Shown: piece after piece, positions 1 through 64,000 of the stretch
Position numbering within the stretch: the first letter of the stretch is position 1
Layout of the letters: the number at the start of each line of letters is the position of its first letter
Origin: Alphaproteobacteria bacterium
Lineage (GTDB): Bacteria > Pseudomonadota > Alphaproteobacteria > ATCC43930 > CGMCC-115725
DNA: 64,000 nucleotides
Direction of reading: 5' to 3'
NCBI GenBank assembly: GCA_028871455.1
Contig: JAGWNF010000003.1
Span: 124,001-188,000 of the forward strand
The notes under the pieces: model-generated
Told to the model about the DNA's origin: nothing
Databases searched by the model: none
Seen by the model: only the letters and a program-made list of their open reading frames with translations
Translations under genes and position numbers: made by a program

Positions 1-262
1 CGTCGAGGACAACGGTGTCGGTTTGCCGCATCGGGAACGCGACCGGCTGACCGAACCCTATGTCACGACGCGGGCCGGCGGCACTGGTCTCGGCCTCGCG
101 ATCGTCAAAAAGATCATGGAGGACCACGGCGGCGAGCTGCGTCTCGATGACCGCGACGGCGGCGGCGCGCGCGTGACGCTGGTTTTCGTCCGCGGCGAGA
201 CGCGGATCACCGAGATCGGCCAACCCGAACGGGCAAGGCGGGAGGGGACGCATGGCGCATGA
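1..262 (+). CDS. ntrY: Sensor histidine kinase NtrY, C-terminal end (partial)
   Basis: Only the last 86 or so codons are present; the reading frame is open from base 2 and the gene starts before the window. The visible part is the end of a HATPase_c domain: an N/G1 box (VEDNGVGLP) and a G2 box ([13 protein letters not shown]) that bind ATP. NtrY is the membrane kinase of the NtrY/NtrX two-component pair, linked in alphaproteobacteria to nitrogen metabolism and redox or microaerobic control. The stop codon overlaps the start of ntrX by 11 bases, so the pair is translationally coupled. The NtrY identity rests mainly on the NtrX partner; the fragment alone says only histidine kinase. Confidence 0.9.
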
Positions 263-1691
263 CATCCTAGTCGTCGACGACGAAGCCGATATCCGCGCGC
301 TGATCTGCGGTGTCCTCAACGACGAGGGCTACGAGACGCGTGAAGCTGCCGCCAGCACCGAGGCGCTGGCGGCGATCCGCACCCGCCGGCCGACGCTGGT
401 GGTGCTCGACATCTGGCTGCAGGGCAGCGAGCTCGACGGCATCGAAATTCTCAAGGTGATTCGCTGCGAATGGCCGACCGTGCCGGTGGTGATGATTTCC
501 GGTCACGGCACGATCGAGACCGCGGTGGCCGCGATCAAGATCGGCGCCTATGACTTCATCGAGAAGCCATTCAAGGCGGATCGATTGCTGCACATCCTCG
601 ATCGTGCGATCGAAGCTAGCCGGCTGCGGCGCGAGAATGAGCAGCTCAAGCAGCGCGCTGGTGCCGATGACGAGCTCGTCGGCCGCTCGCATCTGATTGC
701 GCAACTGCGCCAGCAGATCGACCGCGTCGCCGCTACCAACAGCCGCGTGCTGATCACCGGCGCCCCCGGTAGCGGCAAGGAAGTGGTTGCGCGCCTGCTG
801 CATTCCCGCTCCAAGCGTGTGCGCGGCCCGTTCGTGACGTTGAGTTGCGCGACGATGCGGCCAGAGCGCTTCGAGATCGAGCTGTTCGGCGCCGAGCCGG
901 GCGCGGACGGGGACGGCAGCCCGCGCAAGATTGGCACCTTCGAGGAAGCCCACGGTGGCACCTTGTTTCTCGATGAAGTTGCCGACATGCCGCTCGAGAC
1001 CCAAGGCAAGATCGTGCGCGCGCTGCAGGAGCAGACCTTCGAGCGCGTCGGCGGTGGCCGCGTCAAGGTCGACGTGCGCGTTATCGCCGCGACCAATCGC
1101 GATCTGCCCGGCGAGATCGCCACCGGCCGGTTCCGCGAGGATCTTTACTATCGGCTCGCGGTGGTGCCGTTGAATGTGCCGCCGCTGCGCGAGCGCGCGG
1201 AGGACATTCCCGAGTTAGCGCGGCATTTGATGATGCGCGCGGCAGAGGCGGCGCGTGTGCCTCCACGGGCCTTCGGCGAGGACGCAATCGCGGCGCTTCA
1301 ATCCTACGAGTGGCCGGGTAACGTACGCCAGCTGCGCAACGCCGTTGATTGGGTGCTGATCATGATGCCGGGTGACGCGCGTGAACCGATCCGCGCCGAC
1401 AATCTGCCGCCGGAGATCACCACGGTGGCGCCGGCGGTGGTCAAATGGAACAGGGGCGGCGAGCTGATGGGATTGCCGTTGCGCGATGCGCGCGAGATGT
1501 TCGAACGCGAATATCTGATGGCGCAGATCACGCGCTTCGGCGGTAATATCTCGCGCACCGCGGCGTTCGTTGGCATGGAGCGCTCCGCGCTTCACCGCAA
1601 GCTGAAATCGCTGGGGGTTGGCGGCAATGGCACCGCGGCCGTGGCCATCGCTGGCGCGAACGGCGAACGCGCGCCGAAGCTCGACGCCTGA
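252..1691 (+). CDS. ntrX: NtrX, sigma-54-family response regulator
   Basis: 479 residues in three domains. The receiver (about 1-120) has acidic residues D9/D10, phospho-acceptor D53 and K105. The AAA+ domain has Walker A near 170-177 (GAPGSGKE) and Walker B near 235-242 (GGTLFLDE). A Fis-type helix-turn-helix lies near 431-456 ([17 protein letters not shown]). The GAFTGA loop that contacts sigma-54 is absent; the stretch after ELFG runs straight into the FEEAHGG segment, which is usual for alphaproteobacterial NtrX and suggests it does not act as a classical sigma-54 activator. The ATG at 252 follows a strong GGAGGGG ribosome site. It is coupled to ntrY upstream. In several relatives trkA follows ntrX; here the next gene is dat. 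Confidence 0.95.
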
Positions 1692-1724
1692 TATCACCCC
1701 CATATCATCTCTTCAGGTTCCGCC

Positions 1725-2585
1725 ATGTCGCGTATCGCCTATGTCAACGGCCGCTATCTTCCGCACCGTCAGGCCTGTGTCCATATTGAGGATCGCGGCT
1801 TCCAGTTCGCCGATGGCGTCTACGAGGTCATCGCCGTGCGCCGCGGCGGCTTCGTTGACGAGGCGCCGCACCTCAAACGGCTGCATCGCTCGCTCGGCGA
1901 GCTGCGCATCGCGCCGCCGATGTCGGACGCGGCGCTGAAGGCGGTGATGCACGAGACCATACGGCGCAACCGAGTCATCGACGGCATTCTTTATCTTCAG
2001 ATCACGCGCGGTGCCGCACCGCGTGACTTCCCGTTTCCGCCGGGCGCACGGCCGAGCCTGATCATGACCGCGCGCGCCCAACGGCCACTCGATCCGAAGC
2101 TTTTCGAACGCGGCGTGCGGGTCGTCACCGTGCCCGACATCCGGTGGGCGCGGCCGGACATCAAATCGGTGGCGCTGTTGCCGAATGCGCTGGGCAAGCA
2201 GCACGCCAAGGAAGCCGGCGCCTACGAGGCGTGGCAGGTCGACCGCGACGGCAATGTCACCGAAGGCACGTCGAGCAATGCGTGGATCGTCACGCCGAAA
2301 AACGAGATCGTCACGCGTCAGGCCGACCACGCGATTCTCAACGGCGTGACGCGCCTCGGCGTGGTTCAGGTCGCACACGACGCGGGCCTGACGCTGGTCG
2401 AGCGGCCTTTCAGCGTGGCCGAGGCCAAGGCGGCGCGCGAGGCGTTCCTCACCAGCACGACCAATTTCGTCGTGCCGATCGTGCAGATCGACGAGGCGAT
2501 CGTGGGCGAGGGGAGGCCGGGTGACTTCGTTCGCCGGCTGCGCGCGCTCTACACCGAATTCGCGTTGAAAGGCGTCGTGCGGTGA
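1725..2585 (+). CDS. dat: D-amino-acid aminotransferase (class IV PLP enzyme)
   Basis: 286 residues, a typical length for fold-type IV aminotransferases. The predicted Schiff-base lysine is K147 in the DIKS motif, followed by a NALGKQHAKEAGAYEAW segment and a phosphate-binding TEGTSSNAW motif, all matching the D-alanine transaminase group rather than branched-chain aminotransferases. The expected reaction is D-alanine + 2-oxoglutarate to pyruvate + D-glutamate, supplying D-amino acids for peptidoglycan. It lies 33 bases after ntrX and overlaps the HAD phosphatase downstream by 4 bases. Substrate preference cannot be fixed from sequence; a 4-amino-4-deoxychorismate lyase role is less likely. 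Confidence 0.88.
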   Translation: MSRIAYVNGRYLPHRQACVHIEDRGFQFADGVYEVIAVRRGGFVDEAPHLKRLHRSLGELRIAPPMSDAALKAVMHETIRRNRVIDGILYLQITRGAAPRDFPFPPGARPSLIMTARAQRPLDPKLFERGVRVVTVPDIRWARPDIKSVALLPNALGKQHAKEAGAYEAWQVDRDGNVTEGTSSNAWIVTPKNEIVTRQADHAILNGVTRLGVVQVAHDAGLTLVERPFSVAEAKAAREAFLTSTTNFVVPIVQIDEAIVGEGRPGDFVRRLRALYTEFALKGVVR

Positions 2586-3244
2586 CGACCAAGCCGGGCG
2601 CGAAGCCGCGTGCCATCATTTTCGACTGGGACAACACGCTGGTCGATACCTGGGAGACCATCCACGAGGCGCTGGTCGGCACGCTCGAACGCATGGGGCA
2701 CCAGGCATGGACGCTCGCCGAGACCAAGTCGCGGGTGGCGCGCAGCCTCCGGCACAGCTTTCCCGAGCTCTTCGGTCCGCGCTGGGAAGAAGCACGGCAG
2801 ATTTATCTCGACAGCTACGCCGCCATTCACCTTGAGCGGCTGACCGCGCTGCCTGGCGCCGCGGCGATGCTGACGACGCTGCACGGCGCCGGCTATTACC
2901 TCGCCGTCGTCAGCAACAAGACCGGCGCCTCGCTGCGCAAAGAGGCGGAGCATATCGGCTGGGATCGCTATTTCCGGCGGCTGGTCGGCGCTGGCGACGC
3001 GCGCGCCGACAAGCCCGATCCGGCGGGCTTCGACGTCGCGCTCGCGGGCAGCGGTATCGCGCCCGACCGTGGCGTCTGGTACGTCGGCGATACCGCCCTC
3101 GACATGCAGAGCGCGCATCAGGCAGGCCTCACTGGCGTGCTGCTCGGCGAGCCGCATTCGAATCTGGTCGATCTTGCTAAGTTCCCGCCCGATATGCGCT
3201 TTCCGGATTGTGACGCCTTCGTAAGACATCTCGGTGCCATGTGA
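2582..3244 (+). CDS. HAD-family phosphatase (phosphoglycolate phosphatase-like)
   Basis: 220 residues starting at a GTG that overlaps the dat stop (GTGA). Haloacid dehalogenase motifs are in order: motif I with nucleophile Asp (FDWDNTLVD), motif II (VVSNKTG), motif III lysine (ADKPDP) and motif IV acidic pair (VGDTALDM). An alpha-helical cap sits between motifs I and II, as in subfamily IA enzymes such as Gph. The substrate is not evident. Tight coupling to dat suggests co-expression rather than a shared pathway. Confidence 0.85.
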   Translation: MTTKPGAKPRAIIFDWDNTLVDTWETIHEALVGTLERMGHQAWTLAETKSRVARSLRHSFPELFGPRWEEARQIYLDSYAAIHLERLTALPGAAAMLTTLHGAGYYLAVVSNKTGASLRKEAEHIGWDRYFRRLVGAGDARADKPDPAGFDVALAGSGIAPDRGVWYVGDTALDMQSAHQAGLTGVLLGEPHSNLVDLAKFPPDMRFPDCDAFVRHLGAM

Positions 3245-3364
3245 ATTCCCATCGCCGCCTTGGTCTGTTATCAATGAGGCGAGCACGAACGGCCGCCCGG
3301 CTCCAGAGGCACGCGGCGAATGCCGCCAATCGGCTCCGACAGAAATGAAAGAAGGGGAATCCCC

Positions 3365-3616
3365 ATGTCGTCGGAAAAATCGCAAAACGTTCAGGATGTC
3401 TTTCTCAACAACGTTCGCAAGAACAAGACGCCCGTGACCGTATTCCTGGTCAACGGCGTCAAGCTGCAAGGCATCATCACCTGGTTCGATAATTTCTGCG
3501 TGCTGCTGCGCCGCGACGCGCATTCGCAGCTGGTCTACAAGCACGCGATCTCGACGGTGATGCCGGCGCAGCCCATCCAGTTGTTCGAGCCCGGCAAAGA
3601 GACCGAAGAAGCCTGA
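3365..3616 (+). CDS. hfq: RNA chaperone Hfq
   Basis: 83 residues starting at ATG 3365, which has a purine-rich AGAAGGGG ribosome site; an in-frame start 45 bases upstream lacks one and is not conserved in the family. It carries the Sm1 motif ([20 protein letters not shown]) and the Sm2 signature YKHAIST. Hfq forms a hexameric ring that pairs small RNAs with mRNAs. It sits 8 bases before hflX, the conserved hfq-hflX arrangement. The short acidic C-terminal tail (GKETEEA) is typical of alphaproteobacterial Hfq. Confidence 0.98.
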
Positions 3617-3624
3617 CGCGGCGC

Positions 3625-4959
3625 ATGGCGTCGGAAACCGCGGATCGAAAATCGGTCGGCCGCTGTTTGGTGCTCCATCCGGTGCTGCGGCACGGCCGCG
3701 GCGGCGGATCGCGGGCGCGCGGCGACCGCACGCCCGAGGCGCGGCTTGAGGAAGCTGTCGGTCTGGCGCAGGCGATCGCACTCGACATCGCCGATGCCGG
3801 GATTGTGCGCGTCGCGGCGTGGAGCCCGGCGACACTTTTGGGCAAGGGCACGATCGAGGCCTTCGGCCGCGTCATCGCCGAGCAGGCGATCGAGGTCGTG
3901 ATCATCGACGCGCCGGTGACGCCGGTGCAGCAGCGCAATCTCGAACGCGCCTGGAAATGCAAGGTAATCGACCGCACCGGCCTGATCCTCGAGATCTTCG
4001 GCGCCCGCGCCCGCACACGCGAAGGCCGCCTGCAGGTCGAACTTGCGGCGCTGACCTATCAGCGCTCGCGGCTGGTGCGGTCGTGGACGCATCTCGAGCG
4101 CCAGCGCGGCGGCTTCGGGTTCCTCGGCGGTCCTGGCGAGAGCCAGCTCGAGATCGACCGACGTCTGATTACCGATCGCATCGCGGTGCTCAAGACGCAG
4201 CTCGAAGGCGTCAAGCGCACGCGGCAGATTCATCGGGGAGCGCGGCGGCGCGTGCCTTATCCGGTCGTCGCCCTGGTCGGCTATACCAACGCGGGCAAAT
4301 CGACGCTCTTCAACCGGCTGACCCGCGCCGAGGTCTCGGCGGCCGACCGGCTGTTCGAAACGCTCGATCCCACCATGCGACGGCTCGATCTGCCTTCCGG
4401 CAACCCGGCCATCCTGTCGGACACCGTCGGTTTCGTATCCGAGCTGCCGACGGCGCTGGTCGCGGCGTTCCGCGCCACGCTCGAAGAGGTGACCGAGGCG
4501 GACCTCGTCGTCCACGTGCGCGACGTGCATCATCCCGACAGCGAGGCGCAACGCGACGACGTGCACCGGGTGCTTGGTGAGCTGGGCCTCGGCGAACGGG
4601 TCGAGCAGGGACTAGTCGAGGCGCTCAACAAGATCGATCTGCTGCCCGCCGCGGAGCGCAACGCGCTGCTGAATCAAACGCGGCGCAACGCGGCGGCGGT
4701 GCCGGTTTCGGCCAAGACGGGGCAGGGCTGCGAGCGGCTTCTGGCGCTGCTCGACGACCGGCTCGACGCGCGTCTGCCGGTGCGGCTCGATATCAAGCTG
4801 ACCGACGGCGCGGCGCTGGCGTGGCTCTATCGTCACGGCACAGTCGTCAAGCGCGAGGACGATGACCGCGAGGCGCATCTCGAAGTACGCCTGAGTCCGG
4901 CCGAGCTCGGTCGGTTTCAAGCACGGCATACCGGCGAAGACACACGGAGGCGGCAATGA
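3625..4959 (+). CDS. hflX: GTPase HflX, ribosome-splitting factor
   Basis: 444 residues. The N-terminal HflX domain (about 20-180) contains the family hallmark GGxGESQLE-type segment (GGPGESQLEIDRR). The G domain follows with G1 GYTNAGKST, G3 DTVGFVSELP, G4 NKID and G5 SAKTG. HflX binds ribosomes and splits stalled or stress-damaged 70S particles. A GC-rich N-terminal extension (about 30 residues, RGGGSRARGDR) precedes the conserved core. It is co-transcribed with hfq and overlaps the next gene by an ATGA. Confidence 0.97.
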   Translation: MASETADRKSVGRCLVLHPVLRHGRGGGSRARGDRTPEARLEEAVGLAQAIALDIADAGIVRVAAWSPATLLGKGTIEAFGRVIAEQAIEVVIIDAPVTPVQQRNLERAWKCKVIDRTGLILEIFGARARTREGRLQVELAALTYQRSRLVRSWTHLERQRGGFGFLGGPGESQLEIDRRLITDRIAVLKTQLEGVKRTRQIHRGARRRVPYPVVALVGYTNAGKSTLFNRLTRAEVSAADRLFETLDPTMRRLDLPSGNPAILSDTVGFVSELPTALVAAFRATLEEVTEADLVVHVRDVHHPDSEAQRDDVHRVLGELGLGERVEQGLVEALNKIDLLPAAERNALLNQTRRNAAAVPVSAKTGQGCERLLALLDDRLDARLPVRLDIKLTDGAALAWLYRHGTVVKREDDDREAHLEVRLSPAELGRFQARHTGEDTRRRQ

Positions 4960-5822
4960 AGGTGGCGTTCCTGGGCCTGGGCGTGATGGGCTATCCGATG
5001 GCGGGGCATCTCGCCAAGAACGGGCACGAGGTGACGGTTTACAACCGCACCACGTCGCGCGCCGAGGATTGGGTCAAGGAGTTCGGCGGCGCGCTGCGGC
5101 CGACCCCGGCGGATGCCGCCACCGCCGCCGAAATCATCTTCGCTTGCGTCGGCAACGACGACGATTTGCGTGCCGTCGTCACCGGGCCGCAAGGTGCCTT
5201 CGCCGGCATGCAGCGCGGCGCCATCTTCATCGATCACACCACCGCCTCGGCCGAGGTGGCGCGCGAGCTCCATCAGCTCGGCAAGGAGCGCGGCATCGGG
5301 TTCCTCGATGCGCCGGTCTCGGGCGGGCAGGCGGGCGCACAGAACGGCAAGCTCACCATCATGGTCGGCGGCGATGCCGACGTGTTCGCCAAGGCGCAGC
5401 CGGTGATGGCGCATTACGGCCGCGCCGTGACGTTGATGGGGCCCGCGGGCAGCGGCCAACTGACCAAGATGGTCAACCAGATCACCATTGCCGGGCTGCT
5501 GCAGGGCCTTTCGGAGGGACTCAATTTTGCCCTGCGCGCCGGACTCGACGGCAAGAAGGTAGTTGAGGTGATATCGAAGGGCGCGGCGCAATCCTGGCAG
5601 ATGGAGAACCGCGCCCTGACCATGATGGAAGGCAAATTCGACTTCGGCTTTGCCGTCGATTGGATGCGTAAGGATCTGGGCATTTGCCTGGGCGAGGCGC
5701 GGCGCAATAAATCCGCCCTGCCGGTGACGGCGCTGGTCGATCAGTTCTACCAGCGCGTCCAGGAGCGGGGCGGCGGCCGCTGGGACACGTCGAGTCTGAT
5801 CAACCTGCTGATGGAGGCTTGA
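4956..5822 (+). CDS. NAD(P)-dependent beta-hydroxyacid dehydrogenase (3-hydroxyisobutyrate dehydrogenase family)
   Basis: 288 residues. The N-terminal Rossmann motif is [13 protein letters not shown], the substrate signature is [11 protein letters not shown] (about 122-132), and the catalytic-lysine region is KMVNQI (about 171). The C-terminal all-alpha dimerisation domain is complete. The family includes 3-hydroxyisobutyrate, tartronate semialdehyde and glyoxylate/succinic semialdehyde reductases; motifs alone do not separate these. It is coupled to hflX by a 4-base overlap, a linkage with no obvious metabolic meaning. Confidence 0.88.
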
Positions 5823-5887
5823 GTCGCGGCCGTTGCGTACGTCTCAAGATTAAACCGTAGAACACTGAACATGCGGTATTTAATTGC

Positions 5888-6755
5888 TTAGGCCTTGTCG
5901 CTCGAGATTTCATCGGCTTTGATCGCCTGCCATTCAGCCTCGAGCGACTCGAGGCTGGTCTGAGCCGGTTCGCTGCCCCTGGCGGCGAGCCGTGCTTCGA
6001 TCTGGCGGAAGCGACGGTCGAATTTGCGGCAAGCGCCGCGTAGGGCGCGCTCGGGATCGATCTCGAGTCGGCGCGCCAGGTTAACCACCGCGAAAAGCAG
6101 GTCGCCGAGTTCATCTTCGCTGCGCTCCGGGTCGCCCGATTCGGCTTTAAGTTCAGCGATCTCTTCGGCGATCTTGTCATAGATCGGGGCTACCGCCGGC
6201 CAGTCGAAGCCCACTCGGGCGGCGCGGCGCTGGAGCTTGATTGCACGGGTCAGCGACGGCAACGCCGGACCGATACCATCGAGCGCACTGTGGGGCTCGC
6301 TGCCAGCAAGCGCTTTGGCGCGGCGTTCGTGGGCCTTTTGCTCTTCCCAGGCGACGGTCTTGGGCGGCCGCGGAGTCGATCCGGGCCGTGCCGAAGACAT
6401 GCGGATGGCGGCGAACCATCTTGTCGGCGATCGCGGCGGCGACGTCGTCGAAATCGAACGCGTCGCGTTCTTCCGCCATACGGGCATGGAACGCGACCTG
6501 GAGCAGAGGAGGTCGCCGAGTTCTTCCTTGAGCTCTGCCATGGCGCCGCGCTCGGCGGCTTCGGCGACTTCATAGGCTTCCTCGATGGTGTAGGGCGCGA
6601 TCGTGGCGAAGTTCTGCTCGCGGTCCCATGGGCAGCCGGTTTCGGGATCGCGCAGGCTTGGCCATGACGGCGAGCAGGCGCTCGATCGGCGCCTGGGCGT
6701 GAGTGCGCGGATGCCGTGCAACACGGCGGGCGGGCTTGGACGGTTTGACGGTCAT
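5888..6755 (-). pseudogene. mazG: mazG, nucleoside triphosphate pyrophosphohydrolase, broken by three frameshifts
   Basis: Read across three frames this is a full-length MazG (about 287 residues), starting at ATG 6755 (MTVKPSKPARR) and ending at 5888. Conserved pieces are spread over the frames: CPWDREQ and EELGDLL in one, AFHARMAEERDAFDFDD and RRHPHVFG in a second, VAWEEQKAHERR and the C-terminal EDELGDLLFAVVNLARR in the third. The breaks fall near 6660-6670 (one extra base), 6505-6515 (two extra bases, a CT) and 6370-6378 (one extra base). Removing those four bases restores one 288-codon frame. MazG clears non-canonical NTPs and can modulate ppGpp. The intact catalytic residues mean either very recent decay or local assembly error. 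Confidence 0.85.
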
Positions 6756-6939
6756 GACACGGGCTCCGATGAGTGGGCATTGTAGCCGGCACGCATCGGC
6801 ATGGCGCGCGGCGCGGCACGTTGGCCGGGGCTCTGTGGCGAGCCGAAGGCGCCAGGGACCAAGAAGTAAGATATCGCATAATGTATATTATGGGAAATAG
6901 TAAATACCGCTTTTGAGCCAGCGCGTTAGGCCCAGCCGG

Positions 6940-7710
6940 CTAAAGCTCCAGCACCATGCCGTCATAAGCCGGCTCCACGCCCGCCGGCAGCGTGCGCCGC
7001 AGCGTCTCGTAATCGAGGCTCTCGTCCATGTGCGTCAGCACGGCGCGCCGCGGCCTTACCCGGCTGATCCAGTCCAGCGTACGATCGACGTGGCTGTGCG
7101 TCACATGAGGAGCCCGCCGGATGCAGTCGACAACCCAGGTGTCGACGCCGGCGAGCGCGGCGAAGGCCTGGTCGTCGAGGGTGAAGACATCGGTCGAATA
7201 GGCAAAGCCGCTGAACCGGAAGCCGAGCGTGGTTGAAAACCCGTGATCCTGCACGAACGGCGTGACCGCAATGCCGGCGGCAATGAACGACCCCTCGATG
7301 GCGTGACGCTCCAGCACCGGCTTGTAGTAATTACCCTCGAGGCCGGGCTTGAGCGGCGCAAAGACGTAGCCGAAGCGCCGCTCGATTTCGGCCAGGGTCG
7401 CGGGCGTGGCATAGGTTGGCAGCGGGGCCTTCATCATCCGGTTGACGCCCCGCAAATCGTCGATGCCGTGCATGTGGTCGGCATGGGCATGGGTGAACAG
7501 CACCGCGTCGACGCGCTGGATACCGGCATCGAGGAGCTGCGCTCGCAGATCGGGCGACGTATCCACCAAGATCGCCTTGCCGCCGTCCTCGACCAGGATT
7601 GAAACCCGCCGGCGCCGATTCTTCGGATTGGCCGGGTCGCACGCGCCCCAATCGCCGCCGATGCGCGGCACGCCCCAGGATGGACCGCAGCCCAAGATGG
7701 TGATCTTCAT
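6940..7710 (-). CDS. MBL-fold metallo-hydrolase (PhnP-like)
   Basis: 256 residues of metallo-beta-lactamase fold. The zinc motif is THAHADHMHG (about 74-83), with further ligands at HGFSTT, STD and THMDE. The N-terminus GCGPSWGVPRIGGDWGACD matches the PhnP-like subgroup that hydrolyses phosphodiesters. It lies directly downstream of tatD (6 bases), the usual alphaproteobacterial order metG-tatD-MBL. The exact substrate is unknown. Confidence 0.85.
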   Translation of the reverse strand: MKITILGCGPSWGVPRIGGDWGACDPANPKNRRRRVSILVEDGGKAILVDTSPDLRAQLLDAGIQRVDAVLFTHAHADHMHGIDDLRGVNRMMKAPLPTYATPATLAEIERRFGYVFAPLKPGLEGNYYKPVLERHAIEGSFIAAGIAVTPFVQDHGFSTTLGFRFSGFAYSTDVFTLDDQAFAALAGVDTWVVDCIRRAPHVTHSHVDRTLDWISRVRPRRAVLTHMDESLDYETLRRTLPAGVEPAYDGMVLEL

Positions 7711-7716
7711 GCGCGC

Positions 7717-8496
7717 TCAATTGGTCGGTGCGGCCGGTGGCGTGGCCTTGGTGAACAGGGCGAAGAAATTCGCGGCCGTCTGCCGCGCGAATTCGTCCGG
7801 CGCCACGCCCTTGAGCGCCGCGACAAAGTTGGCGGTATGGACGATATAAGCCGGCTCGTTGGGTTTGCCGCGCATCGGCACCGGCGCGAGGTAGGGCGCG
7901 TCGGTTTCGATCAAGAGGCGATCGAGCGGCAGGTCGCGCACGATGTTGCGCAGCTCATCGGCGTTCTTGAAGGTGACGATGCCGGACAGCGAGATATAGA
8001 GCCCCAGCGCCAACGCGCGTTCCGCCAGCAGCCGCCCCGTCGAGAAGCAGTGGATCACGCCGGCGCACACGCCCTCTTCCTCGAGCACCGCGACGGTTTC
8101 GGCGTCGGCCGCCCGCGAATGGACGATCAGCGGCACGTTGGCGGACTGCGCGGCGCGCGCGTGGTTGCGGAATGCGGCGATCTGGGCGTCGCGCGGGCTG
8201 TGGTTGTAGTGAAAATCGAGACCGGTCTCGCCGATGGCAACCACCTTGGGATGTGCAGCCAGCGCCGCCAGCGTCTCGCTGTTCCCCTCTTCCGCCGCTG
8301 CCTCGTGCGGATGGATGCCGACCGAGCACCAGATGTCGGGATCGGCTTCCGCGATGGCGCGTACGGCCGGAAACTCGGCGAGCTTAGTCGAGATGGTGAG
8401 CAGCGTCGTCACGCCGGCGCGGCGCGCGCGCACGATCACGCCGGCGCGGTCTTCCGGGCGCGCGAAATCGAGGTGGCAATGACTGTCGACCAGCAT
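7717..8496 (-). CDS. tatD: TatD-family metal-dependent DNase
   Basis: 259 residues from ATG 8496. The frame runs open further upstream, but that extension is low-complexity and unlike the family. TIM-barrel metal motifs: DSHCHLDF at the N-terminus, GETGLDFHYN, IVHSRAAD, IHCFSTG and ETDAPYLAP. TatD proteins are Mg-dependent 3'-5' exonucleases implicated in repair of oxidative DNA damage. A 136-base stretch upstream (8497-8632) has no gene and no convincing promoter. Confidence 0.93.
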   Translation of the reverse strand: MLVDSHCHLDFARPEDRAGVIVRARRAGVTTLLTISTKLAEFPAVRAIAEADPDIWCSVGIHPHEAAAEEGNSETLAALAAHPKVVAIGETGLDFHYNHSPRDAQIAAFRNHARAAQSANVPLIVHSRAADAETVAVLEEEGVCAGVIHCFSTGRLLAERALALGLYISLSGIVTFKNADELRNIVRDLPLDRLLIETDAPYLAPVPMRGKPNEPAYIVHTANFVAALKGVAPDEFARQTAANFFALFTKATPPAAPTN

Positions 8497-8632
8497 CGCG
8501 GAAAGAAAACCCGCCGTCCGCGCCCCGTCAAGCGCGCAAACCAGTCCCGTCGCGCGGCGCTTCGATGTCGCGCGCCGTTCGCGGAACTGGACGATCAGGG
8601 GAAACCTGATTCCGGCGGGGAACCCTATTGAG

Positions 8633-8866
8633 CTATTGAGGAAAAACTGCGTTCCGCAGCGCGCTGGTATCAATCCGCTCGCAGTTAAGCCGGCCCTGCA
8701 GAAGGCAATCCTCGAGCTTGGTTGTCTGGGCAAGGCCCTCCATGACGTAGAGCCCGATCACCCCGATCAGCAGCGTGACCGCAAAACCCGCCAGGCTGGT
8801 GGTGAAGCGCTCTTCGTCGTCGCGCTCGTTACGACGGCGTTCCCACAGCGTGAGTGGTCGGTCCAT
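8633..8866 (-). CDS. Small single-pass membrane protein, function unknown
   Basis: 77 residues if begun at ATG 8866; an upstream in-frame TTG at 8905 would add 13 residues and neither has a clear ribosome site. A charged N-terminus (RRRNERDDEER) is followed by one hydrophobic helix of about 20 residues (LAGFAVTLLIGVIGLYVM) and a short tail with the spaced cysteine motif EDCLLQGRLNC. The tail resembles that of small proteins I recall from alphaproteobacteria such as Bradyrhizobium; this is memory, not a search. Likely inner-membrane with the N-terminus inside. Confidence 0.6.
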   Translation of the reverse strand: MDRPLTLWERRRNERDDEERFTTSLAGFAVTLLIGVIGLYVMEGLAQTTKLEDCLLQGRLNCERIDTSALRNAVFPQ

Positions 8867-8926
8867 AGCCGCATGATGGCATGTTTCCTGGAACCGCGCG
8901 AGCAAGCTTGCGCGGCTGAGCGCACC

Positions 8927-9520
8927 TCAATGCGCCAATTGATCGGCGGTGTTGAGATCGTCGTTGGCTTTGGTCAGGTCGCCCTTGTCCTGCCAGGCCA
9001 TGCCGCGGTCATGGAAGCACGGTCCGCAATTCGGATTGAGCTTGATCGCCGCGCTGTAATCCGCGATCGCATGGTCATTGTCGTTCTTGTGGTACCAGGC
9101 GATGCCGCGGTTGAGATAGACCTGCCACAGGTCGGGATCGTGCTGCTCGTTCTTCAGCGCCGCGGTGAAATCGGCGATTGCGCCATCGTAATCGCCCTTC
9201 TGGTTTCGGGCCATGCCGCGGTTGTTGTAGCACTGGCCGCAGGTGCCATCGAGCTTGATCGCGGCGCCATAGTCCGCCAAGGCACGGCCATATTCCTTGT
9301 TGCGGTAGTAGGCGCTGCCGCGCGCGTTGTAGACGAGGACGCGGTTCGGCGCCGTGAGATGCCGGTCGGCGAGCGCGCGGGTGTAGAGGCGGATCGCCCT
9401 GCCCCAATCCTGCTTTTGCGCCGCCTGTTGCGCGGCGTGCATGTCGGCCAGTGCGTCGGCGCGGGCGGGTGCGGTGAGCGCGATCATCACGACCGCGGCG
9501 ACGATAAACACCTGCTTCAT
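8927..9520 (-). CDS. Secreted tetratricopeptide-repeat protein
   Basis: 197 residues. A signal peptide (about 1-22, cleavage after APARA) is followed by about four TPR units at roughly 26-60, 65-98, 99-135 and 139-172; the second and fourth begin with similar CG.C-containing turns (CGQCYNNRGMA and CGPCFHDRGMA). TPR domains mediate protein-protein contacts; the partner is unknown and the location is periplasmic. Its ATG overlaps the metG stop by 4 bases, so it is translated with metG. Confidence 0.82.
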   Translation of the reverse strand: MKQVFIVAAVVMIALTAPARADALADMHAAQQAAQKQDWGRAIRLYTRALADRHLTAPNRVLVYNARGSAYYRNKEYGRALADYGAAIKLDGTCGQCYNNRGMARNQKGDYDGAIADFTAALKNEQHDPDLWQVYLNRGIAWYHKNDNDHAIADYSAAIKLNPNCGPCFHDRGMAWQDKGDLTKANDDLNTADQLAH

Positions 9521-11103
9521 GACGTCACCGTTTCGACGTAGCGAGGAAATACCCCGGCGGGCTTAGGCAACAGCGTGCCGGGCTTGAGCGGACGCGCCTC
9601 GAGCGCCCGGAAGTACCGATGTTCGACATCGTCGGGCACGGCAAGCTGATCGAGCAGCTTGGCCGACGCCTGCGGCACAAACGGCTGAGCCAGGATGGCG
9701 AGATGGCGGACGGTCTCGGCGAGAACGTAAAGCACCTGCCCCAGCCGCGCCGGATCGGTCTTTTTCAGCTTCCAGGGCGCCTGCTCGTCGACGTAGCGGT
9801 TCGCCAGCGCGACGACCGCCCAGAGCTTCTCGAGGGCGACATTGAGCGCCTGCTTGTCGATTTCGGCGGCGATTGCGCGATGCAAGCCGACGGCGTGGCC
9901 GATCAGCTCGCCGTCGCTCCGCCGCTGCTCCGCCGACGTCGCCTCCGCTCCCTCCGGCACCTTGCCGCCGCAATAGCTCTGGACCATCGACAGCACGCGC
10001 TGCGCCAGATTGCCGAAATCATTGGCGAGATCGCCGTTGATGCGGCCGATGACAGCGCGCCGCGAGAAATCGCCGTCCGCGCCGAAGGGTAGTTCGCGCA
10101 GCATGAAATAGCGCACCGCGTCGACGCCGTATTGCTCGACGAGCTGCTGCGGCGCGACGAAGTTGCCGAGCGATTTCGACATCTTCTGCCCCTCCACGGT
10201 CCACCAGCCGTGGGCGAAGACGCGTTTCGGCAGGTCGAGACCGGCCGCAGCCAAAAACGCCGGCCAATAGACGCAATGGAACCGCACGATGTCCTTGCCG
10301 ACGACGTGGATATCGGCCGGCCAGAAGGTCTTGAACTCGTTGCTAGCGGTATCCGGATAGCCGACGGCAGTCAGGTAATTGGTCAGCGCGTCGAGCCAGA
10401 CATACATCACGTGCTTCCCGTCGCCGGGCACCGGCACGCCCCAGGCGAAGCTGGTGCGCGATACTGAAAGATCGGTGAGCCCCCCTTTGACGAAACTCGT
10501 CACTTCGTTGCGGCGCGATGCCGGCCCGATGAAATCGGGATGGCGCGCATAATGATCGAGCAACCAGTCCTGCCAGTCGGACAGCCGGAAGAAATAGCTC
10601 GGCTCCTCGACCCACTCGATCTCGGCGCCCGATGGCGCGCGAAATTTCCCGTCGGGCCCCTTGATGAGCTCGTCCTCGCCATAGAACGCCTCGTCGCGCA
10701 CCGCGTACCAGCCGGCGTATTTGCCGAGATAGAGATTGTCGCGACCCTTCGGCGACTTGCTTTTGGCGATGGCCTGCCAAATCGCCTGGCTTGCCGCGAT
10801 GTGCCGCGGCTCGGTGGTGCGGATGAACTGGTCGCTGGAGATGTTCATCAGCTCGGTCATGGCGCGAAAATTCTGCGATACGCGATCGCAGAAGGCCTGC
10901 GCGTCGACGCCGGCGTCACGCGCCGACTTCGCGACTTTCTGGCCGTGCTCGTCGGTGCCGGTGAGGAACAGGACCCGATGACCGTCGAGGCGCTTGAAGC
11001 GCGCCAGCGCGTCGCAGGCAACCGACGTATAGGCGTGACCGACATGCGGCGAATCGTTGACGTAGTAGATCGGCGTCGTGATGTAGAACTTCGCGCCGCT
11101 CAT
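9517..11103 (-). CDS. metG: Methionyl-tRNA synthetase
   Basis: 528 residues from ATG 11103; a longer open frame upstream overlaps holB and is spurious. Class I signatures: HVGHAYT (HIGH-type) near residue 20 and KMSKS (KMSKSLGN). The length and the lack of a C-terminal tRNA-binding EMAP domain fit the short alphaproteobacterial form. It charges initiator and elongator tRNA-Met. It lies 22 bases after holB in the tmk-holB-metG-tatD cluster. Confidence 0.97.
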   Translation of the reverse strand: MSGAKFYITTPIYYVNDSPHVGHAYTSVACDALARFKRLDGHRVLFLTGTDEHGQKVAKSARDAGVDAQAFCDRVSQNFRAMTELMNISSDQFIRTTEPRHIAASQAIWQAIAKSKSPKGRDNLYLGKYAGWYAVRDEAFYGEDELIKGPDGKFRAPSGAEIEWVEEPSYFFRLSDWQDWLLDHYARHPDFIGPASRRNEVTSFVKGGLTDLSVSRTSFAWGVPVPGDGKHVMYVWLDALTNYLTAVGYPDTASNEFKTFWPADIHVVGKDIVRFHCVYWPAFLAAAGLDLPKRVFAHGWWTVEGQKMSKSLGNFVAPQQLVEQYGVDAVRYFMLRELPFGADGDFSRRAVIGRINGDLANDFGNLAQRVLSMVQSYCGGKVPEGAEATSAEQRRSDGELIGHAVGLHRAIAAEIDKQALNVALEKLWAVVALANRYVDEQAPWKLKKTDPARLGQVLYVLAETVRHLAILAQPFVPQASAKLLDQLAVPDDVEHRYFRALEARPLKPGTLLPKPAGVFPRYVETVTS

Positions 11104-11125
11104 GCGGACAATCCTCTGATGGGGC

Positions 11126-12244
11126 TCAGCGTGCCGCGTCTTCCAGTGCAAAGAAGGCATCAAGCACGACAGCCTTCTTGTCGAGTTCGATGCCATCGGC
11201 GGCGGCGAAAAGCTGGCCAAGGCGGCGCCAGAGCTCGGCCCAGTGCGCCGGACCGCGCCGCGCGGCCAAGCGTACGAGCGTGGCGCGTTCGGCGTCCGAG
11301 GCGACCGGCTCGCGGCCCAGTGCCAGCATCGCCGCTTCGGCCACCGCGCGCGGCAGTAGGTCGGCGAGCAGCCCGAAGCCGATGGCCTCGCCCCGCACCA
11401 GCTTGTCGGCGAAGGCGTGGAGCGATTCGGCTGAGAGCCGAGGCAGCCCATCCAGCAGTTTGAACAGGCCGCGCTGAACGGCGAGCCCGTCCTGGGCGGC
11501 AAGCGTGAGCGCCCGACCGATCGAGCCACCGGCCAATTGCGCCAGGCTTGTCGCCTCGCCCGGGTTCAGGTCAGGCATCGCGCGATGGATTGCTTCAAGA
11601 ACAATATCTTGTGGTAGCGGATTCATGTGAAGCATACGACAGCGCGAGCGGATGGTCGGTAAGAGTCGCCCCGGGCTTTCGCAAGTCAAGAGCAGCACCG
11701 CCCGCTTCGGCGGCTCTTCAAGAACCTTGAGCAACGCATTGGCCGCATTACGATTCATTTCGTCCACGCCGTCAACGATGACGATGCGCCAACTGCCCTG
11801 CGACGGGGTCAGATGGAGGAATCCGGCAATCGCCCGCGCGTCGTCGACGACAATCTCCCGGCGCAGCCGCTTGCGCTTCTCATCCCAGGCGCGCTCAACG
11901 ACGAGCAGGTCCGGATGGGCGCCAGCAGCCACCAGACGGAACACCGGATGGTCCGCCGGCATCGCGAGCGTCGCCGGCGGCGCGGCGTCACCGAACAGGC
12001 CGCCCGCCTCCGGTTGCGCCGCTAGCAGGAAGCGCGCTGCGCGATAGGCGAAGGTCGCCTTGCCGATGCCCACCGGACCGGCGAGCAACCAGGCATGTGG
12101 CAGGCGCTGCGTGTTATACGCGCCCAAGAAAGCGGTCTCGGCTGCTTCGTGACCGACCAGTTCAGGGGTCTCGCGCGGCAACGGCAGGACGGCGCCCTCG
12201 CCGGCCTCCTCGTCCTCGCGCATGTCGAGATCGTCGTCGCTCAT
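11126..12244 (-). CDS. holB: DNA polymerase III subunit delta prime
   Basis: 372 residues from ATG 12244, 7 bases after the tmk stop; an in-frame TTG at 12262 lies inside tmk and is less likely. AAA+ clamp-loader fold with a Walker A relic GPVGIGKATFA (about 55-65), a sensor region (VDGVDEMNRNAANALLKVLEEPP) and SRC at IRSRCRMLHM. Zinc-binding cysteines found in E. coli delta prime are missing, as in other alphaproteobacteria. It loads the beta clamp with tau/gamma and delta. Confidence 0.93.
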   Translation of the reverse strand: MSDDDLDMREDEEAGEGAVLPLPRETPELVGHEAAETAFLGAYNTQRLPHAWLLAGPVGIGKATFAYRAARFLLAAQPEAGGLFGDAAPPATLAMPADHPVFRLVAAGAHPDLLVVERAWDEKRKRLRREIVVDDARAIAGFLHLTPSQGSWRIVIVDGVDEMNRNAANALLKVLEEPPKRAVLLLTCESPGRLLPTIRSRCRMLHMNPLPQDIVLEAIHRAMPDLNPGEATSLAQLAGGSIGRALTLAAQDGLAVQRGLFKLLDGLPRLSAESLHAFADKLVRGEAIGFGLLADLLPRAVAEAAMLALGREPVASDAERATLVRLAARRGPAHWAELWRRLGQLFAAADGIELDKKAVVLDAFFALEDAAR

Positions 12245-12251
12245 GCTGCCA

Positions 12252-12893
12252 TCATAGCGCAACGCCCAGCCGTTCGCGCACCGCCGCCGCGACGGCGCGG
12301 CGCACCGACTCGACGGTACCGGTGGCGTCGATCACGACACAGCGTTCGGACGCCTGCCGGGCGATCGTTAGAAAGCCTTCACGCATGCGCTCATGGAAGT
12401 CCTTGACCATGTTCTCGAAGCGATTGCGGTCGCTGGCGCGGGCAAGACCGATCTCGACCGGCAGATCGAGGATCAACGTTAGATCCGGGTGTTGCACGCC
12501 GTCGCAGATGAACCGGTGCAACGCGCGCAGCGCCTCGAGCGGGAGGCCGCGGCCGTAACCCTGATAAGCTAGAGTCGAGTCCGCAAAGCGATCGCAGACC
12601 ACCCAACGTCTCGCGGTCAGCGCCGGCCGGATCGTATGCACCAGGTGGTCGCGGCGCGCGGCGACCATCAGCAGCGCCTCGGTCTCGCCGTCCCAAGCTT
12701 CGGGTCCGCCGCCGAGGAGCAACTTGCGGATCGCCTCGGCGCCGGGCGAGCCGCCGGGCTCGCGCGTCGCCAGCGCGTCGATGCCGGCATGCGTGAGCGC
12801 GTCGACCAGCAAGCGCGCCTGCGTCGATTTGCCGGCTCCCTCGCCGCCTTCGAGCGTGATGAAGCGCCCGCGTGTGGCCGCGTCCGTGGTCAG
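12252..12893 (-). CDS. tmk: Thymidylate kinase, probable CTG start
   Basis: The frame encodes dTMP kinase: P-loop GGEGAGKST, DR motif (VCDRFADSTLAYQG) and lid region. The P-loop lies upstream of the first ATG/GTG/TTG in frame (a TTG at 12812), so that start would delete the ATP site. Going further back, no standard start codon occurs near; the only sensible initiator is the CTG at 12893, whose last two bases plus the next A form the dac stop (CTGA overlap, analogous to ATGA). That gives 213 residues beginning TTDAATRGRFITLEGG after the initiator, the normal family length. It makes dTDP for DNA synthesis and is essential. A sequence error at the start is the alternative. Confidence 0.85.
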   Translation of the reverse strand: MTTDAATRGRFITLEGGEGAGKSTQARLLVDALTHAGIDALATREPGGSPGAEAIRKLLLGGGPEAWDGETEALLMVAARRDHLVHTIRPALTARRWVVCDRFADSTLAYQGYGRGLPLEALRALHRFICDGVQHPDLTLILDLPVEIGLARASDRNRFENMVKDFHERMREGFLTIARQASERCVVIDATGTVESVRRAVAAAVRERLGVAL

Positions 12894-14041
12894 TGGCGCC
12901 GTCCGAACAGCAGGTAGGCGGCGTTGAACGCCATACGGCCGAATGCGCTCAACGGTTGCACCGCCTGCGTCGTAATCAGCGGCGTGTCCGCCGGCTTCAT
13001 GTCGGGCGCCGTGATCTCGAGCCTACCGACGATCTGACCGGCGGCGACCGGTGTCGGCGTCGCGCCGTCATAAACCGCGGTCACCTTCAGGTCGGAGCGG
13101 TCGCCACGCGGCAGTGTGACGACGACGTCGCGCGCCGCACTCACCGGCACGGTCGCTTGCTGCCCCATCCAGACCGGTGCGCGATCGATCACCGTGCTCG
13201 CGGCGGCGACCTTGTAGTCGGCAAATTCACGGAACGCCCAGTCCAGCACCAGACGGCCCTGCGTCGCGCGTTCCTGCATCGAATTCATGCCGGCGAGCAC
13301 CCCGATGACGCGGCGGCCGTCGCGCAACGCCGAAGCGACCAGGCAATAGCCGGCTTCGTCGGTGTGGCCGGTCTTGAGGCCATCCACCGTCGGATCGGTG
13401 TAGAGCAGCGGATTGCGATTGCCCTGCTTGATGCCGCTGAAGGTGAAAGTCTTCTCGGCGTCGTAGTGGTAGTACTCGGGAAAGTCGGTGATCAGGTGAC
13501 GCGCGAGGATCGCGAGATCGCGCGCCGTCATGTATTCGTCGGGATCCGGCAAGCCATCAACATTGGCGAAGTGGCTGCCGGTCAGGCCCAGCTCCTTCGC
13601 CTTCTCGTTCATCAGCTTGACGAAGGCATCGGTGCTGCCGGCAAGACCCTCGGCCAGCACGATGCAGGCGTCGTTGCCCGATTGCACGATCATGCCTTGC
13701 AGCAGGTCGTCGATCGAAACCTTGCCGCCGAGCGGAACGAACATCTTCGAGCCTTGCGTGCGCCAGGCATTCTCGCTCACCGGCAGCATGTCCTTCAGCG
13801 TGGCTCGGCCCTGCTTGAGATAGGAGAAGACGATGTATTCGGTCATCATCTTGCTCATCGAGGCCGGCGGAATTCGGTCCTCGCCGTTCTTGTCGAGCAA
13901 GACGGCGCCGGTGTTGGCGTCGATCACATAGGCGTTCCGAGCGGTGGTGTCGACCGTGGGCATCGCCGCGCGCGCGGGCGGCAGCCACGACAAGAAGCAC
14001 AACACGGCGATCACGGCGGCGGATAAGCGGGCGGCAGTCAT
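12890..14041 (-). CDS. dac: D-alanyl-D-alanine carboxypeptidase (PBP5/6 type)
   Basis: 383 residues. A signal peptide (about 1-25) is followed by the serine-peptidase S11 domain with SMSK (SxxK nucleophile region), SGN triad and KTG (LKTGHTDEAG), then a PBP5-type C-terminal beta domain. A short hydrophobic tail (AYLLFGRR) may be the membrane anchor. It trims the terminal D-Ala of peptidoglycan pentapeptides in the periplasm. It lies between rlpA and tmk, as in many relatives. Confidence 0.94.
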   Translation of the reverse strand: MTAARLSAAVIAVLCFLSWLPPARAAMPTVDTTARNAYVIDANTGAVLLDKNGEDRIPPASMSKMMTEYIVFSYLKQGRATLKDMLPVSENAWRTQGSKMFVPLGGKVSIDDLLQGMIVQSGNDACIVLAEGLAGSTDAFVKLMNEKAKELGLTGSHFANVDGLPDPDEYMTARDLAILARHLITDFPEYYHYDAEKTFTFSGIKQGNRNPLLYTDPTVDGLKTGHTDEAGYCLVASALRDGRRVIGVLAGMNSMQERATQGRLVLDWAFREFADYKVAAASTVIDRAPVWMGQQATVPVSAARDVVVTLPRGDRSDLKVTAVYDGATPTPVAAGQIVGRLEITAPDMKPADTPLITTQAVQPLSAFGRMAFNAAYLLFGRRH

Positions 14042-14141
14042 CGGGAAGACTCACGCGGGTTGCAGGCTATCCAGCATAGCCGGAACCGCAGCGAAATCCA
14101 CGGCCGCCTGTTCCGGTCCGAGGTGGCCGGACGAACCCGCG

Positions 14142-15113
14142 CTACCAGTCGAAAGCCAGGCGAGCTTGTGGGACGCCGCTGTTGATGACGTCGCTCAGCG
14201 TGCGGTCGGCCTGCTGAGTGGTCGCGAGCGGCCCGATGCGCACGCGATAGACGCTGGCGCCGTTAACGCGCGCCGCGTCGATGTTGACCGCGCCGAAGCG
14301 CGTCAGCTTGGCCTTCAAGCGCTCGGCGTTCTCAAGCCGGCTGAAGGCGCCGGCCTGGATGTACATCTTGGAGCCCGTGGTGGCGGCTTCGGCCGGCGCG
14401 ATCAACGACAAACGCGCTGTCGGTCCCCGCGGCGTCACCGGAGGTGCGGCTTCGGCCGTCGTCGCTGTGGTCGGCGGCGGCGTCGCGGTGGCGGCCGCGG
14501 GCGACGTCAACGTCTGGGTGCTCACCGCCGCGACCGGCTCCGCTGCGGCGACCTGCGTTGGCGGCTCGACATCCGGTCCGCCGTTGCGCTGTGCCAGGAG
14601 TTCTGCCTGCAAGGTCTCCTGCCGCAACAGCCGCACGCGAACATGGGCGGTGCCGGCCGTCTCGAAGCCGAGCATCTGCGCCGCGCGCCGTGAGACGTCG
14701 AGAATCCGGTTGCGCGCGTAAGGCCCGCGGTCGTTGATGCGAAGCTGAATGCTGCGGCCGTTATCGAGATTGGTGACCTCGACGATGCTTGGCATCGGCA
14801 AGGTGGGGCTCGCCGCGGTGAGCGCGTTCATGTCGAACCGCTCGCCGTTCGCGGTGTACTTGCCGTCGAAATCAGGCCCGTACCACGACGCGATGCCGGT
14901 CTTGTCATAGCTCCAGTCGACCGACGGGTAATACCACATGCCCTCGATCTGGTAGGGATTGCCGATCTTGTAGAAGCCGTTGCCGTTCGGCGCGGCGACA
15001 GTTTGGCCGCCGCCGCTGCGGGTGCCGCATCCGGCGAGCGCGAGCGCAAGCGCGCCCAGAAGCAAACTTGTCCGGGAAATAGATTGTATTTTATTGATCC
15101 TCGACTTCCCCAC
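14142..15113 (-). CDS. rlpA: RlpA septal-ring lytic transglycosylase with SPOR domain
   Basis: 323 residues. Lipoprotein signal with lipobox LAGC (cysteine about residue 29), a double-psi beta-barrel (GIASWYGPDFDGKYTANGE to NDRGPYARNRILDVS), a Pro/Ala/Thr-rich linker (about 185-245), and a C-terminal SPOR domain (MYIQAGAFSRLENAERLKAKL) that binds denuded glycan at the septum. Expected to sit in the outer membrane and cleave naked glycan strands during division. It is 100 bases upstream of dac. Confidence 0.93.
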   Translation of the reverse strand: MGKSRINKIQSISRTSLLLGALALALAGCGTRSGGGQTVAAPNGNGFYKIGNPYQIEGMWYYPSVDWSYDKTGIASWYGPDFDGKYTANGERFDMNALTAASPTLPMPSIVEVTNLDNGRSIQLRINDRGPYARNRILDVSRRAAQMLGFETAGTAHVRVRLLRQETLQAELLAQRNGGPDVEPPTQVAAAEPVAAVSTQTLTSPAAATATPPPTTATTAEAAPPVTPRGPTARLSLIAPAEAATTGSKMYIQAGAFSRLENAERLKAKLTRFGAVNIDAARVNGASVYRVRIGPLATTQQADRTLSDVINSGVPQARLAFDW

Positions 15114-15131
15114 CGGCCGCGGAGGATATGG

Positions 15132-16136
15132 TCAATCGACCGCGTCCGCAAGATAGCTGACGGCCGTGGCGAAATAGGACGAGTTATTCCATCGAAGAAT
15201 CACGCGGAAATTATTGAATACCAGCAGGGCGGGACCGGATTCGCCGCCGGGTTCGATCAGCGACGCCGAAATCGGCGCATCCTGCAACGCGCCGCCGTTG
15301 GCCCGCACCAAGCCAAGGGCGGCCCAGGCGGCCAGCGGCTTGCGCTCGCCGAGTCCGACGAGCGTCGGATCGAGATCCGGCGGGGCGGTGACGGCAACCC
15401 CCCAGCCCTCGTCCCGTTGCCAACCGACATGCGCCAGGTAATTCGCGATCGAGGCGAAGACATCGGCCTTGTTGGTCCAGATGTCCGGCGGTCCATCGCC
15501 GTGCCAGCTCACCGCGTAATTGAGAAAGCTCGAGGGCATGAACTGGTTCTGTCCCATCGCGCCCGCCCACGAGCCGGTCATCTTCTGAGGGTCGACATGC
15601 ATCCGTTGTACGATGACCAAAGCATTGAGCAGCTCCTTGCGAAAGAAGGCACTGCGCCGGCCGTCATAGGCGAGCGTGGCGAGCGCATCGATCTCGGAAA
15701 AGCTCCCCATGCGCTCGCCGAAATTGCTTTCGATGCCCCAGAGCGCGATGATGAACCGCGGTGCGACACCGTACTTTCGCCCGATCGCGTCGAGCAGCGC
15801 ACGATTCTCGGCGAGCAGCTCGCGGCCCCGCGCGCGCCGCTCGGGCGTCACGACGAGGGCGATGTAATCCTGGAAGCTGAGGGTGGTCTCGGGTTGCCGG
15901 CGATCGAGCTCGATCACATGCGGCAGATATGCGACGTCGGCGAAGGCGCGATCGAGCGTTGTCGTGGAAATTCCCTCGTGCCGGGCGTCGCGACGCACGC
16001 CATCGATGAAGGCGTGGAATGCCGGCTGATTGACCGGGGGCACGATCGCCGCGGTCGGTTGGGCGCGCGCGGACACGCAAGCACTGACGAGCGCGACGAA
16101 TGCGATCACGGCAAGACGAATCACCATGGATCGCAT
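15132..16136 (-). CDS. Lytic murein transglycosylase, MltB family
   Basis: 334 residues from ATG 16136 (a second ATG, 9 bases in, is also possible). The signal sequence has a lipobox-like LVSAC. The SLT fold has catalytic Glu in WGIESNFGE and the MltB-type motif GSWAGAMGQNQFMPSSF. It cleaves the MurNAc-GlcNAc bond to give 1,6-anhydromuropeptides. It stands 18 bases upstream of rlpA, so two glycan-cleaving enzymes and the carboxypeptidase form one wall-remodelling unit. Confidence 0.9.
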   Translation of the reverse strand: MRSMVIRLAVIAFVALVSACVSARAQPTAAIVPPVNQPAFHAFIDGVRRDARHEGISTTTLDRAFADVAYLPHVIELDRRQPETTLSFQDYIALVVTPERRARGRELLAENRALLDAIGRKYGVAPRFIIALWGIESNFGERMGSFSEIDALATLAYDGRRSAFFRKELLNALVIVQRMHVDPQKMTGSWAGAMGQNQFMPSSFLNYAVSWHGDGPPDIWTNKADVFASIANYLAHVGWQRDEGWGVAVTAPPDLDPTLVGLGERKPLAAWAALGLVRANGGALQDAPISASLIEPGGESGPALLVFNNFRVILRWNNSSYFATAVSYLADAVD

Positions 16137-16180
16137 CAATACTGGAAGCCGCCGGCGAAAGGAAGACGGTGCGCGATGCT

Positions 16181-17053
16181 TTAGCTTTTGACGATCAAAG
16201 TCGCCGCCCGTTCGCGCATTGCATCCGGCATCGGCACGGCGTGGCGGCGATCGAGGTCGAAATGAACGCCCGCCAGGTAGAAACGCGCGATCCGCTCGCC
16301 GGTCTTCACCTCGACCAGATCGTGAATCGTCGTCACCGACGAGCGGCTGATCGCCAGGAAGCCGCTGGTCGCCGTGATTTCGGCGCCCGCCCCGGGCTGC
16401 CACGGTGTCAGTGCCAGCCGGGTTTCAACCGTCGCGAAGCCGCGGCGCGCGCGCGCGATGTAAGCGCCGGTCATGCCGACCGCGTTCATCAGATGCGAGG
16501 TCGCCGTGGACAGGCGCCGCACATGGCCGAGCAGCGACAATCGGCCGGTTTCGTCGAGTTCCCAACTCTTCACGCGATCACGCAGGCTCCGCAGGGTTCC
16601 CGCCGTCGCCGGCAGCTTCACCGGCGCGAAGGGTTCGGCATGCCAGGGACTGACCGCCGCCTCGAGCACTCGTCTCAGGCCGGTGCGCATCTTGGCGTCG
16701 CGCGGCGCCAGCAGGTGCTCGGCGGTCGACGCAACCGCGCCGTCGCCCATGGTCAACTCGTGGCCGATCCGGACTTGACGCTCGCGCTTGGCACCTTCGA
16801 CCGTGCCGAGCACGCCGCTGGCGATGGCGATCGCCTCGCCGGCGCGTAGTTCGCGCTGGTAGCGCACCAGCAGGCCGACGGTGCGAAACCGGCGATGGGG
16901 CGCCAGCCGCGCCAGCAGGCTTGCGGCGGCGTCGCCGAGGCGCTCGCCGTAGAACGCGACGTTCATGTGGCCGAAGGCGTCGCATTCCCACGCCTCGACG
17001 TCGCCGCGATAGGTCTCGGTGAAACTGGCGGCCGCTTTCGCCTCGTCGCGCAT
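16181..17053 (-). CDS. Double-hotdog acyl-CoA thioesterase family protein
   Basis: 290 residues from ATG 17053; start uncertain since no clear ribosome site is seen and the frame stays open upstream. The first hotdog (about 10-140) has the 4HBT-type WECDAFGHMNVAFYGER segment where the Asp and HMN are typical of tol-pal type thioesterases. The second half (about 155-285) repeats the fold with TATSHLMNAVGMTGAY. It probably hydrolyses acyl-CoA or is a dehydratase-like relative; substrate unknown. Confidence 0.72.
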   Translation of the reverse strand: MRDEAKAAASFTETYRGDVEAWECDAFGHMNVAFYGERLGDAAASLLARLAPHRRFRTVGLLVRYQRELRAGEAIAIASGVLGTVEGAKRERQVRIGHELTMGDGAVASTAEHLLAPRDAKMRTGLRRVLEAAVSPWHAEPFAPVKLPATAGTLRSLRDRVKSWELDETGRLSLLGHVRRLSTATSHLMNAVGMTGAYIARARRGFATVETRLALTPWQPGAGAEITATSGFLAISRSSVTTIHDLVEVKTGERIARFYLAGVHFDLDRRHAVPMPDAMRERAATLIVKS

Positions 17054-17157
17054 AACGGCGACTATGGCAGAGGCCGCACGGCCGGCGAAGTGCTCCCCCG
17101 CCGGCTGGCCGGGGGTTCCACGGCTCTCAAGAACGGTCGCCACATTCCCGACATAAA

Positions 17158-17200
17158 TGACTTTTTTGTCACGGGGATGGAAGAAGATAAGCACGCTTAT
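17158..17200. promoter_or_regulatory. Two inverted repeats in a divergent intergenic region
   Basis: Between the minus-strand thioesterase and the plus-strand small secreted protein, an AT-rich patch carries TGAC-N6-GTCA at 17158-17171 and ATAAGC-N2-GCTTAT at 17187-17200. The first also overlaps a possible -35 (TTGTCA). Such dyads in a divergent promoter region suggest operator sites, but no regulator is assigned. Confidence 0.35.
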
Positions 17201-17263
17201 TAATTGGCATGAAGGCCGCTCATTTCGGGTGGCCGCGGCTCGGAAGGAAACGGAGGAGCCACC

Positions 17264-17554
17264 ATGCGAACCACGAAACTCACCCGCCGCTTGCGTGCGC
17301 TGTTGATGGTCGGCGCGGTTGCCGCGGCGACCGCCGGTGCCGTCGCCACGCCGGCGCTGGCCGACGAGGATTGGCACGGTCACGACGGCTGGCGCGGCCA
17401 CGAATCGCACGAGCACGCTTGGCGTGATGACGACGATCGGGGCCAGCGGGCTTATTACAGCTACCGCTACTACAGCTATCCCTACGCCTACGTCGCTCCG
17501 GCCCCGGTCTATGCCGCGCCGCCCTCGGTCGGATTCTACTTCGGCATCCGCTGA
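17264..17554 (+). CDS. Small secreted His/Asp- and Tyr-rich protein, function unknown
   Basis: 96 residues with a strong GGAGGAG ribosome site. The signal peptide (about 1-33) ends at TPALA. The mature part has a His/Asp/Trp-rich block (WHGHDGWRGHESHEHAW then DDDD) followed by a Tyr-rich block (YYSYRYYSYPYAYV) and a Pro/Ala tail. The His/Asp cluster could bind metal; that is inference. It stands alone with a strong terminator just downstream, so it is a monocistronic secreted product. Confidence 0.75.
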   Translation: MRTTKLTRRLRALLMVGAVAAATAGAVATPALADEDWHGHDGWRGHESHEHAWRDDDDRGQRAYYSYRYYSYPYAYVAPAPVYAAPPSVGFYFGIR

Positions 17555-17573
17555 CCCAGCGCGCCGAAGCTCG

Positions 17574-17616
17574 GCCCCGCCCTCTCCACTCCCCCGGAGG
17601 GCGGGGCTTTTCTTTT
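17574..17616 (+). terminator. Rho-independent terminator
   Basis: Perfect 11-bp GC-rich stem (17574-17584 with 17597-17607), 12-base loop, then TTTTCTTTT. It ends transcription of the small secreted protein gene 20 bases upstream. Confidence 0.9.
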
Positions 17617-17664
17617 ACCGATGGGACGCCGCGTGCCGTGACCCCAAAAAATGACGCGAAGTCT

Positions 17665-17973
17665 CTAGGAGACGCGATAGGGCCGCGGCGCACCGGATGC
17701 CGGCTGGTTGGCCTGCGCCACGGCGGCATAGCGCTCCGCGGCGAATGGTGGCGCGACCAAGCTGCCATCGCGCCAGGCCTGGAGACTGACGACCGGTAAG
17801 CGGTTCTGCTTCCGGCGCGATTCGAGCAGATTCACGATCGAGCGCCGGCTCTGTTCGAGCACTTCGATCTCTTCACGCTCCTGGTCGTCGCGCGCGCCCA
17901 GGCTGCGCAAGGCCTGAAGCAGGTTGTTGATCTCGTTCAGGGACCGCCGCAATTCCTCGGATTTCGCGATCAT
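17665..17973 (-). CDS. Small hypothetical protein, coiled-coil-like
   Basis: 102 residues from ATG 17973, supported by a GGAGGG site 7 bases upstream; the open frame extends far upstream through the MFS gene but that is an artefact of GC bias. The N-terminal 65 residues are charged and helical (ELRRSLNEINNLLQALRSL, EREEIEVLEQSRRSIVNLL), likely a coiled coil; the tail is Ala/Pro-rich. No signal peptide. Family not recognised. Confidence 0.65.
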   Translation of the reverse strand: MIAKSEELRRSLNEINNLLQALRSLGARDDQEREEIEVLEQSRRSIVNLLESRRKQNRLPVVSLQAWRDGSLVAPPFAAERYAAVAQANQPASGAPRPYRVS

Positions 17974-18083
17974 CGAACACCCTCCAAGGCCACACAAAAA
18001 AACCGACTGACGGCGTCCGTTGTAAAAAAAGCCGACCGCGGCCGAAATTCGGATTTGTGCGTAGGGAAGTCTACGTACGCCGC

Positions 18084-19334
18084 CTAGAGCAGCGGGCTGC
18101 GGCTGTGGTCTCTCATGAGAAGGGCGCCGACCACCGCCGCCCCGGCCGCGAGCATCAGATAGAGCGCCGGCGCCAGGGTGAAGCCGGTGACGTCGATCAG
18201 CGCCGTCGCAATCGCCGGCGCGGTGCCGCCGCCGATGCCGAGACCGAGATTGAAGGTGACGGAATACGCGCTCATGCGGTACGCGCCCGGAAACTGCTCG
18301 GCGACCATGGCCGGCGCGGTGCCCATCACCAGCGCCAGCAGGATGCCGAACGCGAGTTGCGCCGCGGCGAAGCCGGCGAGGCCGCCGTCGCGGGCGAGCA
18401 GGAACGCGCCGAGCGCCGCCGCCAGCTCGGCGCCGAAGGCGACGATCAGCAGCGTACGCCGGCGGATGACGGCGTCGTTGGCAATGCCGGCGAGCGGCAC
18501 CACCGCGAGCGCCAGCGCCTGCGCCAGCGTCGTCACCTGCAGCGCCTGCCCTTGGGACAGGCCGCCGAAGGTGGCGGCGTAGACCGGAAAGAAGACCATC
18601 GTCAGGTAATTGATGACCCCGTAGCCCGAGCAGAACAGGATGGTGACGACCATGAGGCGCCGGTCGTGCCTGACGGCACGTTTCAACGGCAGCTCGCGCG
18701 AGCGCGCGGCCGGCGCGCCGACCTCCTTGAGCCGGCGGCGCAGCAGCACCGCACCGCTCGCCAGCACGCCGCCCAGCACGAACGGCAGGCGCCAGGCCCA
18801 GGCCGCGAGTTGCGCGTCGCTGGCGAAGGTGACGGTGGCGGCCGCCACTCCCACCGCCAGCAGCATGCCGCCGGTCGAGCCGATATTCGCCATGCTGCCG
18901 GCGAGGCCGCGCCGGTCGCTCGGCGCCGTCTCCACCAGATACGCGACCGAGCCGGTAAATTCGCCGCCGACCGAAAAGCCCTGGAACAACCGGATCACGA
19001 GCAGCAGCAGCGGCGCGGTGACGCCGACGGCGGCGTAAGTCGGCAGCACGGCGATCGCCGTGGTGCCCAATCCCATCAGCGTCACCGACAGCAGCAGCAC
19101 GAAGCGCCGGCCGTAGCGGTCGCCGAGATGGCCCAGCACGGCACCGCCGACCGGCCGCATGGCGAAGCCGATCGCAAAGCCGCCATAGGCGCCGATCAAT
19201 GAGGCCAGCGGATCGTGCGACGGAAAGAACAGCCGGCCGAGCACCGGCGCGAAATACCCGTAGAGCCCGAAATCGTACCACTCGAGCACGTTGCCGACAC
19301 CGCCGGCGGCGAGCGCCATGGCCGAAAGTTTCAT
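18084..19334 (-). CDS. MFS transporter, metabolite:H+ symporter (MHS) type
   Basis: 416 residues from ATG 19334 (a GTG 21 bases upstream is possible). About 12 membrane helices. MHS-family signatures: NVLEWYDFGLYGYF at the start of helix 1 and RPVGGAVLGHLGDRYGRR between helices 2 and 3, then RLFQGFSVGGEF in helix 4. Relatives carry proline/betaine, citrate, alpha-ketoglutarate or shikimate; the substrate cannot be told. Confidence 0.88.
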   Translation of the reverse strand: MKLSAMALAAGGVGNVLEWYDFGLYGYFAPVLGRLFFPSHDPLASLIGAYGGFAIGFAMRPVGGAVLGHLGDRYGRRFVLLLSVTLMGLGTTAIAVLPTYAAVGVTAPLLLLVIRLFQGFSVGGEFTGSVAYLVETAPSDRRGLAGSMANIGSTGGMLLAVGVAAATVTFASDAQLAAWAWRLPFVLGGVLASGAVLLRRRLKEVGAPAARSRELPLKRAVRHDRRLMVVTILFCSGYGVINYLTMVFFPVYAATFGGLSQGQALQVTTLAQALALAVVPLAGIANDAVIRRRTLLIVAFGAELAAALGAFLLARDGGLAGFAAAQLAFGILLALVMGTAPAMVAEQFPGAYRMSAYSVTFNLGLGIGGGTAPAIATALIDVTGFTLAPALYLMLAAGAAVVGALLMRDHSRSPLL

Positions 19335-19361
19335 GGTGGAACGGTCCGCGATCACAATGCG

Positions 19362-19754
19362 TCAGCGAGCCGATCCCGACGGTTGCGGAGGCGGATTGGA
19401 TTGCGGTTGCAGCAGGTGCTGCTGGAGCAGCTGTTGCTGTTGCTGCTGCTGCATCAGTTGAATCTGTTGCTGCTGTTGTTGCAGCTGGAATTGCTGACGC
19501 AGCGACAGATCGTGCAGGCGATCCGCGGGCGCATCGCTGTGTGAGAACGCGTTCGGATCGGGCATCGGCGGCAGTTCCGATTGCTGCTGCAACAATTCAT
19601 CCTGCAGCCGCGTGTCCTGCTGCGCGCGTTGCTGCCGTTCCTGCTGCTGCAGCCGCCAGATCTGCTGTTGCTGCAGCATCCGCAGCTGCGACTGCGCGTG
19701 CGCCGCCGCTGGCAGCGCCAGTAGACAGCCGATGACCGTCAGCCGTTTAAGCAT
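19362..19754 (-). CDS. Secreted glutamine-rich low-complexity protein
   Basis: 130 residues. The signal peptide (about 1-20) ends AAAHA. The mature chain is dominated by glutamine, with runs of 3 to 7 Q separated by hydrophobic residues (LQQQQ, MQQQQQQQ, LLQQHLLQ), in a pattern compatible with an amphipathic helix or coiled coil. A short Pro/Asp-rich break (LPPMPDPNAF) divides two Q-rich halves. The DNA is CAG/CAA-rich. Function unknown; periplasmic or surface location inferred. Confidence 0.7.
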   Translation of the reverse strand: MLKRLTVIGCLLALPAAAHAQSQLRMLQQQQIWRLQQQERQQRAQQDTRLQDELLQQQSELPPMPDPNAFSHSDAPADRLHDLSLRQQFQLQQQQQQIQLMQQQQQQQLLQQHLLQPQSNPPPQPSGSAR

Positions 19755-19850
19755 CGGAAGCCACCGTCGGGACCCCCTCCCGTCCCTTTGTTGTGGTGCC
19801 GCGGACGGCGATTATCAAGCGCCGTCGGCCCGGCGCGCGACCCGGAAGGC

Positions 19851-20237
19851 CTAAAAGAGGCTGCCGATGAGATCGTTGGCGAGGCCGAACCCGGCGCCCA
19901 TGCCGAGGCCCGACATCACGCTGCCCATGAAGCCGCCGCCGCCATAAGGCCGGGTCGCCCAGCCGCGGGTCTGGAAGCCCGATTGCGGCTGCGCGTTCAC
20001 GTGGCTTTCGAGGTCGTGGATGTACTGCGCCATCTGTTCGACCAGCATGAGCGTCGACTGGTTTTGCTTTTGGATCGACAGCGCCGCTTCGCGCAGATCG
20101 AGCGACAGCTCGCGCGACAGCGCCGGGTCGCTGACTTTAGCCTGCAGCTTGTCGGCGAGGCCCTTGACGCTCTGCGCGACCTGCTCCGACTGGTTCTGCA
20201 GCTGTACGGCCTGGTTTTCGGCGGTTTGATAGTCCAT
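19851..20237 (-). CDS. Small hypothetical protein with glycine-rich hydrophobic C-terminus
   Basis: 128 residues from ATG 20237, preceded by AGAGGA at good spacing. Residues 1-85 are helical and Gln-rich (NQAVQLQNQSEQVAQSVKGL, SIQKQNQSTLMLVEQMAQYI), likely a coiled coil. The C-terminus is Gly/Met-rich and hydrophobic (FMGSVMSGLGMGAGFGLAND), possibly a membrane-inserting tail. No signal peptide. Family not recognised. Confidence 0.65.
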   Translation of the reverse strand: MDYQTAENQAVQLQNQSEQVAQSVKGLADKLQAKVSDPALSRELSLDLREAALSIQKQNQSTLMLVEQMAQYIHDLESHVNAQPQSGFQTRGWATRPYGGGGFMGSVMSGLGMGAGFGLANDLIGSLF

Positions 20238-20366
20238 GACGCAATTCCTCTGATGCGCGCTGCGGGAGCGCCGACGACGGCCGAACCATAGCCGATCCGC
20301 GCGTCGCGCAAGCGCATGGCGTGCGATCCTTGCAGCGTTGTAATGCGGGGTCATGCGAGCGGCCGA

Positions 20367-20404
20367 ATCGCCCGCGCGCCGCTTTATCGCCCGCGCGCCG
20401 CTTT
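20367..20404. repeat. Perfect 19-base tandem repeat, two copies
   Basis: ATCGCCCGCGCGCCGCTTT occurs twice head to tail (20367-20385, 20386-20404) in the 232-base gap between two divergent small genes. No coding or hairpin role is obvious. Confidence 0.85.
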
Positions 20405-20469
20405 CCGGAACTCCCGTCGATGTCGGACGTTAAATCCCGCCGTCCGCGACGTCAGACAACGGAGCCCCC

Positions 20470-20619
20470 ATGGCCCTCAATATTGTTTTGATTACGCCGC
20501 TCGTTGCCCTCATCGGCGGGATACTGATCCTGTTCGCCCCGCGTCTCCTGAATTATATCGTTGCGATCTATCTCATCGTCGTCGGCGTCACCGGTCTCTG
20601 GCCGCATCTGTTGCACTGA
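20470..20619 (+). CDS. DUF3096 small membrane protein
   Basis: 49 residues with GGAG 8 bases before ATG. Two membrane segments: IVLITPLVALIGGILILF and, after the family signature PRLLNYIVAIYLI, a second helix VVGVTGLW. This matches the DUF3096 family of about 50-residue membrane proteins widespread in proteobacteria; function unknown. Likely monocistronic. Confidence 0.85.
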   Translation: MALNIVLITPLVALIGGILILFAPRLLNYIVAIYLIVVGVTGLWPHLLH

Positions 20620-20795
20620 GCGCGTTCCGGCGACTCCCTCGAGCCTTCGGGATCGACGTCGCGCGTGCCGGCGGGGCGGAAGCGCCGAGCCGCTTGCCGA
20701 ACTCTGTCGCACGCGTTAGCTAACGGGGCGTCGCGCGCTTCCGCGCGCTACTATGCCTCGGGCAGGCGCGGAACGGAGCGCGGCGGAGACCCCGT

Positions 20796-22139
20796 ATGAC
20801 CGACGACGTGAACGGCGACTTCGAACGGGTGGTGGCCCTTCTGGGCGGTGCGTTGCATGCGGTCAGCGCCCAGTTCACCACGATCTGGTTTCCGGTCCAG
20901 ATCGGCCTGATCGCCATCGCGGCGGCGATCGGCTTCGGCACCATGCTGCTGGCGCGCCGCGGCAATTTCAGCGCGATCGGTGCGGCATGGCCGGCGGTCG
21001 CGCGTCAGCTGTTGACGGCGGTCCTGGCCAATCTCGGCCTCGTCGTTTTCGTCCTGATCGTCGCCGCCATTCGCGGCGCGATGCTGGCGCTGCTGCCGCC
21101 GAGCCGTAGCTACCTGCTCGGCGTCTCGGTCAGTCTCGCCACCGCCTGGGTCGTGATCTCGATCCTCGCTGCGCTCATCCGCAATCACTTCGTCAATCGC
21201 GTGGTGGCGATCTCGGCCTGGACGATCGCCGCGCTGAGCATCCTCGGCCTGCTCCACGACACGACCCACTGGCTCGATTCCGTCGCCGTCGTGATCGGCG
21301 GCTTGCGCATCTCCCTGCTGCTGCTGATGAAGACCGCCGGCCTGCTGCTGCTGACGCTGTGGGCGGCCGGCGCGACGAGCAACTTCATCGACCGCCGGGT
21401 GCGCAGCAGCACCGACCTGACGCCGTCGATCCAGGTGCTCATCACCAAGCTGATCCGGTTGACGCTGATCACCTTCGCCATCCTGATCGTGCTCAGCTCA
21501 GTCGGCATCGATCTCTCGGTGCTGGCGATCTTCTCCGGCGCCGTCGGCGTCGGCGTCGGCTTCGGCCTCCAGCGGATCGTCTCCAATCTGGTCAGCGGCA
21601 TCATCCTGCTTGCCGACAAATCGATCAAACCCGGCGACGTGATCACGGTCGGCGATACCTTCGGCTGGGTCGACACCATGGGTGGGCGCTACACCTCGGT
21701 CGTCGTCCGCGACGGCCGCGAGATTCTCATTCCCAACGAGGATCTGGTGACGCAGCGCGTGATCAACTGGTCGCATTCCAACGAGCGCGTGCGTCTCGAC
21801 GTCGATTTCGGCGTCAGCTACGCCAGCGATCCGCACGCGGTGCGCGAGCTGGCCGTCGCGGCGGCGCTCAAGGTGCCACGGGTCCTGGCGCGGCCGGAAC
21901 CGGTCTGCCATCTGACCAAGTTCGACGACTTCTCTCTCGATTTCATCCTGCGTTTCTGGATCGACGATCCGGTCGAAGGCGTGACCAACGTGCGCGGCGC
22001 CGTGATGCTGGCGCTGTGGGACGCGTTCAAGCGCGAAGGCATCGAGATCCCCTTCCCGGTGCGCGAGGTCCGCTTCGGCGACGGCGCGCGCGTCGTCGTG
22101 CAGCCGCCGGCGCCGCCGGCCAATCAGGGCGTCGGCTGA
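20796..22139 (+). CDS. MscS-family mechanosensitive ion channel
   Basis: 447 residues. Several N-terminal helices (about 25-200) precede the MscS core, whose pore helix is marked by GAVGVGVGFGLQRIVSNLVSG-like sequence (about 248-268). The beta domain follows (GDVITVGDTFGWVDTMGGRY, EDLVTQRVINWSHSN), then an alpha/beta C-terminus. It opens under membrane tension to release solutes in osmotic downshock. ATG 20796 follows GGAGA. mtgA is 32 bases downstream and may be co-transcribed. Confidence 0.93.
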   Translation: MTDDVNGDFERVVALLGGALHAVSAQFTTIWFPVQIGLIAIAAAIGFGTMLLARRGNFSAIGAAWPAVARQLLTAVLANLGLVVFVLIVAAIRGAMLALLPPSRSYLLGVSVSLATAWVVISILAALIRNHFVNRVVAISAWTIAALSILGLLHDTTHWLDSVAVVIGGLRISLLLLMKTAGLLLLTLWAAGATSNFIDRRVRSSTDLTPSIQVLITKLIRLTLITFAILIVLSSVGIDLSVLAIFSGAVGVGVGFGLQRIVSNLVSGIILLADKSIKPGDVITVGDTFGWVDTMGGRYTSVVVRDGREILIPNEDLVTQRVINWSHSNERVRLDVDFGVSYASDPHAVRELAVAAALKVPRVLARPEPVCHLTKFDDFSLDFILRFWIDDPVEGVTNVRGAVMLALWDAFKREGIEIPFPVREVRFGDGARVVVQPPAPPANQGVG

Positions 22140-22171
22140 CGCTGCCGTTGATCCTCGAAGCACCGCCGCTG

Positions 22172-22864
22172 ATGGCCCAATCCAAGCGACGTCCGTCCTC
22201 CGCGCGGCTTCTGGCCAAGAACATCGCGCTCGTGCTGTTGCTGGGGCCGCTCGCCGTTTTGATTATTTTCCGTTTCGTGCCGGTTCCGCTCACGTCGTTG
22301 ATGCTGATCCGCACGGTGCAGGGTTATCCCCTGCATCACGAGTGGGTGCCTTATCGGCGGATCGCGCCGGCGCTGTCGCGCGCGGTCATCGCGTCCGAGG
22401 ACAATCTGTTCTGCACCGAACCGCTCGGCATCGACACCGGCGCCTTATGGAGTCAGGTCGATGACGGGCTGCGCGGCCGGCGTCCACGAGGCGCCAGCAC
22501 GATCACCATGCAGGTCGCGCGCAATCTCTTCCTGTGGCCGGGCCGCAGCATGCTGCGCAAGACGCTGGAATTGTGGCTGACGCCACAGATCGCGCTGCTG
22601 TGGCCGAAGCGCCGTATCCTGGAGGTCTATCTGAACAGCGTGGAATTCGGTCCGGGCATCTTCGGCGTCGAGGCGGCGGCGCGGCATTGGTTCGGCCACG
22701 ATGCCGCGGCGCTGACGCCCGACGAGGCGGCGCGCTTGGCGGTGATCCTGCCCGATCCGCTGCACTGGTCGCCGCGGCCGCCCGATGCGTGGGTGGCGCA
22801 ACGCGCGACAGTGATCCTGGCCCGCAGCTACGACATGGGGCCGCTGCTCGATTGCGTGCGCTAG
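22172..22864 (+). CDS. mtgA: Monofunctional peptidoglycan glycosyltransferase MtgA
   Basis: 230 residues from ATG 22172 (an in-frame TTG 24 bases upstream is possible). One N-terminal membrane anchor (about 14-36) then a GT51 domain: catalytic Glu in ASEDNLFCTE, GASTITMQVARNLFLW, and LNSVEFGPGIFGVEAAARHWF. It polymerises lipid II into glycan strands in the periplasm. It has no transpeptidase domain. Confidence 0.93.
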   Translation: MAQSKRRPSSARLLAKNIALVLLLGPLAVLIIFRFVPVPLTSLMLIRTVQGYPLHHEWVPYRRIAPALSRAVIASEDNLFCTEPLGIDTGALWSQVDDGLRGRRPRGASTITMQVARNLFLWPGRSMLRKTLELWLTPQIALLWPKRRILEVYLNSVEFGPGIFGVEAAARHWFGHDAAALTPDEAARLAVILPDPLHWSPRPPDAWVAQRATVILARSYDMGPLLDCVR

Positions 22865-22880
22865 GGACCCGTGCGCGGTT

Positions 22881-23324
22881 TCAACATTTGCTCCAGTAAT
22901 CGAGATGGACCGTCCCGGTCGCGCCTTCGGGCGGCAGCGTGAAGCGCGCGGCGGCGAAGCTCGGCGGATGGAAGAATTTGACCCGCGCATTGTTCGAGAA
23001 GCCGAAGCCTTCGAGCGGCCAGCCGACGAAGTTCGTGTCGAATTTGCCGTTGCCGTTGGCGTCGTGAAAGGCGGCGGCGGCATACGTGCCGGGCGGCAGA
23101 TCGAAATGGAAGGTCACCGAGCCGACCCGCGCCGGCAGCTGGCGGTCGCTGACGTCGGTCCGGTCGGAAAGCCAGTTGCTGGCGACAAAGACCGTCAGGT
23201 CGATCTCGCCCTTGGCGCTGCAAACATTATCGACGACGAGGGTGAGCGGCGCGGCATGCGCCGCCGGCACGCCAAGCGCCAGCATCAACCCGGCCGCGGC
23301 GCCGGCGAGAAGCTTCGCTTTCAC
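22881..23324 (-). CDS. DUF2141 secreted protein
   Basis: 147 residues. The signal peptide (about 1-24) ends at AHAA. The mature beta-rich domain has the DUF2141 pattern: LPPGTYAAAAFHDANGNGKF followed by GWPLEGFGFSNNAR. A disulfide between the cysteines near residues 35 and 147 is plausible. Function unknown; periplasmic or exported. It converges on mtgA with a 16-base gap. Confidence 0.82.
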   Translation of the reverse strand: MKAKLLAGAAAGLMLALGVPAAHAAPLTLVVDNVCSAKGEIDLTVFVASNWLSDRTDVSDRQLPARVGSVTFHFDLPPGTYAAAAFHDANGNGKFDTNFVGWPLEGFGFSNNARVKFFHPPSFAAARFTLPPEGATGTVHLDYWSKC

Positions 23325-23497
23325 GCGCTCACTATAGCAATGACGCAGGGTTGGCGCGCCGAATCGCGATCATTCACGGATAGTAAAACACGCTTGTCGC
23401 ATTGAACACAGCGCGAGTCGGAAGCTAATTTGCTAAATTGATCACATTCAGTTGTTGCCGCAGGCGAAGAACCCGACATGCATAAAGACAGCCGCCT

Positions 23498-24025
23498 ATG
23501 AGCTTCGAAGAGTTTCTAGCCGACATCCAATCGCCTGAGCTTCGAACCATTGCGCTCCACTGGAACGCTGCGCGCGGTTCGAAGAAGATGCCCGGTTGGA
23601 AAGACCTTGATCCGAGTGCGATAGCTCCGCACCTCCGGATCGTGTGGTCGTGGAAGTACGACCGGAGCACGGACTCCTTTGTCGGTCGGCTCGCGGGTGA
23701 AGACATCATCGCTGTCTTCGAGGAAGACCCACGGGGCAAAAGGATGGAGGATTTCTTCAGGAACAGGCAGTACGACATGGTCTTCGCAAGACATAAGCGC
23801 GTGGTGGCGGAACCAGCCTTCGCGCATGGTGTCGGACAAGTGTTTATTCACGCAAAACGCTATGGCCAGGGCGAAAGGATCATCATGCCCCTTGCGGCTG
23901 ACGGCGTGCATGGCGACGGAATTTTCGGTGCTACGATCTATACCATTGCCGCAAACGCGCCATATAACCCAGCAGCAAAGCGAGAACTCGTAGCGGAGAA
24001 AGTAGATTTCTTCGCGCTCGATTGA
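23498..24025 (+). CDS. PAS domain protein (PAS_5/DUF1457-like)
   Basis: 175 residues. The pattern WNAARGSKKMPGWKDLDPSA, then a PAS-like core (IVWSWKYD, VGRLAGEDI, EEDPRGKRMEDFF), fits the alphaproteobacterial single-domain PAS_5 proteins of unknown role, possibly sensory. Base composition is visibly less GC-rich than its neighbours. Its stop lies 2 bases from the 3' end of tRNA-Glu, a classical landing position for acquired DNA. The upstream gap 23325-23497 is comparatively AT-rich and probably holds its promoter. Confidence 0.75.
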   Translation: MSFEEFLADIQSPELRTIALHWNAARGSKKMPGWKDLDPSAIAPHLRIVWSWKYDRSTDSFVGRLAGEDIIAVFEEDPRGKRMEDFFRNRQYDMVFARHKRVVAEPAFAHGVGQVFIHAKRYGQGERIIMPLAADGVHGDGIFGATIYTIAANAPYNPAAKRELVAEKVDFFALD

Positions 24026-24027
24026 AC

Positions 24028-24103
24028 TGGCGTCCCCAGCGGGATTCGAACCCGCGTTACCGCCGTGAAAGGGCGATGTCCTAGGCCTCTAGACGATGGG
24101 GAC
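24028..24103 (-). tRNA. tRNA-Glu (anticodon UUC)
   Basis: 76-base cloverleaf including encoded CCA. The acceptor stem GTCCCCA pairs with TGGGGAC, the T arm holds GGTTCGAATCC, and the anticodon arm CGCCCTTTCACGGCG places TTC in the loop. Confidence 0.97.
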
Positions 24104-24146
24104 GCGCCGCGTTCATCTAAAGGCCCACGCCGGATAAAGCAACCGT

Positions 24147-24701
24147 TCACCGCGCCATCGCGGCACGGATCGCCTGTCGGCCGACTTCGCTGAGACGCCG
24201 CGTGCCGATGCCGGTCCAGCGACCATGCGGCATCGGCGGCCGTGCGATCGGCTGCCATCCGCTCGCGGCACCGCGCCACGCGAGCCAGCGGCGTCGGCGC
24301 TGATCGAACAGATACGCTTCGCGCGCCCGGCCGAGGAACAGCGCGACGGTCCAGCCCGTGCCGCCGGCGACCTGGCCGCGGCGGTCGAACGACGCGACGG
24401 CGTAGAGCCGCGCGCTGTCGCGCACCTGAAACCAGTTCCGGCGCAGCAGCTTGCTGCGATAGCTGTCGTCGGCGACGAAGCGCCGGCCCAGGATGCGCGC
24501 CACCCGGCGCAGATGGCGGTCCGCGGTGCGCAGCTGCGCCGCGCTCAGCACGATCCGTTCGCCGCGCCGCGCGCGTGTCCGGTGGCCGGCGAACGAGAAA
24601 TGAATCACCCGGTGGCCGCACCGGCGCGCCACCGCGCCCCAGGCCAGATCGGCGCCCGGCGCGCCGCCGCTGAGGCAGACGTTCGCGCGTTTTCTCGCCA
24701 T
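24147..24701 (-). CDS. SLOG-like nucleotide-binding protein, phage-associated type
   Basis: 184 residues. The N-terminus VCLSGGAPGADLAWGAVARR followed by GHRVIHFSFAGH matches the SLOG-type Rossmannoid pattern (SGGAxGAD, then GHxVxHxSFxGH) that I recall from phage and bacterial proteins of unknown function. A conserved-looking LLRRNWFQVRDSARLYAV and GGTGWTV segment follow. SLOG domains bind nucleotides or nucleotide-derived ligands. It sits 43 bases from tRNA-Glu on the opposite side from the PAS gene. No partner gene is adjacent. Confidence 0.62.
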   Translation of the reverse strand: MARKRANVCLSGGAPGADLAWGAVARRCGHRVIHFSFAGHRTRARRGERIVLSAAQLRTADRHLRRVARILGRRFVADDSYRSKLLRRNWFQVRDSARLYAVASFDRRGQVAGGTGWTVALFLGRAREAYLFDQRRRRWLAWRGAASGWQPIARPPMPHGRWTGIGTRRLSEVGRQAIRAAMAR

Positions 24702-24862
24702 CGCGCGAGCTTAGGCCGCCGCGCGAACGACTCGAAAGCCCTCTCGACGGCGGCGGCGGTCATCGTCACACTGCCGCCGCGATGCCACCAGCCCTATTGG
24801 CGCGAGTGAGGTTCTTGCTTCGATCATCGAGCATCGAGCGTTCAGTAACGCCCCCCTCCCTT

Positions 24863-24885
24863 CCCTCCCCCTCGAGGGGGGAGGG
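24863..24885. repeat. GC palindrome in a pyrimidine/purine tract
   Basis: CCCTCCCCC-TCGA-GGGGGGAGGG, flanked by a C-rich left arm and G-rich right arm (24851-24896), sits in the 232-base gap upstream of asnB. Similar CCCTCCCC palindromes recur in many alphaproteobacterial genomes, so this is likely a dispersed repeat rather than an asnB control site. No T-run follows on either strand. Confidence 0.55.
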
Positions 24886-24933
24886 TCAGGGTGGGGGTGA
24901 GTTTCCGCTTTCTTCGTTCGCCGAGCGCGTCTG

Positions 24934-26853
24934 ATGTGCGGCATCGCCGGTCTCTTCGACTATCGCGCGCGGCGCGTGCCGGATGCGCTCGCGGCCCAGG
25001 GCCGCGCCATGAGCGACGCGCTGCTGCATCGCGGACCCGACGCCGGCGGCGTCTGGAGCGACGCCGCAGCGGGCGTCGCGCTCGGCCATCGTCGCCTCTC
25101 GATCATCGATCTCACGGAGGCCGGCGCGCAACCGATGGTGTCATCGTGCGGCCGCTTCGTCGTGTCCTACAACGGCGAAGCCTACAACGCCGACGCGCTC
25201 AAGCCGGAGCTCGAAGCCGCCGGCCGCAAGTTCCGCGGCCATTGCGACACCGAGGTGATCGTCGAGGGCTGTGCCGTCTGGGGCGTCGAGGTGACGATCA
25301 AGCGGCTCATCGGCATGTTCGCTCTCGCGCTCTGGGATCGCCAGGAGCGCGCGCTCTATCTCGTGCGCGACCGCCTCGGCATCAAACCCATGTACTGGGT
25401 CGAAACCGGGGAGACGCTGCTCTTCGGCTCGGAGCTCAAGGCGCTGCGCGCGGTCAAAGAATGGCAGCCGGCGCTCGATCGCGACGCGGTCGCCGCCTAT
25501 TTGCGCTTCGCCTACGTGCCCGGCAGCCGCGGCATCTATCAGGGCGTGCGCCAGCTCGCGCCCGGCACCATGCTCGTCGCGCGCGCCGGCCGGCCGGTCG
25601 AGATCCGCGAATTCTGGTCGCTCGACGATGTCGCCGCCAAAGGCCAGGCCGATCGCTTCGCCGGCAGCGAGGACGAAGCGGTGCAGATTCTCGACGCGCT
25701 GCTCGGCGACGCGGTGAAGCGCCGCATGATCGCCGACGTGCCGCTCGGCGCGTTCCTCTCGGGCGGCATTGATTCATCGACCGTCCTGGCGCTGATGCAG
25801 AAGGTAAGCAACCGTCCCGTCCGCTCGTTCTCCATCGGTTTCCACGAAAAAGGCTTCGACGAGGCGCCGCATGCCGCGCGCGTCGCCAAGCATCTCGGCA
25901 CCGATCATACCGAGCTCTACGTCCAGCCCGGTCACGCGCTCGAAATCATTCCGCGCCTGCCGACCATGTACGACGAGCCCTTCGCCGACCCCTCCCAGAT
26001 TCCGATATTCCTGGTCGCCGAGATGACGCGCCGCCACGTGACGGTCGCGCTGTCGGGCGATGGCGGTGACGAGCTCTTTGCCGGCTACACGCGTTATTTC
26101 CGCTCCGAGGCGGTGCGCAAGGTGCTCGACACGGTGCCGCGCGGCGCGCGGCGTGCGGCGGCGGCGGCGGTCAAGAGCGTCGCGCCCGGCACCTGGTCGG
26201 CGCTCGGCTCGTGGGCGATGCCGCAATTCGGCGACCGCGTGCACAAGCTCGCCGGCGCGCTGGCCGGCACGCCGGCGGATTTCTACCGGCTGATGGTGAC
26301 GCATTGGGACAATCCCGACGCCATCGTCCGCGGCGGCGCCGAGCCGCGCGGTCTTTTATGGGACGAAAGCCTGGCGCAGCGCGTGCCCGATCCGGTCGAG
26401 CGCATGCAGTATCTCGACACCCTCACCTATCTGCCGGACGACATCCTCACCAAGGTCGACCGCGCCTCGATGGCGGTGGCGCTCGAGGCGCGCGTGCCGC
26501 TGCTCGATCATCGCGTCGTCGAATTCTCCTGGCGCCTGAAGCCGGTCCTCAAGGCGAGCGGCGGCGTCGGCAAGCGCATCCTGCGCCGCGTGCTCGACCG
26601 CTACGTGCCGAAAGCACTCATTGACCGGCCGAAGATGGGCTTCGGCGTGCCGATCGATTCCTGGCTGCGCGGTCCGCTCAAGGACTGGGCCGAGACCTTG
26701 CTGGGCGAGAAGCGTCTCGCCGCCGAAGGCGTCTTCGATCCGGCGCCGATCCGCGCCAAATGGCGCGAGCATCTTTCGGGCGAGCGCAACTGGCAGTATC
26801 CGCTCTGGACCGTCCTGATGTTCCAGGCGTGGAAGGAGCGCTGGCTGCCTTAG
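24934..26853 (+). CDS. asnB: Asparagine synthetase, glutamine-hydrolysing
   Basis: 639 residues, full length. The N-terminal glutaminase domain begins MCGIAGLFD, so Cys2 becomes the N-terminal nucleophile after Met removal, with HRGPDAGG following. The synthetase domain carries the pyrophosphate loop FLSGGIDSSTVLAL and the SGDGGDELFAGYTRY motif. It makes asparagine from aspartate, ATP and glutamine. No ribosome site is clear. It stands alone, without the sugar-polymer genes that often accompany such paralogues. Confidence 0.94.
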   Translation: MCGIAGLFDYRARRVPDALAAQGRAMSDALLHRGPDAGGVWSDAAAGVALGHRRLSIIDLTEAGAQPMVSSCGRFVVSYNGEAYNADALKPELEAAGRKFRGHCDTEVIVEGCAVWGVEVTIKRLIGMFALALWDRQERALYLVRDRLGIKPMYWVETGETLLFGSELKALRAVKEWQPALDRDAVAAYLRFAYVPGSRGIYQGVRQLAPGTMLVARAGRPVEIREFWSLDDVAAKGQADRFAGSEDEAVQILDALLGDAVKRRMIADVPLGAFLSGGIDSSTVLALMQKVSNRPVRSFSIGFHEKGFDEAPHAARVAKHLGTDHTELYVQPGHALEIIPRLPTMYDEPFADPSQIPIFLVAEMTRRHVTVALSGDGGDELFAGYTRYFRSEAVRKVLDTVPRGARRAAAAAVKSVAPGTWSALGSWAMPQFGDRVHKLAGALAGTPADFYRLMVTHWDNPDAIVRGGAEPRGLLWDESLAQRVPDPVERMQYLDTLTYLPDDILTKVDRASMAVALEARVPLLDHRVVEFSWRLKPVLKASGGVGKRILRRVLDRYVPKALIDRPKMGFGVPIDSWLRGPLKDWAETLLGEKRLAAEGVFDPAPIRAKWREHLSGERNWQYPLWTVLMFQAWKERWLP

Positions 26854-26923
26854 CTATTGGCGCCAGGTTGCAACGTCCCCTCAAGCGCCGGCAATACAGA
26901 CTACGGGCGCTCCGGCAGCGTTG

Positions 26924-27316
26924 TCAGACATTTTTCACCACATCAGCCAGCATGTCGCGCACCTGCCCGGCGACACGTGTCAGGCCTGCGTTGTCGATGG
27001 CCTGCATCGAGGCAACCGGGTCGATGGCCGAAACCTCGACGCCGCCATCAACCTCTCGCAGGATCACGTTGCAGGGCAGCATGGCCCCAACACGCGGTTC
27101 CAGCCCGAGGGCGTGGTGCGCCATTTTCGGGTTGCAGGCGCCGAGAATGCGATAGCCGCGCATCTCTTCGCCCAACTTCTTCTTCATCGTCGCCTGGACG
27201 TCGATCTCGGTCAGCACGCCAAAGCCCGCCTCGGCCAAGGCCGCCCGAACGCGCTCCTCGGCCGCACGGAGCGTGATGTTCGGGATGGTGCGATCAATCG
27301 TGTAGCCCATATCCAT
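26924..27316 (-). CDS. DUF302 domain protein
   Basis: 130 residues from ATG 27316 with AAAGGA just upstream; the frame is open further but without a supported start. DUF302 features: YTIDRTIPN, GFGVLTEIDVQATMKKKLG, YRILGACNPKMAHHAL and LPCNVILREVDGGVEVSAIDP. The GACNP and LPCN cysteines are the usual conserved ones. Role unknown; such proteins often occur near heavy-metal or sulfur genes, but none is here. The 221-base gap upstream (27317-27537) has no supportable gene. Confidence 0.85.
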   Translation of the reverse strand: MDMGYTIDRTIPNITLRAAEERVRAALAEAGFGVLTEIDVQATMKKKLGEEMRGYRILGACNPKMAHHALGLEPRVGAMLPCNVILREVDGGVEVSAIDPVASMQAIDNAGLTRVAGQVRDMLADVVKNV

Positions 27317-27537
27317 TGTCCTTTCCGTTCGTGGCCGCAAGGCGTCATTTACGCAGGCATTTTGTCGGCACGGCAATGGCGAGACCGACGACGACCAGGA
27401 TGAGCAACATCCAAGCAAACCCGAAGCCTCGTTCACCCCGGTGCGCGAGAGATCAAACGAGGCTGAATCGGCTCATCATGGGAGCGACAAAGCAAGCGGC
27501 TCGGCGTTCATCTGCCGATCGCGTCGTGGCACTGGCG

Positions 27538-29334
27538 CTAGCCGCCGTGCGTCGGCGCGGCGTCGTCGATTTGCAGCTGCACGCTCTCGCGGCCCTGCCA
27601 GGTGTCGACGCGGAGGTGGCCGGCGACGTGGAAGCCGATGCCCTGCGACCGCAGCAGCGCGGGACCGAGCGCGCTTTCGAGCGCGCGGAAGGCGATCGCC
27701 TTGAGGCGGCCGGTGCCGGCGCCGTCGCCCAGCGTGCAGCTCACATGCGCCTGGTCCCGCCCCACGGCGGTCGCGCGCAGCACGCGCAGATTGGCGAAGG
27801 CGAAGCGCGGTTCTGAATTTCCGGTTCCAAACGGCGCCATGCGCTCGATCACCGCCGCGAAATCGGTCGTCGCGGCGGCGCAGGCGAGCGCGCCGTCGAT
27901 CGGCAGCTCGGGCACCGGTTCCTGACCGGCCAGCGCCTCGCCGATGCGCGCGCCGAGAAAATCGCGCAGCGCGTCGAGCTTGCCGGTCTCGGCCGTGAAG
28001 CCGGCCGCCATGGCATGACCGCCGCCATTCACCAGCAGCCCCGCCTGGCGCGCGGCGATCACCGCCGCGCCGAGCGCGACGCCGGCGACCGAGCGGCCCG
28101 AGCCCTTGGCGACGCCGTTTTCGATCGCCGCGACCAGCGCCGGCTTGCCGTAGCGCTCCTTGAGGCGGCTGGCGACGATGCCGATGACGCCCGGATGCCA
28201 GCCCGGCTGGGCGACGAAAATCAGCGGCGCCTTGGGATCGCCGGCTTCGGCCTGCGCCGCCGCCTCGTCGAGCACGCGCGCCTCGATCTGGCGGCGCTCG
28301 TCGTTGAGGCGGTCGAGCTCGGCGGCGATCTGGCGCGCTTCGAGCGGATCGTCGGTCGCCAGCAGCCGCGTGCCGAGATCGGCGGCGCCGACGCGGCCAC
28401 CGGCATTGACGCGCGGCCCGAGAATGAATCCGGCATGATAGGCGTCGATGCGCTCGGCCAGCCGCGCGACATCGGCGAGCGCGGCGATGCCGGTATTTCT
28501 CCGCTGGCGCATCACCTTGAGGCCCTGCGCCACCAGCGCGCGGTTGACGCCGGTGAGCGGCACCACGTCGCACACCGTACCGAGCGCCACCAGATCGAGC
28601 AGCGCCATCAGATCGGGCTCGGGCCGCGACGCGTAATGGCCGGCCTCGCGCAGCGCGCGATTGACCGCCACCGCCAGCAGGAACGCGACGCCGACGGCCG
28701 CGAGATTGCCATGCGCGCCGCTTTCGTCGAGCCGGTTGGGATTGATCACCGCCAGCGCGCGCGGCAGGTCCGGCTCGGCGACGTGATGGTCGACGACCAC
28801 CACGTCGAGGCCGGCGCGCGCCGCCTCCGCCAGCGGCGCGAACGCGGTCACGCCGCAATCGACCGTGACCGCAACGGCGGCGCCTTCCGCCTTGAGCTTC
28901 AGTAGCGCCGGCGCGTTCGGCCCGTAGCCTTCGCGCTGGCGATCCGGAATATAGACGCGGACCTTGCCACCGGCGGCCTCGACGAAGCGCTTGAGCAGCG
29001 CCGAGGCCGTCGCGCCGTCGACGTCGTAATCGCCGAAGACGGCGATGGTCTCGCCGGCGCGGATCGCGGCGACGATGCGCGCCACCGCTTCCGCCATGCC
29101 CTTGAACGACAGTGGATCGGGCAGCGCGTCGCGCAGCGTCGGCGCCAGGAACAGCTCGCCGGCGTCCTCCGCCACTCCGCGGCACGACAGGATGCGGCCG
29201 ACGATCTCCGGCACGCCGAGACGCTGCGCCAGCGCCAGGCCGAGCCGCGCGTCGCCGCTGCGCTCGCGCCAGCGCAGGCCCTTGAGCGAGCGCTCGACGC
29301 CGAGAAAGCCGCGCGTGCCGACGTTACCGTCCAT
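27538..29334 (-). CDS. recJ: Single-stranded-DNA-specific exonuclease RecJ
   Basis: 598 residues. DHH phosphoesterase motifs: VFGDYDVDGATASALL (about 91-106), VTVDCGVTAF, VVVDHHVAEPDLP, then DHHA1 with GGGHAMAAG (about 422-430) and a C-terminal OB-like region. It degrades 5' ssDNA ends in RecFOR recombination and base-excision or mismatch repair. Its ATG lies inside the 3' end of glpX (11-base overlap), so the two are coupled. Confidence 0.96.
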   Translation of the reverse strand: MDGNVGTRGFLGVERSLKGLRWRERSGDARLGLALAQRLGVPEIVGRILSCRGVAEDAGELFLAPTLRDALPDPLSFKGMAEAVARIVAAIRAGETIAVFGDYDVDGATASALLKRFVEAAGGKVRVYIPDRQREGYGPNAPALLKLKAEGAAVAVTVDCGVTAFAPLAEAARAGLDVVVVDHHVAEPDLPRALAVINPNRLDESGAHGNLAAVGVAFLLAVAVNRALREAGHYASRPEPDLMALLDLVALGTVCDVVPLTGVNRALVAQGLKVMRQRRNTGIAALADVARLAERIDAYHAGFILGPRVNAGGRVGAADLGTRLLATDDPLEARQIAAELDRLNDERRQIEARVLDEAAAQAEAGDPKAPLIFVAQPGWHPGVIGIVASRLKERYGKPALVAAIENGVAKGSGRSVAGVALGAAVIAARQAGLLVNGGGHAMAAGFTAETGKLDALRDFLGARIGEALAGQEPVPELPIDGALACAAATTDFAAVIERMAPFGTGNSEPRFAFANLRVLRATAVGRDQAHVSCTLGDGAGTGRLKAIAFRALESALGPALLRSQGIGFHVAGHLRVDTWQGRESVQLQIDDAAPTHGG

Positions 29335-30316
29335 CCGGCTGCAGGAAGTCGTAGTTGCTCTTGCGCTCGAAATTATGCACCGCCTCGACCACGCGCACCG
29401 TGCCGCTCTTCGATCGCATCACCATCGAGTGCGTCACCGCGCCATGATCGATGCGGCGCACGCCTTGCAGCATGGTGCCGTTGGTGACGCCCGTCGCGGC
29501 GAACATCACGTCACCGTGCGCCAGATCCTCCAGGCCGTATTTGCGGTTGAGATCGGCGACGCCGAGACGGCGCGCCCGGCCCTTCTCGTCCTCGTTGCGG
29601 AACAGGAGGCGCCCCTGCATGAAGCCGCCGATGCAGCGCAACGCGGCGGCGGCCAAGACGCCCTCCGGCGCGCCGCCCGAGCCCATGTAGATGTCGACGC
29701 CGCTCTCCGCCCGCGCAGTCGCGATCACGCCGGAAACGTCGCCATCGGAGATCAGCATGATGCGCGCGCCGGCGGCGCGCACCTTGCCGATGAGATCGCT
29801 GTGCCGCGGCCGGTCGAGGATGCAGACCACCAGGTCCGAGACCGCGACATTCTTCGCCTTCGCGAGGTTCTTGAGGTTTTCGCCCGGCGCCGCGTCGAGA
29901 TCGACGATGCCGTCGCCGAGCCCGATCGCGATCTTGTCCATATAGACGTCGGGCGCGTTGAGGAAGCCGCCGGCTTCGGCCATCGCGACGACGGCGAGCG
30001 CGTTCTGGCCGCCCTTGGCGGTGATGGTGGTGCCCTCGAGCGGATCGAGCGCGATGTCGATCTTCGGTCCCTGGCCGTTGCCGACCTTCTCGCCGATGTA
30101 GAGCATCGGCGCCTCGTCGCGCTCGCCCTCGCCGATCACCACGGTGCCGTCGATCGCCAGGCCGTTGAGCGCCTTGCGCATCGCGTCGACCGCCGCCTGG
30201 TCGGCGGCCTTTTCGTCGCCGCGGCCCATCAGGCGCGACGCCGAAAGCGCGGCGGCTTCGGTCACCCGCACCGCTTCGAGCGCGAGATTGCGGTCCATCG
30301 TGAAGTTGCCCGCCAT
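29324..30316 (-). CDS. glpX: Fructose-1,6-bisphosphatase class II
   Basis: 330 residues. Metal and phosphate motifs GEGERDEAPML and DIALDPLEGTT, with the family YMGSGGAPEGVLAAA. Converts fructose-1,6-bisphosphate to fructose-6-phosphate in gluconeogenesis. The order hom-glpX-recJ is common in alphaproteobacteria. No sign of fusion with sedoheptulose bisphosphatase extensions. Confidence 0.96.
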   Translation of the reverse strand: MAGNFTMDRNLALEAVRVTEAAALSASRLMGRGDEKAADQAAVDAMRKALNGLAIDGTVVIGEGERDEAPMLYIGEKVGNGQGPKIDIALDPLEGTTITAKGGQNALAVVAMAEAGGFLNAPDVYMDKIAIGLGDGIVDLDAAPGENLKNLAKAKNVAVSDLVVCILDRPRHSDLIGKVRAAGARIMLISDGDVSGVIATARAESGVDIYMGSGGAPEGVLAAAALRCIGGFMQGRLLFRNEDEKGRARRLGVADLNRKYGLEDLAHGDVMFAATGVTNGTMLQGVRRIDHGAVTHSMVMRSKSGTVRVVEAVHNFERKSNYDFLQPDGR

Positions 30317-30343
30317 CGTCTGTCTCCGCTGCTTTCCGGTTCC

Positions 30344-31624
30344 TTATAGAGCTTCGATGCGGATCATGCGCGGCTTCTCGCGCACGGTCTTGAGCCGCGC
30401 GATCCGGTCGAGCGCACGGCGCATCGGCGCTTCCACGGTCTCGTGGGTGGTGATGACAACCGGCACGGTCTCGTCCGGCGCGCGGCCGCGTTGGATCATC
30501 TGCTCCATCGAGACCTTCTCGTCGCGCAGCGCGGCGGTGATGTCGGCCATCACGCCAGGGCGGTCTACCACCATGAGCCGCAGATAATAGGCGCCTTCGT
30601 GCTGCGCCATCGGCGCGAGCTTGGGCTTGGCGCCGGCATTGAGTCCCTGCCCGGCGCGGCCGCGCGCGATATCGATCAGGTCGGCGACGACCGCGGACGC
30701 CGTCGGCTCGGCGCCGGCGCCGCGGCCTTCGAGCACGACGCGGCCGACGAAATCGCCCTCGACGACGACGGCGTTGAACACGCCTTCGACATGCGCGATC
30801 GGCGTCGCCGCCGGCACCATGCAGGGATGCACCCGCTGCTCGAGCCCGTGCGGCGTCTGGCGGGCGATGCCGAGCAGCTTGATGCGGTAGCCGAGCGCTT
30901 CGGCGAACTCGATGTCCGCCGCTGAGACGTGCCGGATGCCCTCGACATGCACGCCCTTGAAATCGACCGCGCCGCCGAAGGCGACGGCGGCGAGGATGGC
31001 GAGTTTGTGCGCGGTGTCGACGCCGTCGATGTCGAAGCGCGGATCGGCCTCGGCATAGCCTAGCTTCTGCGCCTCCTTGAGCACGTCGGCGAAGTCGCGT
31101 CGGCTGTCGCGCATCTGCGTCAGGATGTAATTGCAGGTGCCGTTGAGGATGCCGTAGACGCGTTGCACTTTGTTGGCGGCGAGGCCCTCGCGCAGCGCCT
31201 TCAGGATCGGAATGCCGCCGGCGACCGCCGCCTCGAAGGCGAGCGCGACGCCCTGCCGGGCCGCGAGGCGCGCGAGTTCGTTGCCGTGATGCGCCAGCAT
31301 CGCCTTGTTGGCGGTGACGACCGGCTTGCCGGCGGCCAGCGCGGTCTTGACCACGTCGAGCGCGACGCCGTCCGCGCCGCCGATCAGCTCGACCACGACG
31401 TCGAGGTTCGGATCGGTGGCGAAGGCGTGCGGCGTCGCGTGCCATTTCGGCTGCGATAGGTCGAGACCGCGGTCGCGCTTGCGGTCGCGCTCGAGCACGG
31501 CGGCGAGCTCGATCTTGCGTCCGGCGCGGCCGGCGATCAGTGCCGCGTTGGCGGCGAGCAGCCGCACCACGCCGGTGCCGACGGTGCCGAGTCCGGCGAT
31601 GCCGATTCGCAGGGGAGATGTCAC
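30344..31624 (-). CDS. hom: Homoserine dehydrogenase
   Basis: 426 residues. NAD(P)-binding GLGTVGTGVVRLL at the N-terminus; catalytic region GILNGTCNYILTQM and YAEADPRFDIDGVDTAHKLA; C-terminal ACT domain (YYLRLMVVDRPGVMADITAA) for threonine feedback. Reduces aspartate semialdehyde to homoserine for threonine and methionine. 27 bases upstream of glpX, probably one transcript. Confidence 0.96.
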   Translation of the reverse strand: MTSPLRIGIAGLGTVGTGVVRLLAANAALIAGRAGRKIELAAVLERDRKRDRGLDLSQPKWHATPHAFATDPNLDVVVELIGGADGVALDVVKTALAAGKPVVTANKAMLAHHGNELARLAARQGVALAFEAAVAGGIPILKALREGLAANKVQRVYGILNGTCNYILTQMRDSRRDFADVLKEAQKLGYAEADPRFDIDGVDTAHKLAILAAVAFGGAVDFKGVHVEGIRHVSAADIEFAEALGYRIKLLGIARQTPHGLEQRVHPCMVPAATPIAHVEGVFNAVVVEGDFVGRVVLEGRGAGAEPTASAVVADLIDIARGRAGQGLNAGAKPKLAPMAQHEGAYYLRLMVVDRPGVMADITAALRDEKVSMEQMIQRGRAPDETVPVVITTHETVEAPMRRALDRIARLKTVREKPRMIRIEAL

Positions 31625-31736
31625 GTCAGACTCCTTGGGGAGCCGTTTGTACCCTCCGACGGCGGGAACGGCGACAGTTTTCCGCCGCCCGAGTCGGCGC
31701 CGGATTCACACGGACGTAACCGACGGTCGCCGGCGA

Positions 31737-32741
31737 TCAATATTCCATGAACACTTCGGCACGCGACCGGGCGCTGGCCACCGCCGGCGCCGCTTCGACC
31801 CGGATATTCCGCGGCGGCACGCCGAGCTTCGACAGCGCCTGCGCCACCGCGTTGGCGCGATCGAGGGCAAGATCGAGGCCGGCGATCCGCTGCCGCATCG
31901 CGTCGGTGCTGTGGCCCGGCTCGGCGTGGCCGACGACCCGAATCTCGCCGCCGGTCTGCTTGTAGAGGCCGGCAATCTCGTTCAACGCACTCTCCTGGGT
32001 CGCCGCCAGATCGGCCGATCCCGGCGGGAAGACGATGTCGCCGACCGAGACGGTGATCGGATTCGCGGCGGTCGCGGGCGTGCGCATGGCAAGCGACGGG
32101 TGACTGCCGCGCACGCCGGTCGGCGCCGCCGATGGTGGCGGCGGTGGCGTCAGCGTCACCTTCGGCGCAGGCGGCGGCTGGGTGGTCATCACCCTCGCCG
32201 GCGTCGGCGGCGGTGGCGGCGCTTCGCCTCTCGGCACCGACCGTATCGTCGGGCTGGTAAGCGAGGATTCCTGCGCTGGCGCCGGCGGTGCGGTGCTGGT
32301 CGTCACCGGCGTCGGCGGCACCGCGCGCGGCGCTGTTGTCGCTTCGGTCGCGTGCATCCCGGGCGGCGGCAGCTTCGGTGCGGCCGGTGGCGGCGGCGCG
32401 ACGCTGGCGACCTGGCTGCCGGCCTGGAGCTGCTCGTTGCTGTACTGGGCGTGCCGGCGGTCGGCGACCAGGCTGTCGACGAGTTTTTGGCGTTCGGCGG
32501 TGCTGGTCGCGCCGCTCGGCACGTTCGGCACCGTCGCCAGGTTCGGATACGGCTCGTTGCTGCCGGCTTCGAGATTCTGCTGGTTGCGCTGGTTGGTGTC
32601 CTCGACGTCGTTCTGGCTGTTGCCCGAAACGCCGCGATACCACGCCACCGGATTCACCGCGTCGGGGACGTGACTGCACCCGGCCAGCGGCAAGGCCACG
32701 GCAGCAATCGCCGCTCCCACCCAAATTCGTCCAACCCGCAT
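31737..32741 (-). CDS. OmpA-family lipoprotein with proline-rich linker
   Basis: 334 residues from ATG 32741 (GAGG 7 bases upstream; ATG 32762 is an alternative). A lipoprotein signal (lipobox LAGC, cysteine near 22), then a disordered segment (about 60-215) very rich in Pro, Ala and Thr with PPPP runs, then an OmpA-like peptidoglycan-binding domain (about 230-334: VSVGDIVFPPGSADL, VVGHAEPG, DRANAVAQAL). The usual peptidoglycan-contact Asp of the loop is replaced by Glu in GHAEPG, while the Arg in DRA is kept. It probably tethers the outer membrane to the wall. Confidence 0.82.
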   Translation of the reverse strand: MRVGRIWVGAAIAAVALPLAGCSHVPDAVNPVAWYRGVSGNSQNDVEDTNQRNQQNLEAGSNEPYPNLATVPNVPSGATSTAERQKLVDSLVADRRHAQYSNEQLQAGSQVASVAPPPPAAPKLPPPGMHATEATTAPRAVPPTPVTTSTAPPAPAQESSLTSPTIRSVPRGEAPPPPPTPARVMTTQPPPAPKVTLTPPPPPSAAPTGVRGSHPSLAMRTPATAANPITVSVGDIVFPPGSADLAATQESALNEIAGLYKQTGGEIRVVGHAEPGHSTDAMRQRIAGLDLALDRANAVAQALSKLGVPPRNIRVEAAPAVASARSRAEVFMEY

Positions 32742-32790
32742 CCTGCGCCTCGGCGTCAACATCCCTGGCGAACCGCGTCGCCCGCTCTTA

Positions 32791-32796
32791 TATAAT
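32791..32796 (+). promoter_or_regulatory. Possible phaC promoter -10
   Basis: A perfect TATAAT in an AT-rich patch of the divergent region between the OmpA-like lipoprotein and phaC. No good -35 is seen at 16-18 bases upstream, and the patch could also serve the minus-strand gene (TATTAT on that strand). Confidence 0.3.
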
Positions 32797-32918
32797 ACGT
32801 GCGTCCCGCCGCCTGTATTAGAGCCCCGATCGCCCGTCACGCAAATGCTTTCACACCGCAATTGCGGGCCGCCGGGGCCGCCGGGCTCCGGGCCACTGGC
32901 TGGACCCGAGAGCGAGCG

Positions 32919-34727
32919 ATGAGCGAGACCGTGCCACAACCGCCGAAAATTCCGGATCCCGCCGTCTGGTCGCGCACCATGGCGGAGATCGCGGCGCGCA
33001 GCCAGCGGCTGGTGACCGAGTTCCTATCGCGGCAGGGCGCGGTGGCGGCTGATGACGGCATCGGACCGGTCGATCCGCTCAACGTCGGCAATGCGTTCCT
33101 CGAGATGACGCGGCGCATGATCGCCAATCCCGCGCCGGTGATCGAGGCGCAGCTGTCGCTTTGGCAGGACTACATGCGGCTCTGGCAGAACGCGGCCGAG
33201 CGATTTCTCGGCGGCAATCCGGCGCCCGTGGTGCAGCCGGCGCCGGCCGATCAGCGCTTCAAGGACGACGCCTGGCGCGAGAGCACGCTCTTCGACTTCA
33301 TCAAGCAGAGCTATCTGCTGACGGCCCGCTGGATGCAGTCGACCGTGAAGAAGGTCGACGGCCTCGACGAGAAGACGGCGCAGAAGGTCGATTTCTACAC
33401 GCGGCAATTCGTCGACGCGATCGCGCCGACCAATTTCATCGCCACCAATCCCGAAGTGCTGCGCACCACCATCGATACCGGCGGCGAGAATCTCGTCAAC
33501 GGCCTCAAGAACCTGCTCGACGATCTCGAACGCGGCAAGGGCCGGCTGATGATCAAGATGACCGATCTCGACTCCTTCAAGGTCGGCAAGAACATCGCGG
33601 TCTCGCCGGGCAAGGTCGTCTTCCGTAACGATCTGATCGAGCTGATCCAGTACGCGCCGGCGACCGAAAAGGTGCAGCGGACGCCGCTGCTGATCGTGCC
33701 GCCGTGGATCAACAAGTTCTATATCCTCGACCTGCGGCCGACGAATTCCTTCGTTAAATGGGCCGTCGAACAGGGGCACACCGTCTTCATCGTCTCGTGG
33801 GTCAATCCGGACGGCCGTCTCGCCGAAAAGACCTTCGACGACTACCTGCGCGAGGGACCGCTGGCGGCGCTCGATGCGATCGAGCGGGCCATGGGCGAGA
33901 AGCAGGCGAACATCATCGGCTATTGTCTGGGCGGCACGCTCGTCGCTGCGACCCTCGCCTGGCTCGCCGCCACGGGCGACACGCGGATCAAGTCGGCGAC
34001 GTTCTTCGCCTCGCTGGTGGACTTCAAGGAGGCCGGAGAACTCTCGGTGTTCATCGACGAGGAGCAGCTCAAATCGCTCGAGGAGCGCATGAGCAAGCAC
34101 GGCTATCTCGAAGGCGCCGACATGGCGACGACCTTCAATATGCTGCGCGCCAACGACCTGATCTGGTCCTTTGTCGTCAACAACTACCTGCTCGGCCGCG
34201 AGCCCTTCCCCTTCGACCTGCTCTACTGGAACAGCGATTCGACGCGGATGCCGGCGGCGATGCACAGCTTCTACCTGCGCAACATGTATCAGGAGAACCG
34301 CCTGTCGCAGCCGGGCGGTATCGTGCTGGCCGGCGTGCCGATCGATTTGCGCCAGATCAAGACGCCGACCTTCATCCTCTCGACCAAGGAGGACCACATC
34401 GCGCCGTGGAAATCGACCTACGTCGCGACGCAGCTCTACGGCGGGCCGGTGAAGTTCGTGCTCGCCGCCTCGGGTCATATCGCCGGCGTCATCAATTCGC
34501 CCGGCAAGGTCAAATACGGCCACTGGGAGAACGACAAGCTACCGAAGGATCCGGAGGCGTGGCTCAAGGCGGCGGCGTTCCACGGGGGTTCATGGTGGCC
34601 GCACTGGGAGGACTGGGTGAAGCCGTTCGCCGGCGGCGAAGTCGATGCGCGCTGGCCGGGCGACGGCAAGCTCAAACCGCTCGCCGATGCACCCGGCACC
34701 TACGTGATGGTGAAATCAGGAAGCTAA
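32919..34727 (+). CDS. phaC: Class I poly(3-hydroxyalkanoate) synthase
   Basis: 602 residues from ATG 32919. The alpha/beta hydrolase core holds the lipase-like box GYCLGG with nucleophile Cys near 336, Asp near 492 (KEDHIAPW) and His near 520 (SGHIAGV), the complete PhaC triad. PhaC_N is present (FTETVDDP-like region absent; KVDFYTRQFVDAIAPTNF is the PhaC_N signature). It polymerises 3-hydroxyacyl-CoA into storage granules. No phaA, phaB, phasin or phaR is adjacent, so the rest of the pathway lies elsewhere. Its stop overlaps the convergent MAPEG stop by 4 bases. Confidence 0.95.
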   Translation: MSETVPQPPKIPDPAVWSRTMAEIAARSQRLVTEFLSRQGAVAADDGIGPVDPLNVGNAFLEMTRRMIANPAPVIEAQLSLWQDYMRLWQNAAERFLGGNPAPVVQPAPADQRFKDDAWRESTLFDFIKQSYLLTARWMQSTVKKVDGLDEKTAQKVDFYTRQFVDAIAPTNFIATNPEVLRTTIDTGGENLVNGLKNLLDDLERGKGRLMIKMTDLDSFKVGKNIAVSPGKVVFRNDLIELIQYAPATEKVQRTPLLIVPPWINKFYILDLRPTNSFVKWAVEQGHTVFIVSWVNPDGRLAEKTFDDYLREGPLAALDAIERAMGEKQANIIGYCLGGTLVAATLAWLAATGDTRIKSATFFASLVDFKEAGELSVFIDEEQLKSLEERMSKHGYLEGADMATTFNMLRANDLIWSFVVNNYLLGREPFPFDLLYWNSDSTRMPAAMHSFYLRNMYQENRLSQPGGIVLAGVPIDLRQIKTPTFILSTKEDHIAPWKSTYVATQLYGGPVKFVLAASGHIAGVINSPGKVKYGHWENDKLPKDPEAWLKAAAFHGGSWWPHWEDWVKPFAGGEVDARWPGDGKLKPLADAPGTYVMVKSGS

Positions 34728-35131
34728 ATTACCGCGGTTCGAATGAAGCACCAGATCAACAGCGCGCCGCCGACGAACAGGACGAGGAACGTCAATTTCG
34801 TGCCGACGAAGCGGCCGATCGACGCCTCGCCCGAGCACGTCAGGCCCCAGGCATGGACGAGACGGCCGACAATCAGCGCGATGCCGAGGGTGTGAATGAG
34901 CCAGGCGCGATAGCCGGCGGCCTCGAGCACGACGATCACCAGCAGCGCCAGCGGCGTGTACTCGACGAAATTCGCCTGCACGCGAATCGCGCGCTGGAGA
35001 TCGGTGTGGCCGCCGTCACCGAACCATACGCCGCGGACGGCGCGGCGCCGGATGATCAGTACGCTCAGCACCACCAGAATCAACGCGCACAAGCCGACAT
35101 AGAACGGCGACACGATCAATGCGTGCGCCAT
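34724..35131 (-). CDS. MAPEG-family membrane protein
   Basis: 135 residues from ATG 35131; an adjacent GTG at 35134 is equally placed for the GGGAGG site. Four membrane helices, with the MAPEG-type segment LQRAIRVQANFVEYTPLALL and GRLVHAWGLT. Eukaryotic relatives are glutathione S-transferases and prostaglandin synthases; bacterial roles are unclear. Convergent with phaC. Confidence 0.85.
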   Translation of the reverse strand: MAHALIVSPFYVGLCALILVVLSVLIIRRRAVRGVWFGDGGHTDLQRAIRVQANFVEYTPLALLVIVVLEAAGYRAWLIHTLGIALIVGRLVHAWGLTCSGEASIGRFVGTKLTFLVLFVGGALLIWCFIRTAVI

Positions 35132-35153
35132 CACGGCTGCCTCCCGATGCGGC

Positions 35154-36119
35154 TTACGACGCCAGCGCGTCGGTGAGGCCGGCGGCCTCGGGTAGACCGA
35201 GCATCAGATTCAAGTTCTGCACCGCCGCGCCCGCCGCGCCCTTGCCGAGATTGTCGAGCAACGCCACCAGCCGCGCCTGGCGCGCGGTCTCGGTGCCGAA
35301 GACATAGAGCTTCATGCGGTTGGTGCCGTTGAGCGCCTGCGGCTCGAGCGTCTTGAGCGCCGCCGCCTCGTCGAGCGAGGCCACTTCGACGAACCTCTCG
35401 CCGTCGTACGCGCGCGCCAGCGCCGCGTGCAGGTCCTTGAGCGTGGGCGACGCCGGCAGCGCATCAAGCTGCAACGGCACCTCGACGATCATGCCTTGCG
35501 CATAGCGGCCGACTGCCGGCGCAAAGAGCGGCCGGTGCGTCAGGCCGGCATGCTTCTGCATCTCGGGCACGTGCTTGTGCGCGAGGTTGAGGCCGTAAAT
35601 CCGATACGGCACCGTCGTGTAATTCGCCGCGCTCGTGTCCTCGAACTCGGCGACCATGCTCCTGCCGCCGCCGCTGTAGCCAGAGATGGCATTGACCGTA
35701 ATCGGCCAGCTTTTCGGGACCAAGCCACTCTCGATCAAGGGCCGCACCAGGGCGATGAAGCCGGTCGGATAGCAGCCGGGATTGGCGACGCGCCGCGAGT
35801 TGGCGATCGCGCCGCGCTGATCGGCGGACATCTCGGGAAAGCCGTAGGTCCAGCCGGCCACGGTGCGGTGCGCGGTCGAAGCGTCGATGACGCGCACGGA
35901 GTTGCTCTCGATCAGGCTCACCGCCTCGCGCGCCGCCTCGTCGGGCAGGCATAGGATCACCAGATCGGCGCCGTTGAGCAGGTCGCGCCGCGCGGCCGCG
36001 TCCTTGCGCCGCGCCGGATCGATCGAGACGAGATCGAGGTCGCGCCGCGGCTTGAGCCGCCGGTGGATCTGCAGGCCGGTGGTGCCGGCCTCGCCGTCGA
36101 TGAAGACCTTGGGCGCCAT
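35154..36119 (-). CDS. argC: N-acetyl-gamma-glutamyl-phosphate reductase (short type)
   Basis: 321 residues, the shorter alphaproteobacterial form. The N-terminal nucleotide-binding segment [17 protein letters not shown] and catalytic Cys116 in NPGCYPTG are present, with the [10 protein letters not shown] loop. Reduces N-acetylglutamyl phosphate to the semialdehyde in arginine synthesis. It lies downstream of rpsI but beyond a terminator, so it probably has its own promoter in 36120-36147. Confidence 0.95.
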
Positions 36120-36147
36120 CGCAAAGACCTTTCACATAATCGCGCGC

Positions 36148-36180
36148 AAAAGAAAAGGGCACCGGCTCGCGCCGATGCCC
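36148..36180 (-). terminator. Rho-independent terminator after rpsI
   Basis: On the minus strand a 10-bp stem GGGCATCGGC/GCCGGTGCCC (one T-G wobble) with a GCGA tetraloop at 36157-36180 is followed by TTTTCTTTT at 36148-36156. It separates the ribosomal protein pair from argC. Confidence 0.88.
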
Positions 36181-36205
36181 TGCATGCGTCAAACGCAGGC
36201 GGTAA

Positions 36206-36694
36206 TCAGCGCTTCGAATACTGGAAGCGGCGTCGGGCCTTGGCGCGGCCGTACTTCTTGCGCTCGACGACGCGGCTGTCGCGCGTCAGGAAGCCGCCGG
36301 CCTTGAGCACGCCGCGCAGGCTCGGCTCGAAATAGGTCAGCGCCTTGCTGATGCCGTGGCGCACCGCGCCGGCCTGACCGGACAGGCCGCCGCCGGTGAC
36401 GGTGCAGACGATATCGTACTGGCCATTGCGCTGGCAGGTGACGAAGGGCTGGTTCAGCAGCATGCGCAGCACCGGCCGCGCGAAATAGACCTCGCTGTCC
36501 TTGCCGTTGACGCTGATCGTGCCCTTGCCCGGTTTGAGCCACACGCGCGCGACCGCGTTCTTGCGCTTGCCGGTGGCATAGGCGCGGCCCTGAGCGTCGA
36601 GGCGCGGCTTCGCTTCCTCGGCCGGCGTCGCGGCGGGGGTCTTGAGGAGCTGGGCGCCCTGCGCTTCGCGCAACGATTGCTGCAAATCAGCCAT
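36206..36694 (-). CDS. rpsI: 30S ribosomal protein S9
   Basis: 162 residues; a 35-residue N-terminal extension of low conservation precedes the S9 core ([39 protein letters not shown]) and the C-terminal [11 protein letters not shown] that reaches the P-site tRNA. Two bases after rplM, the conserved pair. Confidence 0.98.
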
Positions 36695-36696
36695 AC

Positions 36697-37167
36697 TTAC
36701 CTCTTCACGTTCTTCCGGTTCATCGCCGCGATGTCGAGCTTCGCCGGTTGCTGCGCCTCGTGTGGATGGCTGCCGCCCTTATAGGCGAACAGGTGGCCCA
36801 TCATCTTTCGGCCGAGCGGTCCGCGCGGCATCATCCGCTCCACCGCCTTGACGATGACGCGCTCGGGATGCGCGCCGGCGAGGATCGAGCCCTTGCTCCG
36901 TTCCTTCAGGCCGCCGGGGTAGCCGGTATAGTGGCGGTTCAGGCTCTGGCTCGCCTTGCCGCCCGTGAGCGCCACCTTCTCGGCGTTGATGACGATGACG
37001 TTGTCGCCGCAATCCATGTGCGGCGTATAGCTCGTCTTGTGCTTGCCCTTGAGCCGCAGGGCGATGAGCGCCGCCAAACGGCCGAGCACCAGCCCATCGG
37101 CGTCGATGAGCAGCCAATTCTTCTTCAGGTCCTTGGGCTTGAGCGAAACGGTCTGGCCGGCTTGCAT
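36697..37167 (-). CDS. rplM: 50S ribosomal protein L13
   Basis: 156 residues with L13 motifs [40 protein letters not shown]-type [10 protein letters not shown] and [12 protein letters not shown]. It is the first gene of the L13-S9 operon, preceded by a plausible promoter. Confidence 0.98.
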
Positions 37168-37194
37168 GATCGGTTTGTCCTCGCGAAGTGGCGC

Positions 37195-37223
37195 AACCTA
37201 GGGAAATCGCCCAGTCGGGTCAA
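37195..37223 (-). promoter_or_regulatory. Predicted sigma-70 promoter of rplM-rpsI
   Basis: On the minus strand TTGACC (37218-37223), a 17-base spacer and TAGGTT (37195-37200) lie about 28 bases upstream of the rplM start, giving a short leader with GAGG as ribosome site. Confidence 0.5.
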
Positions 37224-37235
37224 GCTTTAAACGCA

Positions 37236-37249
37236 GGTATTATAATACC
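37236..37249. promoter_or_regulatory. 14-base perfect palindrome upstream of the rplM promoter
   Basis: GGTATTATAATACC lies 12 bases upstream of the rplM -35 element and contains TATAAT on both strands. It could be an operator, an UP-like element or a second -10; no regulator is assigned. Confidence 0.4.
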
Positions 37250-37270
37250 GTGAGCAGTCGAACGGGCACC

Positions 37271-37708
37271 TTACCGCTCGACGGGTTCATCCTTGTCCGG
37301 CGGCAGCGAGTAGGTCGCGGTGACATGCGCGACCATCGTCGGATCGCCCTCGGAAAAGAGCTCGGCCTCGCCTACCGCCAGCCGCTTGCCGAGCTTCAAC
37401 AGCCGCGCCTCGGCGATCAGCGCCGTCGGCGGCGGCTTACGCAGGAAATTGATCGTCAGGCTGGTGGTGACCGCCAATTCCTTCTTGCCGACCGCGGCAA
37501 GCACGACGCCGTAAATCGCCAAGTCGGCAAGGCCCATCATCATCGGACCGCTGATTGTGCCGCCCGGCCGCAGGAAGTCGGCGCGGTATGGCAGGCGGAA
37601 TACCGCCCGCTTGGCGGTCAACTCGACGGTCTCGACGCCGAGCGTCGCGGCGAAGGGCGCACCTTCGCGCAGCAAGGCCTCGAACTCGGCCACGGTGATG
37701 CCGGACAT
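37271..37708 (-). CDS. PaaI-type thioesterase, hotdog fold
   Basis: 145 residues. Single hotdog domain with the helix GGTISGPMMMGLADLAIYGVV and LTINFLRKPP strand, as in the PaaI/YdiI group that hydrolyses acyl-CoA. The substrate is unknown. It follows the HpnL-like gene by 4 bases on the same strand. Confidence 0.85.
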   Translation of the reverse strand: MSGITVAEFEALLREGAPFAATLGVETVELTAKRAVFRLPYRADFLRPGGTISGPMMMGLADLAIYGVVLAAVGKKELAVTTSLTINFLRKPPPTALIAEARLLKLGKRLAVGEAELFSEGDPTMVAHVTATYSLPPDKDEPVER

Positions 37709-37712
37709 CGGC

Positions 37713-38711
37713 TCAGCGCGCTTCCTTGCCGGCGCGCAAGCGACGGTCGGCGCGCAGCGCGCGGCGCCCTTCGGTACCCTGCCAGATGAGCAGCGCGGGC
37801 ACGCCGATCGTCAAGTCGCGGCCGCGCTTCAGCAGCGACAGCGCCAGCGCGACTTCGGGCGGCAGCCCGAACAAACCGCCGAGGACGACATAGGCGCCTT
37901 CCTGAATACCGACCGCGTTGGGCACGAAGAACGCGAAGCTGCGCAGCGCATAGAGCAGACTTTCGATGGTCAGCACCGGCGCGATGCCGAGCGACACACC
38001 CATCAGATGGAGCGCGATCCAGGCTTCGACGCCGTTGGCGAACCAGGCGGTGAGATGCAGGACGAAGCCGAGCTGCGGCCCGGCCATGCGCGTGTACATC
38101 GCGTGGATGTGGCCGTGCAGCGCGCGGGTGTGCCCCGCCGCGTCGGGTATCCAGCGCGGCGCCAGGCGTTCCGCCAATCGCTCGATCGCGCCCATGCCGC
38201 GCCGTTGCACGAAAATGAAGGCGAAGATCGCGAACACGCCGACGATGAGCCCAATGCCGAGCGGCTTGGCGATCGCCGTTCCGGGACGCAGCCACACCAA
38301 CAGCCCCAGACCGACCGCGGCGTAGACCAGCTGCGCTATGGTCTCGAGCGTGATGTCGACGACCGTCGAGGCGAACGACAACCCGCCGGGCAGGCCCGCC
38401 ACGGTCGCGGCGCGCGCGCCCATGGCGAAGCCGCCGAGCTGCGACAGCGGCAGCACCTCCGATCCGGAATCGCGCACGATGCGGCCCCAGATCATGGCAT
38501 GGGCGCCCGCCGCGCGCGGCGGCGGCAGCACGGCGTACCAGGCGGTGCCGAGCAGCGCGAACAGCGCTAGATGATAGGCGCAGACGATGGCGAAACCGCT
38601 CCAGTGAATCGCACGCAAGGCGTTCCACACATCGCCGAAGCCGTAATAGCCGACGATGAACGTGCCCAGCAGCAATCCGACGATTGCCGCGACGACGCTG
38701 ACGATCCGCAT
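37713..38711 (-). CDS. HpnL-like membrane protein (lysylphosphatidylglycerol synthase TM / flippase-like family)
   Basis: 332 residues from ATG 38711, which shares one base with the upstream stop (TGATG). About 7-8 membrane helices with the family segments HLALFALLGTAWY, RDSGSEVLPLSQLGGF and SFAFFVPNAVGIQEGAYVVL. This matches the HpnL group associated with hopanoid biosynthesis, thought to handle hopanoid or lipid transfer in the envelope. No other hpn gene is in the window. Confidence 0.78.
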   Translation of the reverse strand: MRIVSVVAAIVGLLLGTFIVGYYGFGDVWNALRAIHWSGFAIVCAYHLALFALLGTAWYAVLPPPRAAGAHAMIWGRIVRDSGSEVLPLSQLGGFAMGARAATVAGLPGGLSFASTVVDITLETIAQLVYAAVGLGLLVWLRPGTAIAKPLGIGLIVGVFAIFAFIFVQRRGMGAIERLAERLAPRWIPDAAGHTRALHGHIHAMYTRMAGPQLGFVLHLTAWFANGVEAWIALHLMGVSLGIAPVLTIESLLYALRSFAFFVPNAVGIQEGAYVVLGGLFGLPPEVALALSLLKRGRDLTIGVPALLIWQGTEGRRALRADRRLRAGKEAR

Positions 38712-40453
38712 CAAGTGGGATTGCGGCGGAAGCTCCACAGCCGCAGGCTGGAGAGCGCCACGTCGGCGAGCTTGGGCAGGAAGCTGGGCCGCAGCAGGCC
38801 CGGATCGAATTCCTGCATGCGGCGCACGTTCTCGGCGTAGCAGTCCTCGACGAAGCGCCGGAAGGTGAAGCCGTCGAGGAAGACGCTGGCCTGCGTCGCC
38901 GAGAAGTTCTTGCCGTCGTTCTGCTGCGCGCCGCGCCGCGCGGTGCCGACAAGACGCTTCAGCGCGCGGATGTAGAAGCGCAGGCTGGTCAGGCCGCGGC
39001 GCCACGCGGCGGCACGGCCGCGGCGCGCCTCGTTATAGGCCATCCAGTTGACGAAGAAGACGATGTGGCGCGTCTCCTCGTACATCAGCGTGTCGAAGAT
39101 GGCGAACATCGATTCCGGCAGGAAGCCCGCTTGGCGCGCGATCTTGAACACGCCGAAGCCGAGGAATGAATCGACGCACTCGCCGAAGCCGAAATCCTTG
39201 AACGCGGTCGTGATGTCCGCCGGCAGAGGATCGAGCGCGTGTTCCTGCACGTCGATGCCGTAGCGCCTGATCATCACCCGGATCAGTTCGGCGTGGCGCG
39301 CCTCTTCGAAGCCCTGTAGCGCGATCGCTTCCTTGAGCACCGGATCGTCGACGGTCTCGGTGAACTGCTTCACGATCACACCGGCGCGCAATTCGGTATG
39401 CAGCACCTCTTGCCAGAACGGCACTGCGCGAAGGCGCGCGAGCGCCGCCTCGTCGAGGTCGGGCCACGGCAGCTTCTCGGGCTCGTAATCCTGGTATGTC
39501 GCCTTGAAATGCTCGCAGAAGAGATCGCGATGCGCCGTGCTGCCGAGTTCCACCGTCTTGGGCTTGGCCATGAAGCGGCGCGCGAAGCGCACGAGCTTCG
39601 GCACGGTGGTCGGACGCTTCAGTCGTGGATCGTAGCCGCTGAGCCGCCGGTCGTTCTCGGCGAGGCAGATGTCCATCATCTCGCCGGCCGAGATGTCGAC
39701 GCCGACCGACTTGCTGCCGGTGACGGTGAAATTATTGTCGGCATCCGGCGCACCGCCGATACCGCGCGCGATGCCGATGCGCTCCCAGATTAGGAACGCC
39801 CAGACGCCGAGCACCTTGAGCGCGAACCACGGCCGGCGCCACCACTTCATGTTGCGTTTGTGCCAGGCGACCCAGTTCATGAAGAACAGGATGTGTCGCC
39901 CCTCTTCCTGCATCACCGGCTCGAAAGTGTCGACCAGCTCGGGCGGGAAATAGCCCGAGCGCTTGGCCACCTCGAACAGGCCGAAGGCGAAGAAGCTGTC
40001 GATGCACTCGCTGTAGCCGGTGACCATGAAGGCCCATTCCGGATCGCGCGGCGTGATATAGGGCGGCTCCTCGGCGAGCGTGATGCCGTAGGCCTGCACC
40101 ATGTTGGCCAGCACCTGCTTGTGCCGGCCCTCCTCGAAGCCGTTGAGCGCGATCGCCTCGCGCAACAGCTTGTCCGTGACCGTCTCGCCGTAGGTGACGA
40201 CGCGCAGCCGCGCCTTGCCTTCGGTCTGCACGGCAATGTCCCAGATCGGCAGCGACACCAGGCGGTTGCGCGCGTCGTCGTCGAGCTTCGGCCAGTCGAT
40301 GACCGCCGGCTTGTAGGGATTGAAGGTGTCGAGCAGCATCCGGCAGAACAGCGTCTTGTGCTGCTCGCTGCCGAGCCGGAAGCGACCGGGTCCGCCCGCT
40401 TCGCCGTGCCAAATCCGTGCCGTGCGGTCGGCGTCAGCGACCGACGAATCCAT
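38711..40453 (-). CDS. Tandem-duplicated ferritin-like di-iron protein
   Basis: 580 residues made of two homologous halves offset by about 276 residues. Matching segments are EAIALNGFEEGRH (about 99-111) and EAIALQGFEEARH (375-387), and QEEGRHILFF (182-191) and YEETRHIVFF (458-467). Each half thus has two E-E-x-R-H motifs, the four-helix di-iron ligand pattern, plus a conserved C-[IV]-D-S-F turn. An iron-dependent oxidase or oxygenase of a lipid is a guess, encouraged by coupling to the HpnL-like gene. No membrane helix is certain, although LKVLGVWAFLIW near 212-223 is hydrophobic. Confidence 0.72.
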   Translation of the reverse strand: MDSSVADADRTARIWHGEAGGPGRFRLGSEQHKTLFCRMLLDTFNPYKPAVIDWPKLDDDARNRLVSLPIWDIAVQTEGKARLRVVTYGETVTDKLLREAIALNGFEEGRHKQVLANMVQAYGITLAEEPPYITPRDPEWAFMVTGYSECIDSFFAFGLFEVAKRSGYFPPELVDTFEPVMQEEGRHILFFMNWVAWHKRNMKWWRRPWFALKVLGVWAFLIWERIGIARGIGGAPDADNNFTVTGSKSVGVDISAGEMMDICLAENDRRLSGYDPRLKRPTTVPKLVRFARRFMAKPKTVELGSTAHRDLFCEHFKATYQDYEPEKLPWPDLDEAALARLRAVPFWQEVLHTELRAGVIVKQFTETVDDPVLKEAIALQGFEEARHAELIRVMIRRYGIDVQEHALDPLPADITTAFKDFGFGECVDSFLGFGVFKIARQAGFLPESMFAIFDTLMYEETRHIVFFVNWMAYNEARRGRAAAWRRGLTSLRFYIRALKRLVGTARRGAQQNDGKNFSATQASVFLDGFTFRRFVEDCYAENVRRMQEFDPGLLRPSFLPKLADVALSSLRLWSFRRNPT

Positions 40454-40622
40454 AACCGCCCCTTTCCTCGAGCCGTGGCGTCATATTACCCAAACCGCCG
40501 GCCGGACATGAGCCAAATCGCCGCGCCCCGGCGGCGCGGAAACCCTTGTGCGGCCGGCACGTGGACAAAACCACGCGTGCGCGCCTAGAATAAGCGCAGA
40601 ACTTGGATTTGGCGGGGTTCCC

Positions 40623-40946
40623 ATGCGTTACAGCTTTCTCACTTCCGTGGCGTTCGCGGCACTGATTGCGGCGGCGCCGGCATCCTTCGCGTTCGAGATC
40701 CAGCACACCACGAACACCGGTGGCGTCGGCGCGAATTTCGCCAACAATCCGGACAGCCAGGGCGACAGCATGTCCGCCAATCTCGCCGGCAATGGCAACA
40801 GCAGCCCGGTCATGCATTTCGGCAGCACCTCGCTGAGCATCAACGGCGGCAATTACGGCACGAATTCCTGGACCAATTCGCCTGCCTATCGCGAAGAGTT
40901 CATGGGCGGTCCCGGCCAGATCGGCAACGCGATCTCGCCGCGATAG
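40623..40946 (+). CDS. Small secreted Asn/Gly/Ser-rich protein
   Basis: 107 residues from ATG 40623. The signal peptide (about 1-22) ends APASFA. The mature chain is rich in N, G, S and T with little charge (TNTGGVGANFANNPDSQGD, LSINGGNYGTNSWTN), a low-complexity pattern seen in exported surface or fibre-associated proteins. Family not recognised. Confidence 0.62.
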   Translation: MRYSFLTSVAFAALIAAAPASFAFEIQHTTNTGGVGANFANNPDSQGDSMSANLAGNGNSSPVMHFGSTSLSINGGNYGTNSWTNSPAYREEFMGGPGQIGNAISPR

Positions 40947-41068
40947 CACGTTGAACCGCGGGCGGTTTCTCGGAAGCACGCGGCGCGGATAGGAATCTAG
41001 TCCGTTGAATTCGACCAGCGGTCGCGGCGCACCGCCGACGATGGCCGCGCCCCTCCGTCCATTTCGAC

Positions 41069-41440
41069 ATGCTTGACCTCGCCTTCGCCTTATTGAGCGC
41101 CGCGGCCTTGATCGGCGCGGGCCTCGCCGTGAATTTCGCCCGCGGACCGACGGTCAAGCGTTCGCCAGCAGCGATCGCTCTCACCCATGCCGGCGTAGGC
41201 GTGACCGGTCTCATCCTGCTGTTTGTCGTCGTGCGTCACGGTCTGCCGTCGATCGGTAACGGCACCGCGGACTTCGCCGCGATCGCCACCGGCTTTTTCG
41301 GCGTCGCGCTACTCTTCGGCCTGTTAATCCTGCTTGCCGCGTGGCGTCGTCGTCGGCCGAGCGGCTTGCTGGTCGCCACCCATGCCAGCTTGGCGGTCGC
41401 CGGAATCGTCATGCTGCTAACGCGGGTGACGCTGGGCTAG
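41069..41440 (+). CDS. Small integral membrane protein, function unknown
   Basis: 123 residues with about four membrane helices (near 2-22, 40-58, 70-92, 101-117) and little soluble sequence. The RRRRPSG loop before the last helix suggests a cytoplasmic side. No recognisable domain. An isolated gene between two divergent regions. Confidence 0.65.
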   Translation: MLDLAFALLSAAALIGAGLAVNFARGPTVKRSPAAIALTHAGVGVTGLILLFVVVRHGLPSIGNGTADFAAIATGFFGVALLFGLLILLAAWRRRRPSGLLVATHASLAVAGIVMLLTRVTLG

Positions 41441-41528
41441 ACGGCGCCGGACCGGCTGCCCAACAACCGCCTTTCCGCCGGACGCCGACGCGCTTACGGT
41501 TGGACGGACATGACCGCGAGCCGCCCTC

Positions 41529-42332
41529 ATGGATGCGCGCGATAATCCGCCAGCGGGCGATGTCGTTCTGCTGCGGCGCGACGTCGATGGCGTCGCCTGG
41601 CTGACGCTTAACCGGCCGGCGACGCGCAACGCATTGTCGATCGCGCTGATGGCCGCGCTGCAGGACGCGCTCGACGCCGTCGCGCGCGACGACGCGATCA
41701 AGATCGTCGTCATCGCCGCCAGCGGGCCGGGCTTCTGCGCCGGCCACGATTTGCGCGAGATGCGCGCCAATCCCGGCCGTCAGCATTACGAGGCGGTCTT
41801 CCGCCAATGCGCGCGGCTGATGACGGCGATCGTCCGGCTGCCGAAGCCGGTGATCGCGCGCGTCCACGGCATCGCCACTGCCGCTGGTTGTCAGCTGGTA
41901 GCGAGCTGCGATCTGGTAGTCGCGGCGAGCGATGCCCGCTTCGCGACGCCGGGCGTCAATATCAGCTTGTTCTGCTCGACGCCGATGGTGGCGCTGTCAC
42001 GCGCGGTGCCGCGCAAGGCGGCGATGGAGATGCTGCTCACCGGCGAGATGATCGGCGCCGACGAGGCAAAGCGCCTCGGCCTGGTCAATCGCGTGGTTCC
42101 TGCCGACCAGTTGGATGAGACGGTGAACGAGCTGGCGCGCACCATCGCCGGCAAGTCGCCGCTCGTGCTCAAGATCGGCAAGGAAGCGTTCTATCGCCAA
42201 GCCGAGCTCGGCCTCGACGCGGCCTATACCTATACGAGCGAAGTCATGGTTGCCAACATGATGGCGCGCGATGCCGAAGAAGGCATCGACGCGTTCCTGC
42301 AGAAGCGCGCTCCCAAATGGGAGAACCGGTGA
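41529..42332 (+). CDS. Enoyl-CoA hydratase/isomerase family protein
   Basis: 267 residues of crotonase fold. Oxyanion-hole segments ASGPGFCAGHDLREM and GIATAAGCQLVASCDLVVA are present. The second segment lacks the Glu that acts as catalytic base in classical hydratases (GxGxELA), so it may be an isomerase, a related hydrolase or a divergent hydratase (ECHDC3-like). Coupled by overlap to the CoA-binding protein. Confidence 0.82.
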   Translation: MDARDNPPAGDVVLLRRDVDGVAWLTLNRPATRNALSIALMAALQDALDAVARDDAIKIVVIAASGPGFCAGHDLREMRANPGRQHYEAVFRQCARLMTAIVRLPKPVIARVHGIATAAGCQLVASCDLVVAASDARFATPGVNISLFCSTPMVALSRAVPRKAAMEMLLTGEMIGADEAKRLGLVNRVVPADQLDETVNELARTIAGKSPLVLKIGKEAFYRQAELGLDAAYTYTSEVMVANMMARDAEEGIDAFLQKRAPKWENR

Positions 42333-42760
42333 ATCACGACAGCTACACCGACGACTACCTGCGCGGCATCCTGCGTAGCGTCCATACCATCGCGATGGTC
42401 GGTGCCAGCGAGCACTGGAACCGCCCCTCCTACGTCGTGATGAAATACCTCCAATCGAAAGGCTTTCGCATCATTCCGGTCAATCCGCGCGCCGGCACAA
42501 TCGAGATCCTCGGCGAAAAAGTCTATCCCTCTCTGGCAGAGATTCCCGATCCGATCGACATGGTCGACATCTTCCGCCGCAGCGCCGAAGCGCCGGCGAT
42601 CGTCGACGCCGCGATCGCCAAGGGCGCGAAGGTGGTGTGGATGCAGCTCGGCGTCCGCAACGACGAAGCGGCGCGCAAAGCGGAACAGGCCGGGCTCAAG
42701 GTGGTGATGAACCGCTGTCCCAAGATCGAGCATTCGCGGCTCTACGGCGAGCTCGGCTAG
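42329..42760 (+). CDS. CoA-binding domain protein (YccU-like)
   Basis: 143 residues from GTG 42329, which overlaps the upstream stop (GTGA) and has GGGAGA in place; an in-frame ATG 12 bases earlier is possible. A Rossmann CoA-binding fold: MVGASEHWNRPSYVVMKYL, GFRIIPVNPRAG, DMVDIFRR and VVWMQLGVRNDEAA. Small stand-alone members like this are of unknown role. Coupling to a crotonase suggests acyl-CoA metabolism. Confidence 0.85.
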   Translation: MNHDSYTDDYLRGILRSVHTIAMVGASEHWNRPSYVVMKYLQSKGFRIIPVNPRAGTIEILGEKVYPSLAEIPDPIDMVDIFRRSAEAPAIVDAAIAKGAKVVWMQLGVRNDEAARKAEQAGLKVVMNRCPKIEHSRLYGELG

Positions 42761-42805
42761 AGCAGCGTCAACACCGGCATCATCTCGGCGGCGCGCTGAC
42801 GGTGC

Positions 42806-43141
42806 TCAGGCGTGCGCCGCTGCCACTTCGGCGCGCACCCAGTCGAGATACGGCGCGTAGCCCGCGGCAACTGGCACGGCTTCGATCGACGGGCAATCGT
42901 AGGAATGCAGCGCCTTGAGCCGCGCGATCAGCGGCTCGACCCGCGATGCGGTCGTTTTCAAGATCAATAGCGCCTCGGTGTCCTGCTGCATCTCACCCTG
43001 CCACCAGTAGAACGAGCGCACATGGTCGAGCACGTTAGCGCAGGCGGCGAGCCGCGCCTTGACGAGAGCCATGCCAATCTCCTCCGCCTGCACGCGCTCG
43101 CGCGTGGTCGCATACACCATCATCACGGTTTCTGCCGGCAT
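42806..43141 (-). CDS. cutA: Divalent-cation tolerance protein CutA
   Basis: 111 residues from ATG 43141; the frame is open upstream but with no conservation. CutA trimer motifs: MVYATTRERVQAEEIGMALV, LAACANVL, SFYWWQGEMQQDTEALLILKT and SYDCPSIEAVPV. Implicated in copper tolerance in E. coli, though its general role is a PII-like signalling trimer. Confidence 0.93.
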   Translation of the reverse strand: MPAETVMMVYATTRERVQAEEIGMALVKARLAACANVLDHVRSFYWWQGEMQQDTEALLILKTTASRVEPLIARLKALHSYDCPSIEAVPVAAGYAPYLDWVRAEVAAAHA

Positions 43142-43249
43142 GTTCCGCCTCCCCCCCCTCCCGCGCCGCGCCCGAGTCGGCTGGCTTGGCGCTTTGCACC
43201 GCGTGCCGCTACCATGGCGCGTCCGCACCGCGACATCCAGGGGGTGGGC

Positions 43250-43546
43250 ATGTCCGATAACGCCAAGCCGCCGGCCACCGAGAAGCCGTTGCGGCCGCCG
43301 AGCCCGACGGCGAACCAACGGGCTTGGCTACAACGCGGCCTGACCGAGCCCGGCGGCAAGCTGCCGCTGTTCGATGCCAGCGGCCGGGAAATCGACCACC
43401 GCACCATCCAGGCCTGTCTCGATGCCGGCTGGGCCGAGCCGTGGTTCGCCAACCCGCTCAATCCGTCGATGCAAATCTGTCGGCTGACCGAGAAAGGCCG
43501 CACCGCGGCCGAGGGACGACGCCGTAAATCGTTGCCTGATAAATGA
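43250..43546 (+). CDS. Small hypothetical protein
   Basis: 98 residues if begun at ATG 43250 (a further ATG 36 bases upstream is possible). Sequence is hydrophilic: TANQRAWLQRGLTEPGGKLPLFDASGREI, then QACLDAGWAEPWFANPLNP and CRLTEKGRTAAEG. The ICRLTEKGRTA end resembles a winged-helix or small DNA-interacting domain seen in alphaproteobacterial hypotheticals. No signal peptide; function unknown. Confidence 0.65.
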   Translation: MSDNAKPPATEKPLRPPSPTANQRAWLQRGLTEPGGKLPLFDASGREIDHRTIQACLDAGWAEPWFANPLNPSMQICRLTEKGRTAAEGRRRKSLPDK

Positions 43547-43606
43547 AAAACGGCACATAGATTATTGGAAATACGCGATTTGCTGTCTTGCAGCGAATCG
43601 GGGGAA

Positions 43607-43683
43607 TGGTCGGAGCGGTGAGATTTGAACTCACGACCCTCAGCACCCCATGCTGATGCGCTACCAGGCTGCGCTACGCTCCG
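43607..43683 (-). tRNA. tRNA-Pro (anticodon GGG)
   Basis: 77-base cloverleaf with encoded CCA. Acceptor CGGAGCG pairs with CGCTCCG; D arm GCGCAGCCTGGTAGCGC; the anticodon stem TCAGC/GCTGA frames the loop ATGGGGT, reading GGG; T arm GAGTTCAAATCTC. Confidence 0.96.
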
Positions 43684-43713
43684 GCCGGCTCTCGAGAGAT
43701 CGAAATACTAGCC

Positions 43714-44154
43714 TCAGCCCCTAAGTTTCTTCAATTCCTCGCGCAGAGCGATGAGCTCGCGGCGCAGGTCGAACAACTCGCGCCGCATGTCGTCAACCTT
43801 GTCGCCCTCGCGGGCTGCGACCGTCGTCGGCAGGACAAGGCGCGGAATCTCGTCGGTCTTGAGCGCACCTTCGCGCAGCAGCTTCTGCACGCCTTTGATG
43901 GTGTAGCCCTGCTCGTAGAGGCATTGCCGGATGCGCCGCAGCAGCGCGACGTCGTCCGGCCGGTAATAACGTCGCCCGCCGGCCCGCTTCAATGGCCGTA
44001 CCTGGGGGAATTTCGACTCCCAGAACCGCAAGACGTGCTGCGGCACCTCGAGCTCGGTGGCGACTTCGCTGATAGTGCGGAAGGCGTCGGCAGACTTACC
44101 GCGACCGGCGGCCGGTGCTGGCGGCGGCATCATCTCGGGCAGCCGCATGTTCAT
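43714..44154 (-). CDS. MerR-family transcriptional regulator
   Basis: 146 residues. A winged-helix MerR domain (about 25-95: [40 protein letters not shown]) is followed by a coiled coil ([22 protein letters not shown]). It lacks a clear effector domain. Coupled to ihfA by an ATGA overlap; the ihfA-MerR pair is a recurring arrangement in alphaproteobacteria, suggesting a nucleoid or stress link. Confidence 0.92.
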
Positions 44155-44477
44155 GCGATGGAGGTCCCGCTATCCGCTTTCGACAGCGTGCCGTTGATCT
44201 GATCCTTGAGGACGTGCGAGGCCCGGAACACCAACACTCGCCGCGGATTGATCGGCACTTCCTTGCCGGTTTTGGGATTGCGGCCGATTCGGCGGCCCTT
44301 TTTCCGGACTGCGAAGCTACCGAAACTCGACACTTTCACCATTTCGCCGCGCGCCAAGGCTTCGGCGATCTCGTTCAATACCGTCTCGACCAGTTGCGCC
44401 GACTCGTTACGCGAAAGTCCGACCTCCTGGTAGACGGCCTCGCTCAACTGCGCGCGCGTGACTGTTTGCCCCGCCAT
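44151..44477 (-). CDS. ihfA: Integration host factor alpha subunit
   Basis: 108 residues of DNABII fold: [37 protein letters not shown] and [21 protein letters not shown], the last containing the DNA-intercalating Pro loop. Partner IhfB is not in the window. Strong GGGAGG ribosome site. Confidence 0.97.
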
Positions 44478-44513
44478 GCAGGCCTCCCTGGATCGTGGCC
44501 CTGATTTTGGAAA

Positions 44514-44542
44514 AGCCTACCGCCAGGGCGGAAGATTTGCAA
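44514..44542 (-). promoter_or_regulatory. Predicted sigma-70 promoter of ihfA
   Basis: On the minus strand TTGCAA (44537-44542), 17-base spacer, TAGGCT (44514-44519), about 37 bases upstream of the ihfA start. Its -10 resembles the predicted rplM -10 (TAGGTT). Confidence 0.4.
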
Positions 44543-44616
44543 TTCCAGCGATTTGGATGCTGATCTTGAAACCTGGGGATAACGTCGCGGGCGATGGCGG
44601 ATGCCCGCGGTGGCGC

Positions 44617-45612
44617 CTACCAGCGGACCAGGCCCGCGCCCCAGGTTAGGCCGCCGCCCATGGCCTCCATCAACACCAAGTGGCCGGGTTTGATGCGGCC
44701 GTCGGCGGTCGCCTCGGCCAGCGCCAGCGGCACCGAGGCCGCCGAGGTGTTGGCATGGCGGTCGATGGTGACGACTACTTTCGCCGCGGGCAGCCCCAGC
44801 CGACGGCCCATGGCGTCGATAATGCGCTTGTTCGCCTGATGCGGCACCAGCCAGTCGATATCAGTGCCATTGAGACCGTTCGCCGCCAGCGCCTCGTCGA
44901 CCACCGCCGCCAGCCGCTCGACCGCCAGACGGAAGATCTCCTTGCCTTCCATCCGCAAGTGGCCGGCGCGGCCGTTAAGCGAGGGGCCGCCATCGACATA
45001 GAGGAGCCCGTAATTACTGCCGTCCGAATGCAAGTGGGTCGACAACACGCCCCGCTCCATGTTGGGGCGCGCGCTGTTGCCGGCGTGGCCGTTGGTCGGA
45101 CGGGCTTCCAGCACGAGGGCGCCGGCGCCATCGCCGAAGAGCACGCAGGTTCCGCGATCGGACCAGTCGAGGATGCGGGAAAACGTCTCAGCGCCGATGA
45201 CCAGCGCACGCTTCGCCTGGCCGGTGCGAAGAAAGCTATCGGCGACGGCGAGCGCGTAGATGAACCCGCTGCACACCGCCTGCAGGTCGAAGGCGGCGCC
45301 ACCGGTCATGCCGATGCGAGCCTGAACCTTGGTGGCGGTCGCTGGAAAGGTATTGTCAGGCGTCGCGGTCGCCAGCACGAGGAGATCGATGTCCCAGCCG
45401 TTGAGACCGGCCGCGGCCAGGGCGCGCTCCGCTGCCCGCACCGCGAGATCGGAGGTCAGTTCGCCGTCGGCGGCGACGTGGCGCTGGCGGATACCGGTGC
45501 GCTGGCGGATCCAAGCGTCGGTCGTGTCGAGCGTCTTCGCCAGCTCGTCGTTGGTGACGATGCGCTCCGGCAAGTAGCCGCCGCAACCGAGAACATGGGA
45601 ACGGAAATTCAT
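44617..45612 (-). CDS. fabH: Beta-ketoacyl-ACP synthase III
   Basis: 331 residues from ATG 45612, which shares a base with the plsX stop (TGATG). Triad: Cys in [11 protein letters not shown], His in VPHQANKRI, Asn in HANTSAAS. It condenses acetyl-CoA with malonyl-ACP to start fatty acid synthesis. The plsX-fabH-ihfA-merR order is standard for alphaproteobacteria. Confidence 0.97.
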
Positions 45613-46658
45613 CAAAGCGCGGCGGTCGTCTGGGGCGCGGTGGCAGCTGCCAGCTGGAGGATCTCCTCGTGCACCTTGTCGAGGAATCCGTTCATCGCCA
45701 TGTCGGCGGCGACGCCGATCGCATTGGCGAATCCCAATTCATCGGTCGAGCCGTGGCTCTTGACGCAGATGCCCTGGATGCCGAGAAACACCGCACCGTT
45801 GTAGCGTCGCGGATCCATGCGCTTGCGCAGCTTCGCCAGCGAGCGATACGCAAAGAGATAGCCGAACCGCGCAAACCAGGAATTAATGAAGGCCGCGCGC
45901 AGAAATTCCGCGAACAGCCGCGCGGTGCCCTCGGCGGTCTTGAGCGCAACGTTGCCGGTGAAGCCGTCGGTGACGACGACGTCGACCGTGCCCTTGGCGA
46001 TGTCGTCGCCCTCGATGAAGCCGTGGAATCGAATCGGTGTGCCGGGACCGCGCAGGCGCACCGCCGCGCCGCGCACTGCGTCGTTGCCCTTCTGGTCCTC
46101 GGCGCCGACGTTCAGCAATCCGACGTTGGGTTCGGTGATGCCGAGCACCGTGCGGCTGAACACGTCGCCGAGCAACGCGAATTGCACGAGATTGTCCGAA
46201 TCGCAGGCGACGTTGGCGCCGAGATCGAGCATCACGCTCTCGCCGCGCTGCGTCGGAAAGAACGAGGCGATCGCCGGCCGGTCGATGCCCGGAATGGTCT
46301 TGAGCACGAACATTGCCATCGCCATTAGCGCGCCGGTGTTGCCGGCCGAGACGACGCAGTCCGCCTCGCCCGCGGCGACGGCGTCGATCGCCAGTCGCAT
46401 CGACGACCGGCGGCCGCCGCGCAGCGCGACCGACGGCTTAACGTCGTCGGTGATGAACTCGTCGGTGTGATGGACGATGGCGTGGGCCGCCAGATTCGGC
46501 AACTTCGCGAGATGCGCGCGGATGCGGTCGTCCACGCCGTAGAACAGGAACTCGGCCTGCGGAAAACGCTGCTGGGCGATCCCGGCGCCTTTGACAACCA
46601 TCTCGGGCGCGCGCTCTCCACCCATCGCGTCGAGCGCGACGACGACGCGGCCGGTCAA
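45612..46658 (-). CDS. plsX: Phosphate acyltransferase PlsX
   Basis: 348 residues. Motifs [16 protein letters not shown] at the N-terminus, [18 protein letters not shown], and [17 protein letters not shown]. It makes acyl-phosphate from acyl-ACP for PlsY-dependent phospholipid synthesis at the membrane. 28 bases after rpmF. Confidence 0.96.
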
Positions 46659-46686
46659 GATCGGCCTCCGACAGCGGCGGCGATCG

Positions 46687-46875
46687 TCACGCCGTTTCCG
46701 TCTTCACCGCGATCACTTCGCGCTCGTCATAATGGCCGCAAGCCAAACAGACGTGGTGCGGACGCTTCAACTCGCCGCAATTCGGGCATTCGACGTAGCT
46801 TGACGGCTTGAGCGCGTGATGGGCGCGGCGCATGTTGCGGCGCGACTTGCTCGTCTTTCTCTTCGGAACAGCCAT
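46687..46875 (-). CDS. rpmF: 50S ribosomal protein L32
   Basis: 62 residues from ATG 46875 ([20 protein letters not shown]). The CPNCGE ... CLACG pairs show the zinc-ribbon (C+) form. It precedes plsX as in most proteobacteria. A terminator-like hairpin lies 10 bases upstream of its start. Confidence 0.97.
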
Positions 46876-46885
46876 GGGATCACTC

Positions 46886-46910
46886 AAAAAAGTCGCCCCG
46901 CGAAGGGGGC
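46886..46910 (-). terminator. Terminator-like hairpin in the rpmF leader
   Basis: On the minus strand GCCCC(C)TTCG(C)GGGGC at 46895-46910 is followed by GAC and TTTTTT (46886-46891), ending 10 bases before the rpmF ATG. It may end the yceD transcript or attenuate rpmF. The stem is short (5-6 bp) though GC-only. Confidence 0.55.
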
Positions 46911-46957
46911 TCAAGCGTTTCAGTAGCCAAAAACCCGCGCTCTCGCAACCCTGCTGG

Positions 46958-47491
46958 CTACTCCTTGGAATCGTTCTTGTTTCGCAGTCGCGCCAGGACC
47001 TTGAATGGTGAATCGGGAGGCAGCGCATCGGAGCCGGCGGAGACGTTGACCGCGCCGACGCCCGGCTTGTGCGGAAACGGATCGAGCGCGAGCGACAGCT
47101 GCTGCGCCACGGCCTCGCCGATATCGATCACGCCGTCAGCGATCTGCTCGATCGTTTCCGCTTCGCCGTCGAGCGTGACTTCGCGCGCCTCGGCGCCCTC
47201 GCCGTAGAGCACGGTGAAACCCTCGGCGACGTGATTCCGGACCGGATCGAGCGTAACGACGCAGGTTTGCACGACCTCGGCGTCGAGCTCGGCTTCAAGC
47301 CGCACCAGACCGCCGGCGATCCGCCCCAGCCGCACCACGGCGTCGAGCTTGTCGAGCCCGAGGAGGCCGAACCGGGCGGCGAGCGCGGTGCGTTCGGCGG
47401 CGTTGGCGCTGATCTCGAAGCGCTGCTCGCCGCAGCTGAGCCGCGACAGCTCGACCGGACGAGCAAATTCGATCGCGGACGGAGTGTCCAT
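46958..47491 (-). CDS. yceD: YceD family protein (DUF177)
   Basis: 177 residues from ATG 47491. YceD features: conserved Cys-containing [46 protein letters not shown] and a C-terminal [12 protein letters not shown]. Linked genetically to rpmF and L32/rRNA maturation. One base after the bc1 chaperone stop. Confidence 0.92.
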
Positions 47492-47492
47492 C

Positions 47493-48017
47493 TCAATCCT
47501 CCGCTGCAAGCGGCAGTTCGCCCGACAGTAGGCGCCCCACCGGTGCGGCATCGAGTACCTGCGCCTGGCGGCGCAGATAGGCGGCGGCCGCGGCGATCTG
47601 TGCCGCGCTCGGCGCGACGGTGCCGTAGAGATTGCGACGCAGGGCTTCATCGAGGCTCTCGGTGCCGGCGAGGCCACGCTCGTAGGCGCGGATGCGGCCG
47701 TAGAACGCCTTGGCCATGGTCTTCACCTGGCGGCCGACGCTGAGGTCGCCAACGCCCATTTCGCGCAGGTTGCGATCGAGATCGCCGAACATCGTATCGA
47801 ACAGGGCTTGAGAGAAAGCGGCGGAGTCCCCGGATTGCTTCAGCCGCCGCATGGCGAGGAAAGTGTGCAGAGCGATCAACTCGAAACGACCATCGAGCGT
47901 ATCGGGCACGCCCCAATCCTCGTAGAAGATTCGCGCGCGCGACGCCGCCACGATGGCGCCATAGAGCGCTTGAACGGTGTTGCGGTACTTGCGATGGAAG
48001 AGCGCGGCGAGCGACAT
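47493..48017 (-). CDS. Ubiquinol-cytochrome c chaperone (CBP3 family)
   Basis: 174 residues, all helical. Core LYGAIVAASRARIFYEDWGVPDTLDGRFELI and GDLSVGRQVKTMAKAFYGRI match the ubiquinol-cytochrome c chaperone family that assembles cytochrome b of complex III. The order chaperone-yceD is common in alphaproteobacteria. Divergent from bamE with a 63-base gap that must hold both promoters. Confidence 0.9.
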   Translation of the reverse strand: MSLAALFHRKYRNTVQALYGAIVAASRARIFYEDWGVPDTLDGRFELIALHTFLAMRRLKQSGDSAAFSQALFDTMFGDLDRNLREMGVGDLSVGRQVKTMAKAFYGRIRAYERGLAGTESLDEALRRNLYGTVAPSAAQIAAAAAYLRRQAQVLDAAPVGRLLSGELPLAAED

Positions 48018-48080
48018 GGTTTAAGGGCCCGCCATTGAATAATCGGGCGTTTCAAGGTACAAGATGTCGTCGAGATCGGC

Positions 48081-48563
48081 ATGATTTTCAAGCCTATTCA
48101 TCGGCGTCTTCTGCGCGGAGCCGCGGCTATCGCGTGCGCGTTGCCGTTGTTCGCCTGCCAGCCGACGGTCGATCAGCGCGGCAACGCGCCGCCACCCGAC
48201 AAGCTGTCGCAGATCCAGCCGGGCAAGACCGACAAGGCCACGGTGACGCGGCTGCTCGGCTCGCCCTCGAGCGTCGCCGAATTCGATCCCAACGTCTGGT
48301 ACTACGTCAGCGCCAAGACCGAGGACATCGCCTTCCTGAAGACCCAGACCCTCGATCAGCACGTCGTCAAGATCACCTTCGACAAGAACGGCGTCGTGCA
48401 GTCGATCCAGAAGAAAGGTTTGAAGGACGCCGAGGCGATCACGCCCAATCCGAACGTGACGCCGACCCGTGGCCGCGAATTCTCGTGGATCGAAGAATTC
48501 CTCGGCAATTTCGGCCGATTTGTCAGCAAGAACCGGCCGCAAGGCAGCGGCGGCGGTTACTGA
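48081..48563 (+). CDS. bamE: Outer-membrane assembly lipoprotein BamE
   Basis: 160 residues. Lipoprotein signal with lipobox LFAC (Cys near 26). SmpA/OmlA domain: LSQIQPGKTDKATVTRLLGS, NVWYYVSAKTE, VVKITFDKNGVVQSIQ. BamE stabilises the BAM complex that inserts outer-membrane proteins. It converges on hppA. Confidence 0.93.
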   Translation: MIFKPIHRRLLRGAAAIACALPLFACQPTVDQRGNAPPPDKLSQIQPGKTDKATVTRLLGSPSSVAEFDPNVWYYVSAKTEDIAFLKTQTLDQHVVKITFDKNGVVQSIQKKGLKDAEAITPNPNVTPTRGREFSWIEEFLGNFGRFVSKNRPQGSGGGY

Positions 48564-48581
48564 CCGATATCCGGCCGCGCG

Positions 48582-50678
48582 TCAGTGCGTCGCGGCGAGG
48601 ATCGCCAGCAGCAAAATCGCCACGATGTTGGTGATCTTGATCATCGGATTGACCGCCGGCCCAGCGGTATCCTTGTAGGGATCGCCGATGGTATCGCCGG
48701 TGACCGCGGCCTTGTGGGCGTCGGAGCCCTTGCCGCCGTGGTGGCCTTCCTCGATGTATTTCTTGGCGTTGTCCCAGGCGCCGCCGCCCGACGTCATCGA
48801 GATCGCGACGAAGATGCCGGTGACGATCGTTCCGAGCAGCATGGCGCCGAGCGCGCTGAAGCCCGCGCCCTGCCCGCCGATGGCCGAGACCACCAGGAAC
48901 AGGACGATCGGCGCGCCGACCGGTAGCAGCGACGGCACGATCATCTCCTTGATCGCCGCGCGGGTCAGCAGGTCGACGGCGCGGCCATAATCCGGCTTCG
49001 CCTTGCCTTCCATGATGCCCTTTATCTCCTTGAACTGGCGGCGCACCTCGAGCACCACCGCACCGGCGGCGCGGCCGACGGCGGTCATGCCCATCGCGCC
49101 GAAGAGATAAGGCAGCAGGCCGCCGATAAAGAGACCGATCACGACGTAGGGATTCTGCAAGGTGAAGTTCACGTCGACGCCCGGAAAATAGTGCGTGAGG
49201 TCGCTGCTGTAGGCAGCGAAGAGCACGAGCGACGCCAAGCCGGCCGAACCGATGGCGTAGCCCTTGGTTACCGCCTTGGTGGTGTTGCCGACGGCGTCGA
49301 GCGCGTCGGTGATCTTGCGCACGTCCTTCGGCAGGTCCGCCATCTCGGCGATGCCGCCGGCGTTGTCGGTGACCGGGCCGTAGGCGTCGAGCGCGACGAT
49401 CATGCCGGCGAGCGCCAGCATGGTGGTGGCCGCAATGCCGATACCAAAGACGCCGGCATAAAGATAGGCGACGATGATGCCGGCGCAGATCACGATCACC
49501 GGCAGCGCGGTCGCCTCCATCGAGACCGCCAAGCCTTGAATCACGTTCGTGGCGTGGCCGGTGATCGAGGCGTTGGCGATGCTGCGGACCGGCCGATATT
49601 CGGTCGACGTATAGTACTCGGTGATCCAGACCAAGAGGCCGGTGACCGCGAGACCCGTGAAGGCACAGACCAACAGACCGCCGCCGGTTATAGTGCCGCC
49701 CATGATCGTAATCGGCTGGCCATAACCGATCAGCAGAGCGATGACGCCGGCGATGGCGGCGGCCGAGAGTACGCCAGCCGCGATCACGCCTTTGTAGAGC
49801 GCCGTCATGATCTGGCCGCCGGTGCCGAGCCGCACGAAGTAGGTACCGATGACCGACGCGATGATGCAAACAGCGCCGATGACGAGCGGCAGCACCATCA
49901 TGGTGTCGCGCAGCGCGCCCTGGAAGAAGATCGCCGCCAGCAGCATGGTCGCGACCTGGGTCACGACGTAGGTTTCGAACAAGTCGGCGGCCATGCCGGC
50001 GCAGTCGCCGACGTTGTCGCCGACATTGTCGGCGATCACGGCGGGATTGCGCGGATCGTCCTCGGGAATTCCGGCTTCGACCTTGCCGACCAGATCGGCG
50101 CCGACATCGGCGCCTTTGGTGAAGATGCCGCCGCCCAAGCGCGCAAAAATCGAGATGAGCGATGCGCCGAAGGACAACGCGACCATTGCTTCGAGGATCG
50201 GACGCGGATTGTCAATCGGCAGCGTCGAGTGCAGGAAGATGTAGTAGGCGCCAACGGCGAGTTGACCGAGGCCGACGACCAGCATGCCAGTGACCGCGCC
50301 AGCGCGGAACGCGAGCTTCAGACCTGCAGCAAGGCCGCCGCGTGCGGCTTGGGCGGTGCGCAGGTTCGAGCGCACCGAGACGTTCATGCCGATGAAGCCG
50401 GCGGCGCCCGAGAGCACGGAGCCGATGAGGTAGCCGACGCCGCTGCGCCAGCCGAGCGCAAAAAACAGGATGACGAAGATGACGACGCCAACCATGGCGA
50501 TGGTCATGTACTGCCGGCGGAGATAGGCCTGCGCGCCTTCCTGGACCGCCGCGGCGATCTCCTTCATGCGGTCGGTGCCGGGATCGGCAGCCAGCACGAG
50601 GCGGGCGGTGACGATGCCGTAAAGCACCGCGATGAGGCCGGCGGCAACCACCAGCCAGTACCAGGAGGCCATGCTCAT
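48582..50678 (-). CDS. hppA: K+-independent membrane-bound H+-pyrophosphatase
   Basis: 698 residues with about 16 membrane helices. Catalytic loop motifs [33 protein letters not shown] and [18 protein letters not shown] are complete. The position that decides potassium dependence reads GNTTKA (Lys rather than Ala), so a K+-independent proton pump is expected. It uses pyrophosphate from biosynthesis to energise the membrane. The 135-base gap upstream (50679-50813) shows no clear promoter. Confidence 0.96.
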
Positions 50679-50813
50679 AGCGAAAATCCCTTAGATTCGG
50701 TCTGTCAGGCTTTTAAGGAGCGCGGAACATGCCAGAACGGAACGGCCGAGGCAATCGCTCCGGCTCGCTGATTTTCCGCGCGGTCGCGCGCGATTCCGGC
50801 GTCGGCGCGCGAC

Positions 50814-51794
50814 TCAGAAATGCCGGTAGCCGGTGCGCCGCAAGACCATCCGTCGGCCTTCGGCACCGAGTACGCGCACGCCCCGCCCGGCGGTCACGCG
50901 GCCGATCGCGGCGACCCTGATTCCGGCCGCGCGTGCAATCGTCGCGATTCGATTTGCCGTCCGCGGTGCGGCCGTGAACACAAGCTCGTAATCGTCGCCA
51001 TGCGTCAGCGCCGCCCGGATGCGTCGCGGCGCGCGCGCGACGACGTGGCGCGCGGCGGCCGAAAGCGGCAGCCGCGTCGCTTCGACGATGGCGCCGACGC
51101 AAGAGGCGTCGCAGATATGACCGAGATCGGCGACCAGCCCGTCCGATATATCCGCGCTCGCATGCGCGACGCCGATCAACCGCCGGCCGAGTGCAAGACG
51201 CGGCTCCGGGACTCGATAGCGCCGTACCAGATGTCGTCGTACCGCCGGCGGAAGGCGTCCGAGTTGTCCCTTGATCGCGGCCAGGCCGAGCGCCGCGTCG
51301 CCCAAGGTGCCGGAGACATAGACGATGTCGCCGACGCGCGCGCCGCTGCGCAGCATCGCCCTCCCCTTGGCGACGCGGCCGATCGCCGCCAGCGACAGCA
51401 CCACCGGTCCCCGCGTCGCGTCGCTGTCGCCGCCGAACAGGCCGATATGGAATTTTTTCTGGTCGGCGGCGAGACCGCGCGCGAAGGCTGCGACCCAGCG
51501 GTCGCCATGCGATCGCGGCAACGCCATGCTGAGGAGATAGCCGACCGGCGTCGCGCCTTTCGCGGCGAGGTCCGACAGGTTGACGCGCAGTAATTTGCGC
51601 GCAATATCCGCCGGCGGATCGTTCGCGAAGAAATGGATACCCTCGACGATCGCGTCGGCCTTGAGTACGTACTGCTCGCCGCGCCGGCCGTCGATTAGCG
51701 CCACGTCGTCGCGCAGCTTCAAGCCGCCGGGCAGCGCCAGCGGCGCGAAGAAGCGCGCGATGCGCCCAAATTCACCGAGCGGCTTCGCCGCCAC
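50814..51794 (-). CDS. thiL: Thiamine-monophosphate kinase
   Basis: 326 residues. PurM-like fold: LRDDVALID and VLKADAIVEGIHF at the N-terminus, FGGDSDATRGPVVLSLAAIG, ADISDGLVADLGHI and HGDDYELVFTA. Converts thiamine phosphate to thiamine pyrophosphate. Its start overlaps nusB by 23 bases. The rib-nusB-thiL arrangement is common in proteobacteria. Confidence 0.95.
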   Translation of the reverse strand: MAAKPLGEFGRIARFFAPLALPGGLKLRDDVALIDGRRGEQYVLKADAIVEGIHFFANDPPADIARKLLRVNLSDLAAKGATPVGYLLSMALPRSHGDRWVAAFARGLAADQKKFHIGLFGGDSDATRGPVVLSLAAIGRVAKGRAMLRSGARVGDIVYVSGTLGDAALGLAAIKGQLGRLPPAVRRHLVRRYRVPEPRLALGRRLIGVAHASADISDGLVADLGHICDASCVGAIVEATRLPLSAAARHVVARAPRRIRAALTHGDDYELVFTAAPRTANRIATIARAAGIRVAAIGRVTAGRGVRVLGAEGRRMVLRRTGYRHF

Positions 51795-52281
51795 GAGGCT
51801 GCCCCATCTCTTCCGGTCGCACCTCGCGCGCGACTTTGTCGAGGACGCCGTTCACCAGGCCCGGCTCCTTGCCGGAGAAGAAAGCGTGCGCGATGTCGAC
51901 ATACTCGTTGATCGCGATCTCCGGCGGCACATCGCGGCAATACACGAGTTCGAAGACGCCGACGCGCAGAACGGCGCGCAACACGGCATCGAGCCGCTGC
52001 AAGGGCCATTCCGGCGACAATGCCGCCGCGATCGTGCGGTCGATCGCTTCGCGCTGCGCCGCTGCGCCGCGCGCCAGTTTGGTGAAACGGCCCGGGTCGG
52101 CCGCGCCGAAATCGGGCGGCTCGCGCGCGGCGTCGGGTGTCAAGCGATGCGCAAGAAACTCGTCGACGACCATGTCGGCCGCCGCACCACCGAGCTCCAT
52201 CTGGTAGAGCGCTTGCACCGCGGCGAGGCGCGCCGCCGTGCGCTTGCGTCCCGTCGGGCGCGATCGGGCAGCGGCGCTCAC
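51772..52281 (-). CDS. nusB: Transcription antitermination factor NusB
   Basis: 169 residues from GTG 52281 overlapping the ribH stop (GTGA). All-helical NusB fold: ARLAAVQALYQMEL and the C-terminal RVGVFELVYCRDVPPEIAINEYV, KEPGLVNGVLDKVA. Binds boxA with S10 in rRNA antitermination. Confidence 0.95.
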   Translation of the reverse strand: MSAAARSRPTGRKRTAARLAAVQALYQMELGGAAADMVVDEFLAHRLTPDAAREPPDFGAADPGRFTKLARGAAAQREAIDRTIAAALSPEWPLQRLDAVLRAVLRVGVFELVYCRDVPPEIAINEYVDIAHAFFSGKEPGLVNGVLDKVAREVRPEEMGQPRGGEAAR

Positions 52282-52715
52282 CGTCGCGCCCTGAGCTTCT
52301 GCTTCAGGGCGATCATGGCGAGACAGGTGCGCGCCGCTTCGCCGCCCTTGTCCTTCTCGTCGATCCGCGCGCGCTTGAAGGCCTGGTCCACGTTGTCGAC
52401 GGTCAGCACCCCGAAGCCGACGGCATGACCAGCCAACGCGAGGTCCTGAATGCCGCGCGCGCATTCCTGACAGACGTGATCGTAGTGCGTGGTCTCGCCG
52501 CGAATGACGCAGCCGAGCGCGATGTAGCCGTCGTATTTGCCTGTGCGGACGGCAAGCGCGATCGCCGCTGGAATCTCGAACGCGCCAGGCACCGTTACGC
52601 TCGCGTAGCGTGCGCCGGCCTGGTCGAGCGCCGCCTCGGCGCCCTTCAGCAACGCGTCCGACACGTGCGCGTAATAGCGCGCCTCGACGATCAGCACCGA
52701 CGGCCGCTTGGCCAT
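52278..52715 (-). CDS. ribH: 6,7-dimethyl-8-ribityllumazine synthase
   Basis: 145 residues. Motifs VEARYYAHVSDALLKGA, VTVPGAFEIPAAIALAVRTG, ALGCVIRGETTHYDHVCQEC. Makes lumazine from ribitylaminouracil and dihydroxybutanone phosphate. One base after ribBX. Confidence 0.96.
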   Translation of the reverse strand: MAKRPSVLIVEARYYAHVSDALLKGAEAALDQAGARYASVTVPGAFEIPAAIALAVRTGKYDGYIALGCVIRGETTHYDHVCQECARGIQDLALAGHAVGFGVLTVDNVDQAFKRARIDEKDKGGEAARTCLAMIALKQKLRARR

Positions 52716-52716
52716 G

Positions 52717-53829
52717 TCACGGCTCCCGGACGATGGGCCGACGTTCGACGACGGACAGACCGTAGCCTTCGAGACCGACGATGGTCTGGGCCGTGTTGGA
52801 CAGCAGGATCATGTCGCGCACGCCGAGATCGAGCAGGATCTGCGCGCCGATACCGTAGTCGCGGAGCTGCGGCACCGTTTTGCCGGTCGCGAGGTAACCG
52901 CGCACGCGCTCCGATAGCGCTGTCGGCATCGGCTCGCGCAGCAGCACCACGACGCCACGACCGGCGCGACCGATCATCTCCATCGCGCCCTGGAGCATGC
53001 CGGCGCGGCTGCTGCGCAGATTGCCGAGCACATCGTCGAGCACATTGACCGCGTGCATGCGCACCAGCACTGGCTCCGGCGTGCGTAGGTCGCCTTTCAC
53101 CAGCGCGATGTGCTCGGCATAGGCGATCTTGTTGACGTAGATGTGCATGTTCCAGTCACCGCCGTGCGCGCTGGTGAAATCGGCCGATACCTTGCGCTCG
53201 ACGATGCGATCGTGACGCCGACGATAGGCGATGAGATCAGCGATCGTCGCGACCTTGAGACCGTGGTGCTGCGCGAAGGCGATCAGGTCGTCGCGCCGCG
53301 CCATCGTGCCGTCATCGTTCATGACCTCACAGATCACGCCCGCGGGAATAAGGCCCGCGAGGCGCGCGATATCGACGGAAGCCTCGGTGTGGCCGGTGCG
53401 CACCAGGACGCCGCCGTCCCGCGCCATGAGCGGAAAGATATGGCCCGGCGACACAATGTCCTGCGGGCCTCTGGCCGGATCGATCGCGACTGCGATGCTG
53501 CGCGCACGATCGGGCGCCGAGATGCCGGTGGTAATGCCGTCGCGCGCCTCGATCGAGACGGTAAACGCCGTGTGCAGCCGCGACTCGTTGTACCGCGCCA
53601 TCAGCGGCAGCTTGAGCTGCTCAACCCGCTCGCGCGTCAGCGCCAGGCAGATCAGGCCGCGGCCGTGTTTGGCCATGAAGTTGATCGCATCCGGCGTCGC
53701 CATCTGCGCCGGAATGACGAGATCGCCTTCGTTCTCCCGATCCTCGTCGTCGACCAGAACGAACATCTTGCCGTTGCGCGCGGCGTCGATGATGTCCTCG
53801 ATCGGCGAAGCGACGTCGATGAAGCTCAT
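52717..53829 (-). CDS. ribB: RibBX: 3,4-dihydroxy-2-butanone-4-phosphate synthase fused to a degenerate GTP cyclohydrolase II domain
   Basis: 370 residues. The RibB half (1-205) is complete: DDEDRENEGDLVIPA, GRGLICLAL, HTAFTVSIEARDGITTGISA, GHIFPLMARDGGVLVRTGHTEA. The RibA-like half (about 210-370) keeps the fold but lacks the zinc-binding Cys residues and the Arg-Cys-Asp-Cys type motif; the region reads RMHAVNVLDDVLGNLR. This is the RibBX form described in proteobacteria (Brutinel and colleagues), so a separate ribA is needed elsewhere. Overlaps ribE by ATGA. Confidence 0.9.
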   Translation of the reverse strand: MSFIDVASPIEDIIDAARNGKMFVLVDDEDRENEGDLVIPAQMATPDAINFMAKHGRGLICLALTRERVEQLKLPLMARYNESRLHTAFTVSIEARDGITTGISAPDRARSIAVAIDPARGPQDIVSPGHIFPLMARDGGVLVRTGHTEASVDIARLAGLIPAGVICEVMNDDGTMARRDDLIAFAQHHGLKVATIADLIAYRRRHDRIVERKVSADFTSAHGGDWNMHIYVNKIAYAEHIALVKGDLRTPEPVLVRMHAVNVLDDVLGNLRSSRAGMLQGAMEMIGRAGRGVVVLLREPMPTALSERVRGYLATGKTVPQLRDYGIGAQILLDLGVRDMILLSNTAQTIVGLEGYGLSVVERRPIVREP

Positions 53830-54419
53830 GCCGGCTCCCGCGCCAGCAGGCGCGCGACGTAGCGCGCGATGACGTCGAGTTCAACGTTGACTCTGTCGCC
53901 CGGTCGCAAGTCGCCGAGCGTCGTCTTGGTGCGCGTGATCGGAATGAGGTTAACGCCAAAGCGCCTTCCTTCGACCTCGTTCACCGTCAGCGACACGCCG
54001 TCGAGCGTGATCGACCCCTTGGGCGCGATCGACGGCTCGCAGTCGCGCGGCACATCGAAGGTGAGCCGCAGGGATTCGCCGTCCGGCCGGCGCGACACCA
54101 GCTCAGCCATCGCGTCGACATGGCCGAGCACGATGTGGCCGCCGAGTTCGTCACCCAGGCGCAGCGCACGCTCGAGATTGAGCGCAGTCCCGACCCGCCA
54201 AGCGCCGGCGGTCGACCGCGCGCGAGTCTCGGCCGAGATTTGCACGGCGAACCACCCTGCGTCCTTGTCGACGACGGAAAGACAGACCCCGGCGCAGGCG
54301 ATCGAGGCGCCGGGCGCGAGATCGCCCAGATTGAGCGCAGTCGCGATTTCGAAGACCGTGTCGGCGCCCGGCCGCACGGCCCGGACGGCGCCGCGATCGG
54401 CGATGATTCCAGTAAACAT
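53826..54419 (-). CDS. ribE: Riboflavin synthase alpha chain
   Basis: 197 residues with two lumazine-binding repeats; the first starts MFTGIIADRGAV, and ACAGVCLSVVD and TLDGVSLTVNEV mark equivalent strands of the two repeats. Dismutates two lumazines to riboflavin. It lies 22 bases after ribD. Confidence 0.95.
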   Translation of the reverse strand: MFTGIIADRGAVRAVRPGADTVFEIATALNLGDLAPGASIACAGVCLSVVDKDAGWFAVQISAETRARSTAGAWRVGTALNLERALRLGDELGGHIVLGHVDAMAELVSRRPDGESLRLTFDVPRDCEPSIAPKGSITLDGVSLTVNEVEGRRFGVNLIPITRTKTTLGDLRPGDRVNVELDVIARYVARLLAREPA

Positions 54420-54441
54420 GGCAATACCTTAGGGCGCCACC

Positions 54442-55539
54442 TTAATTCGCGCGCCGGAGGGTTTCTAGCACATCCTCGCCGACGCTTTCGATGCCGATCC
54501 GGACGAAGCGCGGCGCCTGGCCGGGAGCCTCGATGCCGAGCGCGTTGAGCGCCGGCAGACCGTCGCCGCCGATCAGCGACGGCGCCTGGAACCAGGCGAT
54601 GCGATCGACCAGATCGGCGCGAACCAGCGCCGCCGCCAGCGTTGCGCCGCCTTCGACCAGGACGCGCGTGATGCCTTTCATGGCCAGCGCGCTCAGCGCG
54701 GCGGCGAGATCGGTCTCGCCGCCAGGCATGGCGGGAACGTCAATCACCTCGACGCCGCAGCCGGCCAATGCCGCGCGCCGCTCCCCGGCGATGCCGTTCC
54801 GCACGATGAACCAGGTCGGCGCGCGCCGCGCATCGGCGACGACGCGCGCCGTCAATGGCACGCGCAAGCCGCCGTCGATCACCACGCGCACCGGGCTGCG
54901 ATCGGTCAGGCCGGGCAGCCGACACGTCAATTCCGGGTCGTCGGCGATGACCGTGCCGCTGCCCACCATCACCGCATCGTGCGTCGTCCGCAGCAGATGG
55001 CTGCGGGCGCGCGCCGCCTCGCCAGTGATCCAGCGACTTGCGCCCGATGCCACGGCCAGCCGGCCGTCGAGCGAGGTGGAGAGCTTCAGCGTCACCAGCG
55101 GCCGGCCGCGTGTAATGGTCGAGAAGAAGCCGGCGTTGATCTCGGCCGCCGCGTCGGCGCTGACGCCCGACACGACGTTGATCCCGGCCGCACGCAACGC
55201 CTTCAGGCCTTTGCCGGCAACGCGCGGATCGGGATCTTCGACCGCGACGATGACCCGACGAATGCCGGCGGCAATCAGAGCGTCGGTGCATGGCGGCGTC
55301 TTGCCATGGTGGCAGCACGGCTCGAGCGTGACATAGGCGTCGGCGCCTTTGGTGGCGCGGCCGGCGCGCGCCAGCGCCTCGATCTCGGCGTGCGGTCGGC
55401 CACCCGGCTGTGTCCAGCCGCGGCCCAGGACGATCCCGTCCCTGACGATCACGCAGCCCACCGCCGGATTGGGCCAGACCCGGCCGAGACCGCGCCGCGC
55501 CAGAGTCAGCGCCGCGCACATCATGCCGGCGTCGGTCAT
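54442..55539 (-). CDS. ribD: Bifunctional riboflavin deaminase-reductase RibD
   Basis: 365 residues. The deaminase domain has HAE and PCCHHGKTPPC (zinc ligands). The reductase domain has LKLSTSLDGRLAVASGASRW and RVLVEGGATLAAAL. Catalyses the second and third steps of riboflavin synthesis. It precedes ribE and follows nrdR by 10 bases. Confidence 0.95.
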   Translation of the reverse strand: MTDAGMMCAALTLARRGLGRVWPNPAVGCVIVRDGIVLGRGWTQPGGRPHAEIEALARAGRATKGADAYVTLEPCCHHGKTPPCTDALIAAGIRRVIVAVEDPDPRVAGKGLKALRAAGINVVSGVSADAAAEINAGFFSTITRGRPLVTLKLSTSLDGRLAVASGASRWITGEAARARSHLLRTTHDAVMVGSGTVIADDPELTCRLPGLTDRSPVRVVIDGGLRVPLTARVVADARRAPTWFIVRNGIAGERRAALAGCGVEVIDVPAMPGGETDLAAALSALAMKGITRVLVEGGATLAAALVRADLVDRIAWFQAPSLIGGDGLPALNALGIEAPGQAPRFVRIGIESVGEDVLETLRRAN

Positions 55540-55549
55540 CTCGGAACCT

Positions 55550-56008
55550 TCAATCGCGGTCGGCGGTCAGGCGGTCGATGAACTCGCCGAAATCCTTCGC
55601 CTCGCGGAAATTGCGATAGACCGAGGCGAAGCGCACATAGGCGACGGGATCGAGCGTTGCCAGCATCTCCATCACCAGCTCGCCAACCATGTCGCTCTTG
55701 ATCTCGGTCTCGCCCGAGCTTTCGAGCTGGCGGACGATCGAGTTGATGGCGCGCTCGACGCGTTCGCCCTCGACCGGCCGCTTGCGCAACGCGATCTGGA
55801 TCGACCGTGCCAGCTTGTCGCGCTCGAACGGCTCGCGCTGGCCGTTCTTCTTGATCACCGTGAGCTCGCGGAGCTGTACCCGCTCGAAGGTCGTGAAGCG
55901 CGCGGCGCAGTTGGGGCAGAGCCGGCGCCGGCGGATCGATGCACGGTCGTCGGTCGGTCGCGAGTCTTTCACCTGGGTGTCTTCACATCCGCAGAACGGA
56001 CAGCGCAT
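55550..56008 (-). CDS. nrdR: Transcriptional repressor NrdR
   Basis: 152 residues. Zinc ribbon [15 protein letters not shown] ... [12 protein letters not shown], then an ATP-cone ([20 protein letters not shown]). Represses ribonucleotide reductase genes. Ribosome site AGGAGA. It lies 12 bases after the glyA remnant, keeping the ancestral rpiB-glyA-nrdR-ribD order. Confidence 0.96.
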
Positions 56009-56020
56009 CGGTTTTCTCTC

Positions 56021-56248
56021 CTAGGGATAGACGGGGAAGCGCTGGCACAGCGCCCGCACCCGCTGCTTGACCGCAGTCTCGACCGCACCATTGCCGCCGT
56101 CGCCATTGGCGACCAGCCCGTCAAGCACTTCGACCTGGTCTTGCTGCCGCTTGAGCTCGCGGCCGATCGCGGCGGCCACCTCGGGATCGGCCTCGGCGAG
56201 CGTCGCGGTGAAAAAGCGATTGGCGGTGGGCGCGGGTTTGGCGGTCAT
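56021..56248 (-). pseudogene. glyA: glyA remnant: serine hydroxymethyltransferase with an in-frame internal deletion
   Basis: A 75-codon frame. Residues 1-40 match the start of SHMT (FFTATLAEADPEVAAAIGRE, KRQQDQVE) and residues 40-75 match its very end (EVLDGLVANGDGGNGAVE, RVRALCQRFPVYP). About 350 residues holding the PLP lysine and active site are missing, with the frame kept. The join falls in a GTCGAAGT-like stretch that could be microhomology. Start and context are those of real glyA: ATG overlaps the rpiB stop (ATGA) and nrdR follows. The product cannot be active. SHMT is usually essential, so a second copy, or an assembly collapse, is implied. Confidence 0.85.
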
Positions 56249-56694
56249 GCGCTCGCCTTCGCCGGCGAAAATTTGGCGACGCGCCGGGCGTGGCGGCCGC
56301 CCTCGAACGGCGTCGCGAAAAAGATCTTGAGGCAATCCTTGGCGAGTTCGGGGCCGAGAACGCGTCCGCCCAGCACCAGGACGTTGGCATCGTTGTGCTG
56401 ACGCCCCAGCCGCGCGGTCAGGCCGTCGTGCACCAGCGCCGCGCGCACGCCGCGATGCCGGTTGGCCGCCATCGACATGCCGATGCCGGTGCCACAGATG
56501 AGCACGCCCCAGCGCGCACGGCCCTCCTCGATCGAACGCGCGACCGCCGCCGCGAAATCCGGATAATCGACGGGCTCGCGACTCTCGGTGCCGAGGTCGA
56601 GCACGTCGAAGCCGAGCGCGCGCAACTCAGGCAGCAAGACGCATTTCAGATCATATCCGCCGTGATCTGCGGCGACGGCGACGGTGTCGGCCAT
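56245..56694 (-). CDS. rpiB: Ribose-5-phosphate isomerase B
   Basis: 149 residues. Motifs VAADHGGYDLK, DLGTESREPVDYPDFA and GVLICGTGIGMSMAANRHRGVRAAL. The isomerase residue is the Cys in ICGTG. Interconverts ribose-5-phosphate and ribulose-5-phosphate. First gene of the rpiB-glyA'-nrdR-ribD run. Confidence 0.95.
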   Translation of the reverse strand: MADTVAVAADHGGYDLKCVLLPELRALGFDVLDLGTESREPVDYPDFAAAVARSIEEGRARWGVLICGTGIGMSMAANRHRGVRAALVHDGLTARLGRQHNDANVLVLGGRVLGPELAKDCLKIFFATPFEGGRHARRVAKFSPAKASA

Positions 56695-56871
56695 GGCCCC
56701 TGGAATAGCCTTAATAGCGCGGCGAATCTACCAGATATCGGCCCGCCAAGTCAGCCGCATACCATCCATCGCATTATCCCCATGACTCACAGGGCGGTCG
56801 CCAGGGCATCTCAACCGCAGTCTTCCGCCGTCATCAATGCTGTAATCGCGGTACGAATTACTGGGTGTCGT

Positions 56872-56901
56872 TTGACATCAACTCGTCGGTCTGCCTCTAT
56901 A
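56872..56901 (+). promoter_or_regulatory. Possible mucR promoter
   Basis: A perfect TTGACA (56872-56877) with TCTATA at 56896-56901 (spacer 18), about 36 bases before the mucR ATG. The surrounding 56760-56930 stretch is more AT-rich than average, as expected for an autoregulated MucR promoter. Confidence 0.4.
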
Positions 56902-56936
56902 CCTGCCCGAGATTCCCCCGATTGAGGCGGCAGATC

Positions 56937-57368
56937 ATGGCTGAGGACGCGCCCAAGCCGAGCAGCGACGACTTCCTGCGCATGACCGCCCAGATGGTCG
57001 CCGCCTATTTGCGCAAGAACAGCGTGCCGGCGGCCCAGATCACCGAGGTGATCAACTCGGTCTATGGCTCGCTGCGGGCCATCGACGGCCGTGCCAATGC
57101 GCCCGCGCCGACCGAGCTCAAGCCGGCGGTGCCGATCAAGAAATCGGTGACGCCGGAGTACATCGTCTGCCTCGAGGACGGGCGCAAGCTGAAGATGCTG
57201 AAGCGCCATCTGCGCACCGAGTACAACATGACGCCGGAGCAGTACCGGCAGAAATGGGGTCTGCCCGTCGACTATCCGATGGTCGCGCCGAACTACGCCA
57301 AGCAGCGCTCGGCCTTCGCCAAAGAGATCGGCCTCGGCAAGGGCGCCGGCAGGAAAAAGCCGGCGTAG
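56937..57368 (+). CDS. mucR: MucR/Ros-family transcriptional regulator
   Basis: 143 residues from ATG 56937, which has AGGCGG upstream; an in-frame start 72 bases earlier would span the predicted promoter. The C-terminal Ros/MucR domain reads YIVCLEDGRKLKMLKRHLR, MTPEQYRQKWGLPVDYPMVA. The Cys and Asp and the first His of the zinc site are there, but the usual second His region reads LRTEYN, so zinc binding may be altered or absent, as in some Ml proteins. MucR represses surface polysaccharide and cell-cycle genes in relatives. Its 3' end is duplicated at 59066-59124. Confidence 0.92.
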   Translation: MAEDAPKPSSDDFLRMTAQMVAAYLRKNSVPAAQITEVINSVYGSLRAIDGRANAPAPTELKPAVPIKKSVTPEYIVCLEDGRKLKMLKRHLRTEYNMTPEQYRQKWGLPVDYPMVAPNYAKQRSAFAKEIGLGKGAGRKKPA

Positions 57369-57380
57369 TCCGCCGGGCCT

Positions 57381-59003
57381 TCAGTGTGCCGCGGCGCGGT
57401 TGCTGGGCGCCAGGCTCTCGCGGACGGCGGCGAAGGCAACGCCCTGGCGCACGCCCCAGTAGTAGATGGCGAGCGAGATGAAGACGACCGCCACCAGGTC
57501 CCAGCCGCCGGGCAACGCGCCGATGCCGCCGAAGGCCCGGTCGCCGAGATAGGACAGCACCGCCATCGCGATCAGGTAGACGACCAGCCACGCGCCGAAG
57601 CGCAGGGTGTCGCGGCCGGCGGTGCCGCGCCAGAGATAGAAGTAATAGATGACGACGCCGACCAGCAGGGCTGCGAGGGTTTCGCCGGTATCGGGCCAGC
57701 CGCTCCAGTAGAGGATGAGCGACGAGAGCACGAAGGCAAGCGGGGCCCAGAACTCGCCGAAGGGCAACCGGAACGGCCGCGGATGATCTGGCGCGGTCTG
57801 GCGCAACACGCCGAACGACACCGGTCCGATCGCGTAACCAACCATGAAGGCGACGTTGACCGCCGAGATCAGCGCGCTGTAGCCGCCGGTGGTCATCAGC
57901 AGGAAGAACACCTCAAGCAGGAAACAGGCAAACAGGCCCCAGCCCGGCGTGCCGTAGCGCGGATTGAGCTGCAGGAAGAATCTGGGCAGCGTGCCGTTCT
58001 CGGCGATCGTATAGGCGACGCGCGGTACCGAGCCGACATTGGTCGCGTTGGGCCCGTTGGGCGAGACGACGCCGTCGATGAAGATGAGCCACGCGATCAC
58101 GCCCAGCCCCGCGGCGGCGGCGACGTTGTAGAGCGGCGCCGGCAGCTTCGCGAGCGTCGACCAGTCGCCGGCCTTGACGCCGTATTGCGCCAGGCCGCTC
58201 CAGTTGAGCGCGCCGAGGAAGACGATTGCGATCAGCACGTAAGTCACCAGCGACACGACCACGGTGAGAATCACGGCGAGCGGCAAATCGCGCCCCGGCT
58301 TCTTCGCTTCGGCGCCGAAGTCGAGCGCCTGGCGGAACCCGATATAGGCGAAGATCGTGCTGGCGACGCCAAGCATGATGCCGGAGCCGCCGTTGGGCGC
58401 GAACGGTCCAAACGACGTGAAGTTCGCGCCGTGGAAAGCGAAGAAGCCGGCGCCGACCAGGAACAGGAGGATCGGGATGAATTTGAGGCTGGTGATCCAG
58501 TTCTGGAAATGCGCCAGATAGCGCACGCCGACATAGTTGAGCGCGCTGATGATCGCCAGGATGGCGATGGCAACGATGAGGCCGAGCACGGTGAGAGTCC
58601 GGTCCGGCGTGACGAAAGCCGGAACGAACGAGCCCGCATAGCGCGTCACCGCCACCGCTTCGGCCGGCGGAATGATGGCGTAGGAGATGAACGCCGCCCA
58701 CCCGGCGACGTGGCCGGTGAACGAGCCGTGCGACAGCCGCGGATATAACGCCACGGCACCCGCGGCGGGCCAAGCCGCGCCGAGTTCGGCATAGACCACG
58801 GCGACGATCAGCACGGCCACGCCGCCGACGATCCACGACGCGATGCTCGCCACCCCGGCGTGCGATGCCGCCACCGCTGGCAGCAGCAGCCATCCGGACC
58901 CGATCACGGTCCCCAGACTCATGGTGAACAGCGAGAACCATCCCAGCTCTTGCCGGAATGTCCCGCCCGCTTGTCCTGAAGCCGCGCCGGATTGCTGGCT
59001 CAT
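57381..59003 (-). CDS. APC-family amino acid permease
   Basis: 540 residues from ATG 59003, preceded by GAGGGGG; the frame is open 36 bases upstream. Twelve or more membrane helices. APC signatures: FSLFTMSLGTVIGSGWLLLP in helix 1, a gapped FGAEAKKPGRDLP before helix 7 and FRQALDF in helix 6. Substrate unclear; it belongs to the branch with basic or neutral amino acid transporters. It is convergent with mucR (12-base gap) and flanked by duplicated mucR 3' sequence. Confidence 0.88.
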   Translation of the reverse strand: MSQQSGAASGQAGGTFRQELGWFSLFTMSLGTVIGSGWLLLPAVAASHAGVASIASWIVGGVAVLIVAVVYAELGAAWPAAGAVALYPRLSHGSFTGHVAGWAAFISYAIIPPAEAVAVTRYAGSFVPAFVTPDRTLTVLGLIVAIAILAIISALNYVGVRYLAHFQNWITSLKFIPILLFLVGAGFFAFHGANFTSFGPFAPNGGSGIMLGVASTIFAYIGFRQALDFGAEAKKPGRDLPLAVILTVVVSLVTYVLIAIVFLGALNWSGLAQYGVKAGDWSTLAKLPAPLYNVAAAAGLGVIAWLIFIDGVVSPNGPNATNVGSVPRVAYTIAENGTLPRFFLQLNPRYGTPGWGLFACFLLEVFFLLMTTGGYSALISAVNVAFMVGYAIGPVSFGVLRQTAPDHPRPFRLPFGEFWAPLAFVLSSLILYWSGWPDTGETLAALLVGVVIYYFYLWRGTAGRDTLRFGAWLVVYLIAMAVLSYLGDRAFGGIGALPGGWDLVAVVFISLAIYYWGVRQGVAFAAVRESLAPSNRAAAH

Positions 59004-59065
59004 CGTGTCCCCCTCAAAGCCATCGTAGCGTCGTCGCAACGGAGGCGTAGCCTAAGGGTGCCGCC

Positions 59066-59124
59066 CGGCCTTCGCCAAGGAGATCGGCCTCGGCAAGGGC
59101 GCCGGCATGAAAAAGCCCGCCTGA
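59066..59124 (+). pseudogene. Second copy of the mucR 3' end (truncated paralogue)
   Basis: The last 18 or so codons of mucR recur here: AFAKEIGLGKGAGMKKPA then TGA, against AFAKEIGLGKGAGRKKPA then TAG in mucR. Over about 56 bases there are three mismatches, one of them changing R to M and the rest silent. Everything before the Ala of AFAKE is missing, the sequence turning into the permease upstream region. It is therefore a truncated mucR paralogue or an insertion scar. No start codon or ribosome site makes it a gene. Confidence 0.75.
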
Positions 59125-59152
59125 CGTCGCTCGCGGGTGCGGCGCGCTGTGC

Positions 59153-60268
59153 CTAGTGCTTCAACTCGGCGTACTGCCCGTTCTTCCAGCTATAGACCAC
59201 GTAGTCCGGTCCGATCACGTCGCCCTTGGCGTTGAAGCCGACGGTGCCAATCACCGTCTTGAACTTATTGGCCTTCATCGTCTTCGACAGGTCGGCCATT
59301 TTGATCGAGTGCGCCTTCTTGGCCGCTTCCGCGAATACCTGAATCGCGGCGTAAGTGTAGAGCGTATAGCCTTCCGGATCATAGCCGCTGGCTTTGAACT
59401 CCTTCACCACCGCTCGCGCCGAGGCCAGACCGCGCGGATCCGGCGGGAAGGTCATCAGCGTGCCGGTGCCCGCCTCGCCGGTGATCTTCCACAGATCGGT
59501 CGTGACCAGGGCGTCGCCACCCATCAGCACGGCGTTGAGCCCCTGCTCCTTCGCCTGGCGCACGATCAGGCCGGCTTCGCGGAAATAGCCGCCGAAGTAA
59601 ATCGCTCTGACGTTGGCCGCTTTCATCTTGGAGATGATCGCCGAGAAGTCGCTGTCACCCGCGTTGATGGAATCGTGCACCGCAGGCTTGATGCCGTGCA
59701 CGGCCATTTCCTTGATCGTCTGATCGGCGAGACCCTTGCCATAGGTCGACTTGTCGTCGATCACCGCAACCGCTTTGCCCTTGAAGCGCGCGGCGATGTA
59801 GTCGCCGGCAACCTTGCCCTGGCTGTCGTCGCGACCGCAGACGCGGAAGACATTGATCCAACCCTTGGCGGTCGCGTCATCGGTCAGCGCCGGATTGGTC
59901 GAGGCCGGCGTGATCTGGAGGATATTCGCGTCGGCGTAAACCGCCGAGGCCGGGATCGAGGTGCTCGAGCAATAGTGGCCGGCGACGAAGACGACACCGG
60001 CGTTGGCAAGCTGGTTCGCGACGCTGACCGCCTGCTTCGGATCGCAGGCATCGTCGCCGACGGTCAGCGCGAGCTTGCGGCCGAGCACGCCGCCATGGGC
60101 GTTGATGTCCTTGACCGCCATCTCGGCCCCGCGACGGAACTGTTCACCGACCGCGGCGTCGGCGCCGGTCATCGGTCCGACCGTCGCGATCTTGATGTCC
60201 TGGGCATAGGCAACCGCTGAAACGACGGTCATCGCCGTCGCGAGCACAAACCGCACTGTCCAATGCAT
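59153..60268 (-). CDS. livK: Branched-chain amino acid ABC transporter, periplasmic binding protein
   Basis: 371 residues from ATG 60268 (AAGGGGAGG site). Signal peptide about 1-22 (ending AYAQ). Type I periplasmic fold: IKIATVGPMTGADAAVGEQFRRGAE, then VAGHYCSSTSIPAS and TPASTNP, as in LivJ/LivK. Delivers Leu/Ile/Val or related amino acids. Last gene of the liv operon. Confidence 0.92.
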   Translation of the reverse strand: MHWTVRFVLATAMTVVSAVAYAQDIKIATVGPMTGADAAVGEQFRRGAEMAVKDINAHGGVLGRKLALTVGDDACDPKQAVSVANQLANAGVVFVAGHYCSSTSIPASAVYADANILQITPASTNPALTDDATAKGWINVFRVCGRDDSQGKVAGDYIAARFKGKAVAVIDDKSTYGKGLADQTIKEMAVHGIKPAVHDSINAGDSDFSAIISKMKAANVRAIYFGGYFREAGLIVRQAKEQGLNAVLMGGDALVTTDLWKITGEAGTGTLMTFPPDPRGLASARAVVKEFKASGYDPEGYTLYTYAAIQVFAEAAKKAHSIKMADLSKTMKANKFKTVIGTVGFNAKGDVIGPDYVVYSWKNGQYAELKH

Positions 60269-60315
60269 GAGAACCTCCCCTTGTAACCGCAGCTTAGCAA
60301 AAGGCACGCGCCGGG

Positions 60316-61047
60316 TTAAGCGGCGCCGCGCGCACCCCCCTCGAGATAGGCCGCCCGTACCTCGGCATTGGCTAAAAGTTCGGCACCGGTGCCCGAGAGT
60401 ACGATGCTGCCGGTCTGCAACACATAGGCCCGATGGGCCAGTCTCAGGGCATGGTGCGCATTCTGCTCCACGAGCAGCACGGTGATCTTTTCTTCGGCAT
60501 TGATCGCCCGGATCACGGCGAAAATCTGCTTCGCGATCAGCGGCGCGAGCCCAAGCGACGGCTCGTCGAGCAGCAGCAGCCGCGGGCGGCTCATCAAGGC
60601 GCGGGCAATCGCCAGCATCTGCTGCTCGCCGCCGGAGAGCGTGCCGCCGCGCTGGTGACGCCGTTCCGCCAGTATCGGGAACAACTCGAGGACGCGCGCG
60701 AGATCTCGGTCGAAGCGCCCTGCCGCGGCCGTGGTGGCGCCGACCTGGAGATTCTCCAGCACGGTCATGCGCGGAAAGATGCGGCGCCCTTCGGGCGCCT
60801 GCGAGATTCCTAGCCGAACGATGGCGAAGGTCGGCAGGTGCGTGATGTCACGCCCGTCGAATGCGATCGTGCCGGCAGCAGCGCGCGGCCGACCGCAGAT
60901 CGTCATCAGCAAGGTCGACTTACCGGCACCGTTGGCGCCGATCAGCGCCACGATCTCGCCGGCGCCGACGGTCAGGTCGACGCCTTTCAGCGCCTCGATC
61001 CGTCCATAGGCCGCGTGCAATCCCGCAACCTCGAGCAGCGCGCTCAC
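60316..61047 (-). CDS. livF: Branched-chain amino acid ABC transporter ATPase LivF
   Basis: 243 residues from GTG 61047 overlapping livG (GTGA). Walker A GANGAGKST, signature LSGGEQQMLAIARAL, Walker B LLLLDEPSLGLAP. The Q-loop is ISQAPEGR, the LivF hallmark. Confidence 0.94.
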   Translation of the reverse strand: MSALLEVAGLHAAYGRIEALKGVDLTVGAGEIVALIGANGAGKSTLLMTICGRPRAAAGTIAFDGRDITHLPTFAIVRLGISQAPEGRRIFPRMTVLENLQVGATTAAAGRFDRDLARVLELFPILAERRHQRGGTLSGGEQQMLAIARALMSRPRLLLLDEPSLGLAPLIAKQIFAVIRAINAEEKITVLLVEQNAHHALRLAHRAYVLQTGSIVLSGTGAELLANAEVRAAYLEGGARGAA

Positions 61048-61844
61048 TCCTCCTCCTCGCCGAGGTAGGCCTTGATCACCGCCGGATCACGGCGCACCTC
61101 GGACGGCGAGGCGTCGGCGACCTTCTTGCCGTAATTGAGCACGATGACATGATCGGAAATGCCCATCACCACGCTCATGTCGTGCTCGATGAGCAGGATG
61201 CCGACGCCGAAGCGGTCGCGGATCATGACCAGAAACCGGCCGAGCTCGGCGCTCTCGCGTGGATTGAGTCCGGCAGCCGGCTCGTCGACGCAGAGCAGCC
61301 GCGGTCCGGTGCACATCGCGCGGACGATCTCGAGCCGGCGCTGGGCACCGTAGGGCAGATTGCCGGCATCCTCGTCCGCGCGTTCGCGCAAATCGATCAG
61401 GTCGAGCCATTCGCGGGCGCGGGCGATGGCGGCGCGCTCGGCCTCGCGGTGACTCTTCAAGCCGAGCAAGCCGCCGATGTTGTAGCCGCTGGCGCGGGTG
61501 AGCGCGACGTGCTGCGCCACCACGAGATTCTCGAGCACCGTCATGCCCGCGAAGAGACGCACGTTCTGGAACGTGCGCGCGACGCCGGCGTGCCGCGCGA
61601 TACGATAGCCCTTCAGGCGTTCAAGCCGGAAATGCAGGCCGTCCTGCGTCAGCACCAGCGTGCCGCCGGTCGGTCGATAGAAGCCGGTGAGGCAGTTGAA
61701 GACGGTGGTCTTGCCGGCGCCGTTCGGTCCGATGATGGCGGTGATTTCGCCCCGGTAGGCGGTGAACGAGAGATCGTCCACCGCGATCACGCCGCCGAAG
61801 CGCATCGACAGGTTCTCGACGGCGAGCAGCGGCTGTCGCGTCAT
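61044..61844 (-). CDS. livG: Branched-chain amino acid ABC transporter ATPase LivG
   Basis: 266 residues from ATG 61844 overlapping livM (ATGA). Walker A GPNGAGKTT, LivG-type VARTFQNVRLF, signature LPYGAQRRLEIVRAM, Walker B LLCVDEPAAGLNP, and the family C-terminal EVRRDPAVIKAYLGEE. Confidence 0.94.
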   Translation of the reverse strand: MTRQPLLAVENLSMRFGGVIAVDDLSFTAYRGEITAIIGPNGAGKTTVFNCLTGFYRPTGGTLVLTQDGLHFRLERLKGYRIARHAGVARTFQNVRLFAGMTVLENLVVAQHVALTRASGYNIGGLLGLKSHREAERAAIARAREWLDLIDLRERADEDAGNLPYGAQRRLEIVRAMCTGPRLLCVDEPAAGLNPRESAELGRFLVMIRDRFGVGILLIEHDMSVVMGISDHVIVLNYGKKVADASPSEVRRDPAVIKAYLGEEEE

Positions 61845-63079
61845 ATCCGGTCGAGCCGCACCGACGGCGCGCGGATGGTGAAGATACCGCGCGGTCGCCA
61901 GATCATGATCGCCACCATCGCCGCGCCGAAGATCAGCATGCGATACTGCGCGAACTCGCGGCCGAACTCCGGCAGCGTCGCCAGGATCACCGCTGCCAGG
62001 GCAACGCCGAGCTGGCTGCCCATGCCGCCGAGCACCACGATCGACAGGACGGTGGCGGATTCCTGGAAGTTGAAGCTCTCCGGGCTGATGAAGCCGGCGC
62101 GCGCTGCGAAGAGCGCGCCGGCGAAACCGCCGGTCATGGCGCCGATCGCGAAGGCCGACAGTTTGGTGGTCGTCGGATTGAGGCCGAGGGCGCGGCAGGC
62201 GATCTCGTCCTCGCGCAGCGCCTCCCACGCCCGGCCGATCGGCAGGCGGCGGACGCGCAGGCTGAACCAGTTGATGGCGAGCGCCACCGCCAGGGCGACA
62301 TAATAGAGCCAGATCAGGCGCTGAATCGGATCGTAGGCGATACCGAAAAAGTGATTGAACGTCGTCACGCCAGCCGGCGCGCCGGCCGCGATCGGCATGC
62401 CGAACACGCTCGGACGCGGAATATCGCCGATGCCGTTCGGGCCGCCGGTCACCGCAGTCCAGTTGTTGAGCACGATGCGGACGATCTCGCCGAAGCCGAG
62501 CGTTACGATCGCAAGATAGTCGCCGCGCAGACGCAAGACCGGTATGCCCAGAAGAATCCCGGCGGTGGCCGCGGTCATGCCCGACAGCGGCAACATCTCC
62601 CAGAACGACACGTGGTACCATTGGGCCGCGAGCGCGAACGTGTAAGCGCCGACGGCGTAGAAGGCGACATAGCCGAGATCGAGGAGCCCGGCGAGACCGA
62701 CGACGACATTCAGGCCCCAGCCGAGAATAACGTAGATGAGGGCCAGCGTGCCCAAATCGATCGACCGCCGCGACGCGAACGGCGTCACCGGCAACAGCAC
62801 TGCAAACACGATCAGCGCGGCCGAGGCCAGTTTCACCAACTTACCCTGGGGTATCGCTGTCTTTCGCACCCCGAACTGGTGCAAGTGGAAACGTCGCGGT
62901 ACCAGGCCAAACAGCAACCGTCCGGCGAAAACCACGGCAGCCGCGATTGCAACCCACGAGAACCGCGTCGAGAATCCGACGCCGGCATCGCTGGTTTCGA
63001 AGCCGATCAACGGGAAGGCAAGAGCGAGCGCGATCAACGCCGCGAGGCCAGCGTCTTTGACGCGCGGCGCCGCGCTCAT
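61841..63079 (-). CDS. livM: Branched-chain amino acid ABC transporter permease LivM
   Basis: 412 residues from ATG 63079, in TGATG overlap with livH; a GTG at 63082 is also possible. About 9-10 helices; the N-terminal 90 residues are an extra hydrophobic region as in E. coli LivM. Motifs GLAGLLDLGYVAFYAVGAY, GDYLAIVTLGFGEIVRI and GWEALREDEIACRALGLN-type AWEALREDEIACRALG. Confidence 0.93.
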   Translation of the reverse strand: MSAAPRVKDAGLAALIALALAFPLIGFETSDAGVGFSTRFSWVAIAAAVVFAGRLLFGLVPRRFHLHQFGVRKTAIPQGKLVKLASAALIVFAVLLPVTPFASRRSIDLGTLALIYVILGWGLNVVVGLAGLLDLGYVAFYAVGAYTFALAAQWYHVSFWEMLPLSGMTAATAGILLGIPVLRLRGDYLAIVTLGFGEIVRIVLNNWTAVTGGPNGIGDIPRPSVFGMPIAAGAPAGVTTFNHFFGIAYDPIQRLIWLYYVALAVALAINWFSLRVRRLPIGRAWEALREDEIACRALGLNPTTTKLSAFAIGAMTGGFAGALFAARAGFISPESFNFQESATVLSIVVLGGMGSQLGVALAAVILATLPEFGREFAQYRMLIFGAAMVAIMIWRPRGIFTIRAPSVRLDRI

Positions 63080-63993
63080 CACACCTTCTCGACCTCAGGG
63101 CGTCCGAGCAGACCGCTCGGCCGGAACATCAATACCAGGATGAGCACCGCATACACCGCGACGTCCTTGTATTCGGACGGGCAATAGCCGGACCAGAACG
63201 CTTCGATGACGCCGATCAGCAAGCCGCCGAGAACCGCGCCGGGCAGCGAGCCGATGCCGCCCAGCACCGCGGCAGTGAACGCCTTGATGCCGGCGAGAAA
63301 GCCGATGAAGAAGTCGATCACGCCGTATTGCAGAGTCACCATGAGACCGGCGACCGCGGCGAGCGCTGCACCGATGACGAAGGTCAGCGAGATGGTGCGG
63401 TCGACATCGATGCCGAGCAGCGCCGCCATCGTCATGTCCTGCTCCGTCGCGCGTTGCGCCCGGCCGAGCGGCGTCAGCTGGATGATCGCCGTAAAGACGA
63501 CCATCAGCAGCAGCGTTGCGCCGACGATGATCAGCTGCAGCCAGCTCACGCTCACCACGAAGCCGCCCTGCTGCATCAGGTCGAACCCGCCCGTGATGAT
63601 CGGCGGCAGCGCCTTCTCGTGCGCGCCCTGAACCAGCAGCACGTAATTCTGCAGGAAGATCGACATGCCGATCGCCGAGATCAGCGGCGCCAGGCGGAAC
63701 GAGCCGCGCAGCGGCCGATAAGCGATGCGCTCGACCGCCCAGCCGTAGACCGCGGTCAACGCCATCGCGATCAGCAGCACCAGCAGCAGCGCCAATGGAA
63801 TCCACGTGATGCCGATCACGCCGAGCACGACGAAGAAGATCAACGAGATGAACGCGCCGATCATGAAGATTTCGCCGTGGGCGAAATTGATCATGCCGAC
63901 GATGCCGTAGACCATCGTGTAGCCGATGGCGATCAGGGCATAAATCGCGCCCAGCGTCAGCCCGTTGACGAGCTGCTGAATGAAATACGCCAT
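63079..63993 (-). CDS. livH: Branched-chain amino acid ABC transporter permease LivH
   Basis: 304 residues, starting ATG 63993 seven bases from the window end. About 8 helices. Motifs LVNGLTLGAIYALIAIGYTM, INFAHGEIFMIGAF, and the loop RAQRATEQDMTMAALLGID that couples to LivF/LivG. First visible gene of livHMGFK. Confidence 0.95.
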   Translation of the reverse strand: MAYFIQQLVNGLTLGAIYALIAIGYTMVYGIVGMINFAHGEIFMIGAFISLIFFVVLGVIGITWIPLALLLVLLIAMALTAVYGWAVERIAYRPLRGSFRLAPLISAIGMSIFLQNYVLLVQGAHEKALPPIITGGFDLMQQGGFVVSVSWLQLIIVGATLLLMVVFTAIIQLTPLGRAQRATEQDMTMAALLGIDVDRTISLTFVIGAALAAVAGLMVTLQYGVIDFFIGFLAGIKAFTAAVLGGIGSLPGAVLGGLLIGVIEAFWSGYCPSEYKDVAVYAVLILVLMFRPSGLLGRPEVEKV

Positions 63994-64000
63994 GCCCCTC

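Follow-up and report, generated by a model that had tools for sequence, protein, structure and literature searches.

What has become of glyA, the serine hydroxymethyltransferase (SHMT) gene, in a genome where the slot between rpiB and nrdR that it fills in related alphaproteobacteria contains a frame of 75 codons? The locus lies in a window of 64,000 nucleotides, the whole stretch of DNA analysed here (assembly GCA_028871455.1, contig JAGWNF010000003.1, positions 124,001 to 188,000). The frame is open from ATG to TAG on the minus strand; the list of open reading frames gives it as 104 codons, counted from an upstream TTG. The features to which we refer below are:

56021–56248, minus strand: glyA remnant, an in-frame fusion of the first 38 and the last 37 codons of the slot glyA (75 aa)
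56130–56135, minus strand: deletion join CAG/GTCGA, with TCGA common to both flanks in relatives (TCGAG in G002)
56245–56694, minus strand: rpiB, ribose-5-phosphate isomerase B, with an ATGA overlap with the remnant start
55550–56008, minus strand: nrdR, starting 12 nt past the remnant stop
54442–55539, minus strand: ribD, the next gene on the same strand

Comparisons were made with three other genomes of the genus (G001, G002 and G003; four in all with the present genome, G000) and within a search set of 61 genomes, namely the genome itself and 60 relatives, the family genomes of other genera numbering 33. Both parts of the frame are recognisable as SHMT. Residues 3–42 match the start of the G003 slot glyA (75% identity, 60.5 bits, E 4.3e-16) and residues 38–75 its end (82%, 59.4 bits, E 9.8e-16), and these two values exclude a chance origin. 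When the product was searched against its own genome and the 60 relatives, it retrieved itself with 154.6 bits, and the full glyA genes of relatives were matched separately by its first and its last part. Since the conserved SHMT core is deleted, domain recognition is poor: Pfam, PF00464 included, gives nothing for the product at E ≤ 1, and NCBIfam yields a single weak hit to SHMT (13.1 bits, E 0.027, against a cut-off of 735). The relatives' codons 40–395 are absent, and with them the catalytic core including the PLP lysine; we take the PLP-lysine region and the greater part of the active site to have lain in the deleted segment.

In G001, G002 and G003 the same slot is occupied by a 432-codon glyA, so that an intact homologue lies at the same place in all three close relatives, as would be expected if the frame were a pseudogene. 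Relative to each of them the remnant lacks bases 118–1185 of glyA (1068 bp, or 356 codons), about four-fifths of the gene from its middle, and near the gene start one further codon is absent. The rpiB–glyA overlap of 4 nt (ATGA) is found in all four genus genomes, whereas the four family genomes compared from outside the genus have gaps of 16, 17, 33 and 71 nt, so that the overlap is a genus arrangement; the nrdR ATG comes 12 nt after the stop of the remnant, 11 nt after that of glyA in G003 and 12 nt in both G002 and G001. The earlier note had described the start and the end of glyA between rpiB and nrdR, with ancestral start overlap and nrdR spacing, and had attributed them to a deletion within the gene, all of which is borne out by the three relatives and the identical 1068-bp difference to each. 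It had also divided the frame into 40 and 35 residues; the ends are indeed fused in frame, but the actual split is 38 and 37 codons. Set beside the slot glyA of related alphaproteobacteria, then, the remnant shares both ends, the stop and spacing to nrdR and, within the genus, the rpiB overlap, and differs in having lost the central codons and the catalytic core.

Among the matches listed for the 60 relatives, none besides the frame itself covers residues 1–75. Weak matches that cross the join do exist, such as residues 2–64 in G059 (E 0.085, 33%, within a 1753-residue frame), and are taken as chance. A recurrent stump in Stakelama marina (L067) was considered and rejected, given that its match to residues 2–75 is the union of the two ends and that a full 456-codon glyA frame adjoins nrdR there.

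It had been argued that a cell with such a locus needs another copy of the gene, and a complete second SHMT gene is present on another contig (C17:77808–78938), with no internal stop. Its product scores 562.3 bits against PF00464 (cut-off 27) and 631.7 bits against the NCBIfam SHMT subfamily (cut-off 335); the best solved relative is 3ecd (642.5 bits, residues 14–433), in the alignment to which the TTTTHKTLRGPRGG stretch is retained and the THK motif is present. A second glyA occurs in all four genus genomes, twice in G002, and in a tree of 58 SHMTs selected from fetched loci these five copies form one clade (support 100/100) and the genus's slot copies stand apart (100/91); the tree fixes no attachment point for the clade of second copies. 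These are full SHMT family proteins, 45–61% identical to the remnant at its two ends, and, unlike the slot gene, they are set beside aminotransferase, reductase and CoA-ligase-like genes and a divergent IclR-family gene.

We therefore consider it very probable that the remnant is a pseudogene, produced by loss of the redundant housekeeping glyA copy in this lineage while the second SHMT was kept. Two kinds of SHMT gene occur in the genus, a housekeeping glyA in the slot and a second glyA heading a cluster that also holds a glyoxylate-type aminotransferase, two reductases and a pair resembling succinyl- or malate-CoA ligase. A single 1068-bp deletion in the G000 lineage would then have removed slot codons 40–395 (relatives' numbering) and the catalytic core with them, leaving the ends in frame, and was probably tolerated because the second SHMT exists. 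The gene content suggests that the whole cell would now draw its glycine and one-carbon units from the C17 copy, and that the remnant peptide is functionless, at most letting ribosomes run on to nrdR. Gene loss after duplication looks like a familiar kind of event rather than a new type of gene.

Beyond the genus, full SHMT copies were found singly in each of the ten genomes scored among the 33 of other genera, G028 having a partial second one. Outside those ten, the family genome G014 has two SHMT genes, on C8 and C10, and a second SHMT is thus not confined to the genus. In the best 29 outside matches to the second copy, drawn from 385 genomes of the class, the nrdR motif adjoins 26 and neither motif adjoins three. 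An aminotransferase motif adjoining glyA was found at none of the 29 loci (motif search, short flanks), so the sample holds no outside cluster of the second-glyA type. The two second-type copies of G002 lie on C83 and C91 (L055 and L056), the former almost the same as the G001 copy (dS 0.10). The slot copies of G001 and G002 differ by a dS of 0.55 in the core, and contamination of G002 is given as 5%; because the C83 copy is so close to the one in G001 although the slot copies differ more, it may derive from a G001-like contaminant.

Downstream of the second glyA in G000 stand a class V aminotransferase gene, a ketopantoate-reductase-like gene, a 2-hydroxyacid dehydrogenase gene and a CoA-ligase-like pair, and the divergent IclR-family gene precedes it. 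By sequence likeness a similar order extends to CoA-ligase alpha in G001 and to beta in G003, where frame picking listed an opposite-strand frame at the expected alpha position. For the aminotransferase the nearest NCBIfam model is BhcA (628.9 bits, below the cut-off of 650) and for the IclR-family protein it is BhcR (333.8 bits, below 350), while the 2-hydroxyacid dehydrogenase scores below every NCBIfam cut-off listed. The BhcA- and BhcR-like scores brought the beta-hydroxyaspartate cycle (with bhcB, bhcC and bhcD as its further genes) into consideration, and with both short of their cut-offs it is no more than a candidate. Scores for the CoA-ligase pair come from the G001 proteins alone: alpha reaches 358.1 bits, above the 336 required for succinate-CoA ligase, and beta 354.7 bits, below 370, with 286.6 bits for malate-CoA ligase, below 604. 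A 17-bp palindrome lies about 60 nt upstream of all five second glyA copies, with one base different in G003:

L051, about 7672–7688 (same place in L053, L055, L056 and L058): palindrome ATGGAAAACATTTCCAT

The palindrome fits what we take to be the IclR-type operator consensus and probably serves the divergent IclR-family regulator as its operator. Given its presence throughout the genus, the C17 glyA may be under a form of control that does not suit a constant supply. The cluster resembles part of the serine cycle of Methylobacterium, for which GlyA, Sga, Hpr and Mtk are given (PMC2948502), its neighbours being matched at family level with no pathway equivalog. Judged by these family-level matches, we read it as a cluster of glyoxylate and serine metabolism and leave the exact pathway uncommitted. 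Methylotrophy was weighed as a reason for the second glyA: TIGR03075 (PQQ methanol dehydrogenase) was above its cut-off in none of the four genus genomes (best 55.4 against 480.05); the 14 controls gave none either, so this search has no positive control.

The proposal that the glycine-cleavage system serves as a bypass finds no support in this genus and was rejected for it: gcvP was above cut-off in none of its four genomes (drafts, one of them 85% complete, and considering the P protein only), where two partial, weak hits of some 22 bits appeared, versus 24 of the 39 family genomes that include these four. The gene was likewise below cut-off or absent in 11 of 35 family genomes of other genera, and it was found in 10 of 14 control genomes. 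With no gcvP found above cut-off in the genus, the surviving SHMT may be the sole source of one-carbon units from the conversion of serine to glycine and, as the draft genomes suggest, may be the chief one-carbon source altogether. Were it the only serine-to-glycine source, its regulation would be a sharp and testable question. Formate-tetrahydrofolate ligase was found in 27 of the 39 family genomes and, among the four of the genus, in G000 only, at C50:2–1669 (L177), near a contig end; going by these drafts, formate perhaps adds to the one-carbon supply in this species.

Selection on the remnant was assessed by pairwise dN/dS, for which 72 of the 75 codons were used and the first three dropped because of the one-codon gap. 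Values are 0.106 against G003, 0.228 against G002 and 0.214 against G001, and the same codons among the intact genes of relatives give 0.104, 0.172 and 0.302. There is no excess of amino-acid changes, and the lost constraint by which a pseudogene may be recognised is not seen; the absence of decay (0.106 against G003) also fits continued selection. On the G000 branch the dN of the stump is 0.056 or 0.068 depending on the reference (upper 95% bounds 0.105 and 0.119), far below the branch dS of 0.347 in the second glyA, so the stump has not drifted freely over the whole branch. Its own branch dS is poorly known, at 0.203 (−0.182 to 0.607) or 0.449 (0.189 to 0.985). These substitution rates point either to a recent deletion or to a frame that is still constrained. 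The open frame as such was dismissed as a sign of function: in a neutral simulation from the present stump (t = 0.345, substitutions only) about 36% of frames stay open.

If the frame is still constrained, one possible though rather doubtful reason is that the 75 codons have been kept as a short leader: ribosomes ending at the TAG would sit on the purine-rich site of nrdR, and an out-of-frame deletion would have lowered NrdR. The purine-rich stretch 5′ of the nrdR ATG, TAGGAGAG, starts at the remnant stop itself. Because the stop touches this ribosome-site-like stretch, coupling to nrdR is plausible, and the frame may have been kept for it; the 11–12 nt spacing in all four genus genomes, the rpiB overlap at the remnant start and a stump dN well below 0.35 agree with such a role. 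Against this, one deletion in three stays in frame by chance, and chance may be all that the frame-keeping reflects; a recent deletion accounts equally well for the low dN; and the stump is known from one species among the matches listed. A leader function is compatible with the loss of a redundant glyA, being an addition to the pseudogene account.

A wider combination appears unlikely to us, namely that the stump is a kept leader cistron holding rpiB–nrdR translation together after its core was shed, with the housekeeping one-carbon supply, lacking a glycine-cleavage system, coming from the single SHMT of a regulated serine-cycle-like cluster.

The join itself bears both on how the deletion arose and on whether it is real. 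Up to CAG the remnant reads like the left flank of the relatives' genes, and from GTCGA onward like the right flank, which places the join at 56135/56134 or, given the shared TCGA, at any point in 56130–56135. A GTCGAAGT-type stretch had been put forward as the microhomology; a short shared stretch does exist, but once the flanks of relatives are compared it shrinks to TCGA in G003 and G001 and to TCGAG in G002. The deletion would accordingly seem to have occurred by illegitimate joining at TCGA. A longer direct repeat, GAGCT.ATCG, present in both flanks of G003, was rejected by comparison of the flanks, a deletion there being expected to leave QIELIVEV, absent from the remnant.

The same few bases weigh on the question of an assembly or binning artefact, in which a full glyA would be present in the actual cell or in the majority of its strains, its core having been skipped in assembly. 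That the G000 assembly is a draft of 51 contigs speaks for this explanation. The overlaps on which assemblies usually rest are longer than the 4–5 bases common to the flanks in relatives, an orphan SHMT core was found on no contig, and the missing length is divisible by three, which is weak evidence. A PF00464 search of the contigs of this assembly scored three candidates and had the C17 copy as its sole match. As the flanks share so few bases and the assembly contigs carry no stray core, we regard an assembly error as very unlikely.

That the remnant encodes a functional small protein, for example one binding the surviving SHMT through its SHMT ends, is hardly credible: the frame is open and its dN/dS is low (0.106, 0.228 and 0.214), but the same ends in intact relatives give comparable figures (0.104, 0.172 and 0.302), an open frame also survives in about 36% of the neutral simulations, no like match occurs among those listed for the 60 relatives, and the product has zero recognised domains.

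Loss of the redundant slot gene thus remains the preferred reading, and it makes the locus a clean case of a cell that dropped the housekeeping gene for a central enzyme and kept the copy in a specialised cluster. No published report of such a glyA remnant was found in the literature, among the matches listed. A parallel is tmk of Pseudomonas putida KT2440, where a 65-kb island is reported to break the gene and the substitute was proven by experiment (PMC10653934). In both cases the gene that normally serves an essential step is broken and another takes over, but the present lesion is a deletion inside the gene and its replacement is inferred.

The genus genomes, G000–G003, are also small, at 2.4–3.1 Mb compared with 3.7–7.4 Mb in 27 of the 33 other family genomes, the six smaller ones of other genera being at most 80% complete. 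Together with gcvP not being found in any of the four, this small size suggests genome reduction in the genus.
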